From Woeseia sp. (lineage in GTDB: Bacteria; Pseudomonadota; Gammaproteobacteria; Steroidobacterales; Woeseiaceae): DNA of 64,000 nt. Within the stretch, counting starts at the first letter, position 1, and every line of letters starts with the position of its first letter. The notes beneath the pieces are model-generated. The model did no database searches and was not told the DNA's origin. It saw only the letters and a list, made by a program, of their open reading frames with translations. This document shows positions 1 through 64,000 of this stretch, one piece after another. Position numbers and translations under genes: made by a program. The stretch covers positions 62,001-126,000 of the forward strand of contig JAJFKW010000001.1 in the NCBI GenBank assembly GCA_021773015.1, read 5' to 3'.

Positions 1-2
1 GG

Positions 3-2504
3 GTCTTGAAGCTCGACTATCTAGGGTTGAGTGATGCGGACATGGATACCGAGTTCTTTACCGGCGGTTTCGCCGGCACTGGCAACAAGCGCATGCAGTT
101 GCGCGATATTCTCGAGTTGTTGCAGACAATTTACAGCGGAAAAATTGGTGCCGAGGTTGCTCACGTGTCGCGGGCACGCGAACGCCTTTGGCTTCGAAAA
201 CGGTTTGAGCGAGGTATGGTGGCCGATCGTCTCACGGACAAAGAGCGATTATGGATACTGCAGCAACTGACATCAGCGGAGGGAATCGAGCGCTATTTAC
301 ATACCCGATTCGTCGGTCAGAAACGATTTTCGTTAGAGGGTGGCGACAGCCTCATTCCTATGCTCGAGGATCTAATTCAGCAGGGTGGTACCGCTGGCAT
401 TAAGGAATTCGTGATCGGCATGGCGCATCGCGGGCGCATTAACGTACTTGTGAACGTTCTGGGTAAATCTCCAGAGGACCTTTTCGAAGAATTTGAGGGC
501 AAAGTCGAACCGGCAGATATGAAAGGCTCCGGCGACGTTAAATACCATAAGGGTTTTTCGGCAGACATGAAGACGCCTGGCGGCAACGTACATATTGCAT
601 TGGCATTCAATCCGTCGCATTTGGAAATCGTGAATCCAGTGGTCGAGGGGTCAGTACGAGCGCGTCAACAAAGACGAGGTGACGCGGAACGGCAAGAAGT
701 GTTGCCAGTATTGATTCACGGTGACGCCGCATTTTCAGGGCAAGGTGTCGTTACCGAAACGTTTCAAATGTCGCAGACGAACGGCTTTCGGACTGGCGGT
801 ACAGTCCACGTTGTCGTTAACAATCAAATCGGTTTTACGACAAGCCGACCAAGTGATGCTCGCTCCACAACGTATTGCAGCGACGTCGCGAAAATGATTG
901 AGGCGCCCATCTTTCATGTAAATGCGGACGATCCAGAGTCCGCAATTTTTGTTATGCGTCTGGCATTGCAATACCGCCAAAAATTCAAGAAAGATATCGT
1001 TATTGACCTTGTTTGCTACCGTCGCCACGGCCATAACGAGGCAGACGAGCCGAGCGCGACGCAACCTGTCATGTATGCACGAATTCGTGACCACAAGACA
1101 ACTCGCGCATTGTATGCCGACCAACTAAAGCAAGCTGGACTAATTGACGATGCCGGAGTCGCAACGATGCAAGGCGATTATCGCGACAGCCTCGATCGCG
1201 GCGAGCCAGTACCAAAGTCGTCATTGGGGATGATTGGCAACGAGTATACGGTGGATTGGTCTCCTTACTTGTCTGGCGGCAGTGACGCGGACACGACTTT
1301 GAGTCCCGCAAAGGTTCACGAGTTGGGTAAGAAGATTACCGAAATGCCTGCCGATCTTACACTCCATGGTCGCGTCAAAAGAATCGTTGACGAGCGTTCG
1401 CGAATGCTGAAGGGCGAGGTCGACATGGACTGGGGTTTCGCCGAAACGATGGCCTATGCCGGACTTCTGGATGAAGGGCATGATTGCCGAATCACCGGCC
1501 AAGACTGCGGGCGTGGTACGTTCTTCCATCGCCATGCGGTGCTGCATAATCAAACGAATCGCCAAGAATATATCCCGCTACAAACGATCACGGACAGACC
1601 CGGTGCGTTTCGGGTAATCGACTCGCTTTTGTCGGAAGAGGCGGTCATGGCTTTCGAATACGGTTTTGCGACTACGGATCCGAATACGTTGGTAATTTGG
1701 GAAGGTCAGTTCGGCGATTTTGCGAACGGTGCACAAGTGGTAATCGACCAATTTATCAGCTCGGGTGAGGCGAAGTGGGGACGTTTATGCGGTCTGACGT
1801 TATTCTTGCCACATGGTTACGAGGGACAAGGTCCCGAACATTCCTCCGCGCGGCTAGAACGGTTTTTGCAGCTATGTGCAGAGCACAACCTTCAGGTATG
1901 CGTGCCGTCTACACCGGCGCAGATGTTCCATATGATTCGCCGTCAGATGCGTCGCAGCTTGCGTAAGCCGTTGATCGTCATGACGCCAAAGAGTTTACTT
2001 CGACACAAATTGTCAGTCTCACCTCTTGTCGAACTATCGACCGGCTCATTTCAACGAGTGATTCCCGACGAATCTACGGCTAAACACAAAACAGTGAAAC
2101 GGTTGGTATTCTGCAGCGGTAAAGTTTACTTTGATCTGTTGGAGTCGAAAATCGTCGCCGACATTAAAGATGTGGCGTTGATTCGCATTGAGCAGATATA
2201 TCCGTTTCCGATCGAGGAGTATGCCACTGAGTTGGCTAAGTACCCACAAGCGAATGCCGTTGTATGGTGTCAAGAAGAACCACAAAATCAGGGGGCGTGG
2301 TACCAAATTCGGCATCGCCTTCAGGAAGCATTGCGCGACGATCAACAGCTCTACTACGCAGGCCGGTCGAGCGCAGCCGCCCCCGCGTCGGGTGTTTTCA
2401 AACTACATTTGCAACAACAGCAAGCACTGGTCGAGGCGGCCTTAGGCATAAAAGTCAGTGCAAGCAAATCGACAAAACAAAAATCGGAAAAGACTGCGAC
2501 ATAG
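3..2504 (+). CDS. sucA: 2-oxoglutarate dehydrogenase E1 component, 5' end outside window
   Basis: Thiamine-diphosphate E1 subunit that decarboxylates 2-oxoglutarate in the TCA cycle and passes the succinyl group to SucB. The frame is open to the window edge, and the first visible residues match the family about 100 residues in from its N-terminus. The gene is therefore cut by the window: about 833 residues are seen against roughly 930 for the family. The thiamine diphosphate site is visible as HGDAAFSGQG followed by NNQIGFTT about 40 residues later. The C-terminal transketolase-like half (EGQFGDFANGAQ, SRPLIVMTPKSLLRH-type region) is intact. sucB starts 70 bp downstream, so this is the usual sucA-sucB-lpd order. 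The identity is secure. The promoter and true start lie upstream of the window. Confidence 0.97.
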   Translation, partial: VLKLDYLGLSDADMDTEFFTGGFAGTGNKRMQLRDILELLQTIYSGKIGAEVAHVSRARERLWLRKRFERGMVADRLTDKERLWILQQLTSAEGIERYLHTRFVGQKRFSLEGGDSLIPMLEDLIQQGGTAGIKEFVIGMAHRGRINVLVNVLGKSPEDLFEEFEGKVEPADMKGSGDVKYHKGFSADMKTPGGNVHIALAFNPSHLEIVNPVVEGSVRARQQRRGDAERQEVLPVLIHGDAAFSGQGVVTETFQMSQTNGFRTGGTVHVVVNNQIGFTTSRPSDARSTTYCSDVAKMIEAPIFHVNADDPESAIFVMRLALQYRQKFKKDIVIDLVCYRRHGHNEADEPSATQPVMYARIRDHKTTRALYADQLKQAGLIDDAGVATMQGDYRDSLDRGEPVPKSSLGMIGNEYTVDWSPYLSGGSDADTTLSPAKVHELGKKITEMPADLTLHGRVKRIVDERSRMLKGEVDMDWGFAETMAYAGLLDEGHDCRITGQDCGRGTFFHRHAVLHNQTNRQEYIPLQTITDRPGAFRVIDSLLSEEAVMAFEYGFATTDPNTLVIWEGQFGDFANGAQVVIDQFISSGEAKWGRLCGLTLFLPHGYEGQGPEHSSARLERFLQLCAEHNLQVCVPSTPAQMFHMIRRQMRRSLRKPLIVMTPKSLLRHKLSVSPLVELSTGSFQRVIPDESTAKHKTVKRLVFCSGKVYFDLLESKIVADIKDVALIRIEQIYPFPIEEYATELAKYPQANAVVWCQEEPQNQGAWYQIRHRLQEALRDDQQLYYAGRSSAAAPASGVFKLHLQQQQALVEAALGIKVSASKSTKQKSEKTAT

Positions 2505-2574
2505 CTCTTTTGGGATTCAGCTAGATCCGTCGAATGATCCCCTCGATGGCGACACCAAGCATGCGGACGAATAG

Positions 2575-3798
2575 ATGACAATAGAAATCAGAGTACCTCC
2601 TTTGCCAGAATCGGTAACAGATGCAACGCTGGTTGCGTGGCATAAGAAAGTTGGCGACGGAGTGTCGCGAGACGAAAGCCTCGCAGACCTTGAAACTGAC
2701 AAGGTTGTCCTTGAGGTTCCGGCGCCAGCCAACGGCACATTACTGGAAATAAAAGTCACGGATGGTGCAACCGTGACAGCAGGCGATTTGTTAGCGGTGC
2801 TCGAAGAGGGTGATGCGCCGGCTGCTCAAATTACTAAAGAAACGCCTAAAGGGCGCGCCGTACCTGACCCGAAGATAAGAGAATCTGAGGGTACTAGTGA
2901 AGCAGCGCACAAGCTCAGCCCATCGGTTAGACGACTGCTTGACGAACACGATCTCGACGCAACAATCGTCGTTGGGACAGGGAAAGATGGGAGGATCACG
3001 AAATCCGACGTCATGTCCTATTTGAAAAGTCATAGCGATGAGAATGTCGCGCCCGGCGATCCTACGCCGGACTATTCACTAGACGATGGCGGGCCGCAGC
3101 GCACCGAGGAACGCGTGCCGATGACGCGCCTACGGGCGCGAATCGCCGATCGCATGGTCGAAGCCCAACAGTCGTCCGCAATGCTTACGACATTCAATGA
3201 GGTCGACCTGACAGAAGTCATCAATCTGCGTACACGTTACAAGGAATCATTTGCGAAGGAGCACGGCGTAAAGCTGGGCTTTATGTCATTTTTTGCGAAA
3301 GCGGCTGTCGACGCGTTAAAAAAGTTTCCGGCTGTCAACGCGTCTGTTGAGGACAAGGATATCGTCTATCACAACTATTTCGATATTGGCGTCGCAGTGT
3401 CTTCCGATCGCGGGTTGATGGTGCCGGTTGTGCGCGATGTTGATCTGCTGAGCTTTGCCGGTGTTGAAAGCGCGATTGCGGCGCTTGGCGAGAAAGCGCG
3501 CGATGGATCGATCAGCATGGAAGATCTGACGGGCGGTACGTTCACCATTACCAACGGCGGAATATTCGGCTCTATGCTATCAACGCCAATCCTGAACCCT
3601 CCACAGAGCGCAATTCTTGGTATGCACGCTATTCTAAAACGCCCGATAGCAATTAACGACGAAGTCGTAGTGCGTCCGATGATGTATCTGGCGTTAACTT
3701 ATGATCATCGGATCATTGACGGCAAAGAAGCTGTGCAGTTTTTGGTTAGCATAAAGCAATCTTTGGAAGATCCGAGTCGGCTGCTTTTGCAGGTATGA
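2575..3798 (+). CDS. sucB: Dihydrolipoamide succinyltransferase (E2 of 2-oxoglutarate dehydrogenase)
   Basis: Core E2 of the 2-oxoglutarate dehydrogenase complex; it moves the succinyl group from lipoamide to CoA. The 407 residues are the normal length. An N-terminal lipoyl domain (about 1-77) carries the lipoylated lysine K43 in the motif [11 protein letters not shown] peripheral-subunit-binding domain follows at about 110-150, and the acyltransferase domain fills 175-407. The catalytic His and Asp are H378 and D382 in YDHRIIDG. There is one lipoyl domain, as in E. coli SucB. It lies between sucA and lpd, with 64 bp to lpd. No strong ribosome site precedes the ATG, so translation may partly depend on sucA readthrough. 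Confidence 0.97.
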
Positions 3799-3862
3799 CA
3801 TTTACTGACGGACACGATCGTAACTAAATTAAGTCGTTTCAAATAAAAAGGCAGTCAAAATA

Positions 3863-5290
3863 ATGGGTAGAAGTTTCGACGTCGTCGTAATCGGTGCAGG
3901 TCCCGCCGGATATGTGGCAGCAATTCGCGCGAGTCAGCACGGCCTTAGCGTCGCTTGCATTGACGGATGGACGAATCGTGACGGTAAGAACGCCTTCGGT
4001 GGCACGTGCTTAAATGCAGGCTGTATTCCATCCAAAGCGTTACTCGAATCATCTGAGTTATATCACCGTGCGCAATACGAATTTAAGAAGCACGGCATTC
4101 AGCATGCTGGCGTTTCCATGGATGTCAGCGCGATGCAAAAACGTAAAGCGGGAATCGTCAGGCAATTGACAGGCGGTATTGCCGGATTATTCAAGGCGAA
4201 CAAAATTGATGGACTTGTTGGGCAGGGCAAGCTCCTGGCCGGCAAAAAAGTTGAATTTATGCCGGTAAGCGGCGAGCCTGAGGTTCTTGCCGCCAAACAC
4301 GTCATTATTGCTACTGGGTCGACGCCGATAGAAATACCCGTTGCGAAATACGACGATGAGTTCATTGTCGATTCATGGGGTGCGTTGGATTTTGCGACGG
4401 TGCCTAAGCGATTAGGTGTCGTTGGCGCCGGCGTGATCGGGCTGGAGCTCGGCAGCGTTTGGTCACGGCTGGGATCGGAGGTTGTGATTCTTGAGGCTAT
4501 GGACGATTTCCTCGCGATGGCTGATCGAGACATCGCCAATGACGCCTCAAAACAATTCAAAAAGCACGGTCTCGACATCCGGCTTGGCGCCAAAGTGACT
4601 TCGGCGAATATCGCCAACGGCGAGGTGAACGTCGGCTTTGAAACTGCAGATGGAGCGTCATCGCTCGCGGTGGATAAGTTGGTGGTGGCGGTTGGTCGAC
4701 GACCATTTACCGACGGATTGTTTGCTGACGATGCTGGTGTGACCACTGATGCGCGTGGTTTCGTTGAAGTAGATGACGAGTGTCGCACGTCTGTTCCAGG
4801 TGTTTACGCGGTCGGCGACTGCGTCCGCGGGCCTATGCTGGCACACAAGGGATCGGAGGAAGGCGTCATGGCGGCCGATCTCATTGCGGGTGAGATTGCG
4901 GAAATGAACTACGCGGTCATACCGTCGGTGATCTATACCGCGCCGGAAATCGCATGGGTCGGAAGGACCGAGCGAGAAGTGAAAGCGGCTGGCATAGAAT
5001 ACAAGACGGGATCTTTTCCATTCGCCGCCAGTGGTCGCGCTAAGGCGATGGAACAACCTGGCGGCATGGTAAAGATTGTGGCGTCGAAGGTGGACGATGA
5101 GCTACTTGGTGTACATATTGTCGGTCCAATGGCCGGTGAACTCATAGCTGAGGCCGTATTGGCTATGGAGTTTTCGGCGAGCACTGAAGATCTGCAACGG
5201 ACAATCCATGCGCATCCAAGTTTGTCCGAAGCAATGCATGAAGCATCGCTGGCAGTCGATGGCAAGGCGCTGAATAACGTCAACAAGTAG
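3863..5290 (+). CDS. lpd: Dihydrolipoamide dehydrogenase (E3)
   Basis: FAD-dependent disulfide oxidoreductase that reoxidises dihydrolipoamide and passes electrons to NAD. It has 475 residues, normal for E3. The FAD Rossmann motif GAGPAGY lies at about residues 11-17, the redox-active disulfide in GGTCLNAGCIPSKAL at about 47-61, and the NAD-binding motif GAGVIGLELG near 190. The C-terminal dimer domain carries the active-site motif HAHPSLSEAMHE. It is third in the sucA-sucB-lpd set, so it most likely serves 2-oxoglutarate dehydrogenase and may be shared with other complexes. A 115 bp gap separates it from the next gene, which looks functionally unrelated. Confidence 0.97.
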   Translation: MGRSFDVVVIGAGPAGYVAAIRASQHGLSVACIDGWTNRDGKNAFGGTCLNAGCIPSKALLESSELYHRAQYEFKKHGIQHAGVSMDVSAMQKRKAGIVRQLTGGIAGLFKANKIDGLVGQGKLLAGKKVEFMPVSGEPEVLAAKHVIIATGSTPIEIPVAKYDDEFIVDSWGALDFATVPKRLGVVGAGVIGLELGSVWSRLGSEVVILEAMDDFLAMADRDIANDASKQFKKHGLDIRLGAKVTSANIANGEVNVGFETADGASSLAVDKLVVAVGRRPFTDGLFADDAGVTTDARGFVEVDDECRTSVPGVYAVGDCVRGPMLAHKGSEEGVMAADLIAGEIAEMNYAVIPSVIYTAPEIAWVGRTEREVKAAGIEYKTGSFPFAASGRAKAMEQPGGMVKIVASKVDDELLGVHIVGPMAGELIAEAVLAMEFSASTEDLQRTIHAHPSLSEAMHEASLAVDGKALNNVNK

Positions 5291-5405
5291 ACTTTCTAGT
5301 GTTGCTCTGACATCGATTTAACCCCACATTTGCGACTGCTGCGTTAACAACATAGCAAACGGAATCGGTACATCCATAATTCGCAAGATATCGGGAGTGC
5401 AACAT

Positions 5406-6002
5406 ATGAAAAGCGCAAGCATAGTGTTGAGCATCATTTTTTGTATCGCAATTACAGGAAATGCCGCCGAAATTTCGGCTACTAAAACTATGCGAGACCG
5501 TCCGGATCTGCCGGCGCTGGAGTTGCAGCGACTGCTCGATCAGGTGGCTAAGATAAGCGGCAGAGATTTTCTGATTCACCGCGAGGTACCCTCGACTTTG
5601 GTTACCGGATCCGTCGCGATATCGGATGTCGACTATGCAGGCCTGCTGGCGATACTGCGCAATAATGGCATGGCCGCCGTAACCATAGGTGGCCACGTCA
5701 ACGTCATTCCCGTGCGCTATGTTCGGCAGCATTCTTTGCCGATCGTGAATGAAGACACAATGGATATTGCGGATGACGAGTGGGTGACTCGGGTGATTCA
5801 GCTGCAGAATGGTTCAGCCGCGCATTTCGTTCCTATTCTTCGACCTATTTTGCCGCAAGCGGGACACCTCGTAGCGAACGCACAATCGAACTCGCTGTTG
5901 ATCGTTGATCGGTATGCGAATGTAAAGAGAGTCAGCGACTTGGTGCGTGAATTGGATGTTGTATCGGACGTATTCATGCAAAACAAGAACGCAGCCAAGT
6001 AA
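5406..6002 (+). CDS. Periplasmic protein with secretin N0-N1-like domains, no secretin barrel
   Basis: The function is unknown. The protein begins with a signal peptide ending near GNA|AE, so it should be exported. Residues about 35-105 resemble the N0 (STN) domain of type II secretion secretins: a helix LLDQVAKISG, a strand, then GSVAISDVDYAGLLAIL and a closing strand with VNVIPV. Residues about 120-190 resemble the N1 domain, ending in NSLLIVDRYANVKRVSDL. The secretin beta-barrel and further N domains, which in GspD bring the length to about 650 residues, are absent; this protein stops at 198. The ATG at 5406 is preferred over the GTG at 5397 because GGGAG sits 8 nt upstream of it. No other secretion gene is nearby, and it is convergent with relA 6 bp away. 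Confidence 0.75.
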   Translation: MKSASIVLSIIFCIAITGNAAEISATKTMRDRPDLPALELQRLLDQVAKISGRDFLIHREVPSTLVTGSVAISDVDYAGLLAILRNNGMAAVTIGGHVNVIPVRYVRQHSLPIVNEDTMDIADDEWVTRVIQLQNGSAAHFVPILRPILPQAGHLVANAQSNSLLIVDRYANVKRVSDLVRELDVVSDVFMQNKNAAK

Positions 6003-6008
6003 GCCACC

Positions 6009-8156
6009 TTAGGCCTTTCGACGAACAGAAATAACATTAGAAACATTCTCTAATCGATTGATTATACTGCTTAATACGGCCAACCCAGGTACGGATATAT
6101 CCAGCTCCATCAATGCTTGCATATGCTGTTTGTCGCTCTTGGTTTGAATACCGTCGACGCTGACTCCTTCGTCTGACAATACGGCGCTAATGTCTCGAAG
6201 CAATCCTTGACGGTCGTACGCAGCAAGCGTAATCGCTGCCGGATACATTGCGTTCGACGATTGCCCCCAATCGACCTCGATGACTCGCTCTGGTTGTTTA
6301 GACAATAGGTTGAGAAAGTTTCCGCAGTCCTCGCGGTGGATGCTGACACCGCGGCCCAGGGTAATGTATCCAGATATCAACTCCGGTGGCACGGGCCGGC
6401 AACATTGAGCGAAATTACATAACAGATCGCCAACGCCGGAGACGGCGACTTGCTCTGTCGTATTGCGCTGTACACGGGATCCGCGTTTGCGTCGAACCTG
6501 AGTGTCAGACGGATCGTCGCGCAGGTTTTGAATGGCGTTAGCGATCGCGTTCGAACTGACGTCGCCAGCGCCGAGACCAATGCACAGTGAATCGACGTCG
6601 GCGAACTTCATCTGTTTGGCGATATCCACGACCGGAAATTCACGAAGGTTCAGACGCACCAATTCACGATCAAGTATTTCACGGCCTTGTCGTTTATTTT
6701 GCTCTTTATCGCGTTGACGGAACCAATTTCGCACCTTGGTACGGCTCCGCGATGCCGCGAGGTAGCCGAGTTTCGGGCTTAACCAATCGCGACTTGGTTG
6801 CGGCTCTTTATTGGTGATTATCTCAATTCTGTCGCCATTCTTGACGTGATACGTTAGTGGCACAATTTTTCCGTTTACCTTTGCGCCCCGGCAGCGATGG
6901 CCGACCATCGTATGCACGTGATAAGCAAAGTCCAGGGGCGTTGCTTTGGCTGGCATTTCGACAACATCGCCTTTCGGGCTAATCGCATAGACCCGGTCTT
7001 CAAATACGTCCTCGCGGATCTGATCCAACAAATCACCGTCCTGCTCTGACGGTTCTAGTATTTGCCGCAAGAATTGAATTTTTTGATCGAAAGCTGCTTG
7101 TGTGGTGCTGCCTTCCTTGTAGCGCCAGTGGGCCGCTACGCCAAGTTCGGCGTGTCTGTGCATGTCGGCGGTGCGTATTTGAATTTCTAAGGTTTGTGCC
7201 GAAGGCCCGATCACCGTTGTGTGTAAGGACTGGTAGTAGTTGTCTTTCGGGTTCGCGATGTAGTCGTCAAATTCGCCGGGTATGTACGACCACAAGTTAT
7301 GCACGGTGCCTAATGCGGCGTAACACTCGCTGACATTATCAACCATGATGCGAATCGCCCGGATATCGAAAATGTGCTCCAAGGCGCTGTCTTTGCGCTG
7401 CATTTTGCGCCAAATACTGTATATGTGTTTAGGTCGGCCGCTAACGCCTGCGTTGATCGCAGTCTTTAACAACTCTTCTTGCAGCTGATTTTTGGCACTT
7501 TCGATAAATGCTTCTCGCTCGACCCGCTTTTCGTTCAGGGCTTGCGCGATCTGTTTGTAGGTCTGCGGCTCCATATACCGAAATGCGAGGTCCTCTAGTT
7601 CCCACTTGAGCTGCCATACGCCCAGGCGATTGGCGAGCGGCGCGTAGATTTCCCGGGTTTCGATGGCGATGCGGAGCTGTACATCTGCAACTTCGGTTTT
7701 TGCAAGACGCAGGCGGTACAACTGTTCGGCAATGCGCACCAATACCAACCGAGCATCGGATACGACTGCCAGCAACATCTTGCGAAGCGCCTCCGATTGC
7801 TGCGTCGCGAGTGCCTCGCCCGGCTGCCAATGGTCTGGCAGCGAGAATCGGCCAAGCTGGACGAGCCCAGCTATTGGCGTTGCGAGGTCTGCCAGTGGCC
7901 CCTCGGATAGTGACGAATGATCGATTTTGGCCTCACGGGCGAGGGGATACAGCAGCACCGCCAAACGCAGATCCGCCGGTAGTCCGAGCGGCTCTAGGAT
8001 TTCAGCGATGGCGCGACCCTCCGCAATGAGCGTGTCTGCACGGTCAGATCCGCTGAGCTCGCTCAGCAGATCGTCAATGGCTTTCTGAGATGCGCGCTGA
8101 GGCGGGCTTGCAGCGGCGTTAGTGCGGGCGGTATCGGTCATCTGTCGAGCTGTCAC
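6009..8156 (-). CDS. relA: GTP pyrophosphokinase, RelA type
   Basis: Makes (p)ppGpp from ATP and GTP or GDP during the stringent response, normally on stalled ribosomes. It has 715 residues. The N-terminal HD-like domain lacks the metal-binding HD pair (VLLYPLAREAKID where an HD would stand), so hydrolase activity is probably lost. The synthetase domain (about 235-345) carries EFDD at 295-298, the ExDD form typical of monofunctional RelA rather than the RxKD of SpoT/Rel. A TGS domain covers about 388-450, with its conserved His in HTMVGHRC, and an ACT domain ends the protein. One small oddity is NYYQSLH where NGYQS is usual. The start is GTG at 8156 or ATG at 8141; neither has a clear ribosome site. 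It is divergent from yebC. Confidence 0.93.
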   Translation of the reverse strand: MTARQMTDTARTNAAASPPQRASQKAIDDLLSELSGSDRADTLIAEGRAIAEILEPLGLPADLRLAVLLYPLAREAKIDHSSLSEGPLADLATPIAGLVQLGRFSLPDHWQPGEALATQQSEALRKMLLAVVSDARLVLVRIAEQLYRLRLAKTEVADVQLRIAIETREIYAPLANRLGVWQLKWELEDLAFRYMEPQTYKQIAQALNEKRVEREAFIESAKNQLQEELLKTAINAGVSGRPKHIYSIWRKMQRKDSALEHIFDIRAIRIMVDNVSECYAALGTVHNLWSYIPGEFDDYIANPKDNYYQSLHTTVIGPSAQTLEIQIRTADMHRHAELGVAAHWRYKEGSTTQAAFDQKIQFLRQILEPSEQDGDLLDQIREDVFEDRVYAISPKGDVVEMPAKATPLDFAYHVHTMVGHRCRGAKVNGKIVPLTYHVKNGDRIEIITNKEPQPSRDWLSPKLGYLAASRSRTKVRNWFRQRDKEQNKRQGREILDRELVRLNLREFPVVDIAKQMKFADVDSLCIGLGAGDVSSNAIANAIQNLRDDPSDTQVRRKRGSRVQRNTTEQVAVSGVGDLLCNFAQCCRPVPPELISGYITLGRGVSIHREDCGNFLNLLSKQPERVIEVDWGQSSNAMYPAAITLAAYDRQGLLRDISAVLSDEGVSVDGIQTKSDKQHMQALMELDISVPGLAVLSSIINRLENVSNVISVRRKA

Positions 8157-8469
8157 GGGTGTTTAGTGCTGAGAGAACCGCTATCATACGCGCAGATAAG
8201 GCCAGCCTGCGCGATTGTTCGCTTCAGCATATGCATCCGGGCGGTTGGCCATTCCCTCGAACTTGGGCTGAGTCAATTGAGGCGCGCTACTGTTTATCGT
8301 CCGCTTGAATTAAGGCTAGCGACGATAAGCAGCGACAGTCGGCGATGCGGACGAAGGTTTGCAACGCCTCTATTCGATTTCGTTATGTTCGAGATGAATT
8401 GGGAGGCAGCAGAATTAACCTACGCTGAGGTTCGCGCTGGTGGCATTGAATTAGCTCGGAAGAGGAACT
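8157..8469. other. Divergent intergenic region between relA and yebC
   Basis: This 313 bp spacer should hold the promoters for relA (leftward) and the yebC-ruvCAB-tol run (rightward). The only element I can place firmly is the yebC ribosome site, AGAGGA just before the ATG at 8470. An open frame of 123 codons crosses it and runs into yebC, but has no family resemblance and no ribosome site, so I do not call it. No hairpin, repeat or RNA gene is evident. Confidence 0.6.
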
Positions 8470-9213
8470 ATGGCAGGACACAGCAAGTGGGCAAATATCC
8501 AACACCGCAAAGGTGCCCAGGACAAAAAGCGCGGTAAGTTGTTTACCAAGTTAATCCGCGAAATAACGATTGCGGCGCGCATGGGTGGCGGCGATCTTGC
8601 GGCAAATCCTCGCTTGCGTCTGGCCGTCGACAAAGCAAAAGGGCAGAGTCTGCCGAAGGACAACATTGACCGGGCAGTGAAACGCGGTGCAGGCGAATTG
8701 GATGGTGTCGACTATATCGAGGCGCGTTATGAAGGCTACGGTCCAGGTGGATCTGCAGTGATAGTCGACTGCATGACGGACAACAAGAATCGAACCGTAG
8801 CAGAGGTACGCCATGCGTTTTCCAAATTTGGTGGCAATCTTGGCGCTGACGGCTCTGTGGGCTATTTGTTCAATCACGTTGGATCACTGCAATTTCCCAC
8901 GGGCAGCAGTGAGGATGCAATTATGGAAGCGGCGATAGAGGCTGGTGCTGAAGACGTCATTGTTGACGCGGACGGATCGATCGAGGTGATTACGGAACCG
9001 ACGGATTTCGAGTCAGTTCGAGACGGGCTTCAATCCGCCGGCATCGAAGCCGAACATGCTGAATTAACAATGCGTGCGACAACGAATGCCGAACTGGATG
9101 TCAAAGCGGCCGCGTCGATGGTTAAGATGCTGGAGATGTTGGAAGACCTCGACGATGTGCAGAACGTTTATAGTAATGCCGAGATAGCGGACGAAATTCT
9201 TGCCGAGCTTTGA
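8470..9213 (+). CDS. yebC: YebC/TACO1 family protein
   Basis: Member of the YebC/TACO1 family, described both as transcriptional regulators (PmpR) and, more recently, as ribosome-associated factors helping translation of difficult proline stretches. It has 247 residues with the diagnostic N-terminus [16 protein letters not shown], the three-domain length, and acidic loops in domains 2 and 3. The start is firm: an ATG with AGAGGA close upstream. Its stop overlaps the TTG start proposed for ruvC, so it heads a tightly packed ruvCAB group, the arrangement seen in many Gammaproteobacteria. The family assignment is secure; the exact role here is not. Confidence 0.95.
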
Positions 9214-9740
9214 ATGCATTGTTGACCGATAAATACAGAATTTTGGGAATCGATCCTGGCTCAAGACTCACCGGGTTCGGTGTTGTTGATTTCAGTGGCA
9301 GTAAAGCAACGTATGTGGCGAGCGGTTCAATTCGCAGCGAGCGCGGCGAATTTTCAGAACGCCTGAAAATCATTTTCCAGTCTGTAACCGATATTGTTAG
9401 CGAATACACACCGGATTGTGTGTCGGTTGAAAGTGTATTCGTCAGCAAGAATGCAGGAAGCGCGTTGAAATTGGGTCATGCGAGATCTGCGGCCATTTGC
9501 GCGACATTTGCGGCATCGCTAGAAATCCGCGAATACGCGCCGCGTGAGATTAAGCAAGCAATTGTAGGTACGGGCGCTGCGGATAAGTCGCAAGTTCAAC
9601 ACATGGTTATGGCGATGTTGCACCTAAATGCCGAACCGTCAATAGACGCGTCCGACGCATTGGCTGCGGCATTATGTCACGGCCATTCAAGAGTCTTAAC
9701 CGAACAGTTGGCAAACGCGCGTGTGGTAGAACGTCGATGA
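9210..9740 (+). CDS. ruvC: Holliday junction resolvase RuvC
   Basis: Endonuclease that cuts Holliday junctions symmetrically during recombination, acting with RuvAB. It has 176 residues. The catalytic acidic residues appear in GIDPGS (Asp), SVESVF (Glu) and the C-terminal [12 protein letters not shown] (Asp pair). The start is uncertain: TTG at 9210 overlaps the yebC stop, with further TTG codons at 9219 and 9222, and no ATG is available before the first conserved motif. Its TGA overlaps the ruvA ATG (ATGA), suggesting translational coupling. Confidence 0.95.
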
Positions 9741-10327
9741 TTGGTTCGCTAAATGGCCGGCTCGCTTGGAAGCAACCGCCAAGCATTATTATCGATTGTC
9801 ATGGGGTTGGCTACGAAGTCGAAACGCCAATGTCGACCTTCTTTGAACTGCCAAACGTCGACGAAAACGTTTATTTACTTACCCATCTTTTGGTCCGCGA
9901 AGATGCACAAATTCTCTACGGTTTTGCGACTGAGCAAGAGAAGTCGCTATTTCGCATGTTACTTAAAGTCAATGGGGTAGGAGCGAAAATGACGCTTGCG
10001 ATTCTTTCCGGGATGAGTGTTGCTGAGTTTCAACGCTGTGTTCAATTTGAGGATGCAGCGTTGTTGGTCAAGATCCCTGGCGTTGGCAAGAAGACAGCAG
10101 AAAGATTAATAATAGAAATGCGCGACCGCGTGAATGTTGACAATGTGACAGTACTCCCGAAAGGGCAAGTAACGAAACAAGATGCCAAAGGCGAAGCTGT
10201 GGACGCGCTGGTTGCTCTGGGCTACAAACCAGCGGAAATTACCCGTTTGGTGGGGAGTCTGGATACGGAAAACAAGACGGCGGAAGATATAATCCGCTTG
10301 GCCCTTAAACAGGCAGCTAGCCGATGA
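9737..10327 (+). CDS. ruvA: Holliday junction branch migration protein RuvA
   Basis: Tetrameric junction-binding protein that loads the RuvB motor. From the ATG at 9737, which overlaps the ruvC stop, it is 196 residues beginning MIGSLNGRL, as in the family. A longer frame upstream would add 21 residues unlike any RuvA, so the short start is right. An OB-fold domain (about 1-63) is followed by helix-hairpin-helix motifs ([12 protein letters not shown] and [12 protein letters not shown]) and a C-terminal RuvB-binding domain from about 145. Its stop overlaps the ruvB start. Confidence 0.96.
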
Positions 10328-11373
10328 GCGATATTCAACACGACAGACTCAGTAGCGCTCCGCAAAAGGATGAAGACAAGGCATTTGATCGAGCGATTCG
10401 CCCGAAGACATTGTCGGATTATGTTGGGCAGTCCAGCGTAAAGCATCAAATGGAAATATTCATTACTGCGGCAAGTCGGCGCAATGATGCCCTAGATCAC
10501 GTACTGATTTTCGGCCCACCAGGTCTTGGCAAAACAACCCTGGCACATATTGTTGCCGGAGAAATGGGCGTCAATATGCGGCAGACATCAGGTCCGGTTT
10601 TGGAGCGACCCGGAGATCTGGCTGCGATCCTAACCAATCTCGAAGAAAACGACGTTCTTTTTGTTGATGAAATTCATCGTCTGAGTCCGGTGGTTGAGGA
10701 AGTGCTTTATCCCGCAATGGAAGACTTCCAACTGGATATTATGATTGGCGAAGGGCCCGCTGCACGTTCAATCAAACTCGATCTACCGCCATTCACGCTG
10801 GTCGGCGCAACAACGCGTGCGGGTCTCTTAACGTCTCCTCTACGCGATCGGTTTGGTATCGTACAGCGCCTGGAGTTCTACACAGAAAGCGAATTGGAAA
10901 CAATTGCAACACGCTCAGCGAATATTCTGAATTTGCCGATGGATTCAGCCGGCGCCCAGCAGATCGCAAGTCGTGCTCGCGGCACGCCGCGTATCGTCAA
11001 TCGATTGCTTCGACGGGTGCGGGACTTTGCTGAGGTCGAGGCCGACGGCAAGGTCACTGAAGCCGTTGCAAAGAGTGCGATGGACTTGCTTGAGGTCGAT
11101 CCCAACGGATTTGACGCAATGGACAGGCGATTGCTGCGAACCATTATAGAGAAATTTGATGGTGGACCCGTGGGCGTAGAAAGTCTTGCGGCGGCGATCG
11201 GCGAGGAGCGCGGCACCATCGAGGATGTTTTGGAACCATACCTTATTCAGCAGGGCTTCATGATGCGCACGGCGCGTGGCCGTGTCGCAACGCGAAACGC
11301 TTATTTGCATTTCGGGCTTGTTCCTCCGACACATGAAGTAGCGCCCGAGTTGCCGCTAGTCGATAATAATTGA
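10324..11373 (+). CDS. ruvB: Holliday junction branch migration helicase RuvB
   Basis: AAA+ motor ATPase that drives branch migration with RuvA. It has 349 residues, the usual length. Walker A is GPPGLGKTT at about 60-68, Walker B is FVDEIHRL near 113, and sensor 1 follows in GATTRAG. The C-terminal winged helix is complete, ending in the [14 protein letters not shown] stretch. The start ATG overlaps the ruvA stop. ybgC begins 10 bp after its stop, linking the repair genes to the tol-pal run on one strand. Confidence 0.97.
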
Positions 11374-11383
11374 GCCAAGGCTG

Positions 11384-11803
11384 ATGACGTTTGAATCAAG
11401 CGAAACCCTATTTGCTTGGCCAATTCGTGTTTACTATGAGGACACCGACGCACAAGGTCTGGTTTACTTTGCAAACTACTTCAAGTTCATGGAGCGGGCA
11501 CGAACGGAGTGGATTCGTTCGATGGGCATTGACCAGGGCGACCTATTAAAAAACGAGCGACGTTGTTTCGTCGTCGTCGACACCAGCGCGTCGTTCCTCA
11601 TTCCTGCGAAATTCAATGACGAGATTGTCGCCACAGCACGCATGATCGAGCATACACGTGCGACGTTTCTGATCGAGCAGAACATTTATTGGCAAGATGT
11701 TAAAGGTGAACTTTTGTGCAAGGGATTGACCAAAGCAGCTTACATTGACGCTGATTCGCAAAGGCCATTGCGCTTGCCTAAAGCATTGTTTAAGGAAAAT
11801 TAG
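11384..11803 (+). CDS. ybgC: Tol-Pal-associated acyl-CoA thioesterase YbgC
   Basis: Hotdog-fold thioesterase acting on acyl-CoA or acyl-ACP, encoded first in nearly all tol-pal operons. It has 139 residues. The family motif YYEDTDAQGLVYFANY carries the catalytic Asp. The position that is His in E. coli (VYHASY) is Phe here; other proteobacterial members also show an aromatic residue there, so activity is not excluded. It sits 3 bp before tolQ, and expression is probably joint. Its role in envelope or phospholipid metabolism is known only in outline. Confidence 0.93.
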   Translation: MTFESSETLFAWPIRVYYEDTDAQGLVYFANYFKFMERARTEWIRSMGIDQGDLLKNERRCFVVVDTSASFLIPAKFNDEIVATARMIEHTRATFLIEQNIYWQDVKGELLCKGLTKAAYIDADSQRPLRLPKALFKEN

Positions 11804-11806
11804 AGT

Positions 11807-12511
11807 ATGACTGATTCAAATTCCGAATTATCGATTATCGGACTAGTAATGGACGCGAGCGGCGCAGTGCAAATCGTGATGTTTCTGCTACTGGCGGCGT
11901 CATTTGTGTCTTGGAGCATTATATTTACTAAGCGCCGCCTCATTCGGCGGACACGCGCCGCATGTGATGAATTCGAAACCAATTTTTGGTCGGGTGGTGA
12001 TCTCAATACTTTGTATCGTAGCGCAACTCGAATAAAGGGTGGCAGCGTCGGTATGGCGAGCATTTTTGAATCGGGATTTCGCGAATTCAACCGTATTTCG
12101 CAGCAGGCCAATGCAGTCGAACCGGAAAAAGTGGTCGATGAATGTCGTCGCGCAATGCGCGTTGCGCAAATGCGTGAAGTTGACCGGTTAGAACAAAGTT
12201 TGGAAACGCTCTCAACCATTGCGTCGACGAGTCCCTATGTCGGCTTGTTTGGCACTGTCATCGGCATCATGAATTCATTCTTGGGTCTGGCGGGTGCGCA
12301 GTCGGCAACAATTGCTATGGTGGCACCGGGCATTTCCGAGGCGCTGGTCGCGACCGCGATGGGTCTGTTCGCTGCGATACCCGCACTGATCGCCTACAAC
12401 CGCTACGCCGACAAGGTCGTACGTTTGGAAGTGCGCTACGACGGCTTTATGGAGGAATTTTCCAGCATTCTGCAACGTCATGCGCGAACTCAGGCCAAGG
12501 GAGCCAGCTAG
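11807..12511 (+). CDS. tolQ: Tol-Pal system proton channel subunit TolQ
   Basis: Inner-membrane MotA/TolQ/ExbB family protein. With TolR it forms the proton-driven motor that energises TolA for outer-membrane constriction at division. It has 234 residues, with an N-terminal membrane segment at about 20-40, a large cytoplasmic loop, and two further membrane segments at about 135-160 and 170-195 (PYVGLFGTVIGIMNSF and SEALVATAMGLFAAIPALIAY). These are the conserved pore helices. Its TAG stop shares a base with the tolR GTG start. Confidence 0.96.
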   Translation: MTDSNSELSIIGLVMDASGAVQIVMFLLLAASFVSWSIIFTKRRLIRRTRAACDEFETNFWSGGDLNTLYRSATRIKGGSVGMASIFESGFREFNRISQQANAVEPEKVVDECRRAMRVAQMREVDRLEQSLETLSTIASTSPYVGLFGTVIGIMNSFLGLAGAQSATIAMVAPGISEALVATAMGLFAAIPALIAYNRYADKVVRLEVRYDGFMEEFSSILQRHARTQAKGAS

Positions 12512-12954
12512 TGGCGACGCCGTTACAAAAACGCAAACTCATCGCTGAAATTAATGTTGTGCCGTATATCGATGTGATGCTTGTGCTGTTAATCATTTTT
12601 ATGGTGACCGCACCGTTGTTGACCCAAGGAGTGGCAGTTGAACTACCGCAGGAGAACGCCGCACCGATCGTCGACACTTCAGACAAGCCGCCAATTGTTG
12701 TGAGCGTCGATGTGGCAGGTAATCTATTTATTAACTATGGCGATGACGAAGACAAACCATCCAGCGGCGACGAAATTGCACGGATCGTCCGCTCAATAAT
12801 TACAGCAAGCCCGGGAGTTCAGATACTGGTGGAAGCGGATCGTGCGGTTCCCTACGGTAACGTTGTCGGTGCGATGGTCGTTCTGCAGCGCGCCGGCGCC
12901 AAAAATATTGGTTTTGTAACAGATCCTCTGGATTCCTATCCGGTTCCCGAGTGA
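12511..12954 (+). CDS. tolR: Tol-Pal system protein TolR
   Basis: ExbD/TolR family partner of TolQ. It has 147 residues with one membrane segment at about 19-38 and a periplasmic domain. The proton-conducting Asp is in VPYIDVMLVLLIIFMVTAP, just inside the membrane segment. The GTG start overlaps the last base of the tolQ stop, and its own TGA overlaps the tolA GTG (GTGA), so the three proteins look translationally coupled. A Glu/Asp-rich loop (GDDEDKPSSGDE) in the periplasmic part is longer than in E. coli. Confidence 0.95.
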   Translation: MATPLQKRKLIAEINVVPYIDVMLVLLIIFMVTAPLLTQGVAVELPQENAAPIVDTSDKPPIVVSVDVAGNLFINYGDDEDKPSSGDEIARIVRSIITASPGVQILVEADRAVPYGNVVGAMVVLQRAGAKNIGFVTDPLDSYPVPE

Positions 12955-13796
12955 GTGACGTTTTGATACGCGATAAATACAACATTATTCCAGTGACGAT
13001 GGCGCTGCTATTGCACGGTATTTTTGTGACTGCATTAGTGTTCTCATTCGACTTGTTTGGTCCGGTAAAAGCGCAAACACCACTGGTTATCGAGGCAACA
13101 TTAGTCACGAAGGATGAATTAAAAGCGCCGCCTGTCGTACAAGAACCGGATCCTGAACCGGAATCCGAACCGGAACCACCGCCCGATTTGAGCGAGCAAA
13201 AGCGCGTCGAGGCCGAAGAACAAATGCGCGTTGAGGAGGAAAAGCGCGAGCAACAAAGAGTCCGCGATAAAGAAGCAGCCGAAAAAAAGCGCAAGGAAGA
13301 AGCACTGCGTAAGAAGCAAGACGCGGAAGCAGAAAAAAAACGCAAGGAAGAGGAAGTCGAAAAGCGCCGCGTGGCAGCAGAGAAAAAACGCAAAGAAGAC
13401 GAGGAACGTCAACGAAAAGAAAATGAACGCCTAAGAAAGGAGGCGCTTGACCGCGAAAAAGCGGAAGAGCAGCGTATCGAAATGAAGCGCGAGGCTGACA
13501 GATTGGCGGCGATGAATTCCGGTGAGATGGCGCGCTATCAATTCGCGATACAGCAGAAGATCATGCGCAATTGGATTGCCCCGGCGTCCGCACAACCTGG
13601 AATAGAGTGTGTGGTCTCTGTACGGCAATTACGCGGCGGTGAAGTCGTTTCCGCGCAGGTGGGCCGATGCAACGGTGACGCTGCAGTGAGGCGGTCTATC
13701 GAGGCCGCTGTGTTGAAGGCTTCGCCATTGCCAAGCCCGAAAAACCCAAATCTATTCGATCCAGGCTTGAAAATTGTGTTCAAACCTGAAGAATAG
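12951..13796 (+). CDS. tolA: Tol-Pal system protein TolA
   Basis: Inner-membrane-anchored periplasm-spanning protein that links the TolQR motor to TolB and Pal. It has 281 residues: one membrane segment at about 12-34, a Pro/Glu stretch of EPDPEPESEPEPP type, then a long Lys/Glu/Arg-rich helix at about 80-185 built of KKRKEEE-like repeats, and a C-terminal TolA domain at about 190-281 containing MRNWIAPA and a Cys pair. It is shorter than E. coli TolA (421) because the helical domain is shorter. The GTG start overlaps the tolR stop. The charged repeat makes long false open frames on the opposite strand. Confidence 0.94.
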   Translation: MSDVLIRDKYNIIPVTMALLLHGIFVTALVFSFDLFGPVKAQTPLVIEATLVTKDELKAPPVVQEPDPEPESEPEPPPDLSEQKRVEAEEQMRVEEEKREQQRVRDKEAAEKKRKEEALRKKQDAEAEKKRKEEEVEKRRVAAEKKRKEDEERQRKENERLRKEALDREKAEEQRIEMKREADRLAAMNSGEMARYQFAIQQKIMRNWIAPASAQPGIECVVSVRQLRGGEVVSAQVGRCNGDAAVRRSIEAAVLKASPLPSPKNPNLFDPGLKIVFKPEE

Positions 13797-13808
13797 GGCC
13801 CCTCTGGC

Positions 13809-15140
13809 ATGACTTGGGCAAGATCTATGCGGAATTTGTTCTCACGGCTGACGGCTGTGCTTGGACTCGTGCTTGTATTTGTCACATCGGCAAACGCACA
13901 ACTCGAGATTGAAATCACCCGTGGGGGCGGCTCGCGGGTGCCCGTCGCCGTTGTCCCATTTGGTTGGGAGGGCGCTTCATCCAATGCGCCATTCGACCTA
14001 TCCGACGTAATTGGCGCCGATCTACATCGCAGCGGTCGATTTCGGCCGATATCGGCAGATAATATGCTGCAAAAACCGACCTCTGGCGCGGATGTCGATT
14101 TCGACGACTGGTCGATCCTTGGCGTTGAGGCTTTGGTCATTGGCAGTGTTGCGCAAACTGGCGAAAACGCGTATACGGTGCAATTTCAGTTATTCGATCC
14201 GCTTCGCCGACAGCAACTAATTGGCTATCGAATGCCGGCGAGTCGCGGCACCATGCGCCGTGTGGCACACCGGGCCGCTGACATGATTTATGAGAAATTG
14301 ACCGGCATACCGGGTGTCTTCGGCACCAAGGTAACCTACGTTACGGCCAAGGGAAACGGTAAAAATCGAAGTTTTTCGCTTATCGTCTCGGATATGGACG
14401 GTGAAAATGAGCATGTCATTATGGAGTCTGCGGATCCGATAATGTCGCCGGCCTGGTCGCCCGACAGTCGGCAACTCGCCTATGTATCGTTTGAGGGTAA
14501 TCGCTCGACGATTTATGTGCAGACTCTGCGAACGGGCAATCGATTCAAGATTTCCAGCCGAGCAGGCGTCAATGGGTCTCCCGCGTTTTCCCCGGATGGG
14601 CGAAAGCTCGTTGTCACGTTGGGAGGTGAAGTTGGTAATCTGGATATTTATGTCATTGAAATGGCAAATCGCAGCGCACGGCGCATCACCTCACATACGG
14701 CAATCGATACGGAGGGAACATGGTCCCCGGACGGCCGTAGTATCTATTTCGCCTCGGATCGCAGTGGCGGGCCGCAAATTTACAAAGTCAGTTCTACGGG
14801 CGGCGGCGCACCAGAGCGTGTAACCTTCGAGGGCAGCTACAATGCAAGGCCGCGGTTTTCTGCGGATGGAAAAAAGCTAGCGATGGTGCATCTTGATAGA
14901 GGGAACTATCGTGTCGCGGTATTCGATTTAGCATCTAGCGAATTGTTGGTGCTGTCGGCTGGGAGCCAAGACGAGTCCCCCAGTTTCGCGCCGAATAGTG
15001 ACTCGTTGATTTATGCCACACGCCAAGGCAGAAACGGCGTGTTGGAAACGGTGTCAGCGGATGGGCTCATCCGGCAACGTTTAGGATCGTCCGGTGGAGA
15101 TGTGCGTGAGCCAGTTTGGTCACCATTTCCCCGCTATTAG
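13809..15140 (+). CDS. tolB: Tol-Pal system beta-propeller protein TolB
   Basis: Periplasmic protein with an N-terminal domain that contacts TolA and a six-bladed propeller that binds Pal. It has 443 residues and a signal peptide ending SANA|Q. The N-terminal domain covers about 38-170. The propeller then shows repeated WSPDSRQLAYVS, FSPDGRKLVV, WSPDGRSIYFASD and FSADGKKLAMV blades. The start is ATG at 13809, or ATG at 13827 with a shorter signal region. It lies 12 bp after tolA and 92 bp before pal. Confidence 0.96.
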   Translation: MTWARSMRNLFSRLTAVLGLVLVFVTSANAQLEIEITRGGGSRVPVAVVPFGWEGASSNAPFDLSDVIGADLHRSGRFRPISADNMLQKPTSGADVDFDDWSILGVEALVIGSVAQTGENAYTVQFQLFDPLRRQQLIGYRMPASRGTMRRVAHRAADMIYEKLTGIPGVFGTKVTYVTAKGNGKNRSFSLIVSDMDGENEHVIMESADPIMSPAWSPDSRQLAYVSFEGNRSTIYVQTLRTGNRFKISSRAGVNGSPAFSPDGRKLVVTLGGEVGNLDIYVIEMANRSARRITSHTAIDTEGTWSPDGRSIYFASDRSGGPQIYKVSSTGGGAPERVTFEGSYNARPRFSADGKKLAMVHLDRGNYRVAVFDLASSELLVLSAGSQDESPSFAPNSDSLIYATRQGRNGVLETVSADGLIRQRLGSSGGDVREPVWSPFPRY

Positions 15141-15232
15141 AAACTACATTACTTTATTTAAATAATATGTTGATTGTAAAGGTTTATTGACTCTTCGCCC
15201 TTAACTCAACATGCAACGGAAAGGACATTACG

Positions 15233-15760
15233 ATGACAAAACTTAAACTGCTGACGATCGCGATTTTCGCTATCAGCCTTGGTGCATGCGCAAGCCAGAA
15301 TATCCCGGATCCCGAGCCCGATGGCTCCAGTGCCGGCAATGGCGGCGAGTTTGGCAACACCGACGGCTTCGATGATGGGACCTTCGGCGAACCGGAAGAA
15401 ATCCCATTCGACAGCGACGACGGCGAACTCGCAATGGTGATCTACTTCGATTTCGACCAATCTGAAATTCGCCCCGAAGATCAGGCGACGCTGGAAGGGC
15501 ATGCCAATCGCATGGCGAACAACGGTAGTGATTCGGTTCGTTTGGAAGGTCATGCTGACGAGCGCGGCTCGCGCGAATATAATATCGGCCTTGGCGAGCG
15601 CAGATCACAAGCCGTTCGCCGCCTGCTTATGATCCAGGGTGCGTCTGCTGGACAGATTTCGACCGTCAGTTTCGGCGAAGAACGTCCCGTCGCATTTGGC
15701 AGCGATGAAATATCCTATGCACAAAATCGCCGGGTTGAAATTCGCTATACCGGCAACTGA
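15233..15760 (+). CDS. pal: Peptidoglycan-associated lipoprotein Pal
   Basis: Outer-membrane lipoprotein that binds peptidoglycan and TolB. It has 175 residues. The lipobox is LGAC with Cys19 as the lipid-bearing residue. An acidic, Gly-rich linker (about 22-65) is more acidic than in enterics. The OmpA-like domain covers about 70-175, with the peptidoglycan-binding region GHADERGSREYNIGLGERR. An AAAGGA ribosome site lies about 8 nt before the ATG. The 92 bp AT-rich gap after tolB may carry an extra promoter, but I see no convincing boxes. Confidence 0.97.
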   Translation: MTKLKLLTIAIFAISLGACASQNIPDPEPDGSSAGNGGEFGNTDGFDDGTFGEPEEIPFDSDDGELAMVIYFDFDQSEIRPEDQATLEGHANRMANNGSDSVRLEGHADERGSREYNIGLGERRSQAVRRLLMIQGASAGQISTVSFGEERPVAFGSDEISYAQNRRVEIRYTGN

Positions 15761-15771
15761 GAGACGACTCT

Positions 15772-16554
15772 GTGAAGATCGCGAAGCGAATCTGCGGATT
15801 GCTAATTTTAGCCAGTGCGACGACGGCATGTACGTTGACACCGCCGTCTGAAGACCCCGTGCTCATTCAATTAAACGACATCGACCGCCGCCTTGCTGCG
15901 GTTGAGCGTGTGCTGGCGAATGGAAGTCTCGTCGACCTGACGGTGCAAGTGGACAGCTTGCAACGGGAAGCGGCGCAAATCCGTGGTCGCACCGACACCC
16001 TTGAACACGACGCCGCTACCACCGCGAGCAGGCAGCGCGATCTTTATGTGGACCTGGATGAACGCATTCGCCTGCTAGAGGAAAGAATGCAGGGTGCGGA
16101 TTCTGGTAGCGTTACCAATGTGCTCGATGGCGGCTCCCTTGCGCCCGGTCAGTTGCCAGTGCCTGGCGGTTCCGATCAAGACAATTATCGGGCAGCATTC
16201 GAATTGTTGAAAGAACAGCGCTACGAACCCGCGGCATTGGCATTCCAGCAATTTCTGATCAGCTTTCCGGATAGCCAACTAGCAGATAATGCCCAGTATT
16301 GGCTGGCGGAATCCTATTACGTAACCGACCGCTTCAAAGAGGCCTTGCAAGAATTTGAGGTGGTCATTACGCAGTATCCTGAATCGCGCAAGGTTCCGGA
16401 TGCGTTGCTAAAAACCGGCTATTGCAATTACGAGTTACAGCAATGGAACGACGCGCGCGCGGCGTTGCTTCGCGTCCAAGCAGAGTATGCGGACACGACT
16501 GCGGCTCGGCTCGCTGATCAGCGCCTCAATCGGATGCGCGAAGAGGGCAATTAG
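15772..16554 (+). CDS. cpoB: Cell division coordinator CpoB (YbgF)
   Basis: Periplasmic protein that coordinates Tol-Pal function with peptidoglycan synthesis at the septum. It has 260 residues from a GTG start. An N-terminal export signal is followed by a coiled-coil trimerisation segment (about 28-110) and a C-terminal TPR domain (about 140-258) with repeats such as AAFELLKEQRYEPAALAF and AQYWLAESYYVTDRF. The signal reads LLILASATTAC with Cys20, which resembles a lipobox although Thr at -3 is unusual. E. coli CpoB has a soluble-protein signal instead. It ends the tol-pal run, 11 bp after pal. Confidence 0.93.
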   Translation: MKIAKRICGLLILASATTACTLTPPSEDPVLIQLNDIDRRLAAVERVLANGSLVDLTVQVDSLQREAAQIRGRTDTLEHDAATTASRQRDLYVDLDERIRLLEERMQGADSGSVTNVLDGGSLAPGQLPVPGGSDQDNYRAAFELLKEQRYEPAALAFQQFLISFPDSQLADNAQYWLAESYYVTDRFKEALQEFEVVITQYPESRKVPDALLKTGYCNYELQQWNDARAALLRVQAEYADTTAARLADQRLNRMREEGN

Positions 16555-16658
16555 CGCGTTCGAAACTGTGCAGATGCTTGTCATTTATGGCGGGTTCTGT
16601 ATCATCCCGCCGGCGTCCGGCTGGCGAGAAAATGCTGCGATATTTTCTGAGAGTAGTT

Positions 16659-16686
16659 TTGACGCTGATATCAACAATAATATCAA
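16659..16686 (+). promoter_or_regulatory. Candidate sigma70 promoter for tRNA-Lys
   Basis: TTGACG at 16659-16664 and TATCAA at 16681-16686, with a 16 bp spacer in an AT-rich block. It would start transcription about 40 bp before the tRNA. The -35 box is 5 of 6 and the -10 box 4 of 6 to consensus. The call rests on pattern only. Confidence 0.4.
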
Positions 16687-16731
16687 CGAAAATATCTACA
16701 ATAGTATCCAGTTAGCCAAACATCGTTTATG

Positions 16732-16806
16732 GGGGCGTTAGCTCAGAGGTAGAGCATTCGGCTTTTAACCGACTGGTCGTAGGTTCGATCCCTACACGCC
16801 CCACCA
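16732..16806 (+). tRNA. tRNA-Lys (anticodon TTT)
   Basis: A 75 nt cloverleaf with acceptor GGGGCGT pairing with ACGCCCC, D-arm GCTC/GAGC, anticodon loop CTTTTAA (anticodon TTT), T-arm TAGG-TTCGATC-CCTA and an encoded CCA. The outer pair of the anticodon stem (T27-C43) is mismatched; the other four pairs are sound. A strong hairpin terminator starts 7 nt after the CCA. The 3' part of the gene is repeated 253 bp downstream. The organism may have other tRNA-Lys genes outside the window. Confidence 0.96.
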
Positions 16807-16860
16807 ACACCAAAGACCACCCCGAGGGTGGTCTTGTCGTTTGCGGAACGGCGGGATCGC
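16784..16860 (+). repeat. Direct repeat, copy 1: tRNA-Lys 3' end plus terminator (possible attachment site)
   Basis: This 77 bp segment matches 17037-17113 at 75 positions, the first 63 without a mismatch. It begins in the T-loop of tRNA-Lys (TTCGATCC), runs through the CCA end and covers the downstream terminator hairpin. A duplicated tRNA 3' end is what site-specific integration into a tRNA gene leaves behind. This copy sits in the intact tRNA. Confidence 0.85.
16813..16835 (+). terminator. Rho-independent-type terminator after tRNA-Lys
   Basis: A perfect 10 bp stem, AAGACCACCC pairing with GGGTGGTCTT, encloses a CGA loop, followed by GTCGTTT. The T tail is broken, but stem strength and position just after the tRNA make it a credible terminator. 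Confidence 0.75.
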
Positions 16861-17036
16861 GTGCCGATGCACAACTGTCGTCGTCTCTAGACTGACCCTG
16901 CGTACTGAAGATCCATCCCAGTCCGTCCAGGTAGTCGAACAAGGCGGGAGGGATCTACACGGACTGACGTTTACTGCACTAAAGATCAATCCGCACCGAC
17001 TGATAGGGTTCAAATATCATCGAGGGCGGATTGGGA

Positions 17037-17113
17037 TTCGATCCCTACACGCCCCACCAACACCAAAGACCACCCCGAGGGTGGTCTTGTCGTTTGCGGG
17101 ACGGTGGGATCGC
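17037..17113 (+). repeat. Direct repeat, copy 2: orphan tRNA-Lys 3' end plus terminator
   Basis: Second copy of 16784-16860. It holds only the last part of the tRNA (T-loop, acceptor 3' strand, CCA) and then the terminator, with no 5' tRNA half upstream, so it cannot make a tRNA. Two substitutions occur in its last 14 bases. This fits the distal attachment site of a lost or nearly lost element. A decayed tandem tRNA copy is the alternative. Confidence 0.85.
17066..17088 (+). terminator. Duplicated terminator hairpin upstream of thrA
   Basis: An exact copy of the 10 bp stem and CGA loop found after tRNA-Lys, 253 bp further on. It would still stop any transcript coming from the tRNA side and so insulate thrA. 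Confidence 0.7.
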
Positions 17114-17209
17114 TTTCCTTGCCGTGACTAGCCTCCGCAAAAAAGACACGACGCGGGAAGGATCTGCCGCTATTATTAGCCGCTTTGTGTGTACCGGAAC
17201 TCTAAGAGC

Positions 17210-19693
17210 GTGTCAAAAACCCGTTGGAAAATTCATAAGTTTGGGGGTTCGAGCCTTGCCGACGTAGGCTGTATTCGCCGCGCTGCGAGCATCGTTGCGG
17301 AGTTGCCGAAAACCAATATTGGCGTTGTCGTTTCCGCGATGCGCGGTGCGACAGATCGACTGCTGCATTCTGTGAGCCTCGCAGAGCGGGACGATCGACG
17401 TTGCATGGCCGAAATTACAGATGTTTTGGCACGCTATACACAGGCTGCACAGGAACTTTTACAGGCCGAACATCTCATTTCATACTTGGATCAACTAGCT
17501 GCAGATGAGTCCGCAATCGGCGATGTTCTAAACGGCGTCGCAGCTGCGAAATCCGGGGATGTACGCAGCCGGGAAGTTGTTGCGGGCTATGGCGAGATGT
17601 GGTCGGCAAGGTTGCTTGCTGGTTTCCTAAAGACTGAATTACCCGGCAACCGTGGTGGCGCTTACCTGGATGCAGTTAACGTGATCGTAGTGCAGGAGAG
17701 CGAGCTTGGGCCCAGTGTTCAATGGGAACAATCGCAGGCCAACTTTGATCGCGAGATTGCCGCGGACTTCCAAGGCGTAGTCGTCATTACTGGATACGTT
17801 GCGACAGACATTGACGGTTTACAGACAAGTCTGGGACGCAACGGTAGCGATCATTCAGCAGCGATTATTGCTGCGCTAAGCGGTGCGACGGAATTGTCCA
17901 TATGGACTGATGTCGATGGCGTAATGAGCGCGGACCCGAACAAGGTGCCGGATGCACAGATAATCGATTCGTTGTCCTACAGTGAAGCGATGGAGTTGGC
18001 TTACTTCGGGGCCAAGGTTATTCATCCGCAAACGCTGGGTCCCGCCGTCAGCAATGATATTCCAGTGGTCATCCGCAACACCTTCAATCCGCAGCACGAA
18101 GGCAGCAAGATTTCTGCAGACGTTACTGATAGTGGACAAATCAAGGGTGTAACTGCGGTGGCGAATATGGCGTTGGTCAATTTGGAGGGCGCTGGCATGA
18201 TCGGTGTGCCAGGAACGGCCGATCGCATGTTCTCCGCACTAAAGAATGCTGCTGTCTCCGTAAATCTTATTTCACAAGCGAGTTCGGAACACTCAATTTG
18301 CGTGGCCGTGCCCAACGAACTAGCTGACCGTGCCAAAAATGTTGTCGTCGAAGCATTTGCTGCAGAGTTGGAAAGTGGTCAAATTCAAAGCGTTGATGTT
18401 AATCACAATCAAAGCATTATTGCGGTCGTTGGCGACGGCATGGCAGGTACACCAGGAATCGCAGCCCGCTTTTTTGGCAGTTTAAGTCGTGCTCGCGTAA
18501 ATATTAGAGCCATGGCTCAAGGGTCGTCCGAAAGAAACATATCAGCGGTCGTCAATAGCGACGATACGACACGGGCATTGCGCGCAGCGCATTCTGGTTT
18601 TTACTTATCTGCAAAAACGATTTCAGTTGGCTTGATCGGGCCAGGTACAGTGGGCAGCACCTTTCTTGATCAGCTGCAGCAGCAATCCTCTCGCTTACAG
18701 CAGGATTTTAATCTGGATTTACGGGTTCGCGCGATTGCAAGATCACAGAGAATGATTTTCGGCGAGCGTCGGGTCGATATCGGAAATTGGCGCGCGCACG
18801 ACAAAGAAAATTCGCTTGCATTGGATTTGGAGCTATTCGAAAAACACGTTCATCCGGATCACATTCCGCACGCGGCGATTATAGATTGCACGGCCAGCGA
18901 TGACATGGCTGATCGGTACGCGGAATGGTTGGATCGAGGCATTCATATCATTACGCCGAACAAAAAAGCGTTTAGCGGCGATCTTCAGCGGTTCGACGAG
19001 ATTCGCGATGCGCAACGGCGCAGTGGCGCGCGATGTTTTTATGAGACCACAGTGGGTGCTGCCTTGCCGGTGATTACGACGCTGCGTGATTTAGTAGATA
19101 CCGGTGATCAAATTCACTCTGTTCAGGGAATATTTTCTGGCACCTTGGCGTATTTGTTTAATGTGTTCGATGGCTCGCGGCCATTTTCCGAAGTCGTGCG
19201 CGAAGCGAAAGAAAGTGGCTACACGGAACCCGATCCACGCGAAGACTTATCGGGAATGGACGTGGCCAGAAAACTGACAATACTGGCGAGAGAGATGGGA
19301 CAGAGAATCGAACTTGGCGACTTTCCGGTACAGAATCTCGTTCCAGAGGCGCTGCGCGAGGTGACCGTGAATGAGTTTCTCGACCAACTTGCGGATTATG
19401 ATGCGGAGATGACGGCCACCTTGGCAGCGGCCAAAAAAGCACAAAAGAACTTACGTTACATTGCAAAGCTGGATGCGGCGGGCGAAGCCTCGGTGAGCTT
19501 GGAGGCAGTCTCGGCTGATCACGCGTTCAGCAATATCGATTTGACAGATAATATTGTGCAATTTGCTTCAACGCGTTATTCGGCAAACCCACTGGTCATT
19601 CAAGGCCCGGGGGCTGGTCCCGCGGTGACGGCGGGTGGCGTATTTGGCGACTTGCTTAAGCTCGCAAACCAGCTTGGAGATGGCAGCCAATGA
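17210..19693 (+). CDS. thrA: Bifunctional aspartokinase / homoserine dehydrogenase
   Basis: Catalyses the first and third steps from aspartate to threonine. An aspartokinase domain comes first (KFGGSSLADV near the N-terminus; WTDVDGVMSADPNKV and the PQTLGPA region further on). Two ACT-type regulatory repeats follow at about 310-470, then homoserine dehydrogenase with NAD(P) motif GLIGPGTVGS at about 478 and the catalytic region around TITPNKKAF / FYETTVGAALPVI. About 827 residues from the GTG at 17210; a GTG at 17189 would add 7 residues. Neither start has a good ribosome site, so the start is uncertain. Feedback control by threonine is expected from the family. thrB overlaps its stop. Confidence 0.95.
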   Translation: MSKTRWKIHKFGGSSLADVGCIRRAASIVAELPKTNIGVVVSAMRGATDRLLHSVSLAERDDRRCMAEITDVLARYTQAAQELLQAEHLISYLDQLAADESAIGDVLNGVAAAKSGDVRSREVVAGYGEMWSARLLAGFLKTELPGNRGGAYLDAVNVIVVQESELGPSVQWEQSQANFDREIAADFQGVVVITGYVATDIDGLQTSLGRNGSDHSAAIIAALSGATELSIWTDVDGVMSADPNKVPDAQIIDSLSYSEAMELAYFGAKVIHPQTLGPAVSNDIPVVIRNTFNPQHEGSKISADVTDSGQIKGVTAVANMALVNLEGAGMIGVPGTADRMFSALKNAAVSVNLISQASSEHSICVAVPNELADRAKNVVVEAFAAELESGQIQSVDVNHNQSIIAVVGDGMAGTPGIAARFFGSLSRARVNIRAMAQGSSERNISAVVNSDDTTRALRAAHSGFYLSAKTISVGLIGPGTVGSTFLDQLQQQSSRLQQDFNLDLRVRAIARSQRMIFGERRVDIGNWRAHDKENSLALDLELFEKHVHPDHIPHAAIIDCTASDDMADRYAEWLDRGIHIITPNKKAFSGDLQRFDEIRDAQRRSGARCFYETTVGAALPVITTLRDLVDTGDQIHSVQGIFSGTLAYLFNVFDGSRPFSEVVREAKESGYTEPDPREDLSGMDVARKLTILAREMGQRIELGDFPVQNLVPEALREVTVNEFLDQLADYDAEMTATLAAAKKAQKNLRYIAKLDAAGEASVSLEAVSADHAFSNIDLTDNIVQFASTRYSANPLVIQGPGAGPAVTAGGVFGDLLKLANQLGDGSQ

Positions 19694-20643
19694 GCAAGCC
19701 ACAATTTGCGCGGGCGTTTGCGCCAGCGTCAATCGGTAACCTCGGTGTCGGCTTCGATATGTTGGGACTCGCGATTGCTGGCGCGGGAGACCGTGTTGAC
19801 GCCCGGCGTACCGAGGCCAGCGATGTCACCGTCGCAGAAGTGCGAGGCCTCGACGGCGAAATTCACCCGTACCTGCCGAATGAAGCGACAGAAAATACCG
19901 CATCCATCGCGGCAGCGGCATTTTGGCAAATGCACGGTGACGAGGGGTCAATCGAGATAACGGTACACAAGGGTGTGCCCTTGCAGTCCGGTATGGGCAG
20001 TTCTGCTGCGTCGGCGGTTGCGGCAGTGGTAGCAGCAAATGCGCTGCTGGATAAGCCATTGGCAATGGCGCAATTGTTGCCGCATGCAATTGAGGGTGAG
20101 AAATTTGCTAGTAAAGGATTGCATGCCGACAATGTTGCGCCGAGTCTTCTCGGCGGAATGATTTTTTGTCCACCGGCGCTGTTGCCGGACACATATTCCA
20201 TTGCCGTGCCAAAAGGTATTAGTAGCGTGCTGTTACATCCAGAATTGCAGGTCAATACGGCGCAATCACGTAAGGGTCTGGCGCGTGGTTATTCGATGGA
20301 ACAATGGATCACGCAACAAAGCTACTTCGGCGGCTTCATTGCAGCATGCGAACAAAATGATACCGACTTGTTGGCGCGATGCCTGCACGACGTTATCATA
20401 GAGCCACAACGGGCGGCTGCTGTGCCGTGTTTTGACGGGGTCAAGAATAGCGCAATGAATGCGGGTGCTATGGGCTGTTCGCTCTCCGGAAGCGGACCCA
20501 GTATTTTTGCGCTATGCGCCGATAACAGCGCGGTAAAAATCGCTACCGCAATGGAACAGGAATGCCGCAATCATGGCTACGAATGTCAGTCGTGGGTCAG
20601 CGCGATGGGCTCGCCTGGCGCTGTAGTGGAACGTCGCGAATGA
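19690..20643 (+). CDS. thrB: Homoserine kinase
   Basis: GHMP-family kinase that phosphorylates homoserine. It has 317 residues. The N-terminal motif APASIGNLGVGFDMLG and the ATP-binding loop PLQSGMGSSAASAVAA (about 97-112) are typical, as is the C-terminal GCSLSGSGPSIFAL. The ATG overlaps the thrA TGA, and its own stop overlaps the thrC ATG, so the three genes form a coupled thrABC operon. Confidence 0.97.
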   Translation: MSKPQFARAFAPASIGNLGVGFDMLGLAIAGAGDRVDARRTEASDVTVAEVRGLDGEIHPYLPNEATENTASIAAAAFWQMHGDEGSIEITVHKGVPLQSGMGSSAASAVAAVVAANALLDKPLAMAQLLPHAIEGEKFASKGLHADNVAPSLLGGMIFCPPALLPDTYSIAVPKGISSVLLHPELQVNTAQSRKGLARGYSMEQWITQQSYFGGFIAACEQNDTDLLARCLHDVIIEPQRAAAVPCFDGVKNSAMNAGAMGCSLSGSGPSIFALCADNSAVKIATAMEQECRNHGYECQSWVSAMGSPGAVVERRE

Positions 20644-21959
20644 ATTTCCGCAGCACGCGAGGCACAGAGAGTGTTTCGCTAGACGACGCCATCTTGCGCG
20701 GCATCGCCCCAGACGGCGGTCTCTATATGCCGGAGAATCTACAAAAATTTGGAATTGAGGATTTTGCGGACGCGAGAACGATTCAAGATGTTGCTGGAAT
20801 TTATCTAGGCCCGTATTTCCAAGATTCTTACTTGGCAACCGAAAGCGACAATATCATTGGGGAAACCTATGGGTTTCCGATTCCCGTCGTTGAGCTACGA
20901 AGTGCGGCGGGCTATGTCGGGATGCTCGAGCTGCATCACGGACCGACAGCGGCATTCAAAGACGTTGGTGCAGCATTTCTGGCAGCTTGTATTAGCAGAT
21001 TAGACGGCGAAAATGACCAGCCGTTGACGATTCTCGTAGCGACGTCTGGCGACACGGGTGGCGCGGTTGCTGCAGCATTTGACAGTCGGCCAGGCGTACG
21101 AGTGGTCGTATTGTACCCAGACGGACGAGTATCCAAACGGCAGGCGCATCAATTGACGTGTTGGAGCGACAATGTCTTGTCGCTTGCAGTGCAAGGCTCG
21201 TTCGATGATTGTCAGGCGCTGGTGAAATCGGCATTCTCCGATCCGAAACTAGCCGCAGCGTATCGCTTTAGTTCTGCGAACAGTATCAATATTGGTCGCC
21301 TGTTGCCGCAAAGTATCTACTATGCGGATGCCAGCCTACGTCATTTTCGCACTCACGCGCGTGAGCTTTCGTTTGTCGTCCCCACGGGTAACCTTGGGAA
21401 TGCATTGGCCTGTATTCTCGCCCGCGAGTCTGGCCTGCCGATTGGCAAGATCGTGCTTGCCACGAACGCTAATCGGATGATTGCAGATTATTTGGCCGGT
21501 GCACCATGGGAAGTTCGCGACACCGTGCCGACGTTGGCGTCGGCAATGGATGTCGGCAATCCGAGCAATATGGAGCGGCTGCGAAGTCTATTGGGTGATG
21601 CGAAGTCTCTAAATCATATTGTATCGGCAACTGCAGTAACTGACAGCGAAATTGAGCTCAGTATCAGAGCCGTCTTCGAGCAACAGACAATGGCGATCTG
21701 TCCGCATACCGCGACGGCAATGCATGTGTATCAGCAATTCGACGAATCTGAACGCCAAGCACACGACTGGGCGATCGTCTCGACAGCACACCCCGCGAAA
21801 TTCGAGTCAATCGTAGAGCCGATAGTGCAGCAAGAATTGCCGCTGCCTCCTGCGCTTCTGCAAATCATGACACGTCCTAGCAAATTTACACATATGCGAC
21901 CCACGTTGCCGGCGCTACAAGCGCAACTTGACGGATTCCTATCATCTGACGCTAAATGA
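20640..21959 (+). CDS. thrC: Threonine synthase
   Basis: PLP enzyme that converts phosphohomoserine to threonine. From the ATG at 20640, overlapping the thrB stop, it is 439 residues and starts MNFRSTRGTESVS as in the family; a longer upstream frame is only readthrough of thrB. The PLP lysine is K107 in GPTAAFKDVG, the same number as in E. coli ThrC. The Ser/Thr-rich phosphate loop region ATSGDTGGA is present. It completes the thrABC operon, and the next gene starts 34 bp later. Confidence 0.97.
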   Translation: MNFRSTRGTESVSLDDAILRGIAPDGGLYMPENLQKFGIEDFADARTIQDVAGIYLGPYFQDSYLATESDNIIGETYGFPIPVVELRSAAGYVGMLELHHGPTAAFKDVGAAFLAACISRLDGENDQPLTILVATSGDTGGAVAAAFDSRPGVRVVVLYPDGRVSKRQAHQLTCWSDNVLSLAVQGSFDDCQALVKSAFSDPKLAAAYRFSSANSINIGRLLPQSIYYADASLRHFRTHARELSFVVPTGNLGNALACILARESGLPIGKIVLATNANRMIADYLAGAPWEVRDTVPTLASAMDVGNPSNMERLRSLLGDAKSLNHIVSATAVTDSEIELSIRAVFEQQTMAICPHTATAMHVYQQFDESERQAHDWAIVSTAHPAKFESIVEPIVQQELPLPPALLQIMTRPSKFTHMRPTLPALQAQLDGFLSSDAK

Positions 21960-21993
21960 CGTTATGACTGAGCTGCGCGTATAGCCTGGACGA

Positions 21994-22575
21994 ATGGGCG
22001 ATCTAATGACCTCTGAAACAGGGCCAATGGTTCTGGCCGTATTCGTACTCGTGCTAGTGATCGCAGTGGCGTTGTATTGGATGAAAAAGCGCCACAATCG
22101 CGAACTCACGCTGCGAGAAGTCATTGACGATATTGCCTATGAACGCGCTCAGGGCATGGTCATTCCTAATATCGACGATGGAGAAATTCAAATCGATCAG
22201 CTGCTGCTGACAGCGCACGGGCTATTGATAATCGATATCAAGGAAGTACAGGGAACGGTTTTCGGCAGCGACAAAATGCAAGACTGGACGGTGATCAATC
22301 AAGATCGGCGTTTCACATTTTCGAATCCGCAGCCCGCCCTTTATGATCGCATCGCCGCGGTTCGGCATATCGTTCGTCAGGTACCGGTTGCCGGTCGGGT
22401 GTTATTTCTCGATGGCGCGGAGTTCACCAAGGGTACGCCAAAGATGGTCGCCAGCTTGGAAGATTTGCATGCGGAATTTGGTGAAGCAGATAAGGCAACA
22501 GCGAAATTCAAGATTGATGCTTTTCGGCAGCATTGGGAGACGCTTCAGTCGCGGGCAGTGTCCGGCAACAAGTAG
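21994..22575 (+). CDS. Membrane-anchored NERD-domain protein
   Basis: A 193-residue protein with one N-terminal membrane segment (about 11-28, VLAVFVLVLVIAVALYW) followed by basic residues, so the rest should face the cytoplasm. The soluble part fits the NERD (nuclease-related) domain: GEIQIDQLLLTAHGLLIIDIK followed by GTVFG and a Trp. NERD proteins share the core of restriction-like nucleases. Here the usual E-x-K motif reads D-I-K, so catalysis is possible but unproven. A 34 bp gap after thrC suggests cotranscription with the threonine operon, although no functional link is known. The ATG at 22006 is an alternative start. Confidence 0.75.
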   Translation: MGDLMTSETGPMVLAVFVLVLVIAVALYWMKKRHNRELTLREVIDDIAYERAQGMVIPNIDDGEIQIDQLLLTAHGLLIIDIKEVQGTVFGSDKMQDWTVINQDRRFTFSNPQPALYDRIAAVRHIVRQVPVAGRVLFLDGAEFTKGTPKMVASLEDLHAEFGEADKATAKFKIDAFRQHWETLQSRAVSGNK

Positions 22576-22610
22576 TTAACTGAACGATTCTTGACCGTGG
22601 TGGAAATGAG

Positions 22611-23402
22611 CTAAATAGCAAAAAAACGTTCGGCGTTTTCCGTTGTTTGTTTGGCGACAGTGGCGACCGGTTGCCCCAATGCACCTGCAACGACTCGCAG
22701 TACCTCAGTTAGATATTTGGGTTCGTTACGTCGAGATTTTGGTTTGGGTGTAAGAGAGCGCGGCAATAGGTAGGGCGCATCAGTTTCTATCATAAGCCGG
22801 TCTGGGGGAATTCTATCGACAATCTGTTGTAGATGTGATCCGCGCCGCTCGTCGCAAATCCAACCAGTGATTCCGATGTACAGTCCCATTTCCAAATAGG
22901 TGTCGAGTTCATCTGCGGAACCGGTAAAACAATGTGCGACCGCGCGCGATATATCGCCCATAGCGGGCGACAAAATGCGTGTGAAGTCTTCGTGTGAATC
23001 TCTTTGATGTAGAAATAATGGCAGCCTGCTGTCAATGGCGAGTTGTAATTGTTTCTCGAACGCATCTTGCTGTGCCGCTTTAGGAGAAAAATTTCGGAAG
23101 TAGTCAAGTCCACATTCGCCGACGGCTACTACCCGATCATCCATTAGAAGATCACGCAGTATTGCTTCAGTCTTGTTGCTGTAGTCGCTCGCATTGTGGG
23201 GGTGTACGCCAGCAGTAGCGTACATACGGTCCGGCCACTGCGAAGCGAGATTTAGTGCATCGATGCTGCCTTGCTCCGAACTTCCGGTCAGCACTATACG
23301 TGTTACGCCGGCATTGATTGCTTCCTGCACCACCTCATGTAAATCTTCAGAAAAGCCGTCGTGCGTTAGATTGGCGCCAATGTCGACGAGGTTATGCGAC
23401 AA
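22611..23402 (-). CDS. tatD: TatD family metal-dependent hydrolase
   Basis: TIM-barrel metallohydrolase, known in E. coli as a 3'-5' exonuclease that acts in DNA repair. It has 263 residues. Metal ligands are visible in GECGLDY (Glu), FLHQRDSHEDF (His), HCFTGS (His) and IETDAPYLLP (Asp). The N-terminal NLVDIGANLTHDGF lacks the His-x-His found in the YcfH/YjjV branches and fits TatD itself. It starts 2 bp after the ABC permease stop on the same strand, so it is likely the third gene of that operon. It is convergent with the NERD gene. Confidence 0.92.
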   Translation of the reverse strand: MSHNLVDIGANLTHDGFSEDLHEVVQEAINAGVTRIVLTGSSEQGSIDALNLASQWPDRMYATAGVHPHNASDYSNKTEAILRDLLMDDRVVAVGECGLDYFRNFSPKAAQQDAFEKQLQLAIDSRLPLFLHQRDSHEDFTRILSPAMGDISRAVAHCFTGSADELDTYLEMGLYIGITGWICDERRGSHLQQIVDRIPPDRLMIETDAPYLLPRSLTPKPKSRRNEPKYLTEVLRVVAGALGQPVATVAKQTTENAERFFAI

Positions 23403-23404
23403 GG

Positions 23405-24421
23405 TTATTGCGCCCGCCAGCGAAAGATGGCCGCGCCGGTTAGTAGAAAAACAATGCTCATTGCTGTCAGAATTGTGAGTTGCGATGCTATATCTGACAG
23501 CGCCGCGCCATCGATCATAATCTCTCTAGCGGCGGAAAGAATGTGCGTTAGCGGAAAAATATTCGCAACCCGATTCACCCATTCTCCGGCAGATTCCAAC
23601 GAGAACCAAACACCGGACAGCATCATCATCGGCCATGTTGTCATATTGAGTAGTCCACCGGCTAACTCTTCGCTAGTGACTCGCGCAGCAACAAGAAGGC
23701 CTAGCGATATCAGACTGACAGCCCCGAGAAGGGCAACCAAAAACAAAGTGAGCAGGCTTCCTTCCATGCGGGTATCGAGAAAATAATGCGTCCCAGCGTA
23801 AACGAACGCCGTGATCGCGAGTATGAGCAACAAGCGAGATGCAACCTGGGCAATAACGAATTCAATAGACCTCAGGGGTGTTGCCCGTAAGCGTTTCAAA
23901 AATCCATTCTTCCGGTAGCGAACGACGACGTAGCCTACGCCAAATAAACAGCTGAACATCATGTTCATACCAAGTATCCCGGGCAACACCCAGTCGACAT
24001 AGCGAATAGCATCACCAACGATTTTCTGTTTTTGAAGTGTGCTATTCGCATCAGATTGCAATAGCGCTAGCTCTGCGAAATAGCCCTTGGGTGATTCTGG
24101 ATTGACCCAATACTGATTTACGTCACCGAATTCGACTAGCAGGTCAAGCTGATGCCTTGAGACTTTGCGGAATCCCGTATCGCGATCGACTATATTTACA
24201 AAATCGATATATCGAACGTCGAAAAACGAATGTTCATTGGGTACTTCGACGGGCTGCGTATTGAGCACGCCAACGGTGAATTGGTTGCGCTCATTCGCGA
24301 ACACAAATGACAGTCCGAATACGAGGATTACAGGCAGCACGATATTCCAACCCATTGAACTTCGGTCACGAACAAATTCGAGGTTTCGTGCGCGGAAAAT
24401 TGCGAAGATTCTATGTAGCAT
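23405..24421 (-). CDS. ABC-2 type transporter permease
   Basis: Membrane subunit of an ABC exporter of the ABC-2 class. From the ATG at 24421 it has 338 residues. A first membrane segment at about 25-42 (NIVLPVILVFGLSFVF) is followed by a large extracytoplasmic domain to about 165 and then a cluster of five membrane segments to the C-terminus, including LTHILSAAREIMIDG, typical of ABC-2 permeases. This start leaves one base after the ATPase stop; a start at 24454 would overlap the ATPase by 32 bp and is less likely. The substrate is unknown; the layout is the YhhJ/drug-exporter type with one permease gene. Confidence 0.88.
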   Translation of the reverse strand: MLHRIFAIFRARNLEFVRDRSSMGWNIVLPVILVFGLSFVFANERNQFTVGVLNTQPVEVPNEHSFFDVRYIDFVNIVDRDTGFRKVSRHQLDLLVEFGDVNQYWVNPESPKGYFAELALLQSDANSTLQKQKIVGDAIRYVDWVLPGILGMNMMFSCLFGVGYVVVRYRKNGFLKRLRATPLRSIEFVIAQVASRLLLILAITAFVYAGTHYFLDTRMEGSLLTLFLVALLGAVSLISLGLLVAARVTSEELAGGLLNMTTWPMMMLSGVWFSLESAGEWVNRVANIFPLTHILSAAREIMIDGAALSDIASQLTILTAMSIVFLLTGAAIFRWRAQ

Positions 24422-24422
24422 A

Positions 24423-25307
24423 TTAGGCGCGAAGCGAGTGGCCGGTAAGGTCAAGAAATAGGTCTTCCAAATTGGGTTGGCGTATTTTCACTCGGTTCAG
24501 TCCCGACGTATTGTTTGCCAAAGTCTGTAGCATTGCGTTGACATCATCGGTCGCCACTTCTACAACTTGTCTGGTTTCAGAGATTTTAGGGTCGACAGAA
24601 GAGAGGTCGCCCGTGACGTCAGCTAATGGCAATTCGATGATGACGTTTTTGTATTGTGCCTGCAATAACTCAGATGGACTGCCGCGGGTAATAATTTTTC
24701 CAGCATCCATGATCGCTATTTCATCGCAGAGGATCTCCGCTTCGTCCATGTAATGGGTCGTCAGTATTACGGTAGTTCCGTTGCCGCGGATTCGATCGAC
24801 AAGACTCCAGAAGTTTCGCCTGGCCTGTGGATCGAGCCCGGTCGTTGGTTCATCCAAAAAGACAAGTTTGGGGTTGTTTACCAGCGCTACTGCGAGCAGC
24901 AATCGCTGGCGCTGACCGCCAGACAGCTTGCGATTGTCGCGATCCAGAAGTTCCCCGAGCGAGCAGTCTTCTATGATTTGCGGGAGGTCGGCCTTGCGCT
25001 CATAGAGGCTTTGAAACATTTGCAGTGTTTCTACAACGCTAAGGTAGTCTTGCAGCGCGGTATTTTGAAACTGGATGCCGGCTTCCTCGCGAAATCTTGC
25101 GCCGGCAGGCTCGCCATAATAGAAAACCTGTCCCGATGTTGCGGGTGTCACGCCCTCAATGATTTCGACCGTCGTTGTCTTGCCGGCGCCGTTCGGTCCC
25201 AATAGACCGAAGCAAATGCCTTCTTCGACATCAAAACTAACCCCGTCCACGGCTAGCGTATCTGGATACTGTTTTCTCAGGTTCCTTGCTTCGAGTGCCG
25301 TAGTCAC
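24423..25307 (-). CDS. ABC transporter ATP-binding protein (CcmA/DrrA type)
   Basis: Cytoplasmic ATPase that powers the adjacent ABC-2 permease. It has 294 residues: Walker A GPNGAGKTTT at about 36-45, Q-loop near IQFQNTALQ, signature LSGGQRQR, Walker B LVFLDEPTTGLD, H-loop TTHYMDEAE. The C-terminal 70 residues are a DrrA-like extension. The start is GTG at 25307. The order ATPase-permease-tatD on one strand suggests a single transcript starting in the 160 bp gap shared with the solenoid-protein gene. The exported substrate cannot be told. Confidence 0.93.
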   Translation of the reverse strand: MTTALEARNLRKQYPDTLAVDGVSFDVEEGICFGLLGPNGAGKTTTVEIIEGVTPATSGQVFYYGEPAGARFREEAGIQFQNTALQDYLSVVETLQMFQSLYERKADLPQIIEDCSLGELLDRDNRKLSGGQRQRLLLAVALVNNPKLVFLDEPTTGLDPQARRNFWSLVDRIRGNGTTVILTTHYMDEAEILCDEIAIMDAGKIITRGSPSELLQAQYKNVIIELPLADVTGDLSSVDPKISETRQVVEVATDDVNAMLQTLANNTSGLNRVKIRQPNLEDLFLDLTGHSLRA

Positions 25308-25467
25308 TGGTGATTAACTCTGATTGCTGCGCTTCCGGTTCGCAAGGGTAACGCCGGATGGCTAACGCAGCAAAGACTTGTCGGTGATCGCGCGCCGCGC
25401 TTCAACCTATTGGGCTTTGGCGGCATCCAACCGGAAACAGACGAAATCCAACCAAGAGGAACTGGAA

Positions 25468-26205
25468 ATGCAAGTAAAATACCGATTTATGGCGGCGAGC
25501 TTGGGACTCGTTGCATTTCTGGCTGCGAATGTCGTAACGGCTGGGAGCGTCAACAAGAACATCAAGATCGATTCGGGCGCCACGTCAGATGGTGCATCTA
25601 CCGTCAACGGAAGCATTAGCATTGGCGCAAATGCCGTCGTGAGCGGGTCGGTAGAGACAGTCAACGGTACTATTCGGGTTGGCAATAATGCCATGATCGG
25701 CGACGCAGAAACGGTCAATGGCAGTCTGAAGATCGCCAAGGGCGTTGGGGCGAAGAATCTCAATAGCGTTAATGGCTCTGTGCGAGTTGGCGAGTCGAGC
25801 ATCGTCGATGGCGAAGTCTCGGTTGTAAACGGGGACATTTCTTTGGGATCCGGGTCTCGCGTGAGTAATGACGTGAGTAATGTAAATGGTGAAATTCGTG
25901 TCACGGATGCGGAGATAGCCGGCAATCTGCGTACGGTGACTGGGGACGTCTTGCTGGAGGATGAATCGGTACTTCAAGGCAATCTAACGGTGGAGAAACC
26001 GCGCGGCTGGAGGAACCGTGGTAACTGGATGAAGCGGAAACCAAGAATCATCATCGGTCCAGATTCGCGAGTTGCGGGTAATATCGTGCTGGAGCGCGAG
26101 GTAGAATTGTTCATCAGCGACAGTGCGGATATTGGTGGTGTTACCGGTGAGATGACTCTGGACGACGCCACGCGATTCAGCGGCGACCGGCCGAAAGATT
26201 TCTGA
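25468..26205 (+). CDS. Secreted beta-solenoid repeat protein with V-N-G repeats
   Basis: I do not recognise a characterised relative. The ATG at 25468 is chosen because AGAGGA lies 7 nt upstream; a longer frame would add 30 residues before the signal peptide. A signal peptide ends near VVTA|GS. From about residue 45 the protein is seven tandem repeats of 18-19 residues, each opening with VNG or VTG followed by alternating hydrophobic residues (VNGSISIGANAVVSG, VNGTIRVGNNAMIGD and so on). A basic break (GWRNRGNWMKRKPR) is followed by at least two more strands of the same kind. The period and the V-x-G turns suggest a beta-helix like those of polymer-forming or hexapeptide proteins. No cell-wall anchor or lipobox is seen. 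It is divergent from an ABC exporter. Confidence 0.8.
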   Translation: MQVKYRFMAASLGLVAFLAANVVTAGSVNKNIKIDSGATSDGASTVNGSISIGANAVVSGSVETVNGTIRVGNNAMIGDAETVNGSLKIAKGVGAKNLNSVNGSVRVGESSIVDGEVSVVNGDISLGSGSRVSNDVSNVNGEIRVTDAEIAGNLRTVTGDVLLEDESVLQGNLTVEKPRGWRNRGNWMKRKPRIIIGPDSRVAGNIVLEREVELFISDSADIGGVTGEMTLDDATRFSGDRPKDF

Positions 26206-26345
26206 CCGGACAGCGCAGCAGCGCGGTGTCAACCGACGCTATCTTTGTTTGTTGCCATGGCGGTGTGCCGACACCATAGTGGTCCTGGGTTGGTGCTGCG
26301 GCGCGGCACAATGAAATGACAGCCATTTTTTCGTAAACTGAACTT

Positions 26346-27119
26346 GTGCATAGTGCCGCGCCCCAACTTTCCCTATTTCCTGCAGATGATCCCCATGCGG
26401 ACTCTGCGCACGGCGAGGTTGCGGCCGGCGTTAGCATAAGAGAAAGCGCCCGAGCGCGACGCTTATCAATAAAGGTATTTCCTCGTGGCAAGGTCGAGGT
26501 TGTTGTGCCGCGGCGCACACGTCCTGCCGATGTAGCAGAATTTGTCGCGGAAAACGCCACGTGGATCGCAAACGCGCGCGAATCGTTTGCGGCGATACAC
26601 CCACCAGAACCGTTCAAGTTGCCCAAGTCGATCAATTTGCCGGCAATCGGTCACGTAGTGTGGGTATGTTACCTGAAAGACAACGGCGTAAAAGGCGTCC
26701 GCTACCGGCATAACGACGATACCCTTACTTTGAGCGGCGCTATCGGCGACGAAAAATTGTGCGTTAAGGCGATTCGTCGTTGGTTGGCCGTGATCGCGCG
26801 GCAATCGTTTCAGCCGCGCCTAACGTCACTCTCGACGCTTACCGGAATTAGCTATTCAAGGATGCAGATTAGGGCGCAGCGCACCTGTTGGGGCAGCCGG
26901 AGCTCGAGCGGTACTTTGAGTCTGAATCTTTGCCTGCTTTTTCTGGCACCTGAATTATTGCGTTACTTGATGATTCATGAATTGTGTCACGGTCGGCATA
27001 TGAATCACTCCAAACGGTTCTGGCAATTGGTTGGCCGTTATGAACCGGGATACCGGAAGCTGGATCGGCAATTGACAGAATGTTGGCAAGAGGTACCGTC
27101 TTGGCTAGGAATATATTAA
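26346..27119 (+). CDS. YgjP-like metallopeptidase-domain protein (DUF45)
   Basis: Member of the YgjP/DUF45 family, a zinc metallopeptidase fold related to SprT and WLM proteins; E. coli YgjP has been reported to have UTP pyrophosphatase activity. It has 257 residues from a GTG start at 26346, whose ribosome site is weak. The zinc motif is HELCHGRHMNHSKRFW at about 218-233, with a preceding basic domain containing RAQRTCWGSRSSSGTLSLN, typical of the family. It stands alone, convergent with the DUF2333 gene. The first 30 residues are poorly conserved, so a later start is possible. Confidence 0.88.
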   Translation: MHSAAPQLSLFPADDPHADSAHGEVAAGVSIRESARARRLSIKVFPRGKVEVVVPRRTRPADVAEFVAENATWIANARESFAAIHPPEPFKLPKSINLPAIGHVVWVCYLKDNGVKGVRYRHNDDTLTLSGAIGDEKLCVKAIRRWLAVIARQSFQPRLTSLSTLTGISYSRMQIRAQRTCWGSRSSSGTLSLNLCLLFLAPELLRYLMIHELCHGRHMNHSKRFWQLVGRYEPGYRKLDRQLTECWQEVPSWLGIY

Positions 27120-27153
27120 TTTACAATATCTTATATACTCTAGTTAAAGTGAA

Positions 27154-28218
27154 TTATCCTTGATCTAGGAGTTCTCTAAGATTGATGACAGCCGAGTTTG
27201 CGCGTGCCAGGTAGTTCGCCATGACCAAGGAGTGGTTGGCAAATAATCCAAATCCACCACCGTTTAATACGATCGGCGACGACAATGGTTGCAAGCTGGC
27301 CTCTAACTCACGAATGATTTGCCGCACGCTGACTTTAGCGTTCTTGTCGGCCAATACTTGTGCGAAATCAAACTCCGCCGCGCGAAAGAAATGTATGAGC
27401 GCCCACGATGTGCCGCGCGCCTCAAAGAAGACATCGTCAATTTCGAACCACGACGTCTGTACTGAAACGTTGTCAGGCAGCGTGCTACTGGTTTCGGCGG
27501 CAGAATCACCCGCGAGATCGGTATTGATTACGCTCGTAGCAACGCTATCGCCAAGCCGCCTTGTTAAGCTGCCCAAGCGTTTTTCGACCTGCGCCAGCCA
27601 TTCTCTGAGATTGTCGGCACGGGCAAAAAAATGTGCGTTCTCATCTCCCACTCCCGCAAGTCGATCGCGGTATTGTCTGAAGCCGTCAATGGCATCGCGA
27701 TATTCAGATTCTGGCCTGGGCAAAACCCAGGATTCGTTGTCAACGAATAATTGTGGTTCTGCAGTTGCAATATCTGTGTCCTCGCGAGACTGCGATTGGC
27801 TACGGCTATAATCGTTGCGAATAATCCGCGCCAAGTCCCTTACTTGCTGTAGAACGCCAAATTCCCAATTGGGTATGTTGTCGAGAAATACACTCGGTGG
27901 AACGCGATCATTGCTCAAATAGCCGCCAGGTTTGTCTAAGAGCGTTTCGGTGACACGAATCAATGCGTCCACAGTGGAATAGCCAATGACATTTCTTTCG
28001 TCATTCACTTTCTCCGTAACCCAGAATACATCCGGCATCCGTGACCAATACCAACTGAAACCCAGCATCAATACGATAACCGCAGCGGATATTCCGGTTG
28101 TTAGCTTCTTCCACAACGGTGTCGGTTTTGCGACATTGGCGTTCTGTGGCGCGCCGCCGCTAGTCGATTTCCGATTGAATAATTTGCTCGCAAATAGTTT
28201 GTTAAACGGATTTTTCAT
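27154..28218 (-). CDS. DUF2333 family membrane protein
   Basis: A 354-residue protein of a conserved gammaproteobacterial family of unknown function (DUF2333). It has one membrane segment at about 45-62 (ISAAVIVLMLGFSWYW) after a basic N-terminus, and a large soluble region that should be periplasmic. Conserved stretches visible are GGYLSND, PPSVFLDNIPNWEFGVL and the end NYLARANSAVINLRELLDQ. It begins 7 bp after the sirtuin gene, so it is probably the last gene of an acnA-sirtuin-DUF2333 operon. Confidence 0.85.
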   Translation of the reverse strand: MKNPFNKLFASKLFNRKSTSGGAPQNANVAKPTPLWKKLTTGISAAVIVLMLGFSWYWSRMPDVFWVTEKVNDERNVIGYSTVDALIRVTETLLDKPGGYLSNDRVPPSVFLDNIPNWEFGVLQQVRDLARIIRNDYSRSQSQSREDTDIATAEPQLFVDNESWVLPRPESEYRDAIDGFRQYRDRLAGVGDENAHFFARADNLREWLAQVEKRLGSLTRRLGDSVATSVINTDLAGDSAAETSSTLPDNVSVQTSWFEIDDVFFEARGTSWALIHFFRAAEFDFAQVLADKNAKVSVRQIIRELEASLQPLSSPIVLNGGGFGLFANHSLVMANYLARANSAVINLRELLDQG

Positions 28219-28225
28219 GAATTGC

Positions 28226-28954
28226 CTAATTTAGGAGTTCAGCAAGTGCGACTTCTGCGGTCGCGCCAATAATGTATTGATATTGCTCGGAAAGTGCCGT
28301 GCTGTCTGGATTGATTTCGACTGTGATAGCGCCTACGTTGGCAGCAATGTCACACAGCCCGGCTGCCGGCCACACTTGCGACGACGTGCCGATGGCAAAA
28401 AACATATCGCAGTGACTGGCGGCGAATTCCGCAGATTCAAGCGCCGAAGGCGAAATTGATTCGCCAAACCACACCACACCGGGCCGAACGAGCGCACCAC
28501 AGGTATCGCATATCGGCAGGTCTGCCTGCGAATTCTGAACGCGGTGGTTCCGGTCGTCGGAACAGATGTCCGCAAACAAATTGCCGTGAAACTCAATGAC
28601 ATCCTCACTGCCAGCTCTCTGGTGTAGGCCGTCGACATTTTGCGTAACCAGGCAGAGCTTAGGGACTTGGCTTGCCAGCGTGACCAGCGCTGAATGTGCC
28701 GAATTCGGCGTGGCGTTTACCACTAATTCTCGACGCCATCTATACCAGCGCCAAACCAACTCAGGATCGCGAGCGAACGCTTCAGGTGTGGCCATTTGAA
28801 TTGGATCGAAATCTTTCCATAGTCCTGTCTGTGCATCTCGAAATGTTGGCACGCCGCTGGCCGCTGAAATGCCCGAACCGGTTAAGACGCAAAGATGTCG
28901 ACAATCCCAAAGCGCCTCGCGCAGCGCGCCCGGGATCACCGAGTCTCGCAGCAT
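28226..28954 (-). CDS. cobB: NAD-dependent protein deacylase, sirtuin class III (CobB-like)
   Basis: Sir2-family enzyme that removes acyl groups from lysines using NAD. It has 242 residues. The NAD motif is GSGISAASGVPTFRDA, the catalytic His is in VIEFHGN, and the Gln-Asn-Val-Asp motif is TQNVDGLHQRAG. The Tyr-x-x-Arg pair that gives class III sirtuins desuccinylase activity appears in WYRWRREL. The zinc site shows one Cys (DICSDD) and the CDTC pair, like E. coli CobB, which also lacks one Cys of the usual four. Its ATG shares a base with the acnA stop, so it is translated after aconitase. Confidence 0.92.
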   Translation of the reverse strand: MLRDSVIPGALREALWDCRHLCVLTGSGISAASGVPTFRDAQTGLWKDFDPIQMATPEAFARDPELVWRWYRWRRELVVNATPNSAHSALVTLASQVPKLCLVTQNVDGLHQRAGSEDVIEFHGNLFADICSDDRNHRVQNSQADLPICDTCGALVRPGVVWFGESISPSALESAEFAASHCDMFFAIGTSSQVWPAAGLCDIAANVGAITVEINPDSTALSEQYQYIIGATAEVALAELLN

Positions 28955-31632
28955 CAGGCGGCCTGGGCTGACTCTGCGAGCTGCCGTAGTACATAATGCA
29001 AGATACCGCCATGCTCGTAGTAGTCCCGCTCCTTAGGTGTGTCGATGCGGATACGAGCTTCAAACGTTATTGGGCCGCTATCAGCTGAAGTTGCTGTAAC
29101 CGTAACCGATTCCGCACTAGCATCTGCGTGCCCGACAATGTCAAAGGTCTCGCTGCCTGTGAGTCCCAACGTGTCGGCGCCCTCGCCATCCAAGAATTGC
29201 AATGGTAGTACGCCCATTCCAATCAGATTCGAACGATGAATACGCTCATAGCTTTTCGCAATGACGGCCTTAACGCCCAGTAGGAGGGTGCCCTTAGCGG
29301 CCCAGTCGCGAGACGATCCGGTGCCATATTCGCTGCCTGCGAGCACCACGAGGGGCGTGGCAGACTGTTGGTATTGCAGCGACGCGTCGTAAATCGACAT
29401 TTGTTCGCCACTGGGTTGATGACGTGTCCAGCCGCCCTCGGTTCCCGGTGCAAGTTGATTTCGCAAGCGAATGTTGGCAAAGGTCCCGCGCATCATGACC
29501 TCATGATTGCCGCGACGCGAACCGTAAGAATTGAAATCTGCAGGCTTCACGCCCTGCGCTTGCAAGTATTCGGCAGCCGGGCTGTCTTTGGCGATGCTGC
29601 CTGCCGGCGAAATATGATCGGTCGTGACAGAGTCGCCGAGCAGCGCCAATACACGAGCGTCACGGATGTCCGCGACGGGCTGCGTGGCCAACGTCATGCC
29701 CTCAAAGTATGGCGGATTCTTCACGTAGGTGCTGTCGCCGTCCCATGCATAGATCTCGCCATCGGGCACACTCAGACCGTTCCAATTTTCGTCGCCAGAA
29801 AATACGCCGTTATAGCTAGACTTGAACATTGAAGAATCAATGTTTGTACCGATGGTGTCATATATTTCTTTTTGGCTGGGCCACAGATCCTTGAGATATA
29901 CTGGCTTGCCGTCTTTGTCGTTACCCAGCGGGTCGTTGAGCAAATTCTGATCCAGATTGCCTGCCAAAGCATAGGCGACGACCAATGGTGGAGACGCCAG
30001 AAAATTCATTTGTACCTGTGGATGTATGCGGCCCTCAAAGTTTCGGTTACCTGACAGCACACTGCAGCCTACGACTTCTCCCTCGCTGACAGCTGCGGCA
30101 ATTTCCGGCTTGAGCGGTCCCGAGTTGCCGATACAAGTCGTGCAGCCGTAACCCACCGTATAAAAGCCCAGAGCATCGAGATCGTCGATGAGCGCCGATT
30201 TTTCGAGATAATCCGTTACGACTTTCGAGCCTGGCGCCAGACTCGTCTTGACCCAGGGTTTGGTCTGCAGACCGGCGTTGCGCGCATTTCGTGCCAGCAA
30301 CCCAGCTGCAATCATGACTGCCGGATTGGAAGTATTCGTGCAACTCGTTATCGCAGCGATCAACACAGCGCCATCTCTAATTTCAACATCCTCGCCATCG
30401 AGCTTAGCAATCGCTGAACCGCTGCCGCTGCGATTCTTTGTGTAGGTATCGAGGTGACCCAGGTAGCTGCTATCGGCTTGACTCAGAGCGATGCGGTCTT
30501 GTGGTCGTTTCGGTCCCGCGATACTCGGCTCTACCGTTCCCATGTCCAATTCCAGCAAGTCACTGTAGTCGGCGTCCTGCTGCCCGTCATTACGCCACAT
30601 ACCTTGCTCTTTCGCATACGCCTCAACCAATGCGATCTGCGCGGGTTCGCGGCCCGACAGCTCAAGGTATCGCAAAGTCTCGCCGTCAATTGGGAAGATG
30701 GCACAGGTGCTGCCAAACTCCGGCGACATATTGCCTAGCGTTGCACGATCTGCCAGCGGCATCTGGCCTAATCCGTCGCCGAAAAACTCGACAAACTTGC
30801 CGACTACGCCGCGCTCCCTAAGCATCTGCGTGACTGTCAGAACCAAATCGGTCGCAGTTGTGCCTTCTGACAGGCTGCCGGTTAGCTTGAATCCAACGAC
30901 CTGTGGGATCAGCATCGTGATAGGTTGGCCAAGCATTGCAGCCTCTGCCTCAATGCCGCCGACGCCCCAGCCGAGGACGCCAAGTCCATTGATCATCGTC
31001 GTATGGGAGTCGGTGCCGACTACCGTGTCGGGATAGGCGCTGCGCACGCCACCACGATCAGCGTCAAATACAACCCGCCCAAGATATTCGAGGTTTACCT
31101 GATGCACGATGCCCGTATTGGGCGGCACGACCCGAAAGTTTTCGAATGCGCCCTGGCCCCATCGGAGAAACGAATAGCGTTCCTTATTGCGGTTGAACTC
31201 GATTTTGTTGTTGAGATCCAGCGCACCGGCTGTCCCGTAGTTATCGACCTGAACCGAGTGATCGATGACCAATTCCGCCGGCGACAGTGGGTTGATACTG
31301 TCTGCAGAACCACCGAGTTTCACAACAGCGTCACGCATGGCGGCTAAATCAACCACCGCCGGGACACCGGTAAAGTCTTGCAGAATCACCCTGCTGGGCG
31401 TGAAAGAGATTTCTGTTGTCGGCGCGGCTTTTGCATCCCAGTTGGCGAGTGCAAGTATATCTTCGCGAGTAACGTCCCGACCGTCTTCGTGGCGCAGTAA
31501 ATTCTCCAGCAGAATTTTCAGGGAATAGGGAAGCCTCTGAACGTGTCCTTCGTTGATAGCGTCCAATCGGTAAATTTCGAAATTGTCATTTGCAACTTGC
31601 AAAGTGGAACGAGAGCCGAAGCTGTTCGTCAT
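28954..31632 (-). CDS. acnA: Aconitate hydratase A
   Basis: [4Fe-4S] enzyme interconverting citrate and isocitrate. It has 892 residues, the AcnA/IRP1 type. Cluster ligands lie in [10 protein letters not shown] and the later [14 protein letters not shown]. The C-terminal swivel domain carries [14 protein letters not shown]. Aconitase A is the oxidative-stress-tolerant form in E. coli, and here it sits alone without acnB in the window. It overlaps the sirtuin start by one base and has a perfect TATAAT box 51 bp upstream. Confidence 0.97.
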
Positions 31633-31682
31633 AATTCGTCTCCGGAATTAAGTAGTTTGTGTCGCGCCGTCGCGGGGGCGGC

Positions 31683-31711
31683 ATTATACCGAATACCACG
31701 ATTTATATCGC
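31683..31711 (-). promoter_or_regulatory. Candidate promoter for acnA
   Basis: On the minus strand TATAAT (31688-31683) lies 17 bp downstream of GCGATA (31711-31706). The -10 box is perfect and the -35 box is weak (3 of 6), as often seen when an activator is needed. A GC-rich segment follows the -10 box. The predicted start is about 45 bp before the acnA ATG. Confidence 0.45.
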
Positions 31712-32839
31712 GGTACGTAGTGCCTCAGCTTGTTCGACAGAGTGCTCAATAACTGCGCCGCCCAAACAACGCGTCTCTGCATAAAATACCGCAAATTGGC
31801 CGGGTGCCACTGAGCGTTGCGGCTTGCTGAACTCGATAAGCAACTGACCATTGGCCTGTTGTGTTACCTCGCACTCTTGATCCTCCTGCCGATATCTAAT
31901 CTTGACCCGGCAGCGTAGTGAGTTATTGCAAGATATTGCAGCAGGGGCAATGCCAAGCCAACTCGCATCGCTAGCAATCAGTGAATTGCTAAACAACGAC
32001 GGGTGTTCACCTTGTGTAATGACGAGTGTATTGCTGTCAATCTCTTTGCGTACCACATACCAAGGTTCTGTCCCGGCATCGGCTCGACCGCCAATGCCCA
32101 ACCCTTGCCGTTGGCCAATTGTGTGATACATCAATCCCTGGTGTTCGCCGATGATATCACCGCCAATCGTTCGGATCGGCCCAGGTTTTGCGGGGAGATA
32201 ATGCGCTAGAAACTGACGGAACGGACGTTCGCCAATGAAACAAATACCGGTACTGTCTTTTTTTGCGTAATTGCTAAGACCGTTTGATCTGGCAATTTGC
32301 CGTACATCCGGTTTCGTTAATTCGCCCAGAGGAAACACCGTTTCAGCCAATGCCGATTGATCGACTGCATGCAGGAAGTAACTCTGATCCTTGTTCGAAT
32401 CAGTGGCTTTATGTAGCTCCGCTGCACCTTTGTTGAAGCGTATCTTGGCATAGTGACCGGTTGCCAGTAGATCGCCACCCAATCGCTTGGCGTGTTCGCG
32501 AAATACGCCAAATTTAATCTCACGGTTGCACAAGATATCTGGGTTCGGTGTACGGCCTGCGCGATACTCGTCGAGAAAATATTTGAATACGAGATCCCGG
32601 TATTGCTTTGCGAAATTTACGTGATGCAGTGGGATCTGCAGGGTCTCGCAAAGGTTTCTAGCATCCTGTAAATCTTCGGCAGCAGTGCAATAGCCATCGT
32701 CGTCTTCCCAATTGGTCATATGCAACGCGTGGACTTCGGCACCCTGCTGTTGCAGCAACAGAGCAGCCACCGCCGAGTCGACGCCACCGGAGAGGCCGAC
32801 AACGATGCGTTTACCGCTTATGTTGGGAATGGAAGTCAC
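31703..32839 (-). CDS. mnmA: tRNA-specific 2-thiouridylase MnmA
   Basis: Installs sulfur at U34 of tRNAs for Lys, Glu and Gln. It has 378 residues. The ATP PP-loop is GLSGGVDSAVA. The two catalytic Cys lie in NPDILCNREIKF and DSTGICFIGERPF. The C-terminal barrel is complete, ending before the acnA promoter. In E. coli mnmA is followed by hflD and purB; here acnA follows it and hflD is absent. The tRNA-Lys(TTT) in this window is a substrate type. Confidence 0.97.
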   Translation of the reverse strand: MTSIPNISGKRIVVGLSGGVDSAVAALLLQQQGAEVHALHMTNWEDDDGYCTAAEDLQDARNLCETLQIPLHHVNFAKQYRDLVFKYFLDEYRAGRTPNPDILCNREIKFGVFREHAKRLGGDLLATGHYAKIRFNKGAAELHKATDSNKDQSYFLHAVDQSALAETVFPLGELTKPDVRQIARSNGLSNYAKKDSTGICFIGERPFRQFLAHYLPAKPGPIRTIGGDIIGEHQGLMYHTIGQRQGLGIGGRADAGTEPWYVVRKEIDSNTLVITQGEHPSLFSNSLIASDASWLGIAPAAISCNNSLRCRVKIRYRQEDQECEVTQQANGQLLIEFSKPQRSVAPGQFAVFYAETRCLGGAVIEHSVEQAEALRTAI

Positions 32840-32954
32840 GGGCGCAATTATCGCCTGCGAATCTGCAGGTCACAATCACCAATGCAAAATTGATGTGGAG
32901 CATGCACATGCACATGATGCACGGAATCCTTGCAATTACGACTGTGCTTGGCGG

Positions 32955-33449
32955 CTAAATCAGCGAAGCGGTGGCCATTACGTCTGCAACGCGCTTCTGG
33001 ATGGGCATTGCGCCAGCCAATATGCTTTGAGGTAGCCGCTGGCCGGACAGAAAATCGTCGATACATTTCATCACCGCGGGCGTGCGAAAATTGTGCCGAC
33101 GGTGCTCGATTTCCGATTTGTACAGCCAGTGGGCGGCAATTATGCCGTCGTCGAGCTGCCGATCTGTGTGCTGTTGCAAAAACTCGGCTGTGTATACGAT
33201 ACGAAGAAATTGTTGGCGCGTTACTGGGTTAATCCAGAGATAAGTGCCCAGCAGACTGTCGATGGTGACGTCGCAACCAGTTTCCTCAAGCACTTCTCGA
33301 ACGCATGCGGCTTCTGGAGATTCACCAGCTTCAATGTGTCCGCCGGGTTGCGTAATGACATCGCGCCCGGACGAACGCTCTTCAATTACCAAGAATCTTC
33401 CGTCCCGTTCCACCACGGCGGCTACGGTCAAATCAGTTGGTAACATCAA
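32955..33449 (-). CDS. nudJ: NUDIX hydrolase, NudJ type
   Basis: Phosphatase or pyrophosphatase of the NudJ (YmfB) group, which in E. coli acts on thiamine diphosphate precursors and nucleoside di/triphosphates. It has 164 residues. The Nudix box is GGHIEAGESPEAACVREVLEETG (split here: GGHIEAGES, then REVLEETG), preceded by VITQP as in NudJ. It lies 115 bp before mnmA on the same strand, the same pair as in E. coli, so assignment to NudJ rather than a generic Nudix is supported by context. Two adjacent ATGs are possible starts. Confidence 0.87.
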   Translation of the reverse strand: MMLPTDLTVAAVVERDGRFLVIEERSSGRDVITQPGGHIEAGESPEAACVREVLEETGCDVTIDSLLGTYLWINPVTRQQFLRIVYTAEFLQQHTDRQLDDGIIAAHWLYKSEIEHRRHNFRTPAVMKCIDDFLSGQRLPQSILAGAMPIQKRVADVMATASLI

Positions 33450-33492
33450 TTTTGCTCAAATACTTTTTCTGGCGTGAGGCGGGCAGGGCTTG

Positions 33493-33990
33493 CTAAATGC
33501 CAAGTTGTCGAAATTCGAGTTCGACTTCACTCGCTTGCCAAATTTCGTCGAATGTCTTGCCATAAACTTTCGAAACAGCCGGTTCGAAAGTATCGGCAAT
33601 GCCTTCCCAGCGATCCGCCTGTAGCCGATATACCAGCGCTGTCTCATCGACAATAAAATAGGATTCAGAGTGGTTTCTTAAGTCTTCGCGAACGTGACGG
33701 AATTCAATGTAGGTGTTGAGTCTGCGACCGAGGTGCACGAAATTGTTGCCGATCTTAATTGCCCGCGATGGATCCGCGATGAGTACGCGAATGCGCGCAT
33801 AAGCCTGCGAAAGCACAAGGTGTTTGATAATCTCCAGGAAGTCTGGATCGTCGTAGATACCGGGGTCCAGGTCGTGGGAAAAGATAGAGATTTTTCGGGA
33901 TGCGGTTCCTGCTATTTCGATGACAGCTTGGCGCATTTCTTCTTTCGTTGAAATGACCCAGCGGCGACCTTTTTCCCTAGCTTGTTCCAT
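33493..33990 (-). CDS. PLD-fold-like conserved protein, stand-alone (DUF7931-like)
   Basis: A 165-residue soluble protein matching a domain I recall as DUF7931, often fused to a GNAT acetyltransferase in Pseudomonas and relatives. Visible conserved pieces are ISIFSHDLDPGIYD, ARIRVLIADPSRAI, a Tyr-rich ESYFIVDETALVYR and the end FDEIWQASEVELEFRQLGI. The pattern resembles half of a phospholipase D-like fold, but no HxK catalytic motif is present, so enzymatic activity is doubtful. The acetyltransferase part is missing here. It lies between roxA and nudJ, a place this family commonly occupies. The domain number is from memory. Confidence 0.65.
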   Translation of the reverse strand: MEQAREKGRRWVISTKEEMRQAVIEIAGTASRKISIFSHDLDPGIYDDPDFLEIIKHLVLSQAYARIRVLIADPSRAIKIGNNFVHLGRRLNTYIEFRHVREDLRNHSESYFIVDETALVYRLQADRWEGIADTFEPAVSKVYGKTFDEIWQASEVELEFRQLGI

Positions 33991-34242
33991 GCTTTGACTT
34001 TTGTCCGTAGCCTACAAATTCTCAACAAGCTATGCGCCGCTGAGGGTTGCCGGATCGATTGCCCATCGGGGTAGTCAATCGAAGGGTTTCCGGGTGCGAT
34101 CATCTTACCGTTCGTCCACGCAGCGGATGTGCTAACCACGTCACGTTTTTTGTGGCCTGATACAACATAAGAACGGTTCTCATCCGGTCTCGCAACGCAG
34201 CATTTTGCTTGTCCAAGCGGCGTTAAAGCGTGAATGTGCGGC

Positions 34243-35433
34243 CTAGCGCAGGGGCTGCGGCGAAAAGAGGTCGAATAGCCCCACCGACAGTGCCCATTGC
34301 AGATCTGCGTCTGTGGCAGCTTCGGAAAGCATGTCGGGGGTCAGCCGTCTGCTCTCGAAAAGGTCTTCCAAACGCTGAAGATTGCGGTACTTGATCGATC
34401 TGTGCTGTCCATTGACGAATGTGAATGCCTGTCGTCCATCTTGCCAGCTAGCGAAACGCGACATTGCATGTATCGCAAAGTATTCGTTGGCTTTGAGCGC
34501 ATGCAGCGCCGCCAGAACTTGCTGCGAATTCAGCATTTCAGGCACCAGCCAGGCCTTCAGTTCGGTAACGGCGCAGCCCATGGCGATCGCAAGATCAGCG
34601 TTGCGGCACGTTGTTTCGGATCGTGTGAGCTGACGGCATCGATTTATGGCTTGGGTAGAAATTTGTGATCCGCACGACTCCGATATTTGTAAATCTGGAT
34701 CTGCGTAAAACCCGGCGGAAGATGCTTCCGTTTCTGTGAAGGGGTTGTCGCCACCGACGCCAGCCGCGGCATAACAGCGCCCAAGCTCATTTTGTTGCGG
34801 CGCGCGCATGCCAATAGAGTAGGTCGTACATTTTTCCCGGGCGACACCCCAGTGAGGTGTGCCAGGTGGCAAATAGAGAACGTCGTTATGCATCGCTGAA
34901 ATAGTGCTTCCGGCGGTAAATGACTCGAGTAGCGCCAAGTGGCCACCCTGCGCGTGGCTTGCAGCGCCGCCAGTCGTGCCCACTTGCCAGTCACGGATAC
35001 CATCTTGCTGACACAAAAATACATCGTAATTATCCTGATGCGGTCCGACGTTGCCCCCTGGAGCGGCAAGACTGACCATCAAATCGTCAATGCGCCAATC
35101 TGCAACAAACTGAATTTCAGCGAACCATGCTCGAAAATCTGCTAAGTGTTTTTCAACGTCATAGACTAACAATGTCCAGTCACGTTCGGGCAGAGCAGAG
35201 AGTTCACTGTCGGAAAAAGGTCCGGTCTCAACTTGGTACGTTACTTTCGGTGAGGTTCGATCCGTGATGACCAAGCGCGATTCGACGTCGTCCAGGGTTG
35301 CGAGCCAGGCGATGTTGCTATCGGTTAGTTTCGGAAGTTTGCTCGACAGTGCGGCCGGCAGTTCGAGTGGTGTTTTTTGCCAATATTCGTCGAGAAAATC
35401 TTGCGCCGAAAGTGCATTCGGAAGTTGCAACAC
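34243..35433 (-). CDS. roxA: Ribosomal protein uL16 arginine hydroxylase (RoxA/YcfD), JmjC cupin
   Basis: 2-oxoglutarate and Fe(II)-dependent oxygenase that hydroxylates an Arg of ribosomal protein uL16. It has 396 residues. The iron ligands are in GPHQDNYDVFL (His-x-Asp) and LPPGTPHWGV (distal His). The substrate-dimer region and a C-terminal winged-helix-like domain are present, the full RoxA layout. Its start is 21 bp after the purB stop; in E. coli the same gene lies beside phoQ, close to purB. Confidence 0.93.
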   Translation of the reverse strand: MLQLPNALSAQDFLDEYWQKTPLELPAALSSKLPKLTDSNIAWLATLDDVESRLVITDRTSPKVTYQVETGPFSDSELSALPERDWTLLVYDVEKHLADFRAWFAEIQFVADWRIDDLMVSLAAPGGNVGPHQDNYDVFLCQQDGIRDWQVGTTGGAASHAQGGHLALLESFTAGSTISAMHNDVLYLPPGTPHWGVAREKCTTYSIGMRAPQQNELGRCYAAAGVGGDNPFTETEASSAGFYADPDLQISESCGSQISTQAINRCRQLTRSETTCRNADLAIAMGCAVTELKAWLVPEMLNSQQVLAALHALKANEYFAIHAMSRFASWQDGRQAFTFVNGQHRSIKYRNLQRLEDLFESRRLTPDMLSEAATDADLQWALSVGLFDLFSPQPLR

Positions 35434-35454
35434 AGCATCTTGTCCGCAGGCTGT

Positions 35455-36825
35455 TTACGGAGTTCCGCAATACTGCTTGGTGAGTGTGACCGCTAATCCA
35501 CAATAGTTTGCCGGCGTCATTTCCAATAGGCGATCGCGTTCATTGGCAGGTATATCCAGTGTGTGAATGAAGTCGCGCAGCATTTTTTCTGTGACGACCT
35601 GTCCGCGGGTCAGCGTTTTTAGTTTTTCATAGGGCTCTGCAATACCATAGCGCCGCATGACGGTTTGAATGGCTTCGCCGAGAACCTCCCATGATTCGTC
35701 GATATCGGTGGCAATGCGTTTGGGATTTACTTGTAGTTTTCCCAAGCCTTTTTTTGCCGATTGGAGTGCAATACTTGTATAGCCCAACGCGACACCAAAA
35801 TTTCGCTGTACAGTAGAGTCCGTTAGATCTCGCTGCCACCTTGAAAGCGGCAATTTGCTGGCAAAATGTAATAGCAGCGCGTTGGCTAAACCGATATTTC
35901 CTTCGGCATTTTCAAAATCAATCGGATTTACTTTGTGTGGCATGGTCGATGAACCTACTTCGCCGGCGGCAACCTTCTGTTTGAAGTAGCCGAGCGAAAT
36001 GTAGGACCAAATGTCACGACACCAGTCCAAAATTACTGTGTTATACCGCGCTAGCGCATGGCAATACTCTGCAGTCCAGTCGTGCGGTTCTATTTGCGTC
36101 GTCATCGTATTCGCATCCAGCCCTAGCGAGTTGACAAAACGTTGACTAATGCCGGGCCAGTCGACGTCTGGATAGGCGGCGAGATGGGCGTTGAAATTGC
36201 CGACAGCACCATTGAATTTTCCGCGGATTTCGACGTCAGAGAACTGTCTTAATGCGCGCTCCATTCTTGCGACTACATTAGCGAATTCCTTACCTACTGT
36301 GGTGGGACTCGCCGTCTGGCCATGTGTTCGAGAAATCATCGGCAATGCAATATGCTCGCGAGCGAAATTTCGCGCCATCACAATCAGTTCTTTCATATGC
36401 GGTTGTAAAATGTCGTCGCGGCCGCTGCGCAGCATCAGTGCGTAGGCGAGATTATTGATGTCCTCGGATGTACACGCGAAGTGAATAAATTCAGCGAGAT
36501 TTCCGGCATCCGTGCCACTGCCGATTTTGTCTCGAATAAAATACTCGACTGCCTTGACGTCGTGGTTGGTCGTAGCCTCAATTTTCTTGACGCGCTCCGC
36601 ATCGTCTGCAGAAAATTCGTCGGTCAGCCGATTCAATACATCTTTGAGCGGCGTCGATAACGGAGAAACGTCAGGAATACTGGGTTCGTCCGCAAGAAAT
36701 TGCAGCCAGCGGACCTCAACCAGCACGCGGTAGCGAATCAATCCATATTCGCTAAAGATACTGCGTAGTTGCGTCAATTTGTCGGCGTAGCGTCCGTCGG
36801 TAGGGGATAGTGCTCGTAAACTCAT
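35455..36825 (-). CDS. purB: Adenylosuccinate lyase
   Basis: Cleaves SAICAR and adenylosuccinate in purine synthesis. It has 456 residues, the length of the enteric type. The family signature is GSSTMPHKVNPIDFENAE. The general-base Ser loop belongs to that motif, and the His region SRTHGQTASPTTVG is present. It is divergent from fumC across 166 bp and is followed by roxA. The identity is secure, supported by the GSSTMPHKVNP-type sequence differing from the fumarase and argininosuccinate lyase forms. Confidence 0.97.
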   Translation of the reverse strand: MSLRALSPTDGRYADKLTQLRSIFSEYGLIRYRVLVEVRWLQFLADEPSIPDVSPLSTPLKDVLNRLTDEFSADDAERVKKIEATTNHDVKAVEYFIRDKIGSGTDAGNLAEFIHFACTSEDINNLAYALMLRSGRDDILQPHMKELIVMARNFAREHIALPMISRTHGQTASPTTVGKEFANVVARMERALRQFSDVEIRGKFNGAVGNFNAHLAAYPDVDWPGISQRFVNSLGLDANTMTTQIEPHDWTAEYCHALARYNTVILDWCRDIWSYISLGYFKQKVAAGEVGSSTMPHKVNPIDFENAEGNIGLANALLLHFASKLPLSRWQRDLTDSTVQRNFGVALGYTSIALQSAKKGLGKLQVNPKRIATDIDESWEVLGEAIQTVMRRYGIAEPYEKLKTLTRGQVVTEKMLRDFIHTLDIPANERDRLLEMTPANYCGLAVTLTKQYCGTP

Positions 36826-36991
36826 ATTGAAGACACAAATTGAAAAGGGCGAGGCAGGCAGCTCAATCAGTCATAAATAAAGCCCAAAGCCGGTCTAATC
36901 TCCGGGGTGGACATGCTGGCGCAAAGCGCGAATCATACACTATTGGACAAACGTATACGGCGCCTGTGCGCTGCATGGAGAAACGCGACAA

Positions 36992-38380
36992 ATGAGTGAC
37001 GAATCGTACCGTAGCGAACGAGATAGTATGGGCGAATTGCAGGTTCCCGCGAAAGCACTTTGGGGTGCGCAGACGCAACGCGCGGTCAACAATTTTCCGA
37101 TCAGCGGCCTGCCAATGCCGCCACAATTCATCGCGGCACTGGGTTTGACAAAGTGGGCCGCAGCCGGTGCAAATTCTGAACTGGGTTTGCTGCAATCGGA
37201 CAAAGCTGCCGCAATCCAAAAAGCGTCATTGCAGGTTGCGGCCGGGAATTACGACGAGCATTTTCCAATCGATGTATTCCAAACTGGCTCTGGAACCAGT
37301 TCAAATATGAATGCGAATGAGGTCATTGCACGTTTAGCGACGGACGCACTGGGGAAAGAAGTGCATCCGAACGATCATGTGAATATGTGCCAAAGCAGCA
37401 ATGACGTCATTCCGACCTGTGTACACCTGAGCGCTGCGCTGGCCGTTCACGACAACCTAGTGCCTGCGCTACAACATTTATCGGAGGTCCTTCAAGATAA
37501 GGCCGAAGAAACCGCCGAGATTGTGAAAACTGGGCGCACGCATCTGATGGATGCGATGCCAGTGACCATCGGTCAAGAACTCTTGGGCTGGCGTTCACAA
37601 ATTGAACACGCTATTGAACGTCTGACCGACACAATGAAGCGTTTGACCGCGCTGGCGCAGGGCGGCACTGCAGTGGGTACCGGAATCAACGCCCATCCGC
37701 GTTTCGGTGACAAGGTAGCGGTCCTCCTGTCTGAGCAGACCAAGGTGTCCTTTTCACAGTCGGACTCGCTATTCGAAAGCCTGAGTAGCCAGGATGCGGC
37801 GGTCGAGACGTCTGGGCAACTGCGCGTACTCGCCATTAGCATGATGAAGATAGCGAATGACTTACGTTGGATGAACTCCGGGCCACTCGCCGGCATTGGC
37901 GAGATTGCGCTACCGGCATTGCAACCTGGGTCCAGCATTATGCCGGGCAAGGTCAATCCAGTGATTCCGGAGGCCGTAGCGATGGTTTGTGCGCAAGTGA
38001 TTGGCAATGATGCGACAGTCGCTGTGGCGGGTCAGTCTGGAAATTTTCAGTTGAATGTGATGCTTCCCGTGGTTGCCTACAATATATTGCAGAGCATCGA
38101 GATACTGACTAGTTCCGCGATTTGCCTTGCGGACAATACGATTCGGGGATTCACGGTCAATCAAGCCAATCTCGACGCCGCGCTGGATCGCAACCCGATT
38201 TTGGTTACCGCTTTGAACCCTGTTATCGGTTACGAGAAGGGCGCAGCAGTGGCGAAGAAGGCGTACGCCGAGGGTAGGCCGGTGAAGGATGTTGCGAAGG
38301 AAATGACAGACTTGAGTGACGACGAACTGCAACGCCTGTTGGACCCTGCGGCGCTAACCAAGGGTGGAATACAAAATTAA
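36992..38380 (+). CDS. fumC: Fumarate hydratase class II
   Basis: Iron-independent fumarase converting fumarate to malate. It has 462 residues. The superfamily signature is GSSIMPGKVNPVIPE. Substrate-binding segments TGSGTSSNMNANEV and RTHLMDAMPVTIGQE are present. It is followed after 3 bp by a Nudix gene and then mazG. No ribosome site of good spacing precedes the ATG (GGAG lies 14 nt upstream). Confidence 0.97.
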   Translation: MSDESYRSERDSMGELQVPAKALWGAQTQRAVNNFPISGLPMPPQFIAALGLTKWAAAGANSELGLLQSDKAAAIQKASLQVAAGNYDEHFPIDVFQTGSGTSSNMNANEVIARLATDALGKEVHPNDHVNMCQSSNDVIPTCVHLSAALAVHDNLVPALQHLSEVLQDKAEETAEIVKTGRTHLMDAMPVTIGQELLGWRSQIEHAIERLTDTMKRLTALAQGGTAVGTGINAHPRFGDKVAVLLSEQTKVSFSQSDSLFESLSSQDAAVETSGQLRVLAISMMKIANDLRWMNSGPLAGIGEIALPALQPGSSIMPGKVNPVIPEAVAMVCAQVIGNDATVAVAGQSGNFQLNVMLPVVAYNILQSIEILTSSAICLADNTIRGFTVNQANLDAALDRNPILVTALNPVIGYEKGAAVAKKAYAEGRPVKDVAKEMTDLSDDELQRLLDPAALTKGGIQN

Positions 38381-38383
38381 TAT

Positions 38384-39037
38384 ATGCCGCCGCGAGTAAT
38401 TCCGGTGAGATCTTCGACAATTGATGTCGCTAAGATTCGCGAACGTTTTGCACAAACGGAAATGCCGTTAGACCCGGCCATTCCGTGTTTGCCGGACGCT
38501 ACTCGTTGGCCCAAAGAATTCGTCAACCGTGCTCGCCTGGGAATGACGCCGGCTGGCGTCCTGATCGGCATCTTTGAACGCGACCGGGAATTGTCTGTCC
38601 TGTTTACTGAGCGTTCCGCGGAATTGAAACTGCATGCAGGCCAAATCAGCTTTCCGGGTGGCAGAATGGAGGCCAACGACCGGGATATAGCGGCTACTGC
38701 TTTGCGTGAGTCGGAGGAAGAGGTGGGCATCGCACCCGAATTGGTTGAGGTTGTCGGATTTCTGCCGCCGTCAGCGACAGTGACCGGCTACTCAGTGACA
38801 CCTGTGATTGGCCTGTTGAGCGCCGCTATTGACATAGAAATCGACCGAAATGAAGTTGAGTCAACCTTCGAAGTGCCGTTGAACTTCCTGTTGGATGCCA
38901 GCAATGAGGTGCACACCGTGCGCGAATTCCAGGGCCTGAGTGTGCCGATAGTTGAGTTTAATCACGCGGGTCGCCGTATCTGGGGAGCCACTGCAAGCAT
39001 GCTGATGCAGTTTCGAAAGCGTATTTATTACAAATAG
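38384..39037 (+). CDS. nudL: NUDIX CoA pyrophosphatase (NudL type)
   Basis: Predicted CoA or acyl-CoA pyrophosphatase. It has 217 residues. The CoA-type signature surrounds the Nudix box: LLHAGQ-like LKLHAGQISFPGGR, then ALRESEEEVGI. The later GFLPPSATVTGYSVTPVIG also fits the NudL/PCD1 group. It follows fumC by 3 bp and precedes mazG by 2 bp, so the three genes should share a transcript; nudL and mazG both clean nucleotide pools. Confidence 0.9.
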   Translation: MPPRVIPVRSSTIDVAKIRERFAQTEMPLDPAIPCLPDATRWPKEFVNRARLGMTPAGVLIGIFERDRELSVLFTERSAELKLHAGQISFPGGRMEANDRDIAATALRESEEEVGIAPELVEVVGFLPPSATVTGYSVTPVIGLLSAAIDIEIDRNEVESTFEVPLNFLLDASNEVHTVREFQGLSVPIVEFNHAGRRIWGATASMLMQFRKRIYYK

Positions 39038-39039
39038 TT

Positions 39040-39816
39040 ATGAGTGATATTGATAAATTGCTTCAAGTAATGGCAATGCTTCGCGATCCACATGACGGAT
39101 GCGCGTGGGATTGCTCGCAAAGCTTCGCGACTATCGCGCCTTATACGATCGAAGAGGCCTACGAGGTTGCCGACGCGATTGAACGGGCGGATATGGAAGA
39201 CTTACGCGATGAGCTAGGCGACTTGCTATTCCAAGTTGTTTTTCATGCCCGGATGGCCGAGGAGCAGGGCGCATTTGATTTTTCTGCGGTTGTTGCGGCA
39301 ATTGTCGAAAAGATGCAGCGGCGCCATCCGCATATCTTCTCAGCAGACGGTATTGCGTCAAAAGCACCGCAGCCACCTAGCTGGGAACAGATGAAATCTG
39401 TGGAACGAGCTGCGAAAGGAACACAATTGGGTGCCCTTGACGGTGTGGCACAGGCGCTCCCAGCGCTAAAGCGGGCGGCTAAACTTGGAAAACGCGCGGC
39501 TTTTGTGGGCTTTGATTGGCCGGATTCGAACGGTGTCTTGAACAAAGTACATGAGGAACTGGCTGAGCTGACTGAGGCGCAGGCCAATGAGGATCAAGAC
39601 GCAATGGTCGATGAGCTAGGCGATGTGCTCTTTTCAGTCGCCAATCTGGCACGTCACCTTAATGTTGATCCTGAATCGGCGCTACGCCAGGCAAACGCGA
39701 AGTTTGAGCGCAGATTTCGGCATATGGAAGCGGTAGAGGGCGCGGCGGCGCTAAAGGACTATGCCGAGAGCGACTTGGACGCTGCATGGGAGGCCGCGAA
39801 AACGGCGACAGATTAG
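39040..39816 (+). CDS. mazG: Nucleoside triphosphate pyrophosphohydrolase MazG
   Basis: Hydrolyses NTPs to NMP and diphosphate. It has 258 residues with two MazG domains. The first has CAWDCSQSFATI and EEAYEVADAI plus ELGDLLFQVVFHA; the second has EELAELTEA and DELGDVLFSVANLA. Each has the EExxE and ExxD metal-binding pattern. It ends the fumC-nudL-mazG run. A GC-rich spacer follows. Confidence 0.95.
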   Translation: MSDIDKLLQVMAMLRDPHDGCAWDCSQSFATIAPYTIEEAYEVADAIERADMEDLRDELGDLLFQVVFHARMAEEQGAFDFSAVVAAIVEKMQRRHPHIFSADGIASKAPQPPSWEQMKSVERAAKGTQLGALDGVAQALPALKRAAKLGKRAAFVGFDWPDSNGVLNKVHEELAELTEAQANEDQDAMVDELGDVLFSVANLARHLNVDPESALRQANAKFERRFRHMEAVEGAAALKDYAESDLDAAWEAAKTATD

Positions 39817-40110
39817 TAATTCCCTACGGGCCAATGCCGGCGGTGGCTCCGGCGGCCTGAACGCGCTACCTCCGCGGCGAGCTGCGTGGACCTGGCCACG
39901 CGAAGCGGCGTCGGGCTCGTGCCCTATGTCCCGCTCAGCCCGCATCTAATCTGCACGCGCTGATTGCGGCATTGCTGTTCACTTACCGTTCAGAATTCTT
40001 TGAAAAATCGGTACTTGCATTCAGCTTCAGTTCATCGCCTCGGTCCTATTATTGTCCCCAAGCTCGCAAGCCGTCTTGAGAGCTACCAGTTTAATGAATG
40101 GAGAATGACT
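39817..40110. other. Spacer between mazG and the glycine-zipper gene
   Basis: The first 140 bp are markedly GC-rich and contain a 6 bp hairpin (GCGTGG at 39884, CCACGC at 39896) with no T tail, so I do not call a terminator. The second half returns to ordinary composition and probably carries the promoter for the next gene. I see no gene or RNA here. Confidence 0.5.
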
Positions 40111-40683
40111 ATGAAGATCAGGCCTTGGTTCACCACGATATCTAGCACAATCGTGCTGTCGTTGGCTTTCGTGACCACGAGTGCTCAGGCAGACTATGCG
40201 TATGGCGCTCAGCGCCGTGCCGAGCCTATCTATGATTACGCTCGCGTATTGAGCGTTGAGCCGGTGGTTCGCTACGTAACGGTACGTTCCCCAATTCGCG
40301 AATGCTGGGAAGACACTGAACACTACACGGTTGACAATCGTCGAGCGGGGGTTGGCGGTCGTACCTTGTTTGGCGCAATTGTTGGCGGTGTGATTGGCCA
40401 CCAGTTTGGCAGCGGCCGGGGACGTGACGCGGCAACGATAGCAGGTACTGTAATTGGCGCATCAATCGCAAATGACGCTGCACGACGGGACGGTGGCTAC
40501 GCGAGAAGTGAGCAATCCAGACCCGTCACGCGATGTGAAACTAAGTATCAATCGCACGAAGAAGAGCGAGTTGACGGTTATAAGGTCATTTACGTCTATA
40601 ACGGACAAAAGTACGCTACACAGACGCCGCACGATCCGGGCAAACGCCTACGTATTCGCGTCGACGTCAGACCGGCCCCGTAG
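40111..40683 (+). CDS. Glycine-zipper 2TM-domain envelope protein
   Basis: A 190-residue exported protein of the Rickettsia 17 kDa-antigen-like family. The ATG at 40111 has GGAG 7 nt upstream; an ATG at 40105 is also in frame. The signal peptide ends near AQA|D. The glycine-zipper segment (about 86-122) contains GAIVGGVIGHQFGSGRGRD and GTVIGASIAND, a membrane-inserting hairpin type. There is no lipobox Cys at the cleavage site, unlike many relatives. It lies upstream of a PepSY protein and a PhoP/PhoQ-like pair; an envelope-stress link is possible but unproven. Confidence 0.83.
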   Translation: MKIRPWFTTISSTIVLSLAFVTTSAQADYAYGAQRRAEPIYDYARVLSVEPVVRYVTVRSPIRECWEDTEHYTVDNRRAGVGGRTLFGAIVGGVIGHQFGSGRGRDAATIAGTVIGASIANDAARRDGGYARSEQSRPVTRCETKYQSHEEERVDGYKVIYVYNGQKYATQTPHDPGKRLRIRVDVRPAP

Positions 40684-40844
40684 GCGGCAAATTCGCCGGA
40701 GGATTGTGACATCCCTCGTTGCAATCGCTCCGGCGACATACCAAACTTGGGCCCGGATAGACGGAAATGATGGCCTTAGCCTCAATGTTAGCGATCTAAT
40801 CGTTTTACAACGTCAATAAGACGGACTCGAATTCAGGAACCGAC

Positions 40845-41138
40845 ATGCGCTCAATGATGACCAATTTGCTGATTCTTTTCGCACTGGCGCTGCCGGTGTC
40901 GGGGTTAGCGGATTATTCGGCAAGCGGGCATGAAATTCGACCCCAGCAGTTTGTTCAGAGCGGCGGCAAAAGCCTAAATGATGCAGTTCAGGAAGTGCGG
41001 CGCCGATACAAGAATGGCCGTATTATCAGCGCGGAAACGAAGGTGAAGGGTGGTCGTGAAGTACATCACATCCGTGTGATGGTCGATGGCACGGTAAAGA
41101 CTGTGAAAGTTAATGGTCGCAAACGCGGCAATGGATAG
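40845..41138 (+). CDS. Small exported PepSY-domain protein
   Basis: A 97-residue protein with a signal peptide ending near GLA|DY, followed by one PepSY-like domain: SLNDAVQEVRRRYKNGRIISAETKV, then strands HIRVMVDGTVKTVKV. PepSY domains often inhibit peptidases or accompany sensor kinases. It starts 6 bp before the response regulator, an order (PepSY-regulator-kinase) I know from many Gammaproteobacteria, so it is likely part of the same sensing unit. Confidence 0.8.
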   Translation: MRSMMTNLLILFALALPVSGLADYSASGHEIRPQQFVQSGGKSLNDAVQEVRRRYKNGRIISAETKVKGGREVHHIRVMVDGTVKTVKVNGRKRGNG

Positions 41139-41144
41139 AGCGTC

Positions 41145-41831
41145 ATGCGATTACTTGTTATAGAAGATGACGCGGTATTGCGCGAGAGTCTGTGCGATCA
41201 GCTGAGTAAGGACGGTTTCGGCGTGGAGCAGGCGGCCGATGGTAAAGAAGGCCTGTATTTCGCGCTCGAATACCCGATTGATCTTGCGATAGTGGACTTA
41301 GGGTTGCCTGAAATTTCCGGTCTGGAAGTCATCAAGGACCTCCGTGCCAAAGGGAAAAAGTATCCGGTTCTGATTTTAACGGCGCGTGATCGTTGGCAAG
41401 ATAAGGTGGACGGACTCGGTGCAGGTGCGGACGACTACGTCGTTAAGCCATTTCATTACGAAGAAGTCTCAGCGCGTGTCAATGCTTTGCTACGACGTAG
41501 TGGTGGCTGGGCAACTTCCAAGCTCAGCGCCGGTCCGGTCGAGCTGGACACAACGCGCCAGGAATTGTCGGTAAATGGCAGCGCGATAGAGTTGACGAGT
41601 TACGAATATCGCATTATCGAACATCTGATGATTCGCGCGGGCGAGGTCATCTCTAAATCTGAATTGACGGATCGCCTTTACGATCAGGATTTCGAACGTG
41701 ACAGCAATGTTATCGAGGTATTCATCGGTCGATTGCGCAAGAAAATGGATCCTGAAAACACGGTGAAGCCTATCGAAACGCTGCGCGGACGCGGTTATCG
41801 ATTTGCACTAGAGCGTAATCAAGACGGCTGA
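41145..41831 (+). CDS. OmpR/PhoP-family response regulator
   Basis: DNA-binding response regulator of 228 residues. The receiver domain has the acidic pocket EDD at 7-9, phospho-acceptor D51 in IVDLGLPE, the Thr in LTARD, and the Lys in VVKPFHYEE. The C-terminal winged helix (about 130-225) shows LTSYEYRIIEHLM, DRDSNVIEVFIGRLRKK-like and GRGYRF motifs. The sequence is closest in feel to PhoP/QseB. It starts 6 bp after the PepSY gene and 7 bp before the kinase. The regulon is unknown. Confidence 0.92.
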   Translation: MRLLVIEDDAVLRESLCDQLSKDGFGVEQAADGKEGLYFALEYPIDLAIVDLGLPEISGLEVIKDLRAKGKKYPVLILTARDRWQDKVDGLGAGADDYVVKPFHYEEVSARVNALLRRSGGWATSKLSAGPVELDTTRQELSVNGSAIELTSYEYRIIEHLMIRAGEVISKSELTDRLYDQDFERDSNVIEVFIGRLRKKMDPENTVKPIETLRGRGYRFALERNQDG

Positions 41832-41838
41832 AATTAGA

Positions 41839-43203
41839 TTGTCTTCGCTTAGCGCTCGACTCCTATTATCGGTTAGCCTGCTGCTGTTATTTTTCTTCGG
41901 CGCAACCATTGTCGTACTCGATACGGCATTTCGCAAAGCCGCAGAGCAGGCACAAGAAGATATTTTGGACGGTCAGCTCGTGGCGCTGCTGGCGGCAGCG
42001 GAACCTAACATATATGGCGAGCTGGAGATGCCAGTTGAGTTGCACGAGGTGCGCTTCAGTACGCTGGACTCGGGTCTATTTGCGGAGTTGCGTGACGAGA
42101 GCGATACACCCGTTTGGCGTTCGCATTCTTCATTGGGACTCAACGTACCGTATGGCGCTTTACCGAGAGCTGGTGCGCATCAGTTTTCCCGCGTCAATCT
42201 GGAAGACGGCACGCCACTACGTGCACTGCGCCTTTCGGTGGACTGGGAATTGGTGAACGGTGATACGCGCGCGTACACTTTTAGCGTCGCGGAAAGCCTC
42301 GACTCGTTTCATGCGCAACTGGCGAAGTTCCGCCGCCAACTATTTTCTTGGTTCTTTGCTGTCGCGGTCATAATGCTATTTGGTATTTCGTGGGTATTGC
42401 GCGGCAATTTGAAACCATTGCGAAAAATCGAAGAAGAGATCAGCGAAGTTGAAGGTGGCGGTCGGCAGCAACTGTCAGATGGTTATCCAACGGAACTGCA
42501 GGGCGTCGCGCGCAATATGAATGTCTTGATAGGCAGCGAGCGCGCACGCTCCGAACGATACCGACACACGCTTGACAATCTCGCGCATAGTCTAAAAACC
42601 CCGCTTGCCGCGATTCGCAGCATATTGGGTGAGCAGGAAAAGTCGGAAGCATCTGGCCGCATTGAGGCGCAAATCGAAAGAATGAACGACATCGTTCGTT
42701 ACCAACTGCGCAAACCAGCAAGTTACGCATCTGACGCAATCGGTTACTCGACCGTCGATGTGCAAAATGAAATATCAAAATTAGTTGACGCTCTGACGAA
42801 AGTCTATACCGATAAAAATGTCACCATTGATGTCGACGTAAATGCGGGTAGCGCGTTTCGCGGAGAGCCGGGTGACTTTATGGAGGTGGTCGGAAATATT
42901 CTAGATAACGCCTGCAAATGGTGTGTGTCAAAAGTTAGTGTCACCGCCGACGCCGACACAACGAATGCGGACGGCAAGCCTTTATTGAGAATCTCGGTCA
43001 GTGACGATGGCCCGGGAATTCCCGAACAAGCCGTGGATCAACTTTTACGACGCGGCATGCGGCTTGACGAGTCTGCCCCAGGCCACGGCATTGGACTAGC
43101 AGTTGTTAAGGATATTGTTGCGTCCTACAACGGCGAAATAAACATCAAGAAATCGTCGTTGGGCGGTGCAACCGTCGTTGTCACGCTTGTGGCCGCGGTC
43201 TAA
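41839..43203 (+). CDS. PhoQ-like sensor histidine kinase
   Basis: Membrane kinase of 454 residues from a TTG start. Membrane segments lie at about 9-30 and 168-188 and enclose a periplasmic sensor of about 137 residues, then a short HAMP-like linker. The phosphorylated His is H250 in [12 protein letters not shown], the PhoQ-type H-box. The ATPase domain has [13 protein letters not shown] (N box), DDGPGIP and GHGIGLAVV. The sensor lacks the dense acidic patch of enteric PhoQ, so Mg sensing should not be assumed. It overlaps the convergent slipin gene by 4 bp at their stops. Confidence 0.9.
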
Positions 43204-43970
43204 GACGAATCCTTGTTAATTGAGTCGCCCATGTCCATCAATGGCTTGATGAGATCGAGTGGCAGTGGGAAAATGATGGTATTCGTTTTTTCACCCGCGA
43301 CTTCTTTTAGCGTTTGCAAATAACGCAATTGTAATGCCTGCTTTTGCGATGCAAGTGTTTCTGCTGCGTCTGCCAACATAGCAGCCGCCTGTTTTTCACC
43401 TTCCGCATTGATAACTTTTGCACGTCTGGCACGCTCGGCTTCTGCCTGTTGGGCAATCGCACGAATCATGCTTTCATCGAGATCGACGTGTTTGATCTCC
43501 ACATTGGCAACTTTGATTCCCCAATTGTCAGTTCTTTGGTCGAGAATGGCCTGAATATCGGTATTCAATTTCTCCCGCTCAGAGAGCATGTCATCGAGTT
43601 CGTGTTGGCCTAAGACGGAGCGCAATGTTGTTTGTGATAGCTGACTGGTCGCCTCAAACACGTTCGCAACACGAATGATTGCCTTCTCAGGATCGACAAT
43701 GCGGAAGTAGATAACGGCATTGACCTTCACTGACACGTTATCGCGAGAGATCACGTCTTGCGTCGGCACGTCCATAACGATGACACGCAGATCAACACGC
43801 GTCAGCGTCTGCAGGAACGGGACTAAGAGGATAATTCCGGGGCCTTTGACGCTACTAAATCTGCCAAGCGTAAAGACAACACCGCGTTCATACTCCTTCA
43901 TAATCTTGAGTATTTGCGACAGCAAAACCAGAACAATGATTGCTGGAATAATTATGGCGAATGACGGCAT
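43200..43970 (-). CDS. Slipin / SPFH (band 7) family membrane protein
   Basis: Stomatin-like protein of 256 residues with an N-terminal membrane segment (about 4-22) followed by the SPFH domain, with [23 protein letters not shown] and [15 protein letters not shown]. The C-terminal half is a coiled coil rich in Ala and Glu ([16 protein letters not shown]). It is encoded 69 bp downstream of an NfeD protein with a protease domain on the same strand. Slipins and NfeD1b proteins are known partners, and the protease can cut the slipin C-terminus in archaeal examples. A role in membrane microdomains is inferred. Confidence 0.92.
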
Positions 43971-44039
43971 GATGAATTCTCTTTAGTAGATGTAACTGGT
44001 TGTGAAGGCCATTGGTATACGATACGGATGTTGGGCAGG

Positions 44040-45500
44040 TCAGGAATCCGCTGGATCGATTAACAGCGTCAAACCATCAATTGCCCTTACACGTACATCC
44101 TGATTTTCTTCAATCGGGGCGCTGCTCACTGCGGCCCAGGCTTCGCCTTCTAGCCAAATCTTGCCTTCGCCAGTGAATGATTCCATGGCTTTGCCAATGC
44201 TGCCGACAATCGACTCTTTTCCACTGACCGGACCACGGCGCCGAAGTTTCAGAACTAGCCGCAGCATAATCAGAATTAGTCCGGCAGTGACAATTGCCAC
44301 GCTGACGACGAAAATCTTTGAAATCCCGAATCCTGGAATACCACTGTCAAACATCATGATAGCCCCGAACACAAAAGCCACAATGCCACCGATACCTAGC
44401 GCACCGAAACTTGGCACGAACGCTTCCAGCGCGATTAACACAAATCCCACGATGATCAATGCAAGCCCGACATAATTTACCGGCAGAACCTGCAGCGCAT
44501 AGGCAGCAAGCAACAAGCTAATGACGCCGGCAACTCCAGGGTAAATTGCGCCCGGATTATAACCCTCTAACAAGAGTCCGTAGACACCGATTGCCATGAG
44601 CAGCACAACAATCTGCGGATTGGCCACTACATTTAGAAATTTTGTACGCCAATCGGGTTCAATCGTCTCAACAACCAATTCGCTGGTATCGATGGCGATA
44701 TCGATACTATTAACAGAAACTTCGCGTCCATCTATTTGCGCTAACAAGCTTGCAGTATCATCTGCAATTACGTCGATGACGTTCTGTGCCAACGCTTCTT
44801 TGGCGGTTAGCGTCGCCGCATCGCGCACGGCTTTTTCAGCCCAATCCGCATTGCGACCACGGGATTCTGCAAGCCCCCGAATATAGGCGATCGCATCGTT
44901 CAATACTTTGCGACCCATCGCCGAATTAGGCTCATCCTGTTGTGCGTCGTCAGCTGAACCGTCGCTGGTTTCGTCGGCCTCGGTGGAGGAGTCACCAGTG
45001 TCCGCTCCATCGTCACCGTCGGCAGGATTATCGAGCGGGCTGGGTCTCTCAATCGCGGGACCATCTGCGTCGTCGCCACTTATCGAAACCGGTGTTGCCG
45101 CGCCAAGATGTGTTGTCGGTGACATTGCAGCAATGTGGCTCGCTAGCAATATATAGGTACCCGCACTATCGGCTCGTGCGCCCTCCGGCGTGACATAGGT
45201 TGCGACCGGAATTTTCGCATTAAGTATGGCTTGAATGATGTCGCGCATGGGCTCCATTAGGCCGCCGGGCGTGTCCATGCGGATTATGACGATGTTGGCG
45301 TTGCGATCTTCTGCCGTTTTGATGCCGTCGATAATGTATTCGGCCGTGGCGACGCCCAGTGCACCCTGTAAATCAAGTTGTATGGCGACGCCGGACGCAA
45401 GCGCGGGCGTCGTTGACAATAGGAATAGGCTGCAGAGCCAGGCCGCTAATGCATGGCAGTTCGATATGGCTCGAACCGACTGGGATTTGAGTGTCATCAT
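44040..45500 (-). CDS. nfeD: NfeD1b protein with ClpP-like serine protease domain
   Basis: A 486-residue membrane protein. A signal peptide ending near ALA|SG leads into a ClpP-fold protease domain (about 37-260). Ser112 in ADSAGTYI and Lys198 in MGRKVLND form the expected Ser-Lys dyad. Between them lies a 50-residue Asp/Glu-rich insert (about 142-192) that most relatives lack or have shorter. Four to five membrane segments follow at about 290-430 (VLLMAIGVYGLLLEGYNPG and onward), and the C-terminal OB-fold NfeD domain ends the protein. It pairs with the slipin downstream. Confidence 0.92.
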   Translation of the reverse strand: MMTLKSQSVRAISNCHALAAWLCSLFLLSTTPALASGVAIQLDLQGALGVATAEYIIDGIKTAEDRNANIVIIRMDTPGGLMEPMRDIIQAILNAKIPVATYVTPEGARADSAGTYILLASHIAAMSPTTHLGAATPVSISGDDADGPAIERPSPLDNPADGDDGADTGDSSTEADETSDGSADDAQQDEPNSAMGRKVLNDAIAYIRGLAESRGRNADWAEKAVRDAATLTAKEALAQNVIDVIADDTASLLAQIDGREVSVNSIDIAIDTSELVVETIEPDWRTKFLNVVANPQIVVLLMAIGVYGLLLEGYNPGAIYPGVAGVISLLLAAYALQVLPVNYVGLALIIVGFVLIALEAFVPSFGALGIGGIVAFVFGAIMMFDSGIPGFGISKIFVVSVAIVTAGLILIMLRLVLKLRRRGPVSGKESIVGSIGKAMESFTGEGKIWLEGEAWAAVSSAPIEENQDVRVRAIDGLTLLIDPADS

Positions 45501-45602
45501 AGGAGCATAATAACAGGCATTGCGACAGATTCGTTATTCGATGGCTTTCTCGGCTGTCACCGGTGCGCCGTCCGTGGCATTCTTGCGCACCGAAATCGAT
45601 TC

Positions 45603-46097
45603 ATGCAAAACATGCTTATCAAATTTATTACAACTGGCGGAACGATCGATAAGATCTATTTCGACGCGATAAGTCAGTTCGAGGTGGGGGAGTCGCAATT
45701 GCAGCACATACTTGCGGAAGGCCTCGCACACCTGGATTATGAAGTCGTGTCGATGTTTCGCAAAGACAGTCTGGAGCTTACCGATCAAGATAGGTGCACA
45801 CTGCGAGATTACATAGCTGAAGATTCGGCAAGTCACTACATCATTACGCATGGAACCGACACGATGGTTGAAACCGCAGCCGTATTGCGAGACGTGCCCG
45901 AGCAACGAATTGTTCTCACCGGGGCGCTGACCCCGGCGAGATTCAAGACGACGGATGCAATATTCAATGTCGGTATGGCGGTCGCTGCTGTGCAGACCGT
46001 CGCCGCAGGCGTTTACATCGCGATGAGTGGGCGGGTGTTTGAAGCGGGCTCCGTGCGGAAAAACCGCGCCGAGAACCGCTTCGAATTAATTACCTAA
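45603..46097 (+). CDS. Half-length asparaginase-like protein (N-terminal domain only)
   Basis: A 164-residue protein matching only the first domain of bacterial L-asparaginases. The two threonine motifs are present: FITTGGTIDK at the N-terminus and THGTDTMVETA at about 80-90, followed by LTGALTPARFKTTDA. The second domain, which in normal enzymes (about 330 residues) completes the active site across a dimer, is missing. The end (NRAENRFELI) looks natural rather than truncated, and short proteins of this kind occur in other Gammaproteobacteria. The ATG at 45612 is an alternative start. Activity is uncertain. Confidence 0.75.
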   Translation: MQNMLIKFITTGGTIDKIYFDAISQFEVGESQLQHILAEGLAHLDYEVVSMFRKDSLELTDQDRCTLRDYIAEDSASHYIITHGTDTMVETAAVLRDVPEQRIVLTGALTPARFKTTDAIFNVGMAVAAVQTVAAGVYIAMSGRVFEAGSVRKNRAENRFELIT

Positions 46098-46117
46098 TTT
46101 GCCACCCAAAGGTCGAA

Positions 46118-47635
46118 CTAAAGGTCGAAGTTAATACCTTGCGCCAGCGGCAAGTCGGAACCCCAATTGATGGTGTTGGTTTGCCGCCGCATGTAGGACT
46201 TCCAGGCATCCGAACCTGCCTCGCGACCACCGCCAGTTTCTTTTTCACCGCCAAAGGCGCCACCGATCTCGGCGCCGGAAGTGCCGATGTTGACGTTGGC
46301 GATACCGCAGTCCGAGCCAGACTGCGATAGAAAGTACTCGGCGGTTTGTAAATTATCAGTGAAAATTGCCGACGATAGTCCCTGCACAACGCCATTTTGC
46401 ATAGCGATCGCGTCATCGAGGGTTTTGTAGGGCAACAAATATAGGATTGGACCAAATGTCTCGCTCTGCACGATATCCCAGCTATTGTTGGCAACCGCAA
46501 TTGCAGGTGCCATGAAATTTCCGGGACCGGCAAGACGCTCGCCACCGCAAAGAATCTCACCGCCGGCGTGTTTGACCGCGTCGACCGCGCTTTCAACGCG
46601 GTCCATTGCTGCGTCATCGATCAACGGACCCATCAATGTGTCGGGATCCAACGGATCGCCGATGCTGACCTGTTGATAGGCACTGACTAACCGTTCCTTC
46701 AACTCATCCATACGAGATTCATGCACGATTATACGTCTCGTCGATGTGCAGCGTTGGCCGGCGGTACCCACTGAGCCAAACACGATACCGGGTACGGCGA
46801 TATCCAGATTGGCCTCTTTATCGATAATAATCGCGTTATTTCCACCAAGTTCCAGTAGCCATTTGCCCATGCGTCCCGCGACTCGTTCGCCAACCTGGCG
46901 ACCGACCGCAGACGACCCAGTAAACGACAGCAAGTCAATACGTTTGTCGTCGACGAATTGCTGGGCAAGTTCGTTGCTGCCATCGTTGATCAGGCTGAAT
47001 ACCGGTGGCAGGTCAAGCTCCGCAATTGCCTCGTTACAGATTTTTTGTACGGCAACGCCGCAGAGCACCGCTTTTGGCGACGGTTTCCAAATATTCGCAT
47101 TGCCGCAAATAGCAGCGATACATGCGTTCCAAGACCATACCGCTACTGGGAAATTAAATGCCGTAATGATCCCGACCACGCCGAGCGGATGCCACTGTTC
47201 GTACATGCGATGTTGTGGGCGCTCTGAGTGCATGGAATTTCCGTACAACATGCGCGACTGACCGACGGCGAAGTCCGCGATATCGATCATTTCCTGAACT
47301 TCCCCGTCGCCTTCCGCTTTGATTTTGCCCATCTCAAGGGTTACCAGGCTGCCTAAGGCATCTTTATTATCGCGAAGGGCATTGCCAATTCTGCGCACTG
47401 CGTCGCCGCGTATCGGCGCCGGTACTTTGCGCCACTCAAGGAATGCTTCTCTTGCCATCGCTACGACTTTTTCGTATTCCGAGGCAGAAGTAGAGCGCAC
47501 TGCAGCGATGACTTCACCGTTCGTAGGATTAATCGATTCTATGAGTGGTGCGGAATCGTCGCTAAGCGGCGTAGCGCCTGACCAGCTTCCAGGGTTAACC
47601 GAATCCAATCCAAGGCTATCGAGTATTTTCTTCAT
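46118..47635 (-). CDS. amaB: Aldehyde dehydrogenase, ALDH7 type (alpha-aminoadipic semialdehyde dehydrogenase)
   Basis: Oxidises 2-aminoadipate 6-semialdehyde (in equilibrium with piperideine-6-carboxylate) to 2-aminoadipate in lysine breakdown. It has 505 residues. Features of the ALDH7A1/AmaB group are [12 protein letters not shown], the catalytic Glu in [11 protein letters not shown], the catalytic Cys in [12 protein letters not shown] and the C-terminal [15 protein letters not shown], which shapes the aminoadipate site. It starts 11 bp after a saccharopine dehydrogenase-like gene, giving a two-gene lysine catabolic unit. Confidence 0.9.
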
Positions 47636-47646
47636 TTGTTTATTCC

Positions 47647-48804
47647 TTAACTAGCACGCTGATTGCCAGCTTCGCCGCGTGCAACCAGTTCTGCGGAGGT
47701 TTGACTGCTGCCACCGTGCGCATAATATTTACCGAATCGATTTTGCAGGATTTCCTGCAATCCGAATTCTTCCTGTGCAATAAATCCTCGGCGGGTGTTA
47801 TCCCCCTGCAAAACGATGTCCATCACGCTGCAAATGCCGGCGGTAGTGGTAATCTGAATAGCCGACCACAAACGTCCTGCCACCATCTGCGGATAAACCT
47901 TGTTGACGTAGTTTTCCTCACGAAATTCGCCATCCTGGGTCCCTGTTACTGCGGCATAAACAATCACCACGTCCTGTAGTGTCTGCGGAACGGAATTCTC
48001 CAGGATTCGCTTCAGTGTCTTGCGGTCGTGATTGAGGTTTAGACCATTCATTAACAATCGCATCTGCTCGCAGTGGCCTGGATAGCGAATGGTCTTGTAG
48101 TCCATCGTTTTGACCTTTTCACCATAGGTCTCGGCAAGGGAACCCAACCCACCAGACGTGTTGAACGCCTCGTACTTGGTGCCATCGATTTCGATTGCCT
48201 CCAGGCCTTCAAGCGGCAAAACGTCCGACGCTTTGCCGTCGACAATGCTTTGGCACAAATTGCCATATTCGTTGATCACGCCATCGGTAGACCAGGTCAG
48301 TGAATATTTCAGCACGTTGTTGGGATGTTGCGGGAGTGCACCGACGCGAAGTCTTACCGAGCGAAGATCATCGAAGTGTTTTATGAGTTCGTTGGCCGCT
48401 ATGCTGATAAAACCCGGGGCCAGCCCACACTGCGGGACAAATGCTGTCGTGGCGCCGTCGGCGAGATTGCGAACCGCTTGTGTCACAGCGACGTCTTCCG
48501 TGAGATCGAAATAGTGCAGCTTTTGTTCACGAGCAACCTCGGCCACTTGCACGTTACAGAAATACGGTAGACCGGAAATCACGGCATCTATGCCATGACT
48601 TTTCACATGGGTTGTCAGCGCATCTTTATCACTTGCGTCCAGTTCATAAGCGGTCAGATTTGCGTTGCCGTGCGCGTTGACCACAGCACTTGCCGCACCG
48701 CTGGCACTATCGGCCAAATGTACATGATAGTCGTTGCTGTCAGACAGCAAGACGGAAATCAAAGCGCCAATCTTGCCGGCACCGAGCACCAAAATTTGTT
48801 TCAT
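47647..48804 (-). CDS. Saccharopine dehydrogenase-family protein (saccharopine or lysine dehydrogenase)
   Basis: NAD(P)-dependent oxidoreductase of 385 residues. The Rossmann motif is [11 protein letters not shown]. Family stretches are [24 protein letters not shown] and [16 protein letters not shown]. The length fits both the LYS9-type saccharopine dehydrogenase that yields aminoadipate semialdehyde and the bacterial lysine 6-dehydrogenase. Either would supply the substrate of the ALDH7 enzyme encoded 11 bp downstream. No lysine-2-oxoglutarate reductase gene is seen next to it, which slightly favours direct lysine dehydrogenase; the point is not settled. Confidence 0.85.
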
Positions 48805-49146
48805 GAAATCTCCAGGGATCGCGGCTAACCCGCGAGAGGGTGGCGACCGTCCCTACGGTCTCTCGATCGCAATGCTATTTGGGCAAAATGCTACCCGAGC
48901 TAGCTGCAGTAGGCGCGCATTGTGCCAATGTAGCAGCTCGCTTTCCAGCGGAGTTTCGCAGTTTGCCGGTCTTGCCGTTTAGCACTGCCGCTGCGGTTTC
49001 GATAAAATTCTAAACAATCGATATAAGCTACTGATTGCAGAAGAAACTTTTGCCATTAACGGGTTCCGCGTGGCATAGTCCGCCATTTGATCGCCGAGGC
49101 AGATTCGGTGGTTACTCAAGGCTAGAAAAAACCAAAGGATATTGCA
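48805..49146. other. Divergent intergenic region between lysine catabolic genes and DAHP synthase
   Basis: This 342 bp region should hold promoters in both directions. An inverted repeat-like GC segment (CGCGGCTAACCCGCG at about 48821) lies next to the lysine dehydrogenase start, where an operator could be. A promoter candidate for the rightward gene is listed separately. AAAGGA near 49135 is the ribosome site for the GTG at 49147. No gene or RNA is seen. Confidence 0.5.
48979..49008 (+). promoter_or_regulatory. Candidate promoter for class II DAHP synthase gene
   Basis: TTAGCA at 48979-48984 and TAAAAT at 49003-49008 with an 18 bp spacer. The -10 box matches 5 of 6 and the -35 box 4 of 6. 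It would give a leader of about 130 nt before the GTG start. Pattern only. Confidence 0.33.
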
Positions 49147-50526
49147 GTGAGCAGAAGCGTACCCGGCAGCGATTGGCATCCCGCAAGTTGGCAAAAATTG
49201 GATGCAGCGCAACAGCCTAATTATCCGGATGCTGCCGACCTGGACCGGGCGATTGGCGATCTGAGCCGATTGCCGCCGATCGTCACGTCCTGGGAGGTTG
49301 ATGCTCTCAAGGCACACATTGCGAAAGCACAGCGCGGAGAAGCCTTTGTACTGCAGGGCGGGGACTGTGCAGAGAGTTTTGACTATTGCACCTCTGAAAG
49401 CATCGTCGCGAAGCTTAAAATCCTGCTGCAGATGAGCCTGGTGATGCTTTACGGGTTGAAGAAGCCAGTAGTGCGAATCGGTCGTATGGCAGGACAGTAT
49501 GCAAAACCGCGGTCGGCCGACATCGAAACACGCGGGGAACAGGCCTTGCCCAGCTACCGTGGAGATCTGGTCAACCGTAGCCCGTTTACACCGGCGGATC
49601 GCATTCCGGATCCACAGCTAATCTTACGCGGTTACGAGCGCGCTGCACTGACGCTCAATTTCGTGCGGTCGTTAATCGACGGCGGATTTGCCGACTTACA
49701 TCATCCTGAATATTGGGACCTGGACTGGGTTGGTCACTCCAAGATGGCGGAGAAGTATCGCCAGATCGTTTCCTCAATTTCGACGTCGTTGGATTTTCTG
49801 GAACATGCATCTGGCCGCGCGTTTCACCAAACACAGAAAGCAGATATTTATGCCGCACATGAAGGCCTGCATTTAGGCTATGAGCAAGCGCAGACTCGGT
49901 ATCTGGAACGGCGCAAACAGTGGTACAACCTGACAACGCATTTTCCCTGGATTGGCATGCGCACGGCCAATGTGGACGGTGCTCATGTCGAGTATTTCCG
50001 CGGTATTGCAAACCCCATCGGGGTGAAAATAGGCGCTGGTACCTCGCGCACGCAGTTACAAGACCTGATACGCGTACTTAACCCCAACAATGAGCCGGGC
50101 CGATTGACCCTGATTCACCGCTTTGGCGCAAAGACCATCGAAGAAGGACTACCCGATCTTATCCGCGCTGTTCGCGAAACAGGAGCGCCCGTGCTTTGGG
50201 TCTGCGATCCGATGCACGGCAATACGGAAAGCACGGCAGATGGAACGAAAACGCGGCGTTTTGGCAACATCACCGATGAGCTAGAATCGGCTTTTCGAAT
50301 TCATGATGAAATGGGTAGTTACTTAGGCGGGGTTCATCTTGAGTTGACCGGGGAGAATGTGACTGAATGCACTGGCGGTGCCCGCGGACTGACAGACGGT
50401 GATTTGGCACGGGCGTACAAATCGATGGTCGATCCACGTTTGAACTACGAACAAGCGATGGAAATTGCGATGATGATCGCTGGACAATCTCGCGGCAAAG
50501 GACCACGTCCTCAGGATTTGATCTGA
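49147..50526 (+). CDS. 3-deoxy-7-phosphoheptulonate synthase, class II
   Basis: First enzyme of the shikimate pathway, joining phosphoenolpyruvate and erythrose 4-phosphate. It has 459 residues and belongs to the plant-like class II family, unrelated in length to E. coli AroFGH. Visible motifs are LQGGDCAESFDY, RIGRMAGQYAKPRS, KIGAGT-type VKIGAGTSRTQL and the metal-binding CDPMHGNT. The start is GTG with AAAGGA upstream. Its last 16 bp overlap the 3' end of the convergent rluE gene. Confidence 0.95.
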   Translation: MSRSVPGSDWHPASWQKLDAAQQPNYPDAADLDRAIGDLSRLPPIVTSWEVDALKAHIAKAQRGEAFVLQGGDCAESFDYCTSESIVAKLKILLQMSLVMLYGLKKPVVRIGRMAGQYAKPRSADIETRGEQALPSYRGDLVNRSPFTPADRIPDPQLILRGYERAALTLNFVRSLIDGGFADLHHPEYWDLDWVGHSKMAEKYRQIVSSISTSLDFLEHASGRAFHQTQKADIYAAHEGLHLGYEQAQTRYLERRKQWYNLTTHFPWIGMRTANVDGAHVEYFRGIANPIGVKIGAGTSRTQLQDLIRVLNPNNEPGRLTLIHRFGAKTIEEGLPDLIRAVRETGAPVLWVCDPMHGNTESTADGTKTRRFGNITDELESAFRIHDEMGSYLGGVHLELTGENVTECTGGARGLTDGDLARAYKSMVDPRLNYEQAMEIAMMIAGQSRGKGPRPQDLI

Positions 50527-51077
50527 CGCCAGGCCGAAATTGTGCTAACTGACAGTGACTGTCCTGGCGCAAGACCTGCCACTGACCAGGGGCCGATTCG
50601 GTAACGCACCAGCCGCAAGGTCGGTAGTCCGACATGCGCCGTCATTCGGCGAATTTGACGATTGCGGCCCTCCTGCAGTGCGATGTCTAACCAACAATCT
50701 GGAATTTCTTTACGCTCACGTATCGCAGGCTTACGCTGCCACAGGTCTTTAGGTTGCTGTATCGTTGTTGCGGTGACCGCACGAGCGACTCCGTCCTTTA
50801 AATTCACACCAGTCACCAGGCGCTCGAGTTGCCGCGCGTCCGCTTGTCCCTCAACTTGCACCCAGTAATGCTTCGTCAAATTGGCCTTGGGACTGCTGAT
50901 ACGCGACTGCAGCGCACCGTCGTCCGTTAGCGCAACGAGCCCCTCGCTGTCATAGTCAAGTCGTCCTGCAGGATAAACATTGGGTGCGTCAATATGTTCT
51001 GCAAGCGTTGCGCGATTATTGGCATCCGTAAATTGGCACAGAACGCGAAAAGGTTTATTCAAAAGTATCAATGGCAT
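50511..51077 (-). CDS. rluE: 23S rRNA pseudouridine synthase, RluE/RsuA family
   Basis: Modifies 23S rRNA uridine (E. coli RluE acts at 2457). It has 188 residues without an S4 domain, like RluE. The catalytic Asp is in GRLDYDSEGLVALTDDG. The family end motif EGRNRQIRRM is present. In E. coli rluE lies beside icd and nudJ; here icd is 2 kb away, which supports the name. It overlaps the class II DAHP synthase gene tail to tail by 16 bp. Confidence 0.9.
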   Translation of the reverse strand: MPLILLNKPFRVLCQFTDANNRATLAEHIDAPNVYPAGRLDYDSEGLVALTDDGALQSRISSPKANLTKHYWVQVEGQADARQLERLVTGVNLKDGVARAVTATTIQQPKDLWQRKPAIRERKEIPDCWLDIALQEGRNRQIRRMTAHVGLPTLRLVRYRIGPWSVAGLAPGQSLSVSTISAWRQIKS

Positions 51078-51246
51078 CGGCTTACTAATTCATTGCTTGG
51101 TAGCAGCGGGCTCTCGGGTACACTTTGCGCAATGGCGCAAACGTTGATGAATGAAAAGACGAAATTCAATGTGGCGAGTGAATTTTCTAAAATAATTTTT
51201 CACTCGAAGTATAGCGCATAAGATTTTGTTAATTAATAAATAATTG

Positions 51247-52833
51247 GTGAAGAAATTGGATCCACGAATTGATGTCGTAGGCGAATTGGAGGCAGGATTT
51301 CAGGAAATTCTGACCGCCGATGCACTCGCCTTTCTCGCGCAATTGGCGCGCAAATTTCAAGCGCGCGTTAATGACTTATTGGTCGCAAGAGATATTCGCC
51401 AGGCAGCGATTGACGGTGGCGAACGTCCAGATTTTCTTGCGGATACCGTCGACATTCGCGAGGGAGATTGGCAGGTCTGCAGCGTACCGGCAGATTTGCA
51501 GGACCGAAGAGTTGAAATTACTGGGCCTACCGATAGAAAAATGATCATCAATGCGCTGAATTCCGGTGCCAAGGTGTTCATGGCGGACTGCGAAGACTCG
51601 ATGGCACCTACTTGGTACAACGTTGTTGCGGGCCAGATTAACTTGCGCGACGCAGTTGATCGAAGCATTTCACTCAAGAGCAAAGGAAAACGATATTCCC
51701 TGAACGAGCAAACGGCGACGTTGATTGTCAGGCCACGTGGTTGGCATCTCAATGAGAAAAATATACTAGTGGACGGCGTTGCTATGCCGGCTGGACTAGT
51801 CGACTTCGGCCTTTACTTATTCCACAACGCCGATACGCTTCGCGAGCGCGGCAGCGGTCCGTATTTTTATCTTCCAAAAATGGAGTCACATTTAGAGGCG
51901 AGACTTTGGAACGATGTGTTCCGATTTGCTGAATCACAAGATGTCGTCGCGCCTGATCAGATCAAAGTGACCGTATTAATAGAAACGTTGCTGGCCGCAT
52001 TTGAGACCGAGGAAATATTATTTGAATTGAAAGACTATATCGTCGGCCAGAATTGTGGTCGCTGGGACTACATTTTTAGTTTTATCAAAAAGTTTAATCA
52101 ACATGCCGAATATGTCATGCCAGACCGTGGCGAGATCGGCATGACACGGCATTTTCTACGCAGCTATTCACAACAAGTCATCAAAACTTGCCACCGGCGC
52201 GGCGCATATGCGATTGGCGGCATGGCGGCGCAGATTCCAATCAAAAATGACGACGACGCCAATCGCCACGCAATGGCAAAAGTTCGAGATGACAAAGAAC
52301 GCGAGGTTAGTGATGGTCACGACGGTACCTGGGTCGCGCATCCGGCACTCGTTCCAATCGCAATGGAAATATTTGACGCGCATATGCCGGGCGCCAATCA
52401 GCTGGACAGATTACGTGAAGACGTATCTGTCACCGCGGAAGATTTATTGCAAGTGCCTAAGGGTAAGATTACGGAAGCTGGTCTACGCGATAATATCTAC
52501 GTCAGCCTGCAATATATTGCGGCATGGCTCGGTGGCAATGGCTGCGTGCCGATTAACAATCTAATGGAGGATGCCGCGACCGCCGAGATATCACGTGCGC
52601 AGATTTGGCAGTGGGTACACCACGATACGGGCGTCCTGGACTCCGGAAAAGTGGTTAGCTATGGGCTATTTAAGGCGCTATTGCGTGAGGAGATGCAAAA
52701 GATCAAGGATGGAGTTGGCGACGAGCAATTCGATGCCGGCAATTTCCGAGCTGCAGCACAGTTGTTGGACGAACTAACCCAGCGAAGCGAATTTGCAGAC
52801 TTTCTCACCAGCGAAGCCTATCCAGATCTTTAA
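51247..52833 (+). CDS. aceB: Malate synthase A
   Basis: Glyoxylate-cycle enzyme condensing glyoxylate and acetyl-CoA to malate. It has about 528 residues, the AceB size rather than the 720-residue GlcB type. The signature is KVFMADCEDSMAPTW. Further family motifs are MEDAATAEISRAQIWQW and GVALPRGLWHL-equivalent RPRGWHLNEKN. The start is GTG at 51247, with a TTG one codon earlier. No isocitrate lyase is in the window; icd follows 85 bp later, so the branch-point enzymes are neighbours. The upstream 170 bp, divergent from rluE, are AT-rich near the start. Confidence 0.95.
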   Translation: MKKLDPRIDVVGELEAGFQEILTADALAFLAQLARKFQARVNDLLVARDIRQAAIDGGERPDFLADTVDIREGDWQVCSVPADLQDRRVEITGPTDRKMIINALNSGAKVFMADCEDSMAPTWYNVVAGQINLRDAVDRSISLKSKGKRYSLNEQTATLIVRPRGWHLNEKNILVDGVAMPAGLVDFGLYLFHNADTLRERGSGPYFYLPKMESHLEARLWNDVFRFAESQDVVAPDQIKVTVLIETLLAAFETEEILFELKDYIVGQNCGRWDYIFSFIKKFNQHAEYVMPDRGEIGMTRHFLRSYSQQVIKTCHRRGAYAIGGMAAQIPIKNDDDANRHAMAKVRDDKEREVSDGHDGTWVAHPALVPIAMEIFDAHMPGANQLDRLREDVSVTAEDLLQVPKGKITEAGLRDNIYVSLQYIAAWLGGNGCVPINNLMEDAATAEISRAQIWQWVHHDTGVLDSGKVVSYGLFKALLREEMQKIKDGVGDEQFDAGNFRAAAQLLDELTQRSEFADFLTSEAYPDL

Positions 52834-52918
52834 CCAGGCAAACGGGTCCTGCTCGATTGCGACTTAATTTCATTATGCGTCCGGTGCGCACAACGATTAC
52901 TGTGGGAACTATTGATTT

Positions 52919-54262
52919 ATGCAATATGAAAAGATCGAAATACCAGAAGAAGGCGATCGCATTACGGTCAACGCCGACAACAGTCTGAACGTTCCAGATA
53001 ATCCAATCATCCCGTTCATTGAAGGGGATGGAATTGGCGTTGATGTAACGCCGGTCATGTTAGAGGTGGTTAACGCTGCGGTTGAAAAAGCGTATGGCGA
53101 TTCACGGCGAATTTGCTGGGTGCAGATATTCGCAGGCGAGGCAGCAGCAAACCTCTACGGCAATGATCAGTATCTTCCAGAGGAGACGCTGCATGCTTTG
53201 CGAGAGTATGTCGTGTCGATCAAGGGCCCGCTCACGACGCCAATCGGCGGCGGCATACGTTCTCTGAATGTTTCCATTCGCCAGACGTTGGATTTGTACG
53301 CGTGCGTGCGACCGATTCGGTATTTTCCTGGCGTCGAAACGCCGATGCGCGACTCCGAATTAGTGAATATGACGGTTTTTCGGGAAAACACTGAAGACAT
53401 TTATGCGGGCATCGAATACCCAACCGGTTCGCAAGAAGTGCAGAAACTCATTAATTTTTTGCAGAACGAACTCAATGTGAAGAAAATTCGCTTCCCTGCC
53501 AGTTCCGGGATCGGTATTAAGCCGGTTTCTCGAGAGGGCTCGCAACGTCTGGTGCGAAAGGCGATTCAATACTGTATTGAGCGCGATCAGAGTTCCGTCA
53601 CTTTGGTACACAAGGGCAACATCATGAAATTCACAGAGGGAGCATTTCGTGATTGGGGCTACAAATTGGCCGAAGAGGAATTTGGTGCCGTGCCCATAGA
53701 TGGAGGGCCATGGCTGCAATTTAGCAACCCGGTCACCGGTCGTGAAATCATCATCAAAGATGTCATTGCTGATAACTTCTTGCAGCAAATACTGATGCGT
53801 CCGGAGGAGTATGACGTCATCGCAACACTGAACTTGAATGGCGACTACATTTCGGACGCGCTTGCCGCGCAGGTCGGTGGCATTGGCATTGCGCCGGGCG
53901 GGAATATTGGTGAAGGCATCGCGGTGTTCGAGGCGACCCACGGCACCGCGCCGGGCTTCGCCGGCAAGGATCGCGTCAATCCAGGGTCGCTCATTCTCTC
54001 CGCCGAAATGATGTTGCGCTACCTTGGATGGACAGAGGCTGCCGACAAAATTATGCAAGGCGTAGCTGGGACCATTGCGAATAAAGAGCTCACTTTTGAC
54101 TTGGCACGTTTACGCGAGGCCATTCATCAGCCAATTCGAAAGTCACGCCCACATGGCCAAGGTGAAGTTGAAGATGAGCTTCAGCAAATGATCCCGGGTG
54201 CCAAGTTGGTGGGTACAAAGGGTTTCGGCGATGCGGTCATCCGGCACATGGATGCGCTCTGA
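52919..54262 (+). CDS. icd: Isocitrate dehydrogenase (IcdA type)
   Basis: Oxidises isocitrate to 2-oxoglutarate. It has 447 residues, about 30 more than E. coli Icd. The substrate loop [13 protein letters not shown] includes Ser115, equivalent to the phosphorylated Ser113 of E. coli. Metal Asps lie in [12 protein letters not shown]. The coenzyme region is unusual: [16 protein letters not shown] has Gly346-Phe347 where E. coli has Lys344-Tyr345, and Phe393 replaces Tyr391, while Val353 and Arg397 are kept. An insert of about 25 residues lies between the last conserved helix and GFGDAVI. Coenzyme choice is therefore open. Confidence 0.95.
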
Positions 54263-54890
54263 ATCAATGTTCGATGCCAATTGCAGACAGTGTCCTAGGC
54301 TTGCTGATTTTCTTGACGCGGTAAAGAAAAAACACGCGGACTACTATTGTGGGCCCGTTAAGCCTTTCGGCGATACTGATGCGACGTTTGTTATTGTCGG
54401 TTTGGCGCCTGGCATGCACGGTGCCAATCGAACTGGCCGACCATTTACAGGTGACCACGCCGGCATACTGCTGTACCAGATGTTGCATCGCTACGGATTT
54501 GCGAATCTGGATCACTCAGAGTCAGCCGAAGACGATTTGCGCCTGATAAATGCGAGAATCACGAATGCTGTAAAGTGTTTGCCGCCAGACAATAAACCGG
54601 TCGGTGCGGAGATCAATACTTGTAACCAATTTCTAGCAAACGAGCTGGCGGAAGTATCAGATAAGTCGGTGGTACTGGCGCTAGGCGGAATTGCGCACCG
54701 GGCGATCATAAAGGCGCTAGGACTGCGACAAGCGGAATATAAATTCGGGCACGCTGCCGAACACCAGCTGCCGGAGAGTTTTCTGCTGCTAGATTCCTAC
54801 CACTGCAGTCGCTACAACACCAATACACGCAGGCTGACGCCCGAGATGTTCGATCTGATTTTTGCACGTGCTCGGGAGCTGCTTAGTTAA
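54252..54890 (+). CDS. Uracil-DNA glycosylase, family 5 (UDGb)
   Basis: Iron-sulfur DNA glycosylase that removes uracil and related damaged bases. It has about 212 residues. The active-site motif is [20 protein letters not shown], typical of family 5. Four Cys for the 4Fe-4S cluster are in [17 protein letters not shown] and NTCNQFL. The His motif is [12 protein letters not shown]. The ATG at 54252 overlaps the icd end by 11 bp; ATG at 54267 is an alternative just after it. uvrC follows 11 bp downstream, giving a small repair pair. Confidence 0.9.
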
Positions 54891-54901
54891 GTGGGATTGC
54901 C

Positions 54902-56767
54902 GTGATCGATAAGACGGACGACAATACACGTAATGCCTCCGTTGGCGATTTCGACGCACAGTCCTTTTTGCGGAGTTTGACGCATCGCCCGGGTGTGTAT
55001 CGCATGCTTAACTCGAATCACAAGATCATTTACGTAGGCAAGGCGCGCGATTTGAAAAAACGCGTCTCAAGTTATTTTCAGCGCACTCACAGCGATCCCA
55101 AAACTGCGGCAATGATGCCGTTAGTTTCTCAGGTTGAAGTAACGGTAACGAATTCTGAAGCCGAAGCGCTCATTCTTGAATACAATCTGATCAAGCGCCA
55201 CAAACCGCGGTTTAACGTGGTACTCAGGGACGATAAGAGTTATCCATATATTTACGTTTCGACAAAGCACCCGTTTCCCAGATTGGAATTTCATCGCGGG
55301 GCACGCAAGGGAAAGGGACGTTATTTCGGTCCGTATCCCAGCACTAGTGCGGTTCGTAATACGGTGAACGAATTGCAAAAGCTGTTTCTTGTTAGGCAAT
55401 GTCAGAATAGCTATTTTAGCAATCGGACGCGGCCCTGCCTGCAATACCAGATCAAACGATGCACCGCACCTTGCGTGGGCCTGATTGATGAGGTCAGCTA
55501 TGCGAAAGACATCAATGCGGCAATCTTGTTCCTGGAAGGCAAAAATAGAGGCGTGATCGAATCTTTTGTCGAACGCATGGACACCGCCTCACAACAACAA
55601 GACTACGAACAAGCGGCGCGATTTCGCGATCAGATTGCCCGCTTCAAGAAAGTTGAGTCAGCGCAGCTGATTTCGCGGCATGCAGGCAAAGACCTGGATG
55701 TCATAGCGCTGGCCTCGTCAGCGAGCGCGCATTGTGTGACCGTAATATTCATACGAAATGGTTCGGTACTGGGTAGTCGAAATTACTTTCCGAAAGTGAC
55801 CGGCGAACGTGAGCAGAAGGAAATTCTTGAAGGTTTTCTCTCACAGTATTATCTCGGCAAAGAGGCACCGTCAGAAATCATCATTCCTTTCGCGGTGGAC
55901 GATAAGGAACTGTTGCAGGCTGGATTGACGGAGCGCTCAGGCCACAAAGTTGCAATCAAGCGCAAGGTACGTGGCGATCGCCTTGGTTGGCTGGAACTCG
56001 CCAAAACTAATGCTGTTCAAGGGCTCGAACTGGAGGTATCCAGCAACGCGACGCTGAAACGTCAATTTGCTGCTTTAGGTGAAGCATTGGGGCACGAAAC
56101 ACCGCCCGCACGGCTCGAGTGTTTCGATATCAGTCACACATCGGGTGAAGCAACTGTGGCGTCGTGCGTTGTGTTCAACCAAGCGGGTCCATTGAAAAGC
56201 GATTATCGCCGATTCAATGTCACTCCGGCGTCAGCGGGTGACGACTACGCGGCAATGGCGGAGGCGCTGAAACGGCGCTACGCACGAGTTAAGACCGGCG
56301 AAGTCGCAATGCCGGATGTGCTTTTTGTCGACGGCGGAAAAGGCCAGCTGGCCGAGGCATTGACGGTCCTGGATGAACTGGAACTGAGTTGGCTTCAGGT
56401 GGTTGCCGTAGCGAAAGGACCGTCCAGGCGTCCTGGAATGGAGCAACTGTTCTTGGCAGGCAAACGTGTGCCAACTATACTGCCGGCAAATTCTCCTGCA
56501 TTGCATCTGGTACAAAGAATTCGCGACGAGGCACATCGATTCGCGATTACGGGCCATCGGCAGCGCCGGGCAAAAAAGCGGACAACGTCACAATTGGAGC
56601 AAATCCCAGGTTTAGGGCCGAAGCGAAGGCGAGAATTATTGCGGCAATTTGGCGGGCTGCAGGGGGTTAGAAATGCTGGTGTAGATGATCTGTGCAAGGT
56701 TCACGGCATCAGTCGAAATTTGGCGACGAAAATCTACGACGATTTACACCTTGATAGCGCTACGTAG
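54902..56767 (+). CDS. uvrC: Excinuclease ABC subunit C
   Basis: Dual-incision nuclease of nucleotide excision repair. It has 621 residues from a GTG start. The GIY-YIG nuclease domain (about 27-105) has RPGVYRM and IIYVGKARDLKKRVSSYF. The UVR motif QQDYEQAARFRDQIARF is near 240, the RNase H-like domain has LECFDISHTSGEATV and DVLFVDGGKGQL, and the C-terminal helix-hairpin-helix pair includes IPGLGPKRRRELLRQFGG. The uvrC-pgsA-tRNA-Gly order matches E. coli. Confidence 0.97.
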   Translation: MIDKTDDNTRNASVGDFDAQSFLRSLTHRPGVYRMLNSNHKIIYVGKARDLKKRVSSYFQRTHSDPKTAAMMPLVSQVEVTVTNSEAEALILEYNLIKRHKPRFNVVLRDDKSYPYIYVSTKHPFPRLEFHRGARKGKGRYFGPYPSTSAVRNTVNELQKLFLVRQCQNSYFSNRTRPCLQYQIKRCTAPCVGLIDEVSYAKDINAAILFLEGKNRGVIESFVERMDTASQQQDYEQAARFRDQIARFKKVESAQLISRHAGKDLDVIALASSASAHCVTVIFIRNGSVLGSRNYFPKVTGEREQKEILEGFLSQYYLGKEAPSEIIIPFAVDDKELLQAGLTERSGHKVAIKRKVRGDRLGWLELAKTNAVQGLELEVSSNATLKRQFAALGEALGHETPPARLECFDISHTSGEATVASCVVFNQAGPLKSDYRRFNVTPASAGDDYAAMAEALKRRYARVKTGEVAMPDVLFVDGGKGQLAEALTVLDELELSWLQVVAVAKGPSRRPGMEQLFLAGKRVPTILPANSPALHLVQRIRDEAHRFAITGHRQRRAKKRTTSQLEQIPGLGPKRRRELLRQFGGLQGVRNAGVDDLCKVHGISRNLATKIYDDLHLDSAT

Positions 56768-56857
56768 CGTATTTTTTGAGTATGATCGCCGTGGTGAGCG
56801 GCGAAGCAATGGATAACTCTAGCGAATAATGAATGGTTCACGAGCAGTGGCGGCGTT

Positions 56858-57415
56858 TTGAATACCAACTTACCCAATATCCTCACTTGGATTCGCATCG
56901 CGACGATCCCGGTATTTGTCTGGTGTTTCTTCAGCGAAATCGATTTCGCCAGACCTATCGCGGGCTTGCTTTTCGGCTTTGCCGCAATTACTGATCTGTT
57001 GGACGGCTATGCGGCACGCAAACTCGGCCAAACGTCTAAATTTGGCGCATTTCTTGATCCTGTTGCCGATAAGCTGATGGTCACCATCGCGTTGGTTCTA
57101 TTGGTACAAGGCGATCCGCGAGTTACCGTCGCGATGATCGCGGTCGTTATCATCGGTAGAGAAATTGCTGTTTCCGCGTTGCGCGAGTGGATGGCTAGCG
57201 TCGGTGCCGGTGGGCAGATCAAGGTGTCATGGATGGGGAAATTCAAGACGGCCTTTCAGATGTTCGGCATCGCTTTTATGGTTTACGAATCTCCGTTGTT
57301 CGGCCTCAACATCTATCCCATTGGCTACTGGTTATTGGTGGTGGCCTCGGTTATGACGCTTTGGTCAATGATTGCGTATCTGCGCGCAGCCTGGCCAACA
57401 TTGAACGCGGAGTGA
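56858..57415 (+). CDS. pgsA: CDP-diacylglycerol-glycerol-3-phosphate 3-phosphatidyltransferase
   Basis: Inner-membrane enzyme making phosphatidylglycerol phosphate. It has 185 residues and four or more membrane segments. The CDP-alcohol motif is DGYAARKLGQTSKFGAFLD followed by PVADK, with all conserved Asp, Gly and Arg residues. The start is TTG at 56858 (first residues MNTNLPNILTWIRI fit the family). It follows uvrC by 90 bp and precedes a stable-RNA-like promoter. Confidence 0.96.
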   Translation: MNTNLPNILTWIRIATIPVFVWCFFSEIDFARPIAGLLFGFAAITDLLDGYAARKLGQTSKFGAFLDPVADKLMVTIALVLLVQGDPRVTVAMIAVVIIGREIAVSALREWMASVGAGGQIKVSWMGKFKTAFQMFGIAFMVYESPLFGLNIYPIGYWLLVVASVMTLWSMIAYLRAAWPTLNAE

Positions 57416-57453
57416 GGTTAAGCGGCTAATTCACCCCATTTTGGCGTAAATCC

Positions 57454-57481
57454 TTGACAGCCGTAGGCGACAAGCTAAAAT
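57454..57481 (+). promoter_or_regulatory. Strong sigma70 promoter upstream of tRNA-Gly
   Basis: A perfect TTGACA (57454-57459) and TAAAAT (57476-57481, 5 of 6) are separated by 16 bp. The sequence just after the -10 box, CTGCGGCCCTCGG, is GC-rich as in promoters under stringent control. It would start transcription about 150 nt before tRNA-Gly, leaving an unusually long leader. Confidence 0.7.
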
Positions 57482-57639
57482 CTGCGGCCCTCGGACGGAT
57501 AGTGGGTTGCCAGAGGACGATTATTGAGTTGACGAGTGCAGCGGTGTTGGGCCGGCCAGTCGTCTAGAATGTGGTCCGGCGGTGCAGACACCCAAGTGTC
57601 TTAGCAAAAGTCAAATGCCTCTCGGGGCGCAAATACCAA

Positions 57640-57714
57640 GCGGGTGTAGCTCAGCGGTAGAGCACTTCGTTGCCAACGAAGATGTCGTGAGTTCGATCCT
57701 CATCACCCGCTCCA
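57640..57714 (+). tRNA. tRNA-Gly (anticodon GCC)
   Basis: A 75 nt cloverleaf: acceptor GCGGGTG with CACCCGC, D-arm GCTC/GAGC, anticodon stem CTTCG/CGAAG around TTGCCAA (anticodon GCC), T-arm GTGAG-TTCGATC-CTCAT with one G-T pair, discriminator T and encoded CCA. Its position after uvrC-pgsA matches E. coli glyW. A strong terminator follows at once, so it is transcribed alone. Confidence 0.97.
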
Positions 57715-57720
57715 AACTCG

Positions 57721-57747
57721 AAAAGCCGTCCTCTGGGCGGCTTTTTT
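57721..57747 (+). terminator. Rho-independent terminator after tRNA-Gly
   Basis: AAAAGCCGTCC (57721-57731) pairs with GGGCGGCTTTT (from 57735) around a TCT loop, with one G-T pair, and ends in a run of six T. This is a textbook intrinsic terminator. Confidence 0.92.
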
Positions 57748-57811
57748 ACGACTGGAGATGCGAAACGGTCATCACCAATTCCTTGCGCACTGCACATGCC
57801 CCGAGTATTGC

Positions 57812-58000
57812 CTAGATCGTCAGCGATTTATCGCCTGGACCGGCCAGATACCAAATGATGAATCCCAAAATAGGCATGAAAAACACGATGGCAATCCACA
57901 GTACTTTAGCGCCGGTGCCTCTGTTACTTTGGCCAATCTTGATAACGGCAAAAATAAACATCAATAGCACCACAAGGCCGCCGATACTTTCGATTACCAT
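57812..58000 (-). CDS. Small PLDc_N-family membrane protein
   Basis: A 62-residue protein with two membrane segments (about 4-22 and 31-53) joined by a short basic loop. The pattern VLWIAIVFFMPILGFIIWYL followed by GPGDKS matches the PLDc_N domain, a two-helix module seen at the start of cardiolipin synthases and also as stand-alone small proteins. A good ribosome site, AAGGAGAG, precedes the ATG on the minus strand. It sits between tRNA-Gly and the agmatine deiminase gene. The function of stand-alone members is not known to me. Confidence 0.8.
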   Translation of the reverse strand: MVIESIGGLVVLLMFIFAVIKIGQSNRGTGAKVLWIAIVFFMPILGFIIWYLAGPGDKSLTI

Positions 58001-58131
58001 TTTGCTCTCCTTAAGAAACTGAGTCCCAAACGAAGCCTGTTAGCGCTATTCTACATTATCGCCTTGCGCAGGCGGTGCGCCAAAATCTCCATTCTGATCG
58101 CCTTTTTGGACTTGCACCTAGGTAAATTGAA

Positions 58132-59151
58132 ATGTCACAACATTTTGCTAGTGCTAAATCTGCAGGATTTAGGATGCCGCCGGAGTGGGCACCCCACGAG
58201 CGCTGCTGGATGCAATGGCCATATCGAGAGAATTTCATTTGGACGGATGTGTCCGCGACGCAGGACGCGTATGCGCGAGTTGCGCAGGCGATAAGGCGGT
58301 TTGAGCCGGTAACGATGATCGTGCCGGAAGAAGAATTGAAGAATGCCAAGAGCCGATGTGGCGCTGATATCGACTACCTAGTGATGCCCCTTGATGACGC
58401 GTGGGCGAGGGACTCTGGTCCAAATTTTGTGAAGCGCAACGATCGCCTTGCCGCGAGCATTTTTCATTTCAATGCATGGGGCAAAAAATATGATCACTAC
58501 GCTCGTGATGCGGCGGTGGGCCATCGTGTCGCGGAACACCTCAACATACCCACATTTACATCCGACATATTTATGGAGGGTGGCGGCATCTTTGTCGATG
58601 GCGAGGGCACCATTCTGACGTCTGAGCAGTGCATTCTCAACGAGAATCGTAACCCGGGTTTGAGCAAGAAAGACGCCGAGACCGCACTATGCGAGGCGCT
58701 CGGTGCGAGTAAGGTCATATGGCTGCCGGGCGATCCGCTTGACGATGAAACGGATGGGCATGTGGATGGCCTGGCATGTTTTGTTAGACCAGGCGTTGTG
58801 CTTTGTGCAGTTGGCAATTCTGATTGGCCAGAACGGCAAAAAGACCTTGGAGAAAACTGGCGAGCGCTGGAATTGGCAACCGATGCCGCCGGACGCAAAT
58901 TGCAAATAATTCCAATTGACGAGGCGTTCGATGTAGAGGAAGTAGGTGATCGCTATTGTTCATCGTTCATCAACTTCTATATCGCAAACGGCGGCATCGT
59001 CATGCCGAAATACGGCGCTGCTTCCGATATCGATGCCCAGCGGACGGTCACAAAGGCATTCCCGGATCATGAAGTCGTTGCTATCAACGTTGACGAAATT
59101 GTCATCGGCGGCGGTGGTATTCATTGTATTACCCAGCAGCAGCCGATGTAA
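58132..59151 (+). CDS. aguA: Agmatine deiminase
   Basis: Converts agmatine to N-carbamoylputrescine and ammonia in polyamine or arginine catabolism. It has 339 residues. Family motifs are DDAWARDSGPNFV, FMEGGGIFVDGEGT, DDETDGHVDGLACF and the catalytic Cys332 in GGGGIHCITQQ. The partner N-carbamoylputrescine amidase (aguB) usually lies next to it but is not in this window. It is convergent with the sialidase-like gene, 7 bp apart. Confidence 0.95.
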   Translation: MSQHFASAKSAGFRMPPEWAPHERCWMQWPYRENFIWTDVSATQDAYARVAQAIRRFEPVTMIVPEEELKNAKSRCGADIDYLVMPLDDAWARDSGPNFVKRNDRLAASIFHFNAWGKKYDHYARDAAVGHRVAEHLNIPTFTSDIFMEGGGIFVDGEGTILTSEQCILNENRNPGLSKKDAETALCEALGASKVIWLPGDPLDDETDGHVDGLACFVRPGVVLCAVGNSDWPERQKDLGENWRALELATDAAGRKLQIIPIDEAFDVEEVGDRYCSSFINFYIANGGIVMPKYGAASDIDAQRTVTKAFPDHEVVAINVDEIVIGGGGIHCITQQQPM

Positions 59152-59158
59152 TTTGGGC

Positions 59159-60508
59159 CTATCGTCGATTCGCTGATGCGCCAGCAACGTCCAGGTCTGC
59201 AATTAAGTCGATGATTGGGATTGCTTGCGTGACGATCAATGACCGTGAATCATCTTCGTCGCTTTGGGCCGATTTGCTGGTCCAGGCAAACATCAGCTTG
59301 TCTTCGGCCCTTTGCAATTGTGGAACGCCAAGGCGGCTCGGCTGATGACTGCCTTCTAACGCGCGGGTGACGCCAAGCAGTCCCTGACTATCCGCAGCGC
59401 GATAACAGATTTGCCGCTGGTCTGTTCCGGCGGGACAGAGCCAGCTAACGACAGCACTCGACGAATTCAGCATTACAGTGCCGGCGAAACCTAGAACATT
59501 ATGTTTAGCGACGACGATGGGAGATGCAAAACTCGCCGCATCATCGTCCGACCAGGCGATATTCAATAATGGTACGTTGTCCGCGGCAGTAAACCAGGCA
59601 ACAACCAATGCGCCCGCTTGCGAGTCAATCGCCGGTCCATTGACGGGGCAGCCATCGATTCGCCACCCGTCATGATGCACGGGCTGACCCGTCTGCCATT
59701 TTCCGTCTACGAACCGTGCTGCATAGATGTCGCGAATTTCCTTGTTGGTTCGATCCCGATAGACCGCAACAGGACCAGCTGACGTCACGGTTACATCCGT
59801 TTGGCAACAATCGCAGGTCAAAGAGTCAATTATCGTTTCCCCGACTACAGCGCCATTGCGTTCAATGGCGCCAGCGCGCAGCGTCATACCGATGGGCTCA
59901 ACTGGCTGCCCAAGGCCATTGGGCGCGGCCATGTTGCGGCCATCCAACCAAACTGCACCGGCATTACCGTGCGAGGGGAACAGGGTGACGAAACCATGCT
60001 CGGTGTCGGTGCCGTCATCGTGCAATAAGAACGGCTCGGACCAACTATTTCCGGCGTCGGCGCTGGTCGCGACATAGGTGTCGTAAGCGTAGCCGCCTGC
60101 CGCGCGACGCACTAGCCAATGCGCAGCCCAATATTTTTCGTTAACAGGGACAACTGATGGGAAGTCTGCCCAATTGACGAACCAATTGACGCCGCTCGCC
60201 ACTTGACGTGGCGCGTGCCAGCCGTTTTTGTCGAATAGCGCGAAATTGAGGGTGTGCGTAGCACCGTCGGATGTGAGGTAGCTGAGAACGACGCCGCCGT
60301 TCTGTCCGGCCGCCAGGTTAGGTGATTGTCCCGCTATGGTGAAATTGTCCTGAAGGGTCTGCACAACAGCAACAGGTGCTGAGTCTTTCGATTGGCAGCC
60401 GCCAAATGCGAGGGCGAAGGTTGTACCAAAGACAATGGCTGCGCCTAGGCGCAGGCCAGACTTGTGCCGCTTCAGTTTATGTAACAAATTCACGCCGCCT
60501 GTTGCCAT
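59159..60508 (-). CDS. Sialidase-like beta-propeller lipoprotein with Cys-rich motif
   Basis: A 449-residue protein with a probable lipoprotein signal (Cys38 in ALAFGGC), so it should be anchored in the envelope. The body is a repeat-rich beta structure of the exo-sialidase/BNR kind: an Asp-box SADAGNSWSEP at about 149-159 and a weaker SDDDAASFASP later. The catalytic Arg triad and Tyr of true sialidases cannot be recognised, so glycosidase activity is doubtful. The centre carries TCDCCQTDVT (Cys232, 234, 235) and GWRIDGCPVNGPA (Cys287), which look like a conserved metal- or disulfide-forming site. The function is unknown. Confidence 0.72.
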   Translation of the reverse strand: MATGGVNLLHKLKRHKSGLRLGAAIVFGTTFALAFGGCQSKDSAPVAVVQTLQDNFTIAGQSPNLAAGQNGGVVLSYLTSDGATHTLNFALFDKNGWHAPRQVASGVNWFVNWADFPSVVPVNEKYWAAHWLVRRAAGGYAYDTYVATSADAGNSWSEPFLLHDDGTDTEHGFVTLFPSHGNAGAVWLDGRNMAAPNGLGQPVEPIGMTLRAGAIERNGAVVGETIIDSLTCDCCQTDVTVTSAGPVAVYRDRTNKEIRDIYAARFVDGKWQTGQPVHHDGWRIDGCPVNGPAIDSQAGALVVAWFTAADNVPLLNIAWSDDDAASFASPIVVAKHNVLGFAGTVMLNSSSAVVSWLCPAGTDQRQICYRAADSQGLLGVTRALEGSHQPSRLGVPQLQRAEDKLMFAWTSKSAQSDEDDSRSLIVTQAIPIIDLIADLDVAGASANRR

Positions 60509-60603
60509 TCGTTCGTTGATTCCTTGTACCGGGGCTGTATACTGCCTCGCCTGCCGGGGCCATGCAGCAAATTCTTGCTGCGACAGCGACCCCGCACAAC
60601 CAC

Positions 60604-60677
60604 GGCTAGGTGGCAGAGTGGTTATGCAGCGGCCTGCAAAGCCGCGGACATCGGTTCGATTCCGTTCCTAGCCTCCA
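60604..60677 (+). tRNA. tRNA-Cys (anticodon GCA)
   Basis: A 74 nt tRNA: acceptor GGCTAGG with CCTAGCC, anticodon stem GCGGC/GCCGC around CTGCAAA (anticodon GCA), T-loop TTCGATT, discriminator T and encoded CCA. The T-stem has one T-T mismatch (positions 50 and 64). In E. coli cysT directly follows glyW; here the two are 2.9 kb apart. No clear hairpin terminator follows. Confidence 0.95.
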
Positions 60678-60899
60678 TTTTTCCTGCGACGGTTGCCGCT
60701 GGCGTCCAATTGATTTCACAGGGGCCCTTCGGCTAGATCTCGTCCCCGTTCACAGCATATCCGCCAATTCAACTTCGGGTTTGGAACGAGGTATCGACAG
60801 CGCAGCCTTTCTGGCCCTTCAGCGCTTGCTATCAAGTTTTCTTGTCCTGAAATCGTTAGAACTTAAAATTAGTATCTTTATGATAATTCGCCTTTTAGT

Positions 60900-61703
60900 A
60901 TGGCCGTCAAACAAATCTCGCTCGGGAAATGCGACAAATTGGCGAAATCCCCCAGACCTTCGGCGTTCGAGTTGGCGCCAATACACTCCCAACGAGCGTC
61001 GTCGACGTTATCGTCACGCATTGTGGCAAGTGTCCGGGAAGGCCTATTCGACGGTACGCTGACACCAGGCAACATGCTGGGTACGGAAGGTCAGCTCAGC
61101 GGACAATTCGGTGTTAGCCGGGTTGCTGCACGCGATGCGTTGAAACGCCTTGAAGCGATGGGGGTGGTTGAAATTCGCGCTGGAGCTGGCGGCGGCGCCC
61201 GGATCGCATACGGGAACGCGCAACTTTTCGCGGATGCACTTGCGATTCAATTGAGACTCACGAATGTCACAACGCGCGAAATCATGGATTCGCAACGTGC
61301 GATCGAAATGATGACTGCTGAACTAGCAGCCGAATACGCGACGGCAGAGGACCTGCAGTCTATCGATAATTTGCTGGCAGAAGCAGATGCGTGCATTCAA
61401 GACAGCGATGCGTTTACTCGCTCGAGTTTTGCATTTCATCTTGCGGTGGCGGATGCCGCTCATAACGATGTGCTGAAAATGCAACTTATGGCGATGCACT
61501 TCATTGCTTGGCCAACGCACAACCCAACGCTCACGGTCGACGTCGCTGAACACATACAAAAAATCCACAAAGAACTTTTTATACTACTGCAAGCACGCGA
61601 TGGCGAAGCCGCATGTGCGCTAATGAGTCGACACATGAAACAAATAAGAGCGCGCCGGGTCGCGGAGTCAACCGAACAACCGTTTTCCAATAACTGCTGC
61701 TAA
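60900..61703 (+). CDS. GntR-family transcriptional regulator, FCD (FadR) type
   Basis: A 267-residue regulator. The winged helix-turn-helix (about 35-105) contains LGTEGQLSGQFGVSRVAARDALKRLEAMGVVEI, described here in pieces: the recognition helix is SRVAARDALKRLE. The all-helical FCD ligand domain (about 115-245) has FHLAVADAAHNDVL and the late His that bind a metal and usually an organic acid. It is followed in the same direction by a binding-protein-fold gene and an aromatic-acid-type transporter gene, so it probably controls them. The ATG has no ribosome site, and a possible -10 box TATGAT lies at 60879-60884, so the message may be nearly leaderless. Confidence 0.9.
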   Translation: MAVKQISLGKCDKLAKSPRPSAFELAPIHSQRASSTLSSRIVASVREGLFDGTLTPGNMLGTEGQLSGQFGVSRVAARDALKRLEAMGVVEIRAGAGGGARIAYGNAQLFADALAIQLRLTNVTTREIMDSQRAIEMMTAELAAEYATAEDLQSIDNLLAEADACIQDSDAFTRSSFAFHLAVADAAHNDVLKMQLMAMHFIAWPTHNPTLTVDVAEHIQKIHKELFILLQARDGEAACALMSRHMKQIRARRVAESTEQPFSNNCC

Positions 61704-61737
61704 TCAAACCAGAGTAACTACCAAGAGGGGGAAAGTG

Positions 61738-62619
61738 ATGTCCGAAAACAAATTTGTCATTGCACCGCACATGAGATTGCATGAATGGGTTGCCGAAGAA
61801 AAAGGCTACTTCAGCGACGTAGGGCTGGAATACGAGTTCGCCGATCCGTTGCGTTCAAAAGAAGGCAAGTTGCACGACCTGGGCAAGAAGGTTGGTGCGT
61901 TTCAAACATTTGAAAAGGGTCGAGACAGTAATGTGAGCTGTGCTTGTCATTGGACCGTCAACGTTGCTGCCGCGAGCGGCCACGGAAAGCTATACCGCGA
62001 TGCTTACTCGGTTGCACCTGCCGGCATTTTTGTTGCCGCCGATTCAGATATCTACACACCAGAAGATCTTGCCAACGTACCGGTATCAGTTGGCTATCAA
62101 TCTGGAAGTCACTATTCGACCATCCAAGTTCTCGAGCAATGGTTACAGCCGGATGAAATTTCTTTGAGTTTTAACGATGGCTTGTTGTTTAAACGCCTGG
62201 AGTTATTAGCCGACGGGAAAATTCCCGCGGTACACTTGTTTAGTGCGCCGATGTACGTTGCGGAGCAGTTGGGCTTTCGAAAAATTTGCGATTGCACGTT
62301 CATGATGGCCGGCATGGTCAACGGCGACCCGAACATGGAAGATATCCGCAAGTTTTACAGTGCATTGAGAAAAGCGCAGCAGGATATTGATCTGCGACCG
62401 GAACAGTACACGCACTACTATCTAAAAGAATTACCGGAGCGCTTTCACGACGTCGTCGATACTGGCCGGATGGGACCGGGCGAACGTATTGTCTTTGAAC
62501 CATATTCACGCGAAGTGTTTGATGAATCGCGCGAATGGGTGGCCGCCAGAGATATATTCCCCGATGGCGATCTGGGAAGCGGGGACTATAGCCAGGTTAC
62601 GCTCGGCGCAAATATCTAA
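61738..62619 (+). CDS. Periplasmic-binding-protein-fold protein without signal peptide (NMT1/THI5-like)
   Basis: A 293-residue protein resembling NMT1/THI5-like ABC substrate-binding proteins: the N-terminal HMRLHEWVAEEKGYFSDVGL is the usual helix after the first strand, and LANVPVSVGYQSGSHYSTI and the ARKLFYSALRKAQ-like IRKFYSALRKAQQDID are typical. It has no signal peptide or lipobox, so it should be cytoplasmic. Cys and His residues cluster (Cys68, Cys70, His71; CDC later). No ABC permease or ATPase is near. The ATG at 61738 follows AGAGGGGG; a GTG one codon upstream is less likely. It could be an enzyme using this fold or a ligand-binding partner of the regulator. I do not know its function. 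Confidence 0.7.
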   Translation: MSENKFVIAPHMRLHEWVAEEKGYFSDVGLEYEFADPLRSKEGKLHDLGKKVGAFQTFEKGRDSNVSCACHWTVNVAAASGHGKLYRDAYSVAPAGIFVAADSDIYTPEDLANVPVSVGYQSGSHYSTIQVLEQWLQPDEISLSFNDGLLFKRLELLADGKIPAVHLFSAPMYVAEQLGFRKICDCTFMMAGMVNGDPNMEDIRKFYSALRKAQQDIDLRPEQYTHYYLKELPERFHDVVDTGRMGPGERIVFEPYSREVFDESREWVAARDIFPDGDLGSGDYSQVTLGANI

Positions 62620-62668
62620 CGGGCACCGCAATACCGATACCCACATTCCCTAGCTGATAGGAAAAGGC

Positions 62669-64000
62669 GTGAGCGCTGACGTTAAGAAACTGATTGATGA
62701 GAGCAAAATATCGCGCTTCCAAATTGGCGCGATTGGCATTTGTTTTGTCATCCTGTTGCTTGATGGTTTCGATGCGCTGGCGATGTCGTTCACCGGACCT
62801 ACGATTTCATCTGAGTGGGGGCTGAGCGGCATGTCATTAGGGATGTTGTTTAGCGCCAGTCTTGTCGGTATGGCTATAGGTGCAATATTCATCGCGCCTA
62901 TCGCAGACAAAATTGGCCGCCGATCGACAGTTATCACGTCGCTTGCGATTGTGACTGTCGGTATGGCTGCCGCTGCAGTCAGCGAAACATTCAACCAACT
63001 ATTAGCGATGCGCTTGCTTACCGGAATCGGCGTTGGTGCGGCACTCGCAGGGGTGAATATTCTGGTCGCAGAGTATGCGCCGGCGAAGCAACGTAGTTTA
63101 GCTATCGGCATTTTGCAGGCAGGCTACCCATTGGGAGCGATGCTGGGTGGCGTGGTGGCTGCATTGGCTATCGCGAGTCAAGGTTGGCAATCAGTATTTA
63201 TTATTGGTGCGGTAGGCTCTGCATTGATGCTGCCAATTGCGATTTTCCTGCTTCCGGAATCCATAGACTTTCTTCTTGTCCGCAGGCCGGCCGATGCATT
63301 GCATCGAATCAATCGACAACTAGTGCGTATGGGTCATGCAGAAATCTCGGAATTGCCGAGCGCACCGGAAGTGAAAACAAAGCGCGGATTGCCTGGCCTG
63401 TTCGCACCTGAATTTCGCCGCTCGACAATCTTGCTGTGGATCACATTTTTTATGGTGATGTTCTGTCTGTATTTTATTCTGAGTTGGACACCGAAACTGC
63501 TGGTTGCATCCGGCCTATCGACGACTCAGGGAATCTCGGGCGGTGTGTTGCTGCACATTGGCGGAATCTGCGGCCAACTACTGCTCGGTTTTCTGGCAAC
63601 GCGATTTCGATTGTACAAGGTCATGGTTACCTATTTCGGACTCGCAGCCATGATGATGCTCGTTTTCGCCGTTGTGCTCAACGACCTATCGGTCGCGTTC
63701 ATCATTGCGCCATTAATTGGTGCTTTTGTATTGGGCGCTATAACAGGGTCGTACGCGATAACACATAGTCTTTATCCTTCAGAAATTCGCACAACGGCGC
63801 TGGGCTGGGCAATTGGCATTGGCAGGATAGGGGCGATAGTCTCCCCATTGGCCGCAGGCCACTTACTAGACGACGGCATACAGGTTTCCTATTTGTATGT
63901 CTTGTTTTCGGTACCGATGCTGTTGGGGATGTTTGCGATTCGATCGCTCGGAAATCTGCAAATGCGGCATAACGAAGAAATCGGCGTAGAGGAATTGTAA
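62669..64000 (+). CDS. MFS transporter, AAHS (aromatic acid:H+ symporter) type
   Basis: A 443-residue inner-membrane transporter with 12 predicted membrane segments. The first segment carries LLDGFDALAMSF, the DGFD motif of PcaK/MhpT-type carriers; the loop 2-3 motif is GAIFIAPIADKIGRRS. A central cytoplasmic loop separates segments 6 and 7. The family takes up benzoate, 4-hydroxybenzoate, protocatechuate or similar acids with protons. The start is GTG with GATAGGA 6 nt upstream. It ends with a stop codon at the last base of the window and is the third gene after a GntR regulator. No ring-cleavage gene is visible, so the substrate is open. Confidence 0.92.
   Translation: MSADVKKLIDESKISRFQIGAIGICFVILLLDGFDALAMSFTGPTISSEWGLSGMSLGMLFSASLVGMAIGAIFIAPIADKIGRRSTVITSLAIVTVGMAAAAVSETFNQLLAMRLLTGIGVGAALAGVNILVAEYAPAKQRSLAIGILQAGYPLGAMLGGVVAALAIASQGWQSVFIIGAVGSALMLPIAIFLLPESIDFLLVRRPADALHRINRQLVRMGHAEISELPSAPEVKTKRGLPGLFAPEFRRSTILLWITFFMVMFCLYFILSWTPKLLVASGLSTTQGISGGVLLHIGGICGQLLLGFLATRFRLYKVMVTYFGLAAMMMLVFAVVLNDLSVAFIIAPLIGAFVLGAITGSYAITHSLYPSEIRTTALGWAIGIGRIGAIVSPLAAGHLLDDGIQVSYLYVLFSVPMLLGMFAIRSLGNLQMRHNEEIGVEEL

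Follow-up and report, generated by a model that had tools for sequence, protein, structure and literature searches.

A Duplicated tRNA-Lys Tail in Woeseia and a Family of Gene-End Duplications Beside a Dispersed Hairpin Repeat

The tRNA-Lys Locus

The window, by which we mean the whole analyzed stretch of 64,000 nucleotides from a Woeseia sp. genome, contains an intact tRNA-Lys gene set in the order cpoB-like, tRNA-Lys, thrA-like (Table 1). These flanking genes are not the queE-queC neighbors that the initial annotation had named for such a site, and that part of it has to be given up. Its central observation holds: the stretch from the T-loop to the CCA end, together with the DNA downstream of it, recurs at a spacing of 253 bp. 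Positions 16784-16860 and 17037-17113 are identical at 75 of 77 places (97.4%; BLAST E ∼1e-32), the first 63 without exception, and the ungapped repeat can be extended to 82 nt at 95% identity (16784-16865/17037-17118). The copied stretch reaches 54 nt beyond the end of the tRNA and includes a terminator-like stem, which a simple terminator scan did not flag at 16813-16835. Neither ARAGORN nor Rfam finds a second tRNA at the locus, in agreement with the earlier statement that the second copy lacks a 5′ half; what the window holds is one extra tail.

Table 1. Features of the tRNA-Lys locus, in positions of the window
Feature	Position	Strand	Basis and remarks
cpoB-like gene, upstream neighbor	15772..16554	+	ORF; Pfam PF16331 (TolA_bind_tri) and PF13174 (TPR); upstream of tRNA-Lys in relatives too
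tRNA-Lys (TTT), intact	16732..16806	+	ARAGORN; Rfam RF00005, 71.4 bits
Copy 1 (X): tRNA part from T-loop to CCA, then stem and DNA beyond it	16784..16865	+	82 nt, 95%; 77 nt, 97.4%
Terminator-like stem AAGACCACCCCGAGGGTGGTCTT, 3′ of tRNA-Lys; second occurrence at 17066-17088	16813..16835	+	
Linker	16866..16916	+	No match elsewhere in own genome at E 0.001
Left hairpin unit, inverted and degenerate; arms CCCAGTCCG / CGGACTG	16917..16967	-	79% match at C1:1907025
Dispersed hairpin unit: box GCACTAAAGATC, arms AATCCGC (16988-16994) / GCGGATT (17026-17032), right end GGG	16976..17035	+	
Copy 2 (X′): part from T-loop to CCA, then stem and DNA beyond it; begins one base past the hairpin unit	17037..17118	+	
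thrA-like gene (aspartokinase / homoserine dehydrogenase), downstream neighbor	17189..19693	+	ORF; Pfam PF00696 (AA_kinase) and PF00742 (Homoserine_dh); conserved in relatives

The Same Site in Relatives

How does this site look in related genomes? (Handles beginning with G denote genomes, G000 being that of the window, and those beginning with L denote loci.) Among 29 relative tRNA-Lys loci, thrA lies within ∼150 bp in 21. Inserts separate the two genes in G010, G013, G029, and G002, in the last case up to the contig end; two more loci stop at a contig end, and one has a different gene order. The G002 insert (L060:1861-2891) starts directly after the tRNA-Lys with a broken tyrosine integrase, spread over two frames that match PF00589 (Phage_integrase) and PF13495 (Phage_int_SAM_4). 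In G013 (L061:3461-4831) the insert measures 1.25 kb and ends with a partial tRNA-Lys tail (positions 31-75) immediately before thrA; its one frame, of 195 aa, has no Pfam match. G033 (L059:2225-4704) is a mirror of the usual tail copy, in that the 5′ half of tRNA-Lys follows cpoB and is itself followed by a DUF885 gene and a complete tRNA-Lys. Finally, G029 (L058:10200-17900) has 7.7 kb with several frames between tRNA-Lys and thrA, a stretch in which no tail copy was found and no integrase was recognized by eye. With inserts in G002, G013, G010, G029, and G033, the proposal that the locus is a hotspot is borne out.

A pair of this kind could also be what is left of two complete tRNA-Lys genes in tandem, one of which has decayed, and the continuation of the 82-nt repeat beyond the tRNA into downstream DNA is compatible with such an origin. 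However, the 5′ half is absent, the second copy is abutted by a hairpin unit (see below), and a second full tRNA-Lys was found at none of the 29 relative loci (≤1.5 kb per side, some cut by contig ends); second full matches on another contig in G015 and G021 are due to overlapping contig ends. On the strength of this count, tandem decay was rejected as highly improbable, and the initial annotation's preference for insertion at the tRNA 3′ end is upheld.

The Spacer and Its Hairpin Unit

The DNA between the copies had been described as free of genes. This stands, as the one frame present (96 aa, TTG start) does not make a credible gene, but the spacer is not featureless: 16917-17035 is a dispersed hairpin repeat. 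The spacer, for which the initial annotation suggested a search against integrative elements, matches neither phages nor plasmids; the repeat occurs elsewhere in the own genome. There, a search with the locus gives 15 matches: 13 fall on the spacer part, one is the self-match, and one is to another tRNA.

In the window, the repeat reads GCACTAAAGATC-AATCCGC-N31-GCGGATTG-GG and is present as an inverted pair. The general form of the unit is a box, GCRCTAAAGATC, then the arm AATCCGC, a loop of 31-34 nt, the arm GCGGATT, and a G, with GG usually after it. All 96 strict copies have a length of 53-56 nt with differing loops, under a pattern that permitted 40-68. The arms covary between own-genome copies, with 112 of 126 pairs, whereas swaps average 104.2 and none of 1500 reaches 112, in a test set of 18 box-only hits that includes a likely chance hit (L053) and copies without a right arm at the expected place (L046, L051, L052, L054). 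Because of this covariation, it can be concluded that the hairpin is kept, in DNA or RNA. The RNA fold of the spacer is no more stable than that of shuffles (z -0.22), and Rfam returned nothing above gathering score except tRNA and tmRNA. The linkers are unrelated from copy to copy, so that the left end of the element is undefined. At two loci after COX3 (L191 and L193, in G021 and G017), another palindromic repeat splits the unit between box and arm.

The unit forms a dispersed family. Its core box has 18 matches in the own genome with ≤2 mismatches (reversed control, 0). With the strict pattern, the unit was found in 24 of the 61 genomes of the family, from 10 of 12 genera (control, 0). When a collection containing a single genome for each of 84,980 species was scanned, 87 stretches came up, which belong to Woeseiaceae or Woeseia wherever a family or genus is named. 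The exceptions are Bacterium MnTg02 and a record from Bacillota; the Bacillota hit (L263, among 17 added copies) is probably a chance match within a coding frame. We infer that the family carrying the unit is Woeseiaceae. Viral contigs contain no exact match to the pattern. As copies were mostly retrieved with a strict pattern of fixed arms, variants are undercounted. No description of the repeat was found in the open-licence literature, searched at listing level. Contig ends close to the repeat in G000 were also considered as a signal; several fall at rRNA or at sequence common to contig ends, and nothing is claimed from them.

REP/BIME sequences are described (PMC3733652) as short palindromic dispersed repeats, often in inverted pairs and mostly downstream of coding regions, with GTAG or CGTC as the tag at the hairpin foot. 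The unit is likewise dispersed, palindromic, and also found in inverted pairs, but it measures 60 nt, has a loop of 31-34 nt, and carries its own box in place of that tag. It differs from the REP/BIME and RAYT system further in that the own genome has no Y1 transposase and the unit is linked to copied gene ends. Y1 transposases occur in 37 of the 61 genomes, in 17 of 24 with the unit versus 20 of 37 without it; neither G000 nor G006 has one, and RAYT was thus rejected as a necessary driver.

Copied Gene Ends Beside the Unit

The link with gene ends is a statistical one. A repeat of DNA from ≤250 bp upstream directly follows the unit on its right in 29 of 89 copies (25 loci), compared with 1/86 in the shifted control, 5/89 in the inverted control, and 8/88 in the mirror control, the last being probably inflated by arrays. 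The right junction lies at the foot of the hairpin. Seven of the 96 strict copies were left out of this test for short flanks, and 60 of the 89 testable ones have no detectable copied end. Among the copies added later, 3 of 15 show a copied end (two of them in one array) versus 0 of 14 in the control.

The same order, gene end, linker, hairpin, and copied gene end, recurs at tRNA-Lys, tRNA-Leu, tRNA-Asn, tRNA-Met, tmRNA, and protein genes including COX3. A pattern of the unit followed by a T-arm gives 10 hits in 7 of 61 genomes and none in the control; these hits lie at tRNA-Lys (the window), tRNA-Met (G068, G006), tRNA-Leu (G017), and tRNA-Asn (G023, G076), as well as at L067 and L073, where a full tRNA was recognized at neither place. 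At the tmRNA of the own genome, which has this order too, the stems after the two tails differ. A same-strand tRNA stands within 420 bp upstream of the unit in 15 of 88 copies, as opposed to 4, 1, and 0 for the other placements (25 of 113 copies left out). With regard to protein genes, copied stretches are found at COX3 (identified by PF00510) in G064 and G024, and at others with frames of ∼100-480 aa.

Where does the copied stretch begin and end? In 22 of the 29 rows it starts with GG, and the window is among the remaining seven, with GG, an extra A, and then TTCGA. GG also follows most unit copies in general (82% and 78%), and it may be part of the unit rather than a mark of the target. Some tRNA copies start away from the T-arm (L101, L143, L062). 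The far end was analyzed in 30 chosen rows: it falls ≤5 nt from the stop codon in 7 of 13 rows with a long frame, one of which (L107) is doubtful, given that L080, a row that matches it, lacks a stop at this place. In the six remaining rows the ends lie at -115, -53, -13, -9, +14, and +46, with +14 and +46 coming from array rows. Three of the nine RNA-gene rows end ≤6 nt from the RNA end, and the rest at 13, 14, 54 (Lys), 97, 106, and 121. The inserted units at the loci examined measure ∼100-250 bp. The assignment of the repeat pair of the window to a recurrent set of gene-end duplications associated with the dispersed hairpin is well supported.

These data bear on the model of the initial annotation, in which the two repeats are attL and attR of an island that targeted the tRNA and has since been lost or has collapsed; under such a model, the hairpin repeat would be there by chance. 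The locus does resemble tRNA-integrated genomic islands, with an intact tRNA on one side, a tail copy as direct repeat on the other, and relatives with inserts at the site, one of them with an integrase; partial tails resulting from integration are well documented (PMC9897764), and tail copies without the unit exist. However, the hairpin abuts the copy, the same order is seen at several tRNAs, a tmRNA, and protein genes, the spacer is without phage or plasmid match, and the DNA between the copies has neither a credible gene nor an integrase, unlike islands that use tyrosine recombinases. A large element lost almost in its entirety is not supported: the spacer contains a short dispersed hairpin repeat, which appears in the same setting elsewhere. 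A small self-contained insertion explains the recurring order, so that a lost island is not needed. The tail copy is probably not the scar of one: a small element is the more likely source of the pair, and the island model seems to us distinctly unlikely. More generally, a tRNA tail copy need not signal a lost genomic island.

An Empty Site at COX3

An empty site is available from one locus, which is COX3 and not tRNA-Lys. G024 has the COX3 gene end followed by linker, hairpin, and copied gene end, and G036 has the site without the insert. The DNA past the second copy in G024 is native flank: it matches the post-COX3 DNA of G036 at 53 of 65 aligned positions, which 0 of 1000 shuffles attain. 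The linker has no match in G036, its score being attained by 226 of 1000 shuffles. The insert therefore consists of linker and hairpin, and the gene end was duplicated or replaced. In G064, the two COX3 ends match without a difference over 54 nt, which suggests that the copy is recent or was converted.

This site also helps to weigh an explanation that needs no dedicated enzyme. Here the hairpin would stall replication, the nascent strand, with GGG at its end, would re-pair with an upstream GG (in a T-arm or a gene end) and recopy the stretch, and recombination would multiply the result. The right junction at the hairpin base, the GG shared in those 22 of 29 rows, and the tandem units with identical hairpins are all in keeping with it, as are arrays in G006, a genome without Y1 or reverse transcriptase families. 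Yet if a resident hairpin caused simple back-slippage, the DNA to its left should be native, whereas at COX3 the linker is non-native and the native flank comes after the copy; the frequent copy ends near a stop codon are left unexplained as well. Simple back-slippage with native DNA on both sides is contradicted by COX3 and was discarded, and stalling with re-pairing as a whole appears rather unlikely.

Arrays and Tail Copies without the Unit

In some genomes the tails are repeated several times. G006, which is one contig of 4.06 Mb, has four extra tails after tRNA-Asn at exactly 179 bp, three after a tRNA-Met at 179-180 bp, and two after another tRNA-Met at 176-177 bp. The array unit is made of tail, terminator-like stem, linker, and hairpin, and in one of the tRNA-Met arrays the final hairpin is truncated. 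Of the four tRNA-Asn units, three have the same sequence and the fourth differs at 6 places, which indicates a recent amplification. To account for the G006 arrays, unequal recombination between tails is sufficient. Tail arrays are also present in G002 and G017.

Other tail copies come without the unit. This is the case for tRNA-Leu(GAG) in the own genome and in G002, where L333 has three extra tails every 217-220 bp with stem and linker present and the hairpin unit absent, and for tRNA-Lys in G026, with a 25-nt tail copy 100 bp downstream. At tRNA-Leu(CAG) of the own genome, the sole unit is inverted and lies beyond the second tail. From the tRNA-Leu cases it can be concluded that T-arm tail copying is wider than the hairpin, or that the hairpin was lost there.

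Possible Mechanisms

What, then, made the pair at tRNA-Lys? The reading that we prefer, and to which we would give an even chance, is that the pair marks the entry of a small non-autonomous element whose insertion at gene ends leads to their duplication. Such an element would consist of the linker and the 60-nt hairpin unit, present at the window as an inverted pair. It would have entered the 3′ end of tRNA-Lys, the tRNA being left, or rebuilt, intact, and a second copy of the tail would have come to lie past the insert. A recombinase or nicking enzyme may act at the right end of the hairpin and at a target GG, which in tRNAs would usually be that of the T-arm, GGTTCRA. The longer arrays would then have grown via unequal recombination between tail copies.

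A more elaborate possibility, unlikely as we see it, is that of a mobile cassette system for gene 3′ ends in general, with the hairpin unit as its recombination end. Each cassette would comprise a replacement end (either a tail or the final codons), followed by linker and hairpin; it would insert at a GG inside a gene, rebuild the gene, and push the old end downstream. In layout it would resemble an integron, but one whose cargo is gene ends and whose attachment sites are genes. Integron attC sites have GTTRRRY and RYYYAAC boxes at their hairpin ends. Such boxes were not found at the ends of the unit, which finishes with GCGGATTG-GG.

A third route would be for a structured RNA to be inserted by target priming, in the manner of SINE/LINE systems, which would give an exact 3′ end, a variable 5′ end, a target duplication of variable length, and priming by a CC-3′ end on the terminal GG. 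The fixed right end and variable left end, the duplications of 18 to >100 nt that mostly start with GG, and the covariation of the arms all fit such an RNA. Against it, the window linker is without a donor in the own genome, and reverse transcriptase (PF00078) occurs in 3 of 24 genomes with the unit versus 7 of 37 without, and not in G006. A resident reverse transcriptase was rejected as driver on the basis of these counts, and the RNA route as such is quite improbable.

Relation to Known tRNA-Tail Repeats and Other Neighbors of the Unit

RtT repeats have long been known. The distal repeats of E. coli tyrT/tyrV (rttR region) are alike in that tandem copies of a tRNA 3′ tail stand downstream of the gene: in E. 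coli K-12, 19 nt of tRNA-Tyr occur three times after tyrV at 178-bp spacing and once after tyrT. The G006 array units of 176-180 bp have the same layout. The differences are that the tyrT-type tail starts inside the T-loop (AATCC), whereas the Woeseiaceae copies mostly start at GG, and that the hairpin described here is dispersed and also marks the ends of tmRNA and protein genes. The Rfam RtT family has no match at the window locus or in the arrays.

If the preferred reading, a small element inserting at gene ends, is right, it would offer one frame for tRNA-tail repeats such as those of E. coli tyrT, and it would mean that a hairpin repeat without genes can shape the 3′ ends of genes, whether for tRNA, tmRNA, or protein, throughout a bacterial family. 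In G006, with its single contig, the near-identical arrays of 179 bp render the process testable.

Two minor observations concern other neighbors of the unit. At L309:764 (G000:C2) and L312, one hairpin unit lies ∼110 bp past a 5S rRNA gene and two follow a 104-aa gene that resembles ribosomal protein S10 (named by eye); similar gene ends precede units in relatives, at L088, L145, and L246.
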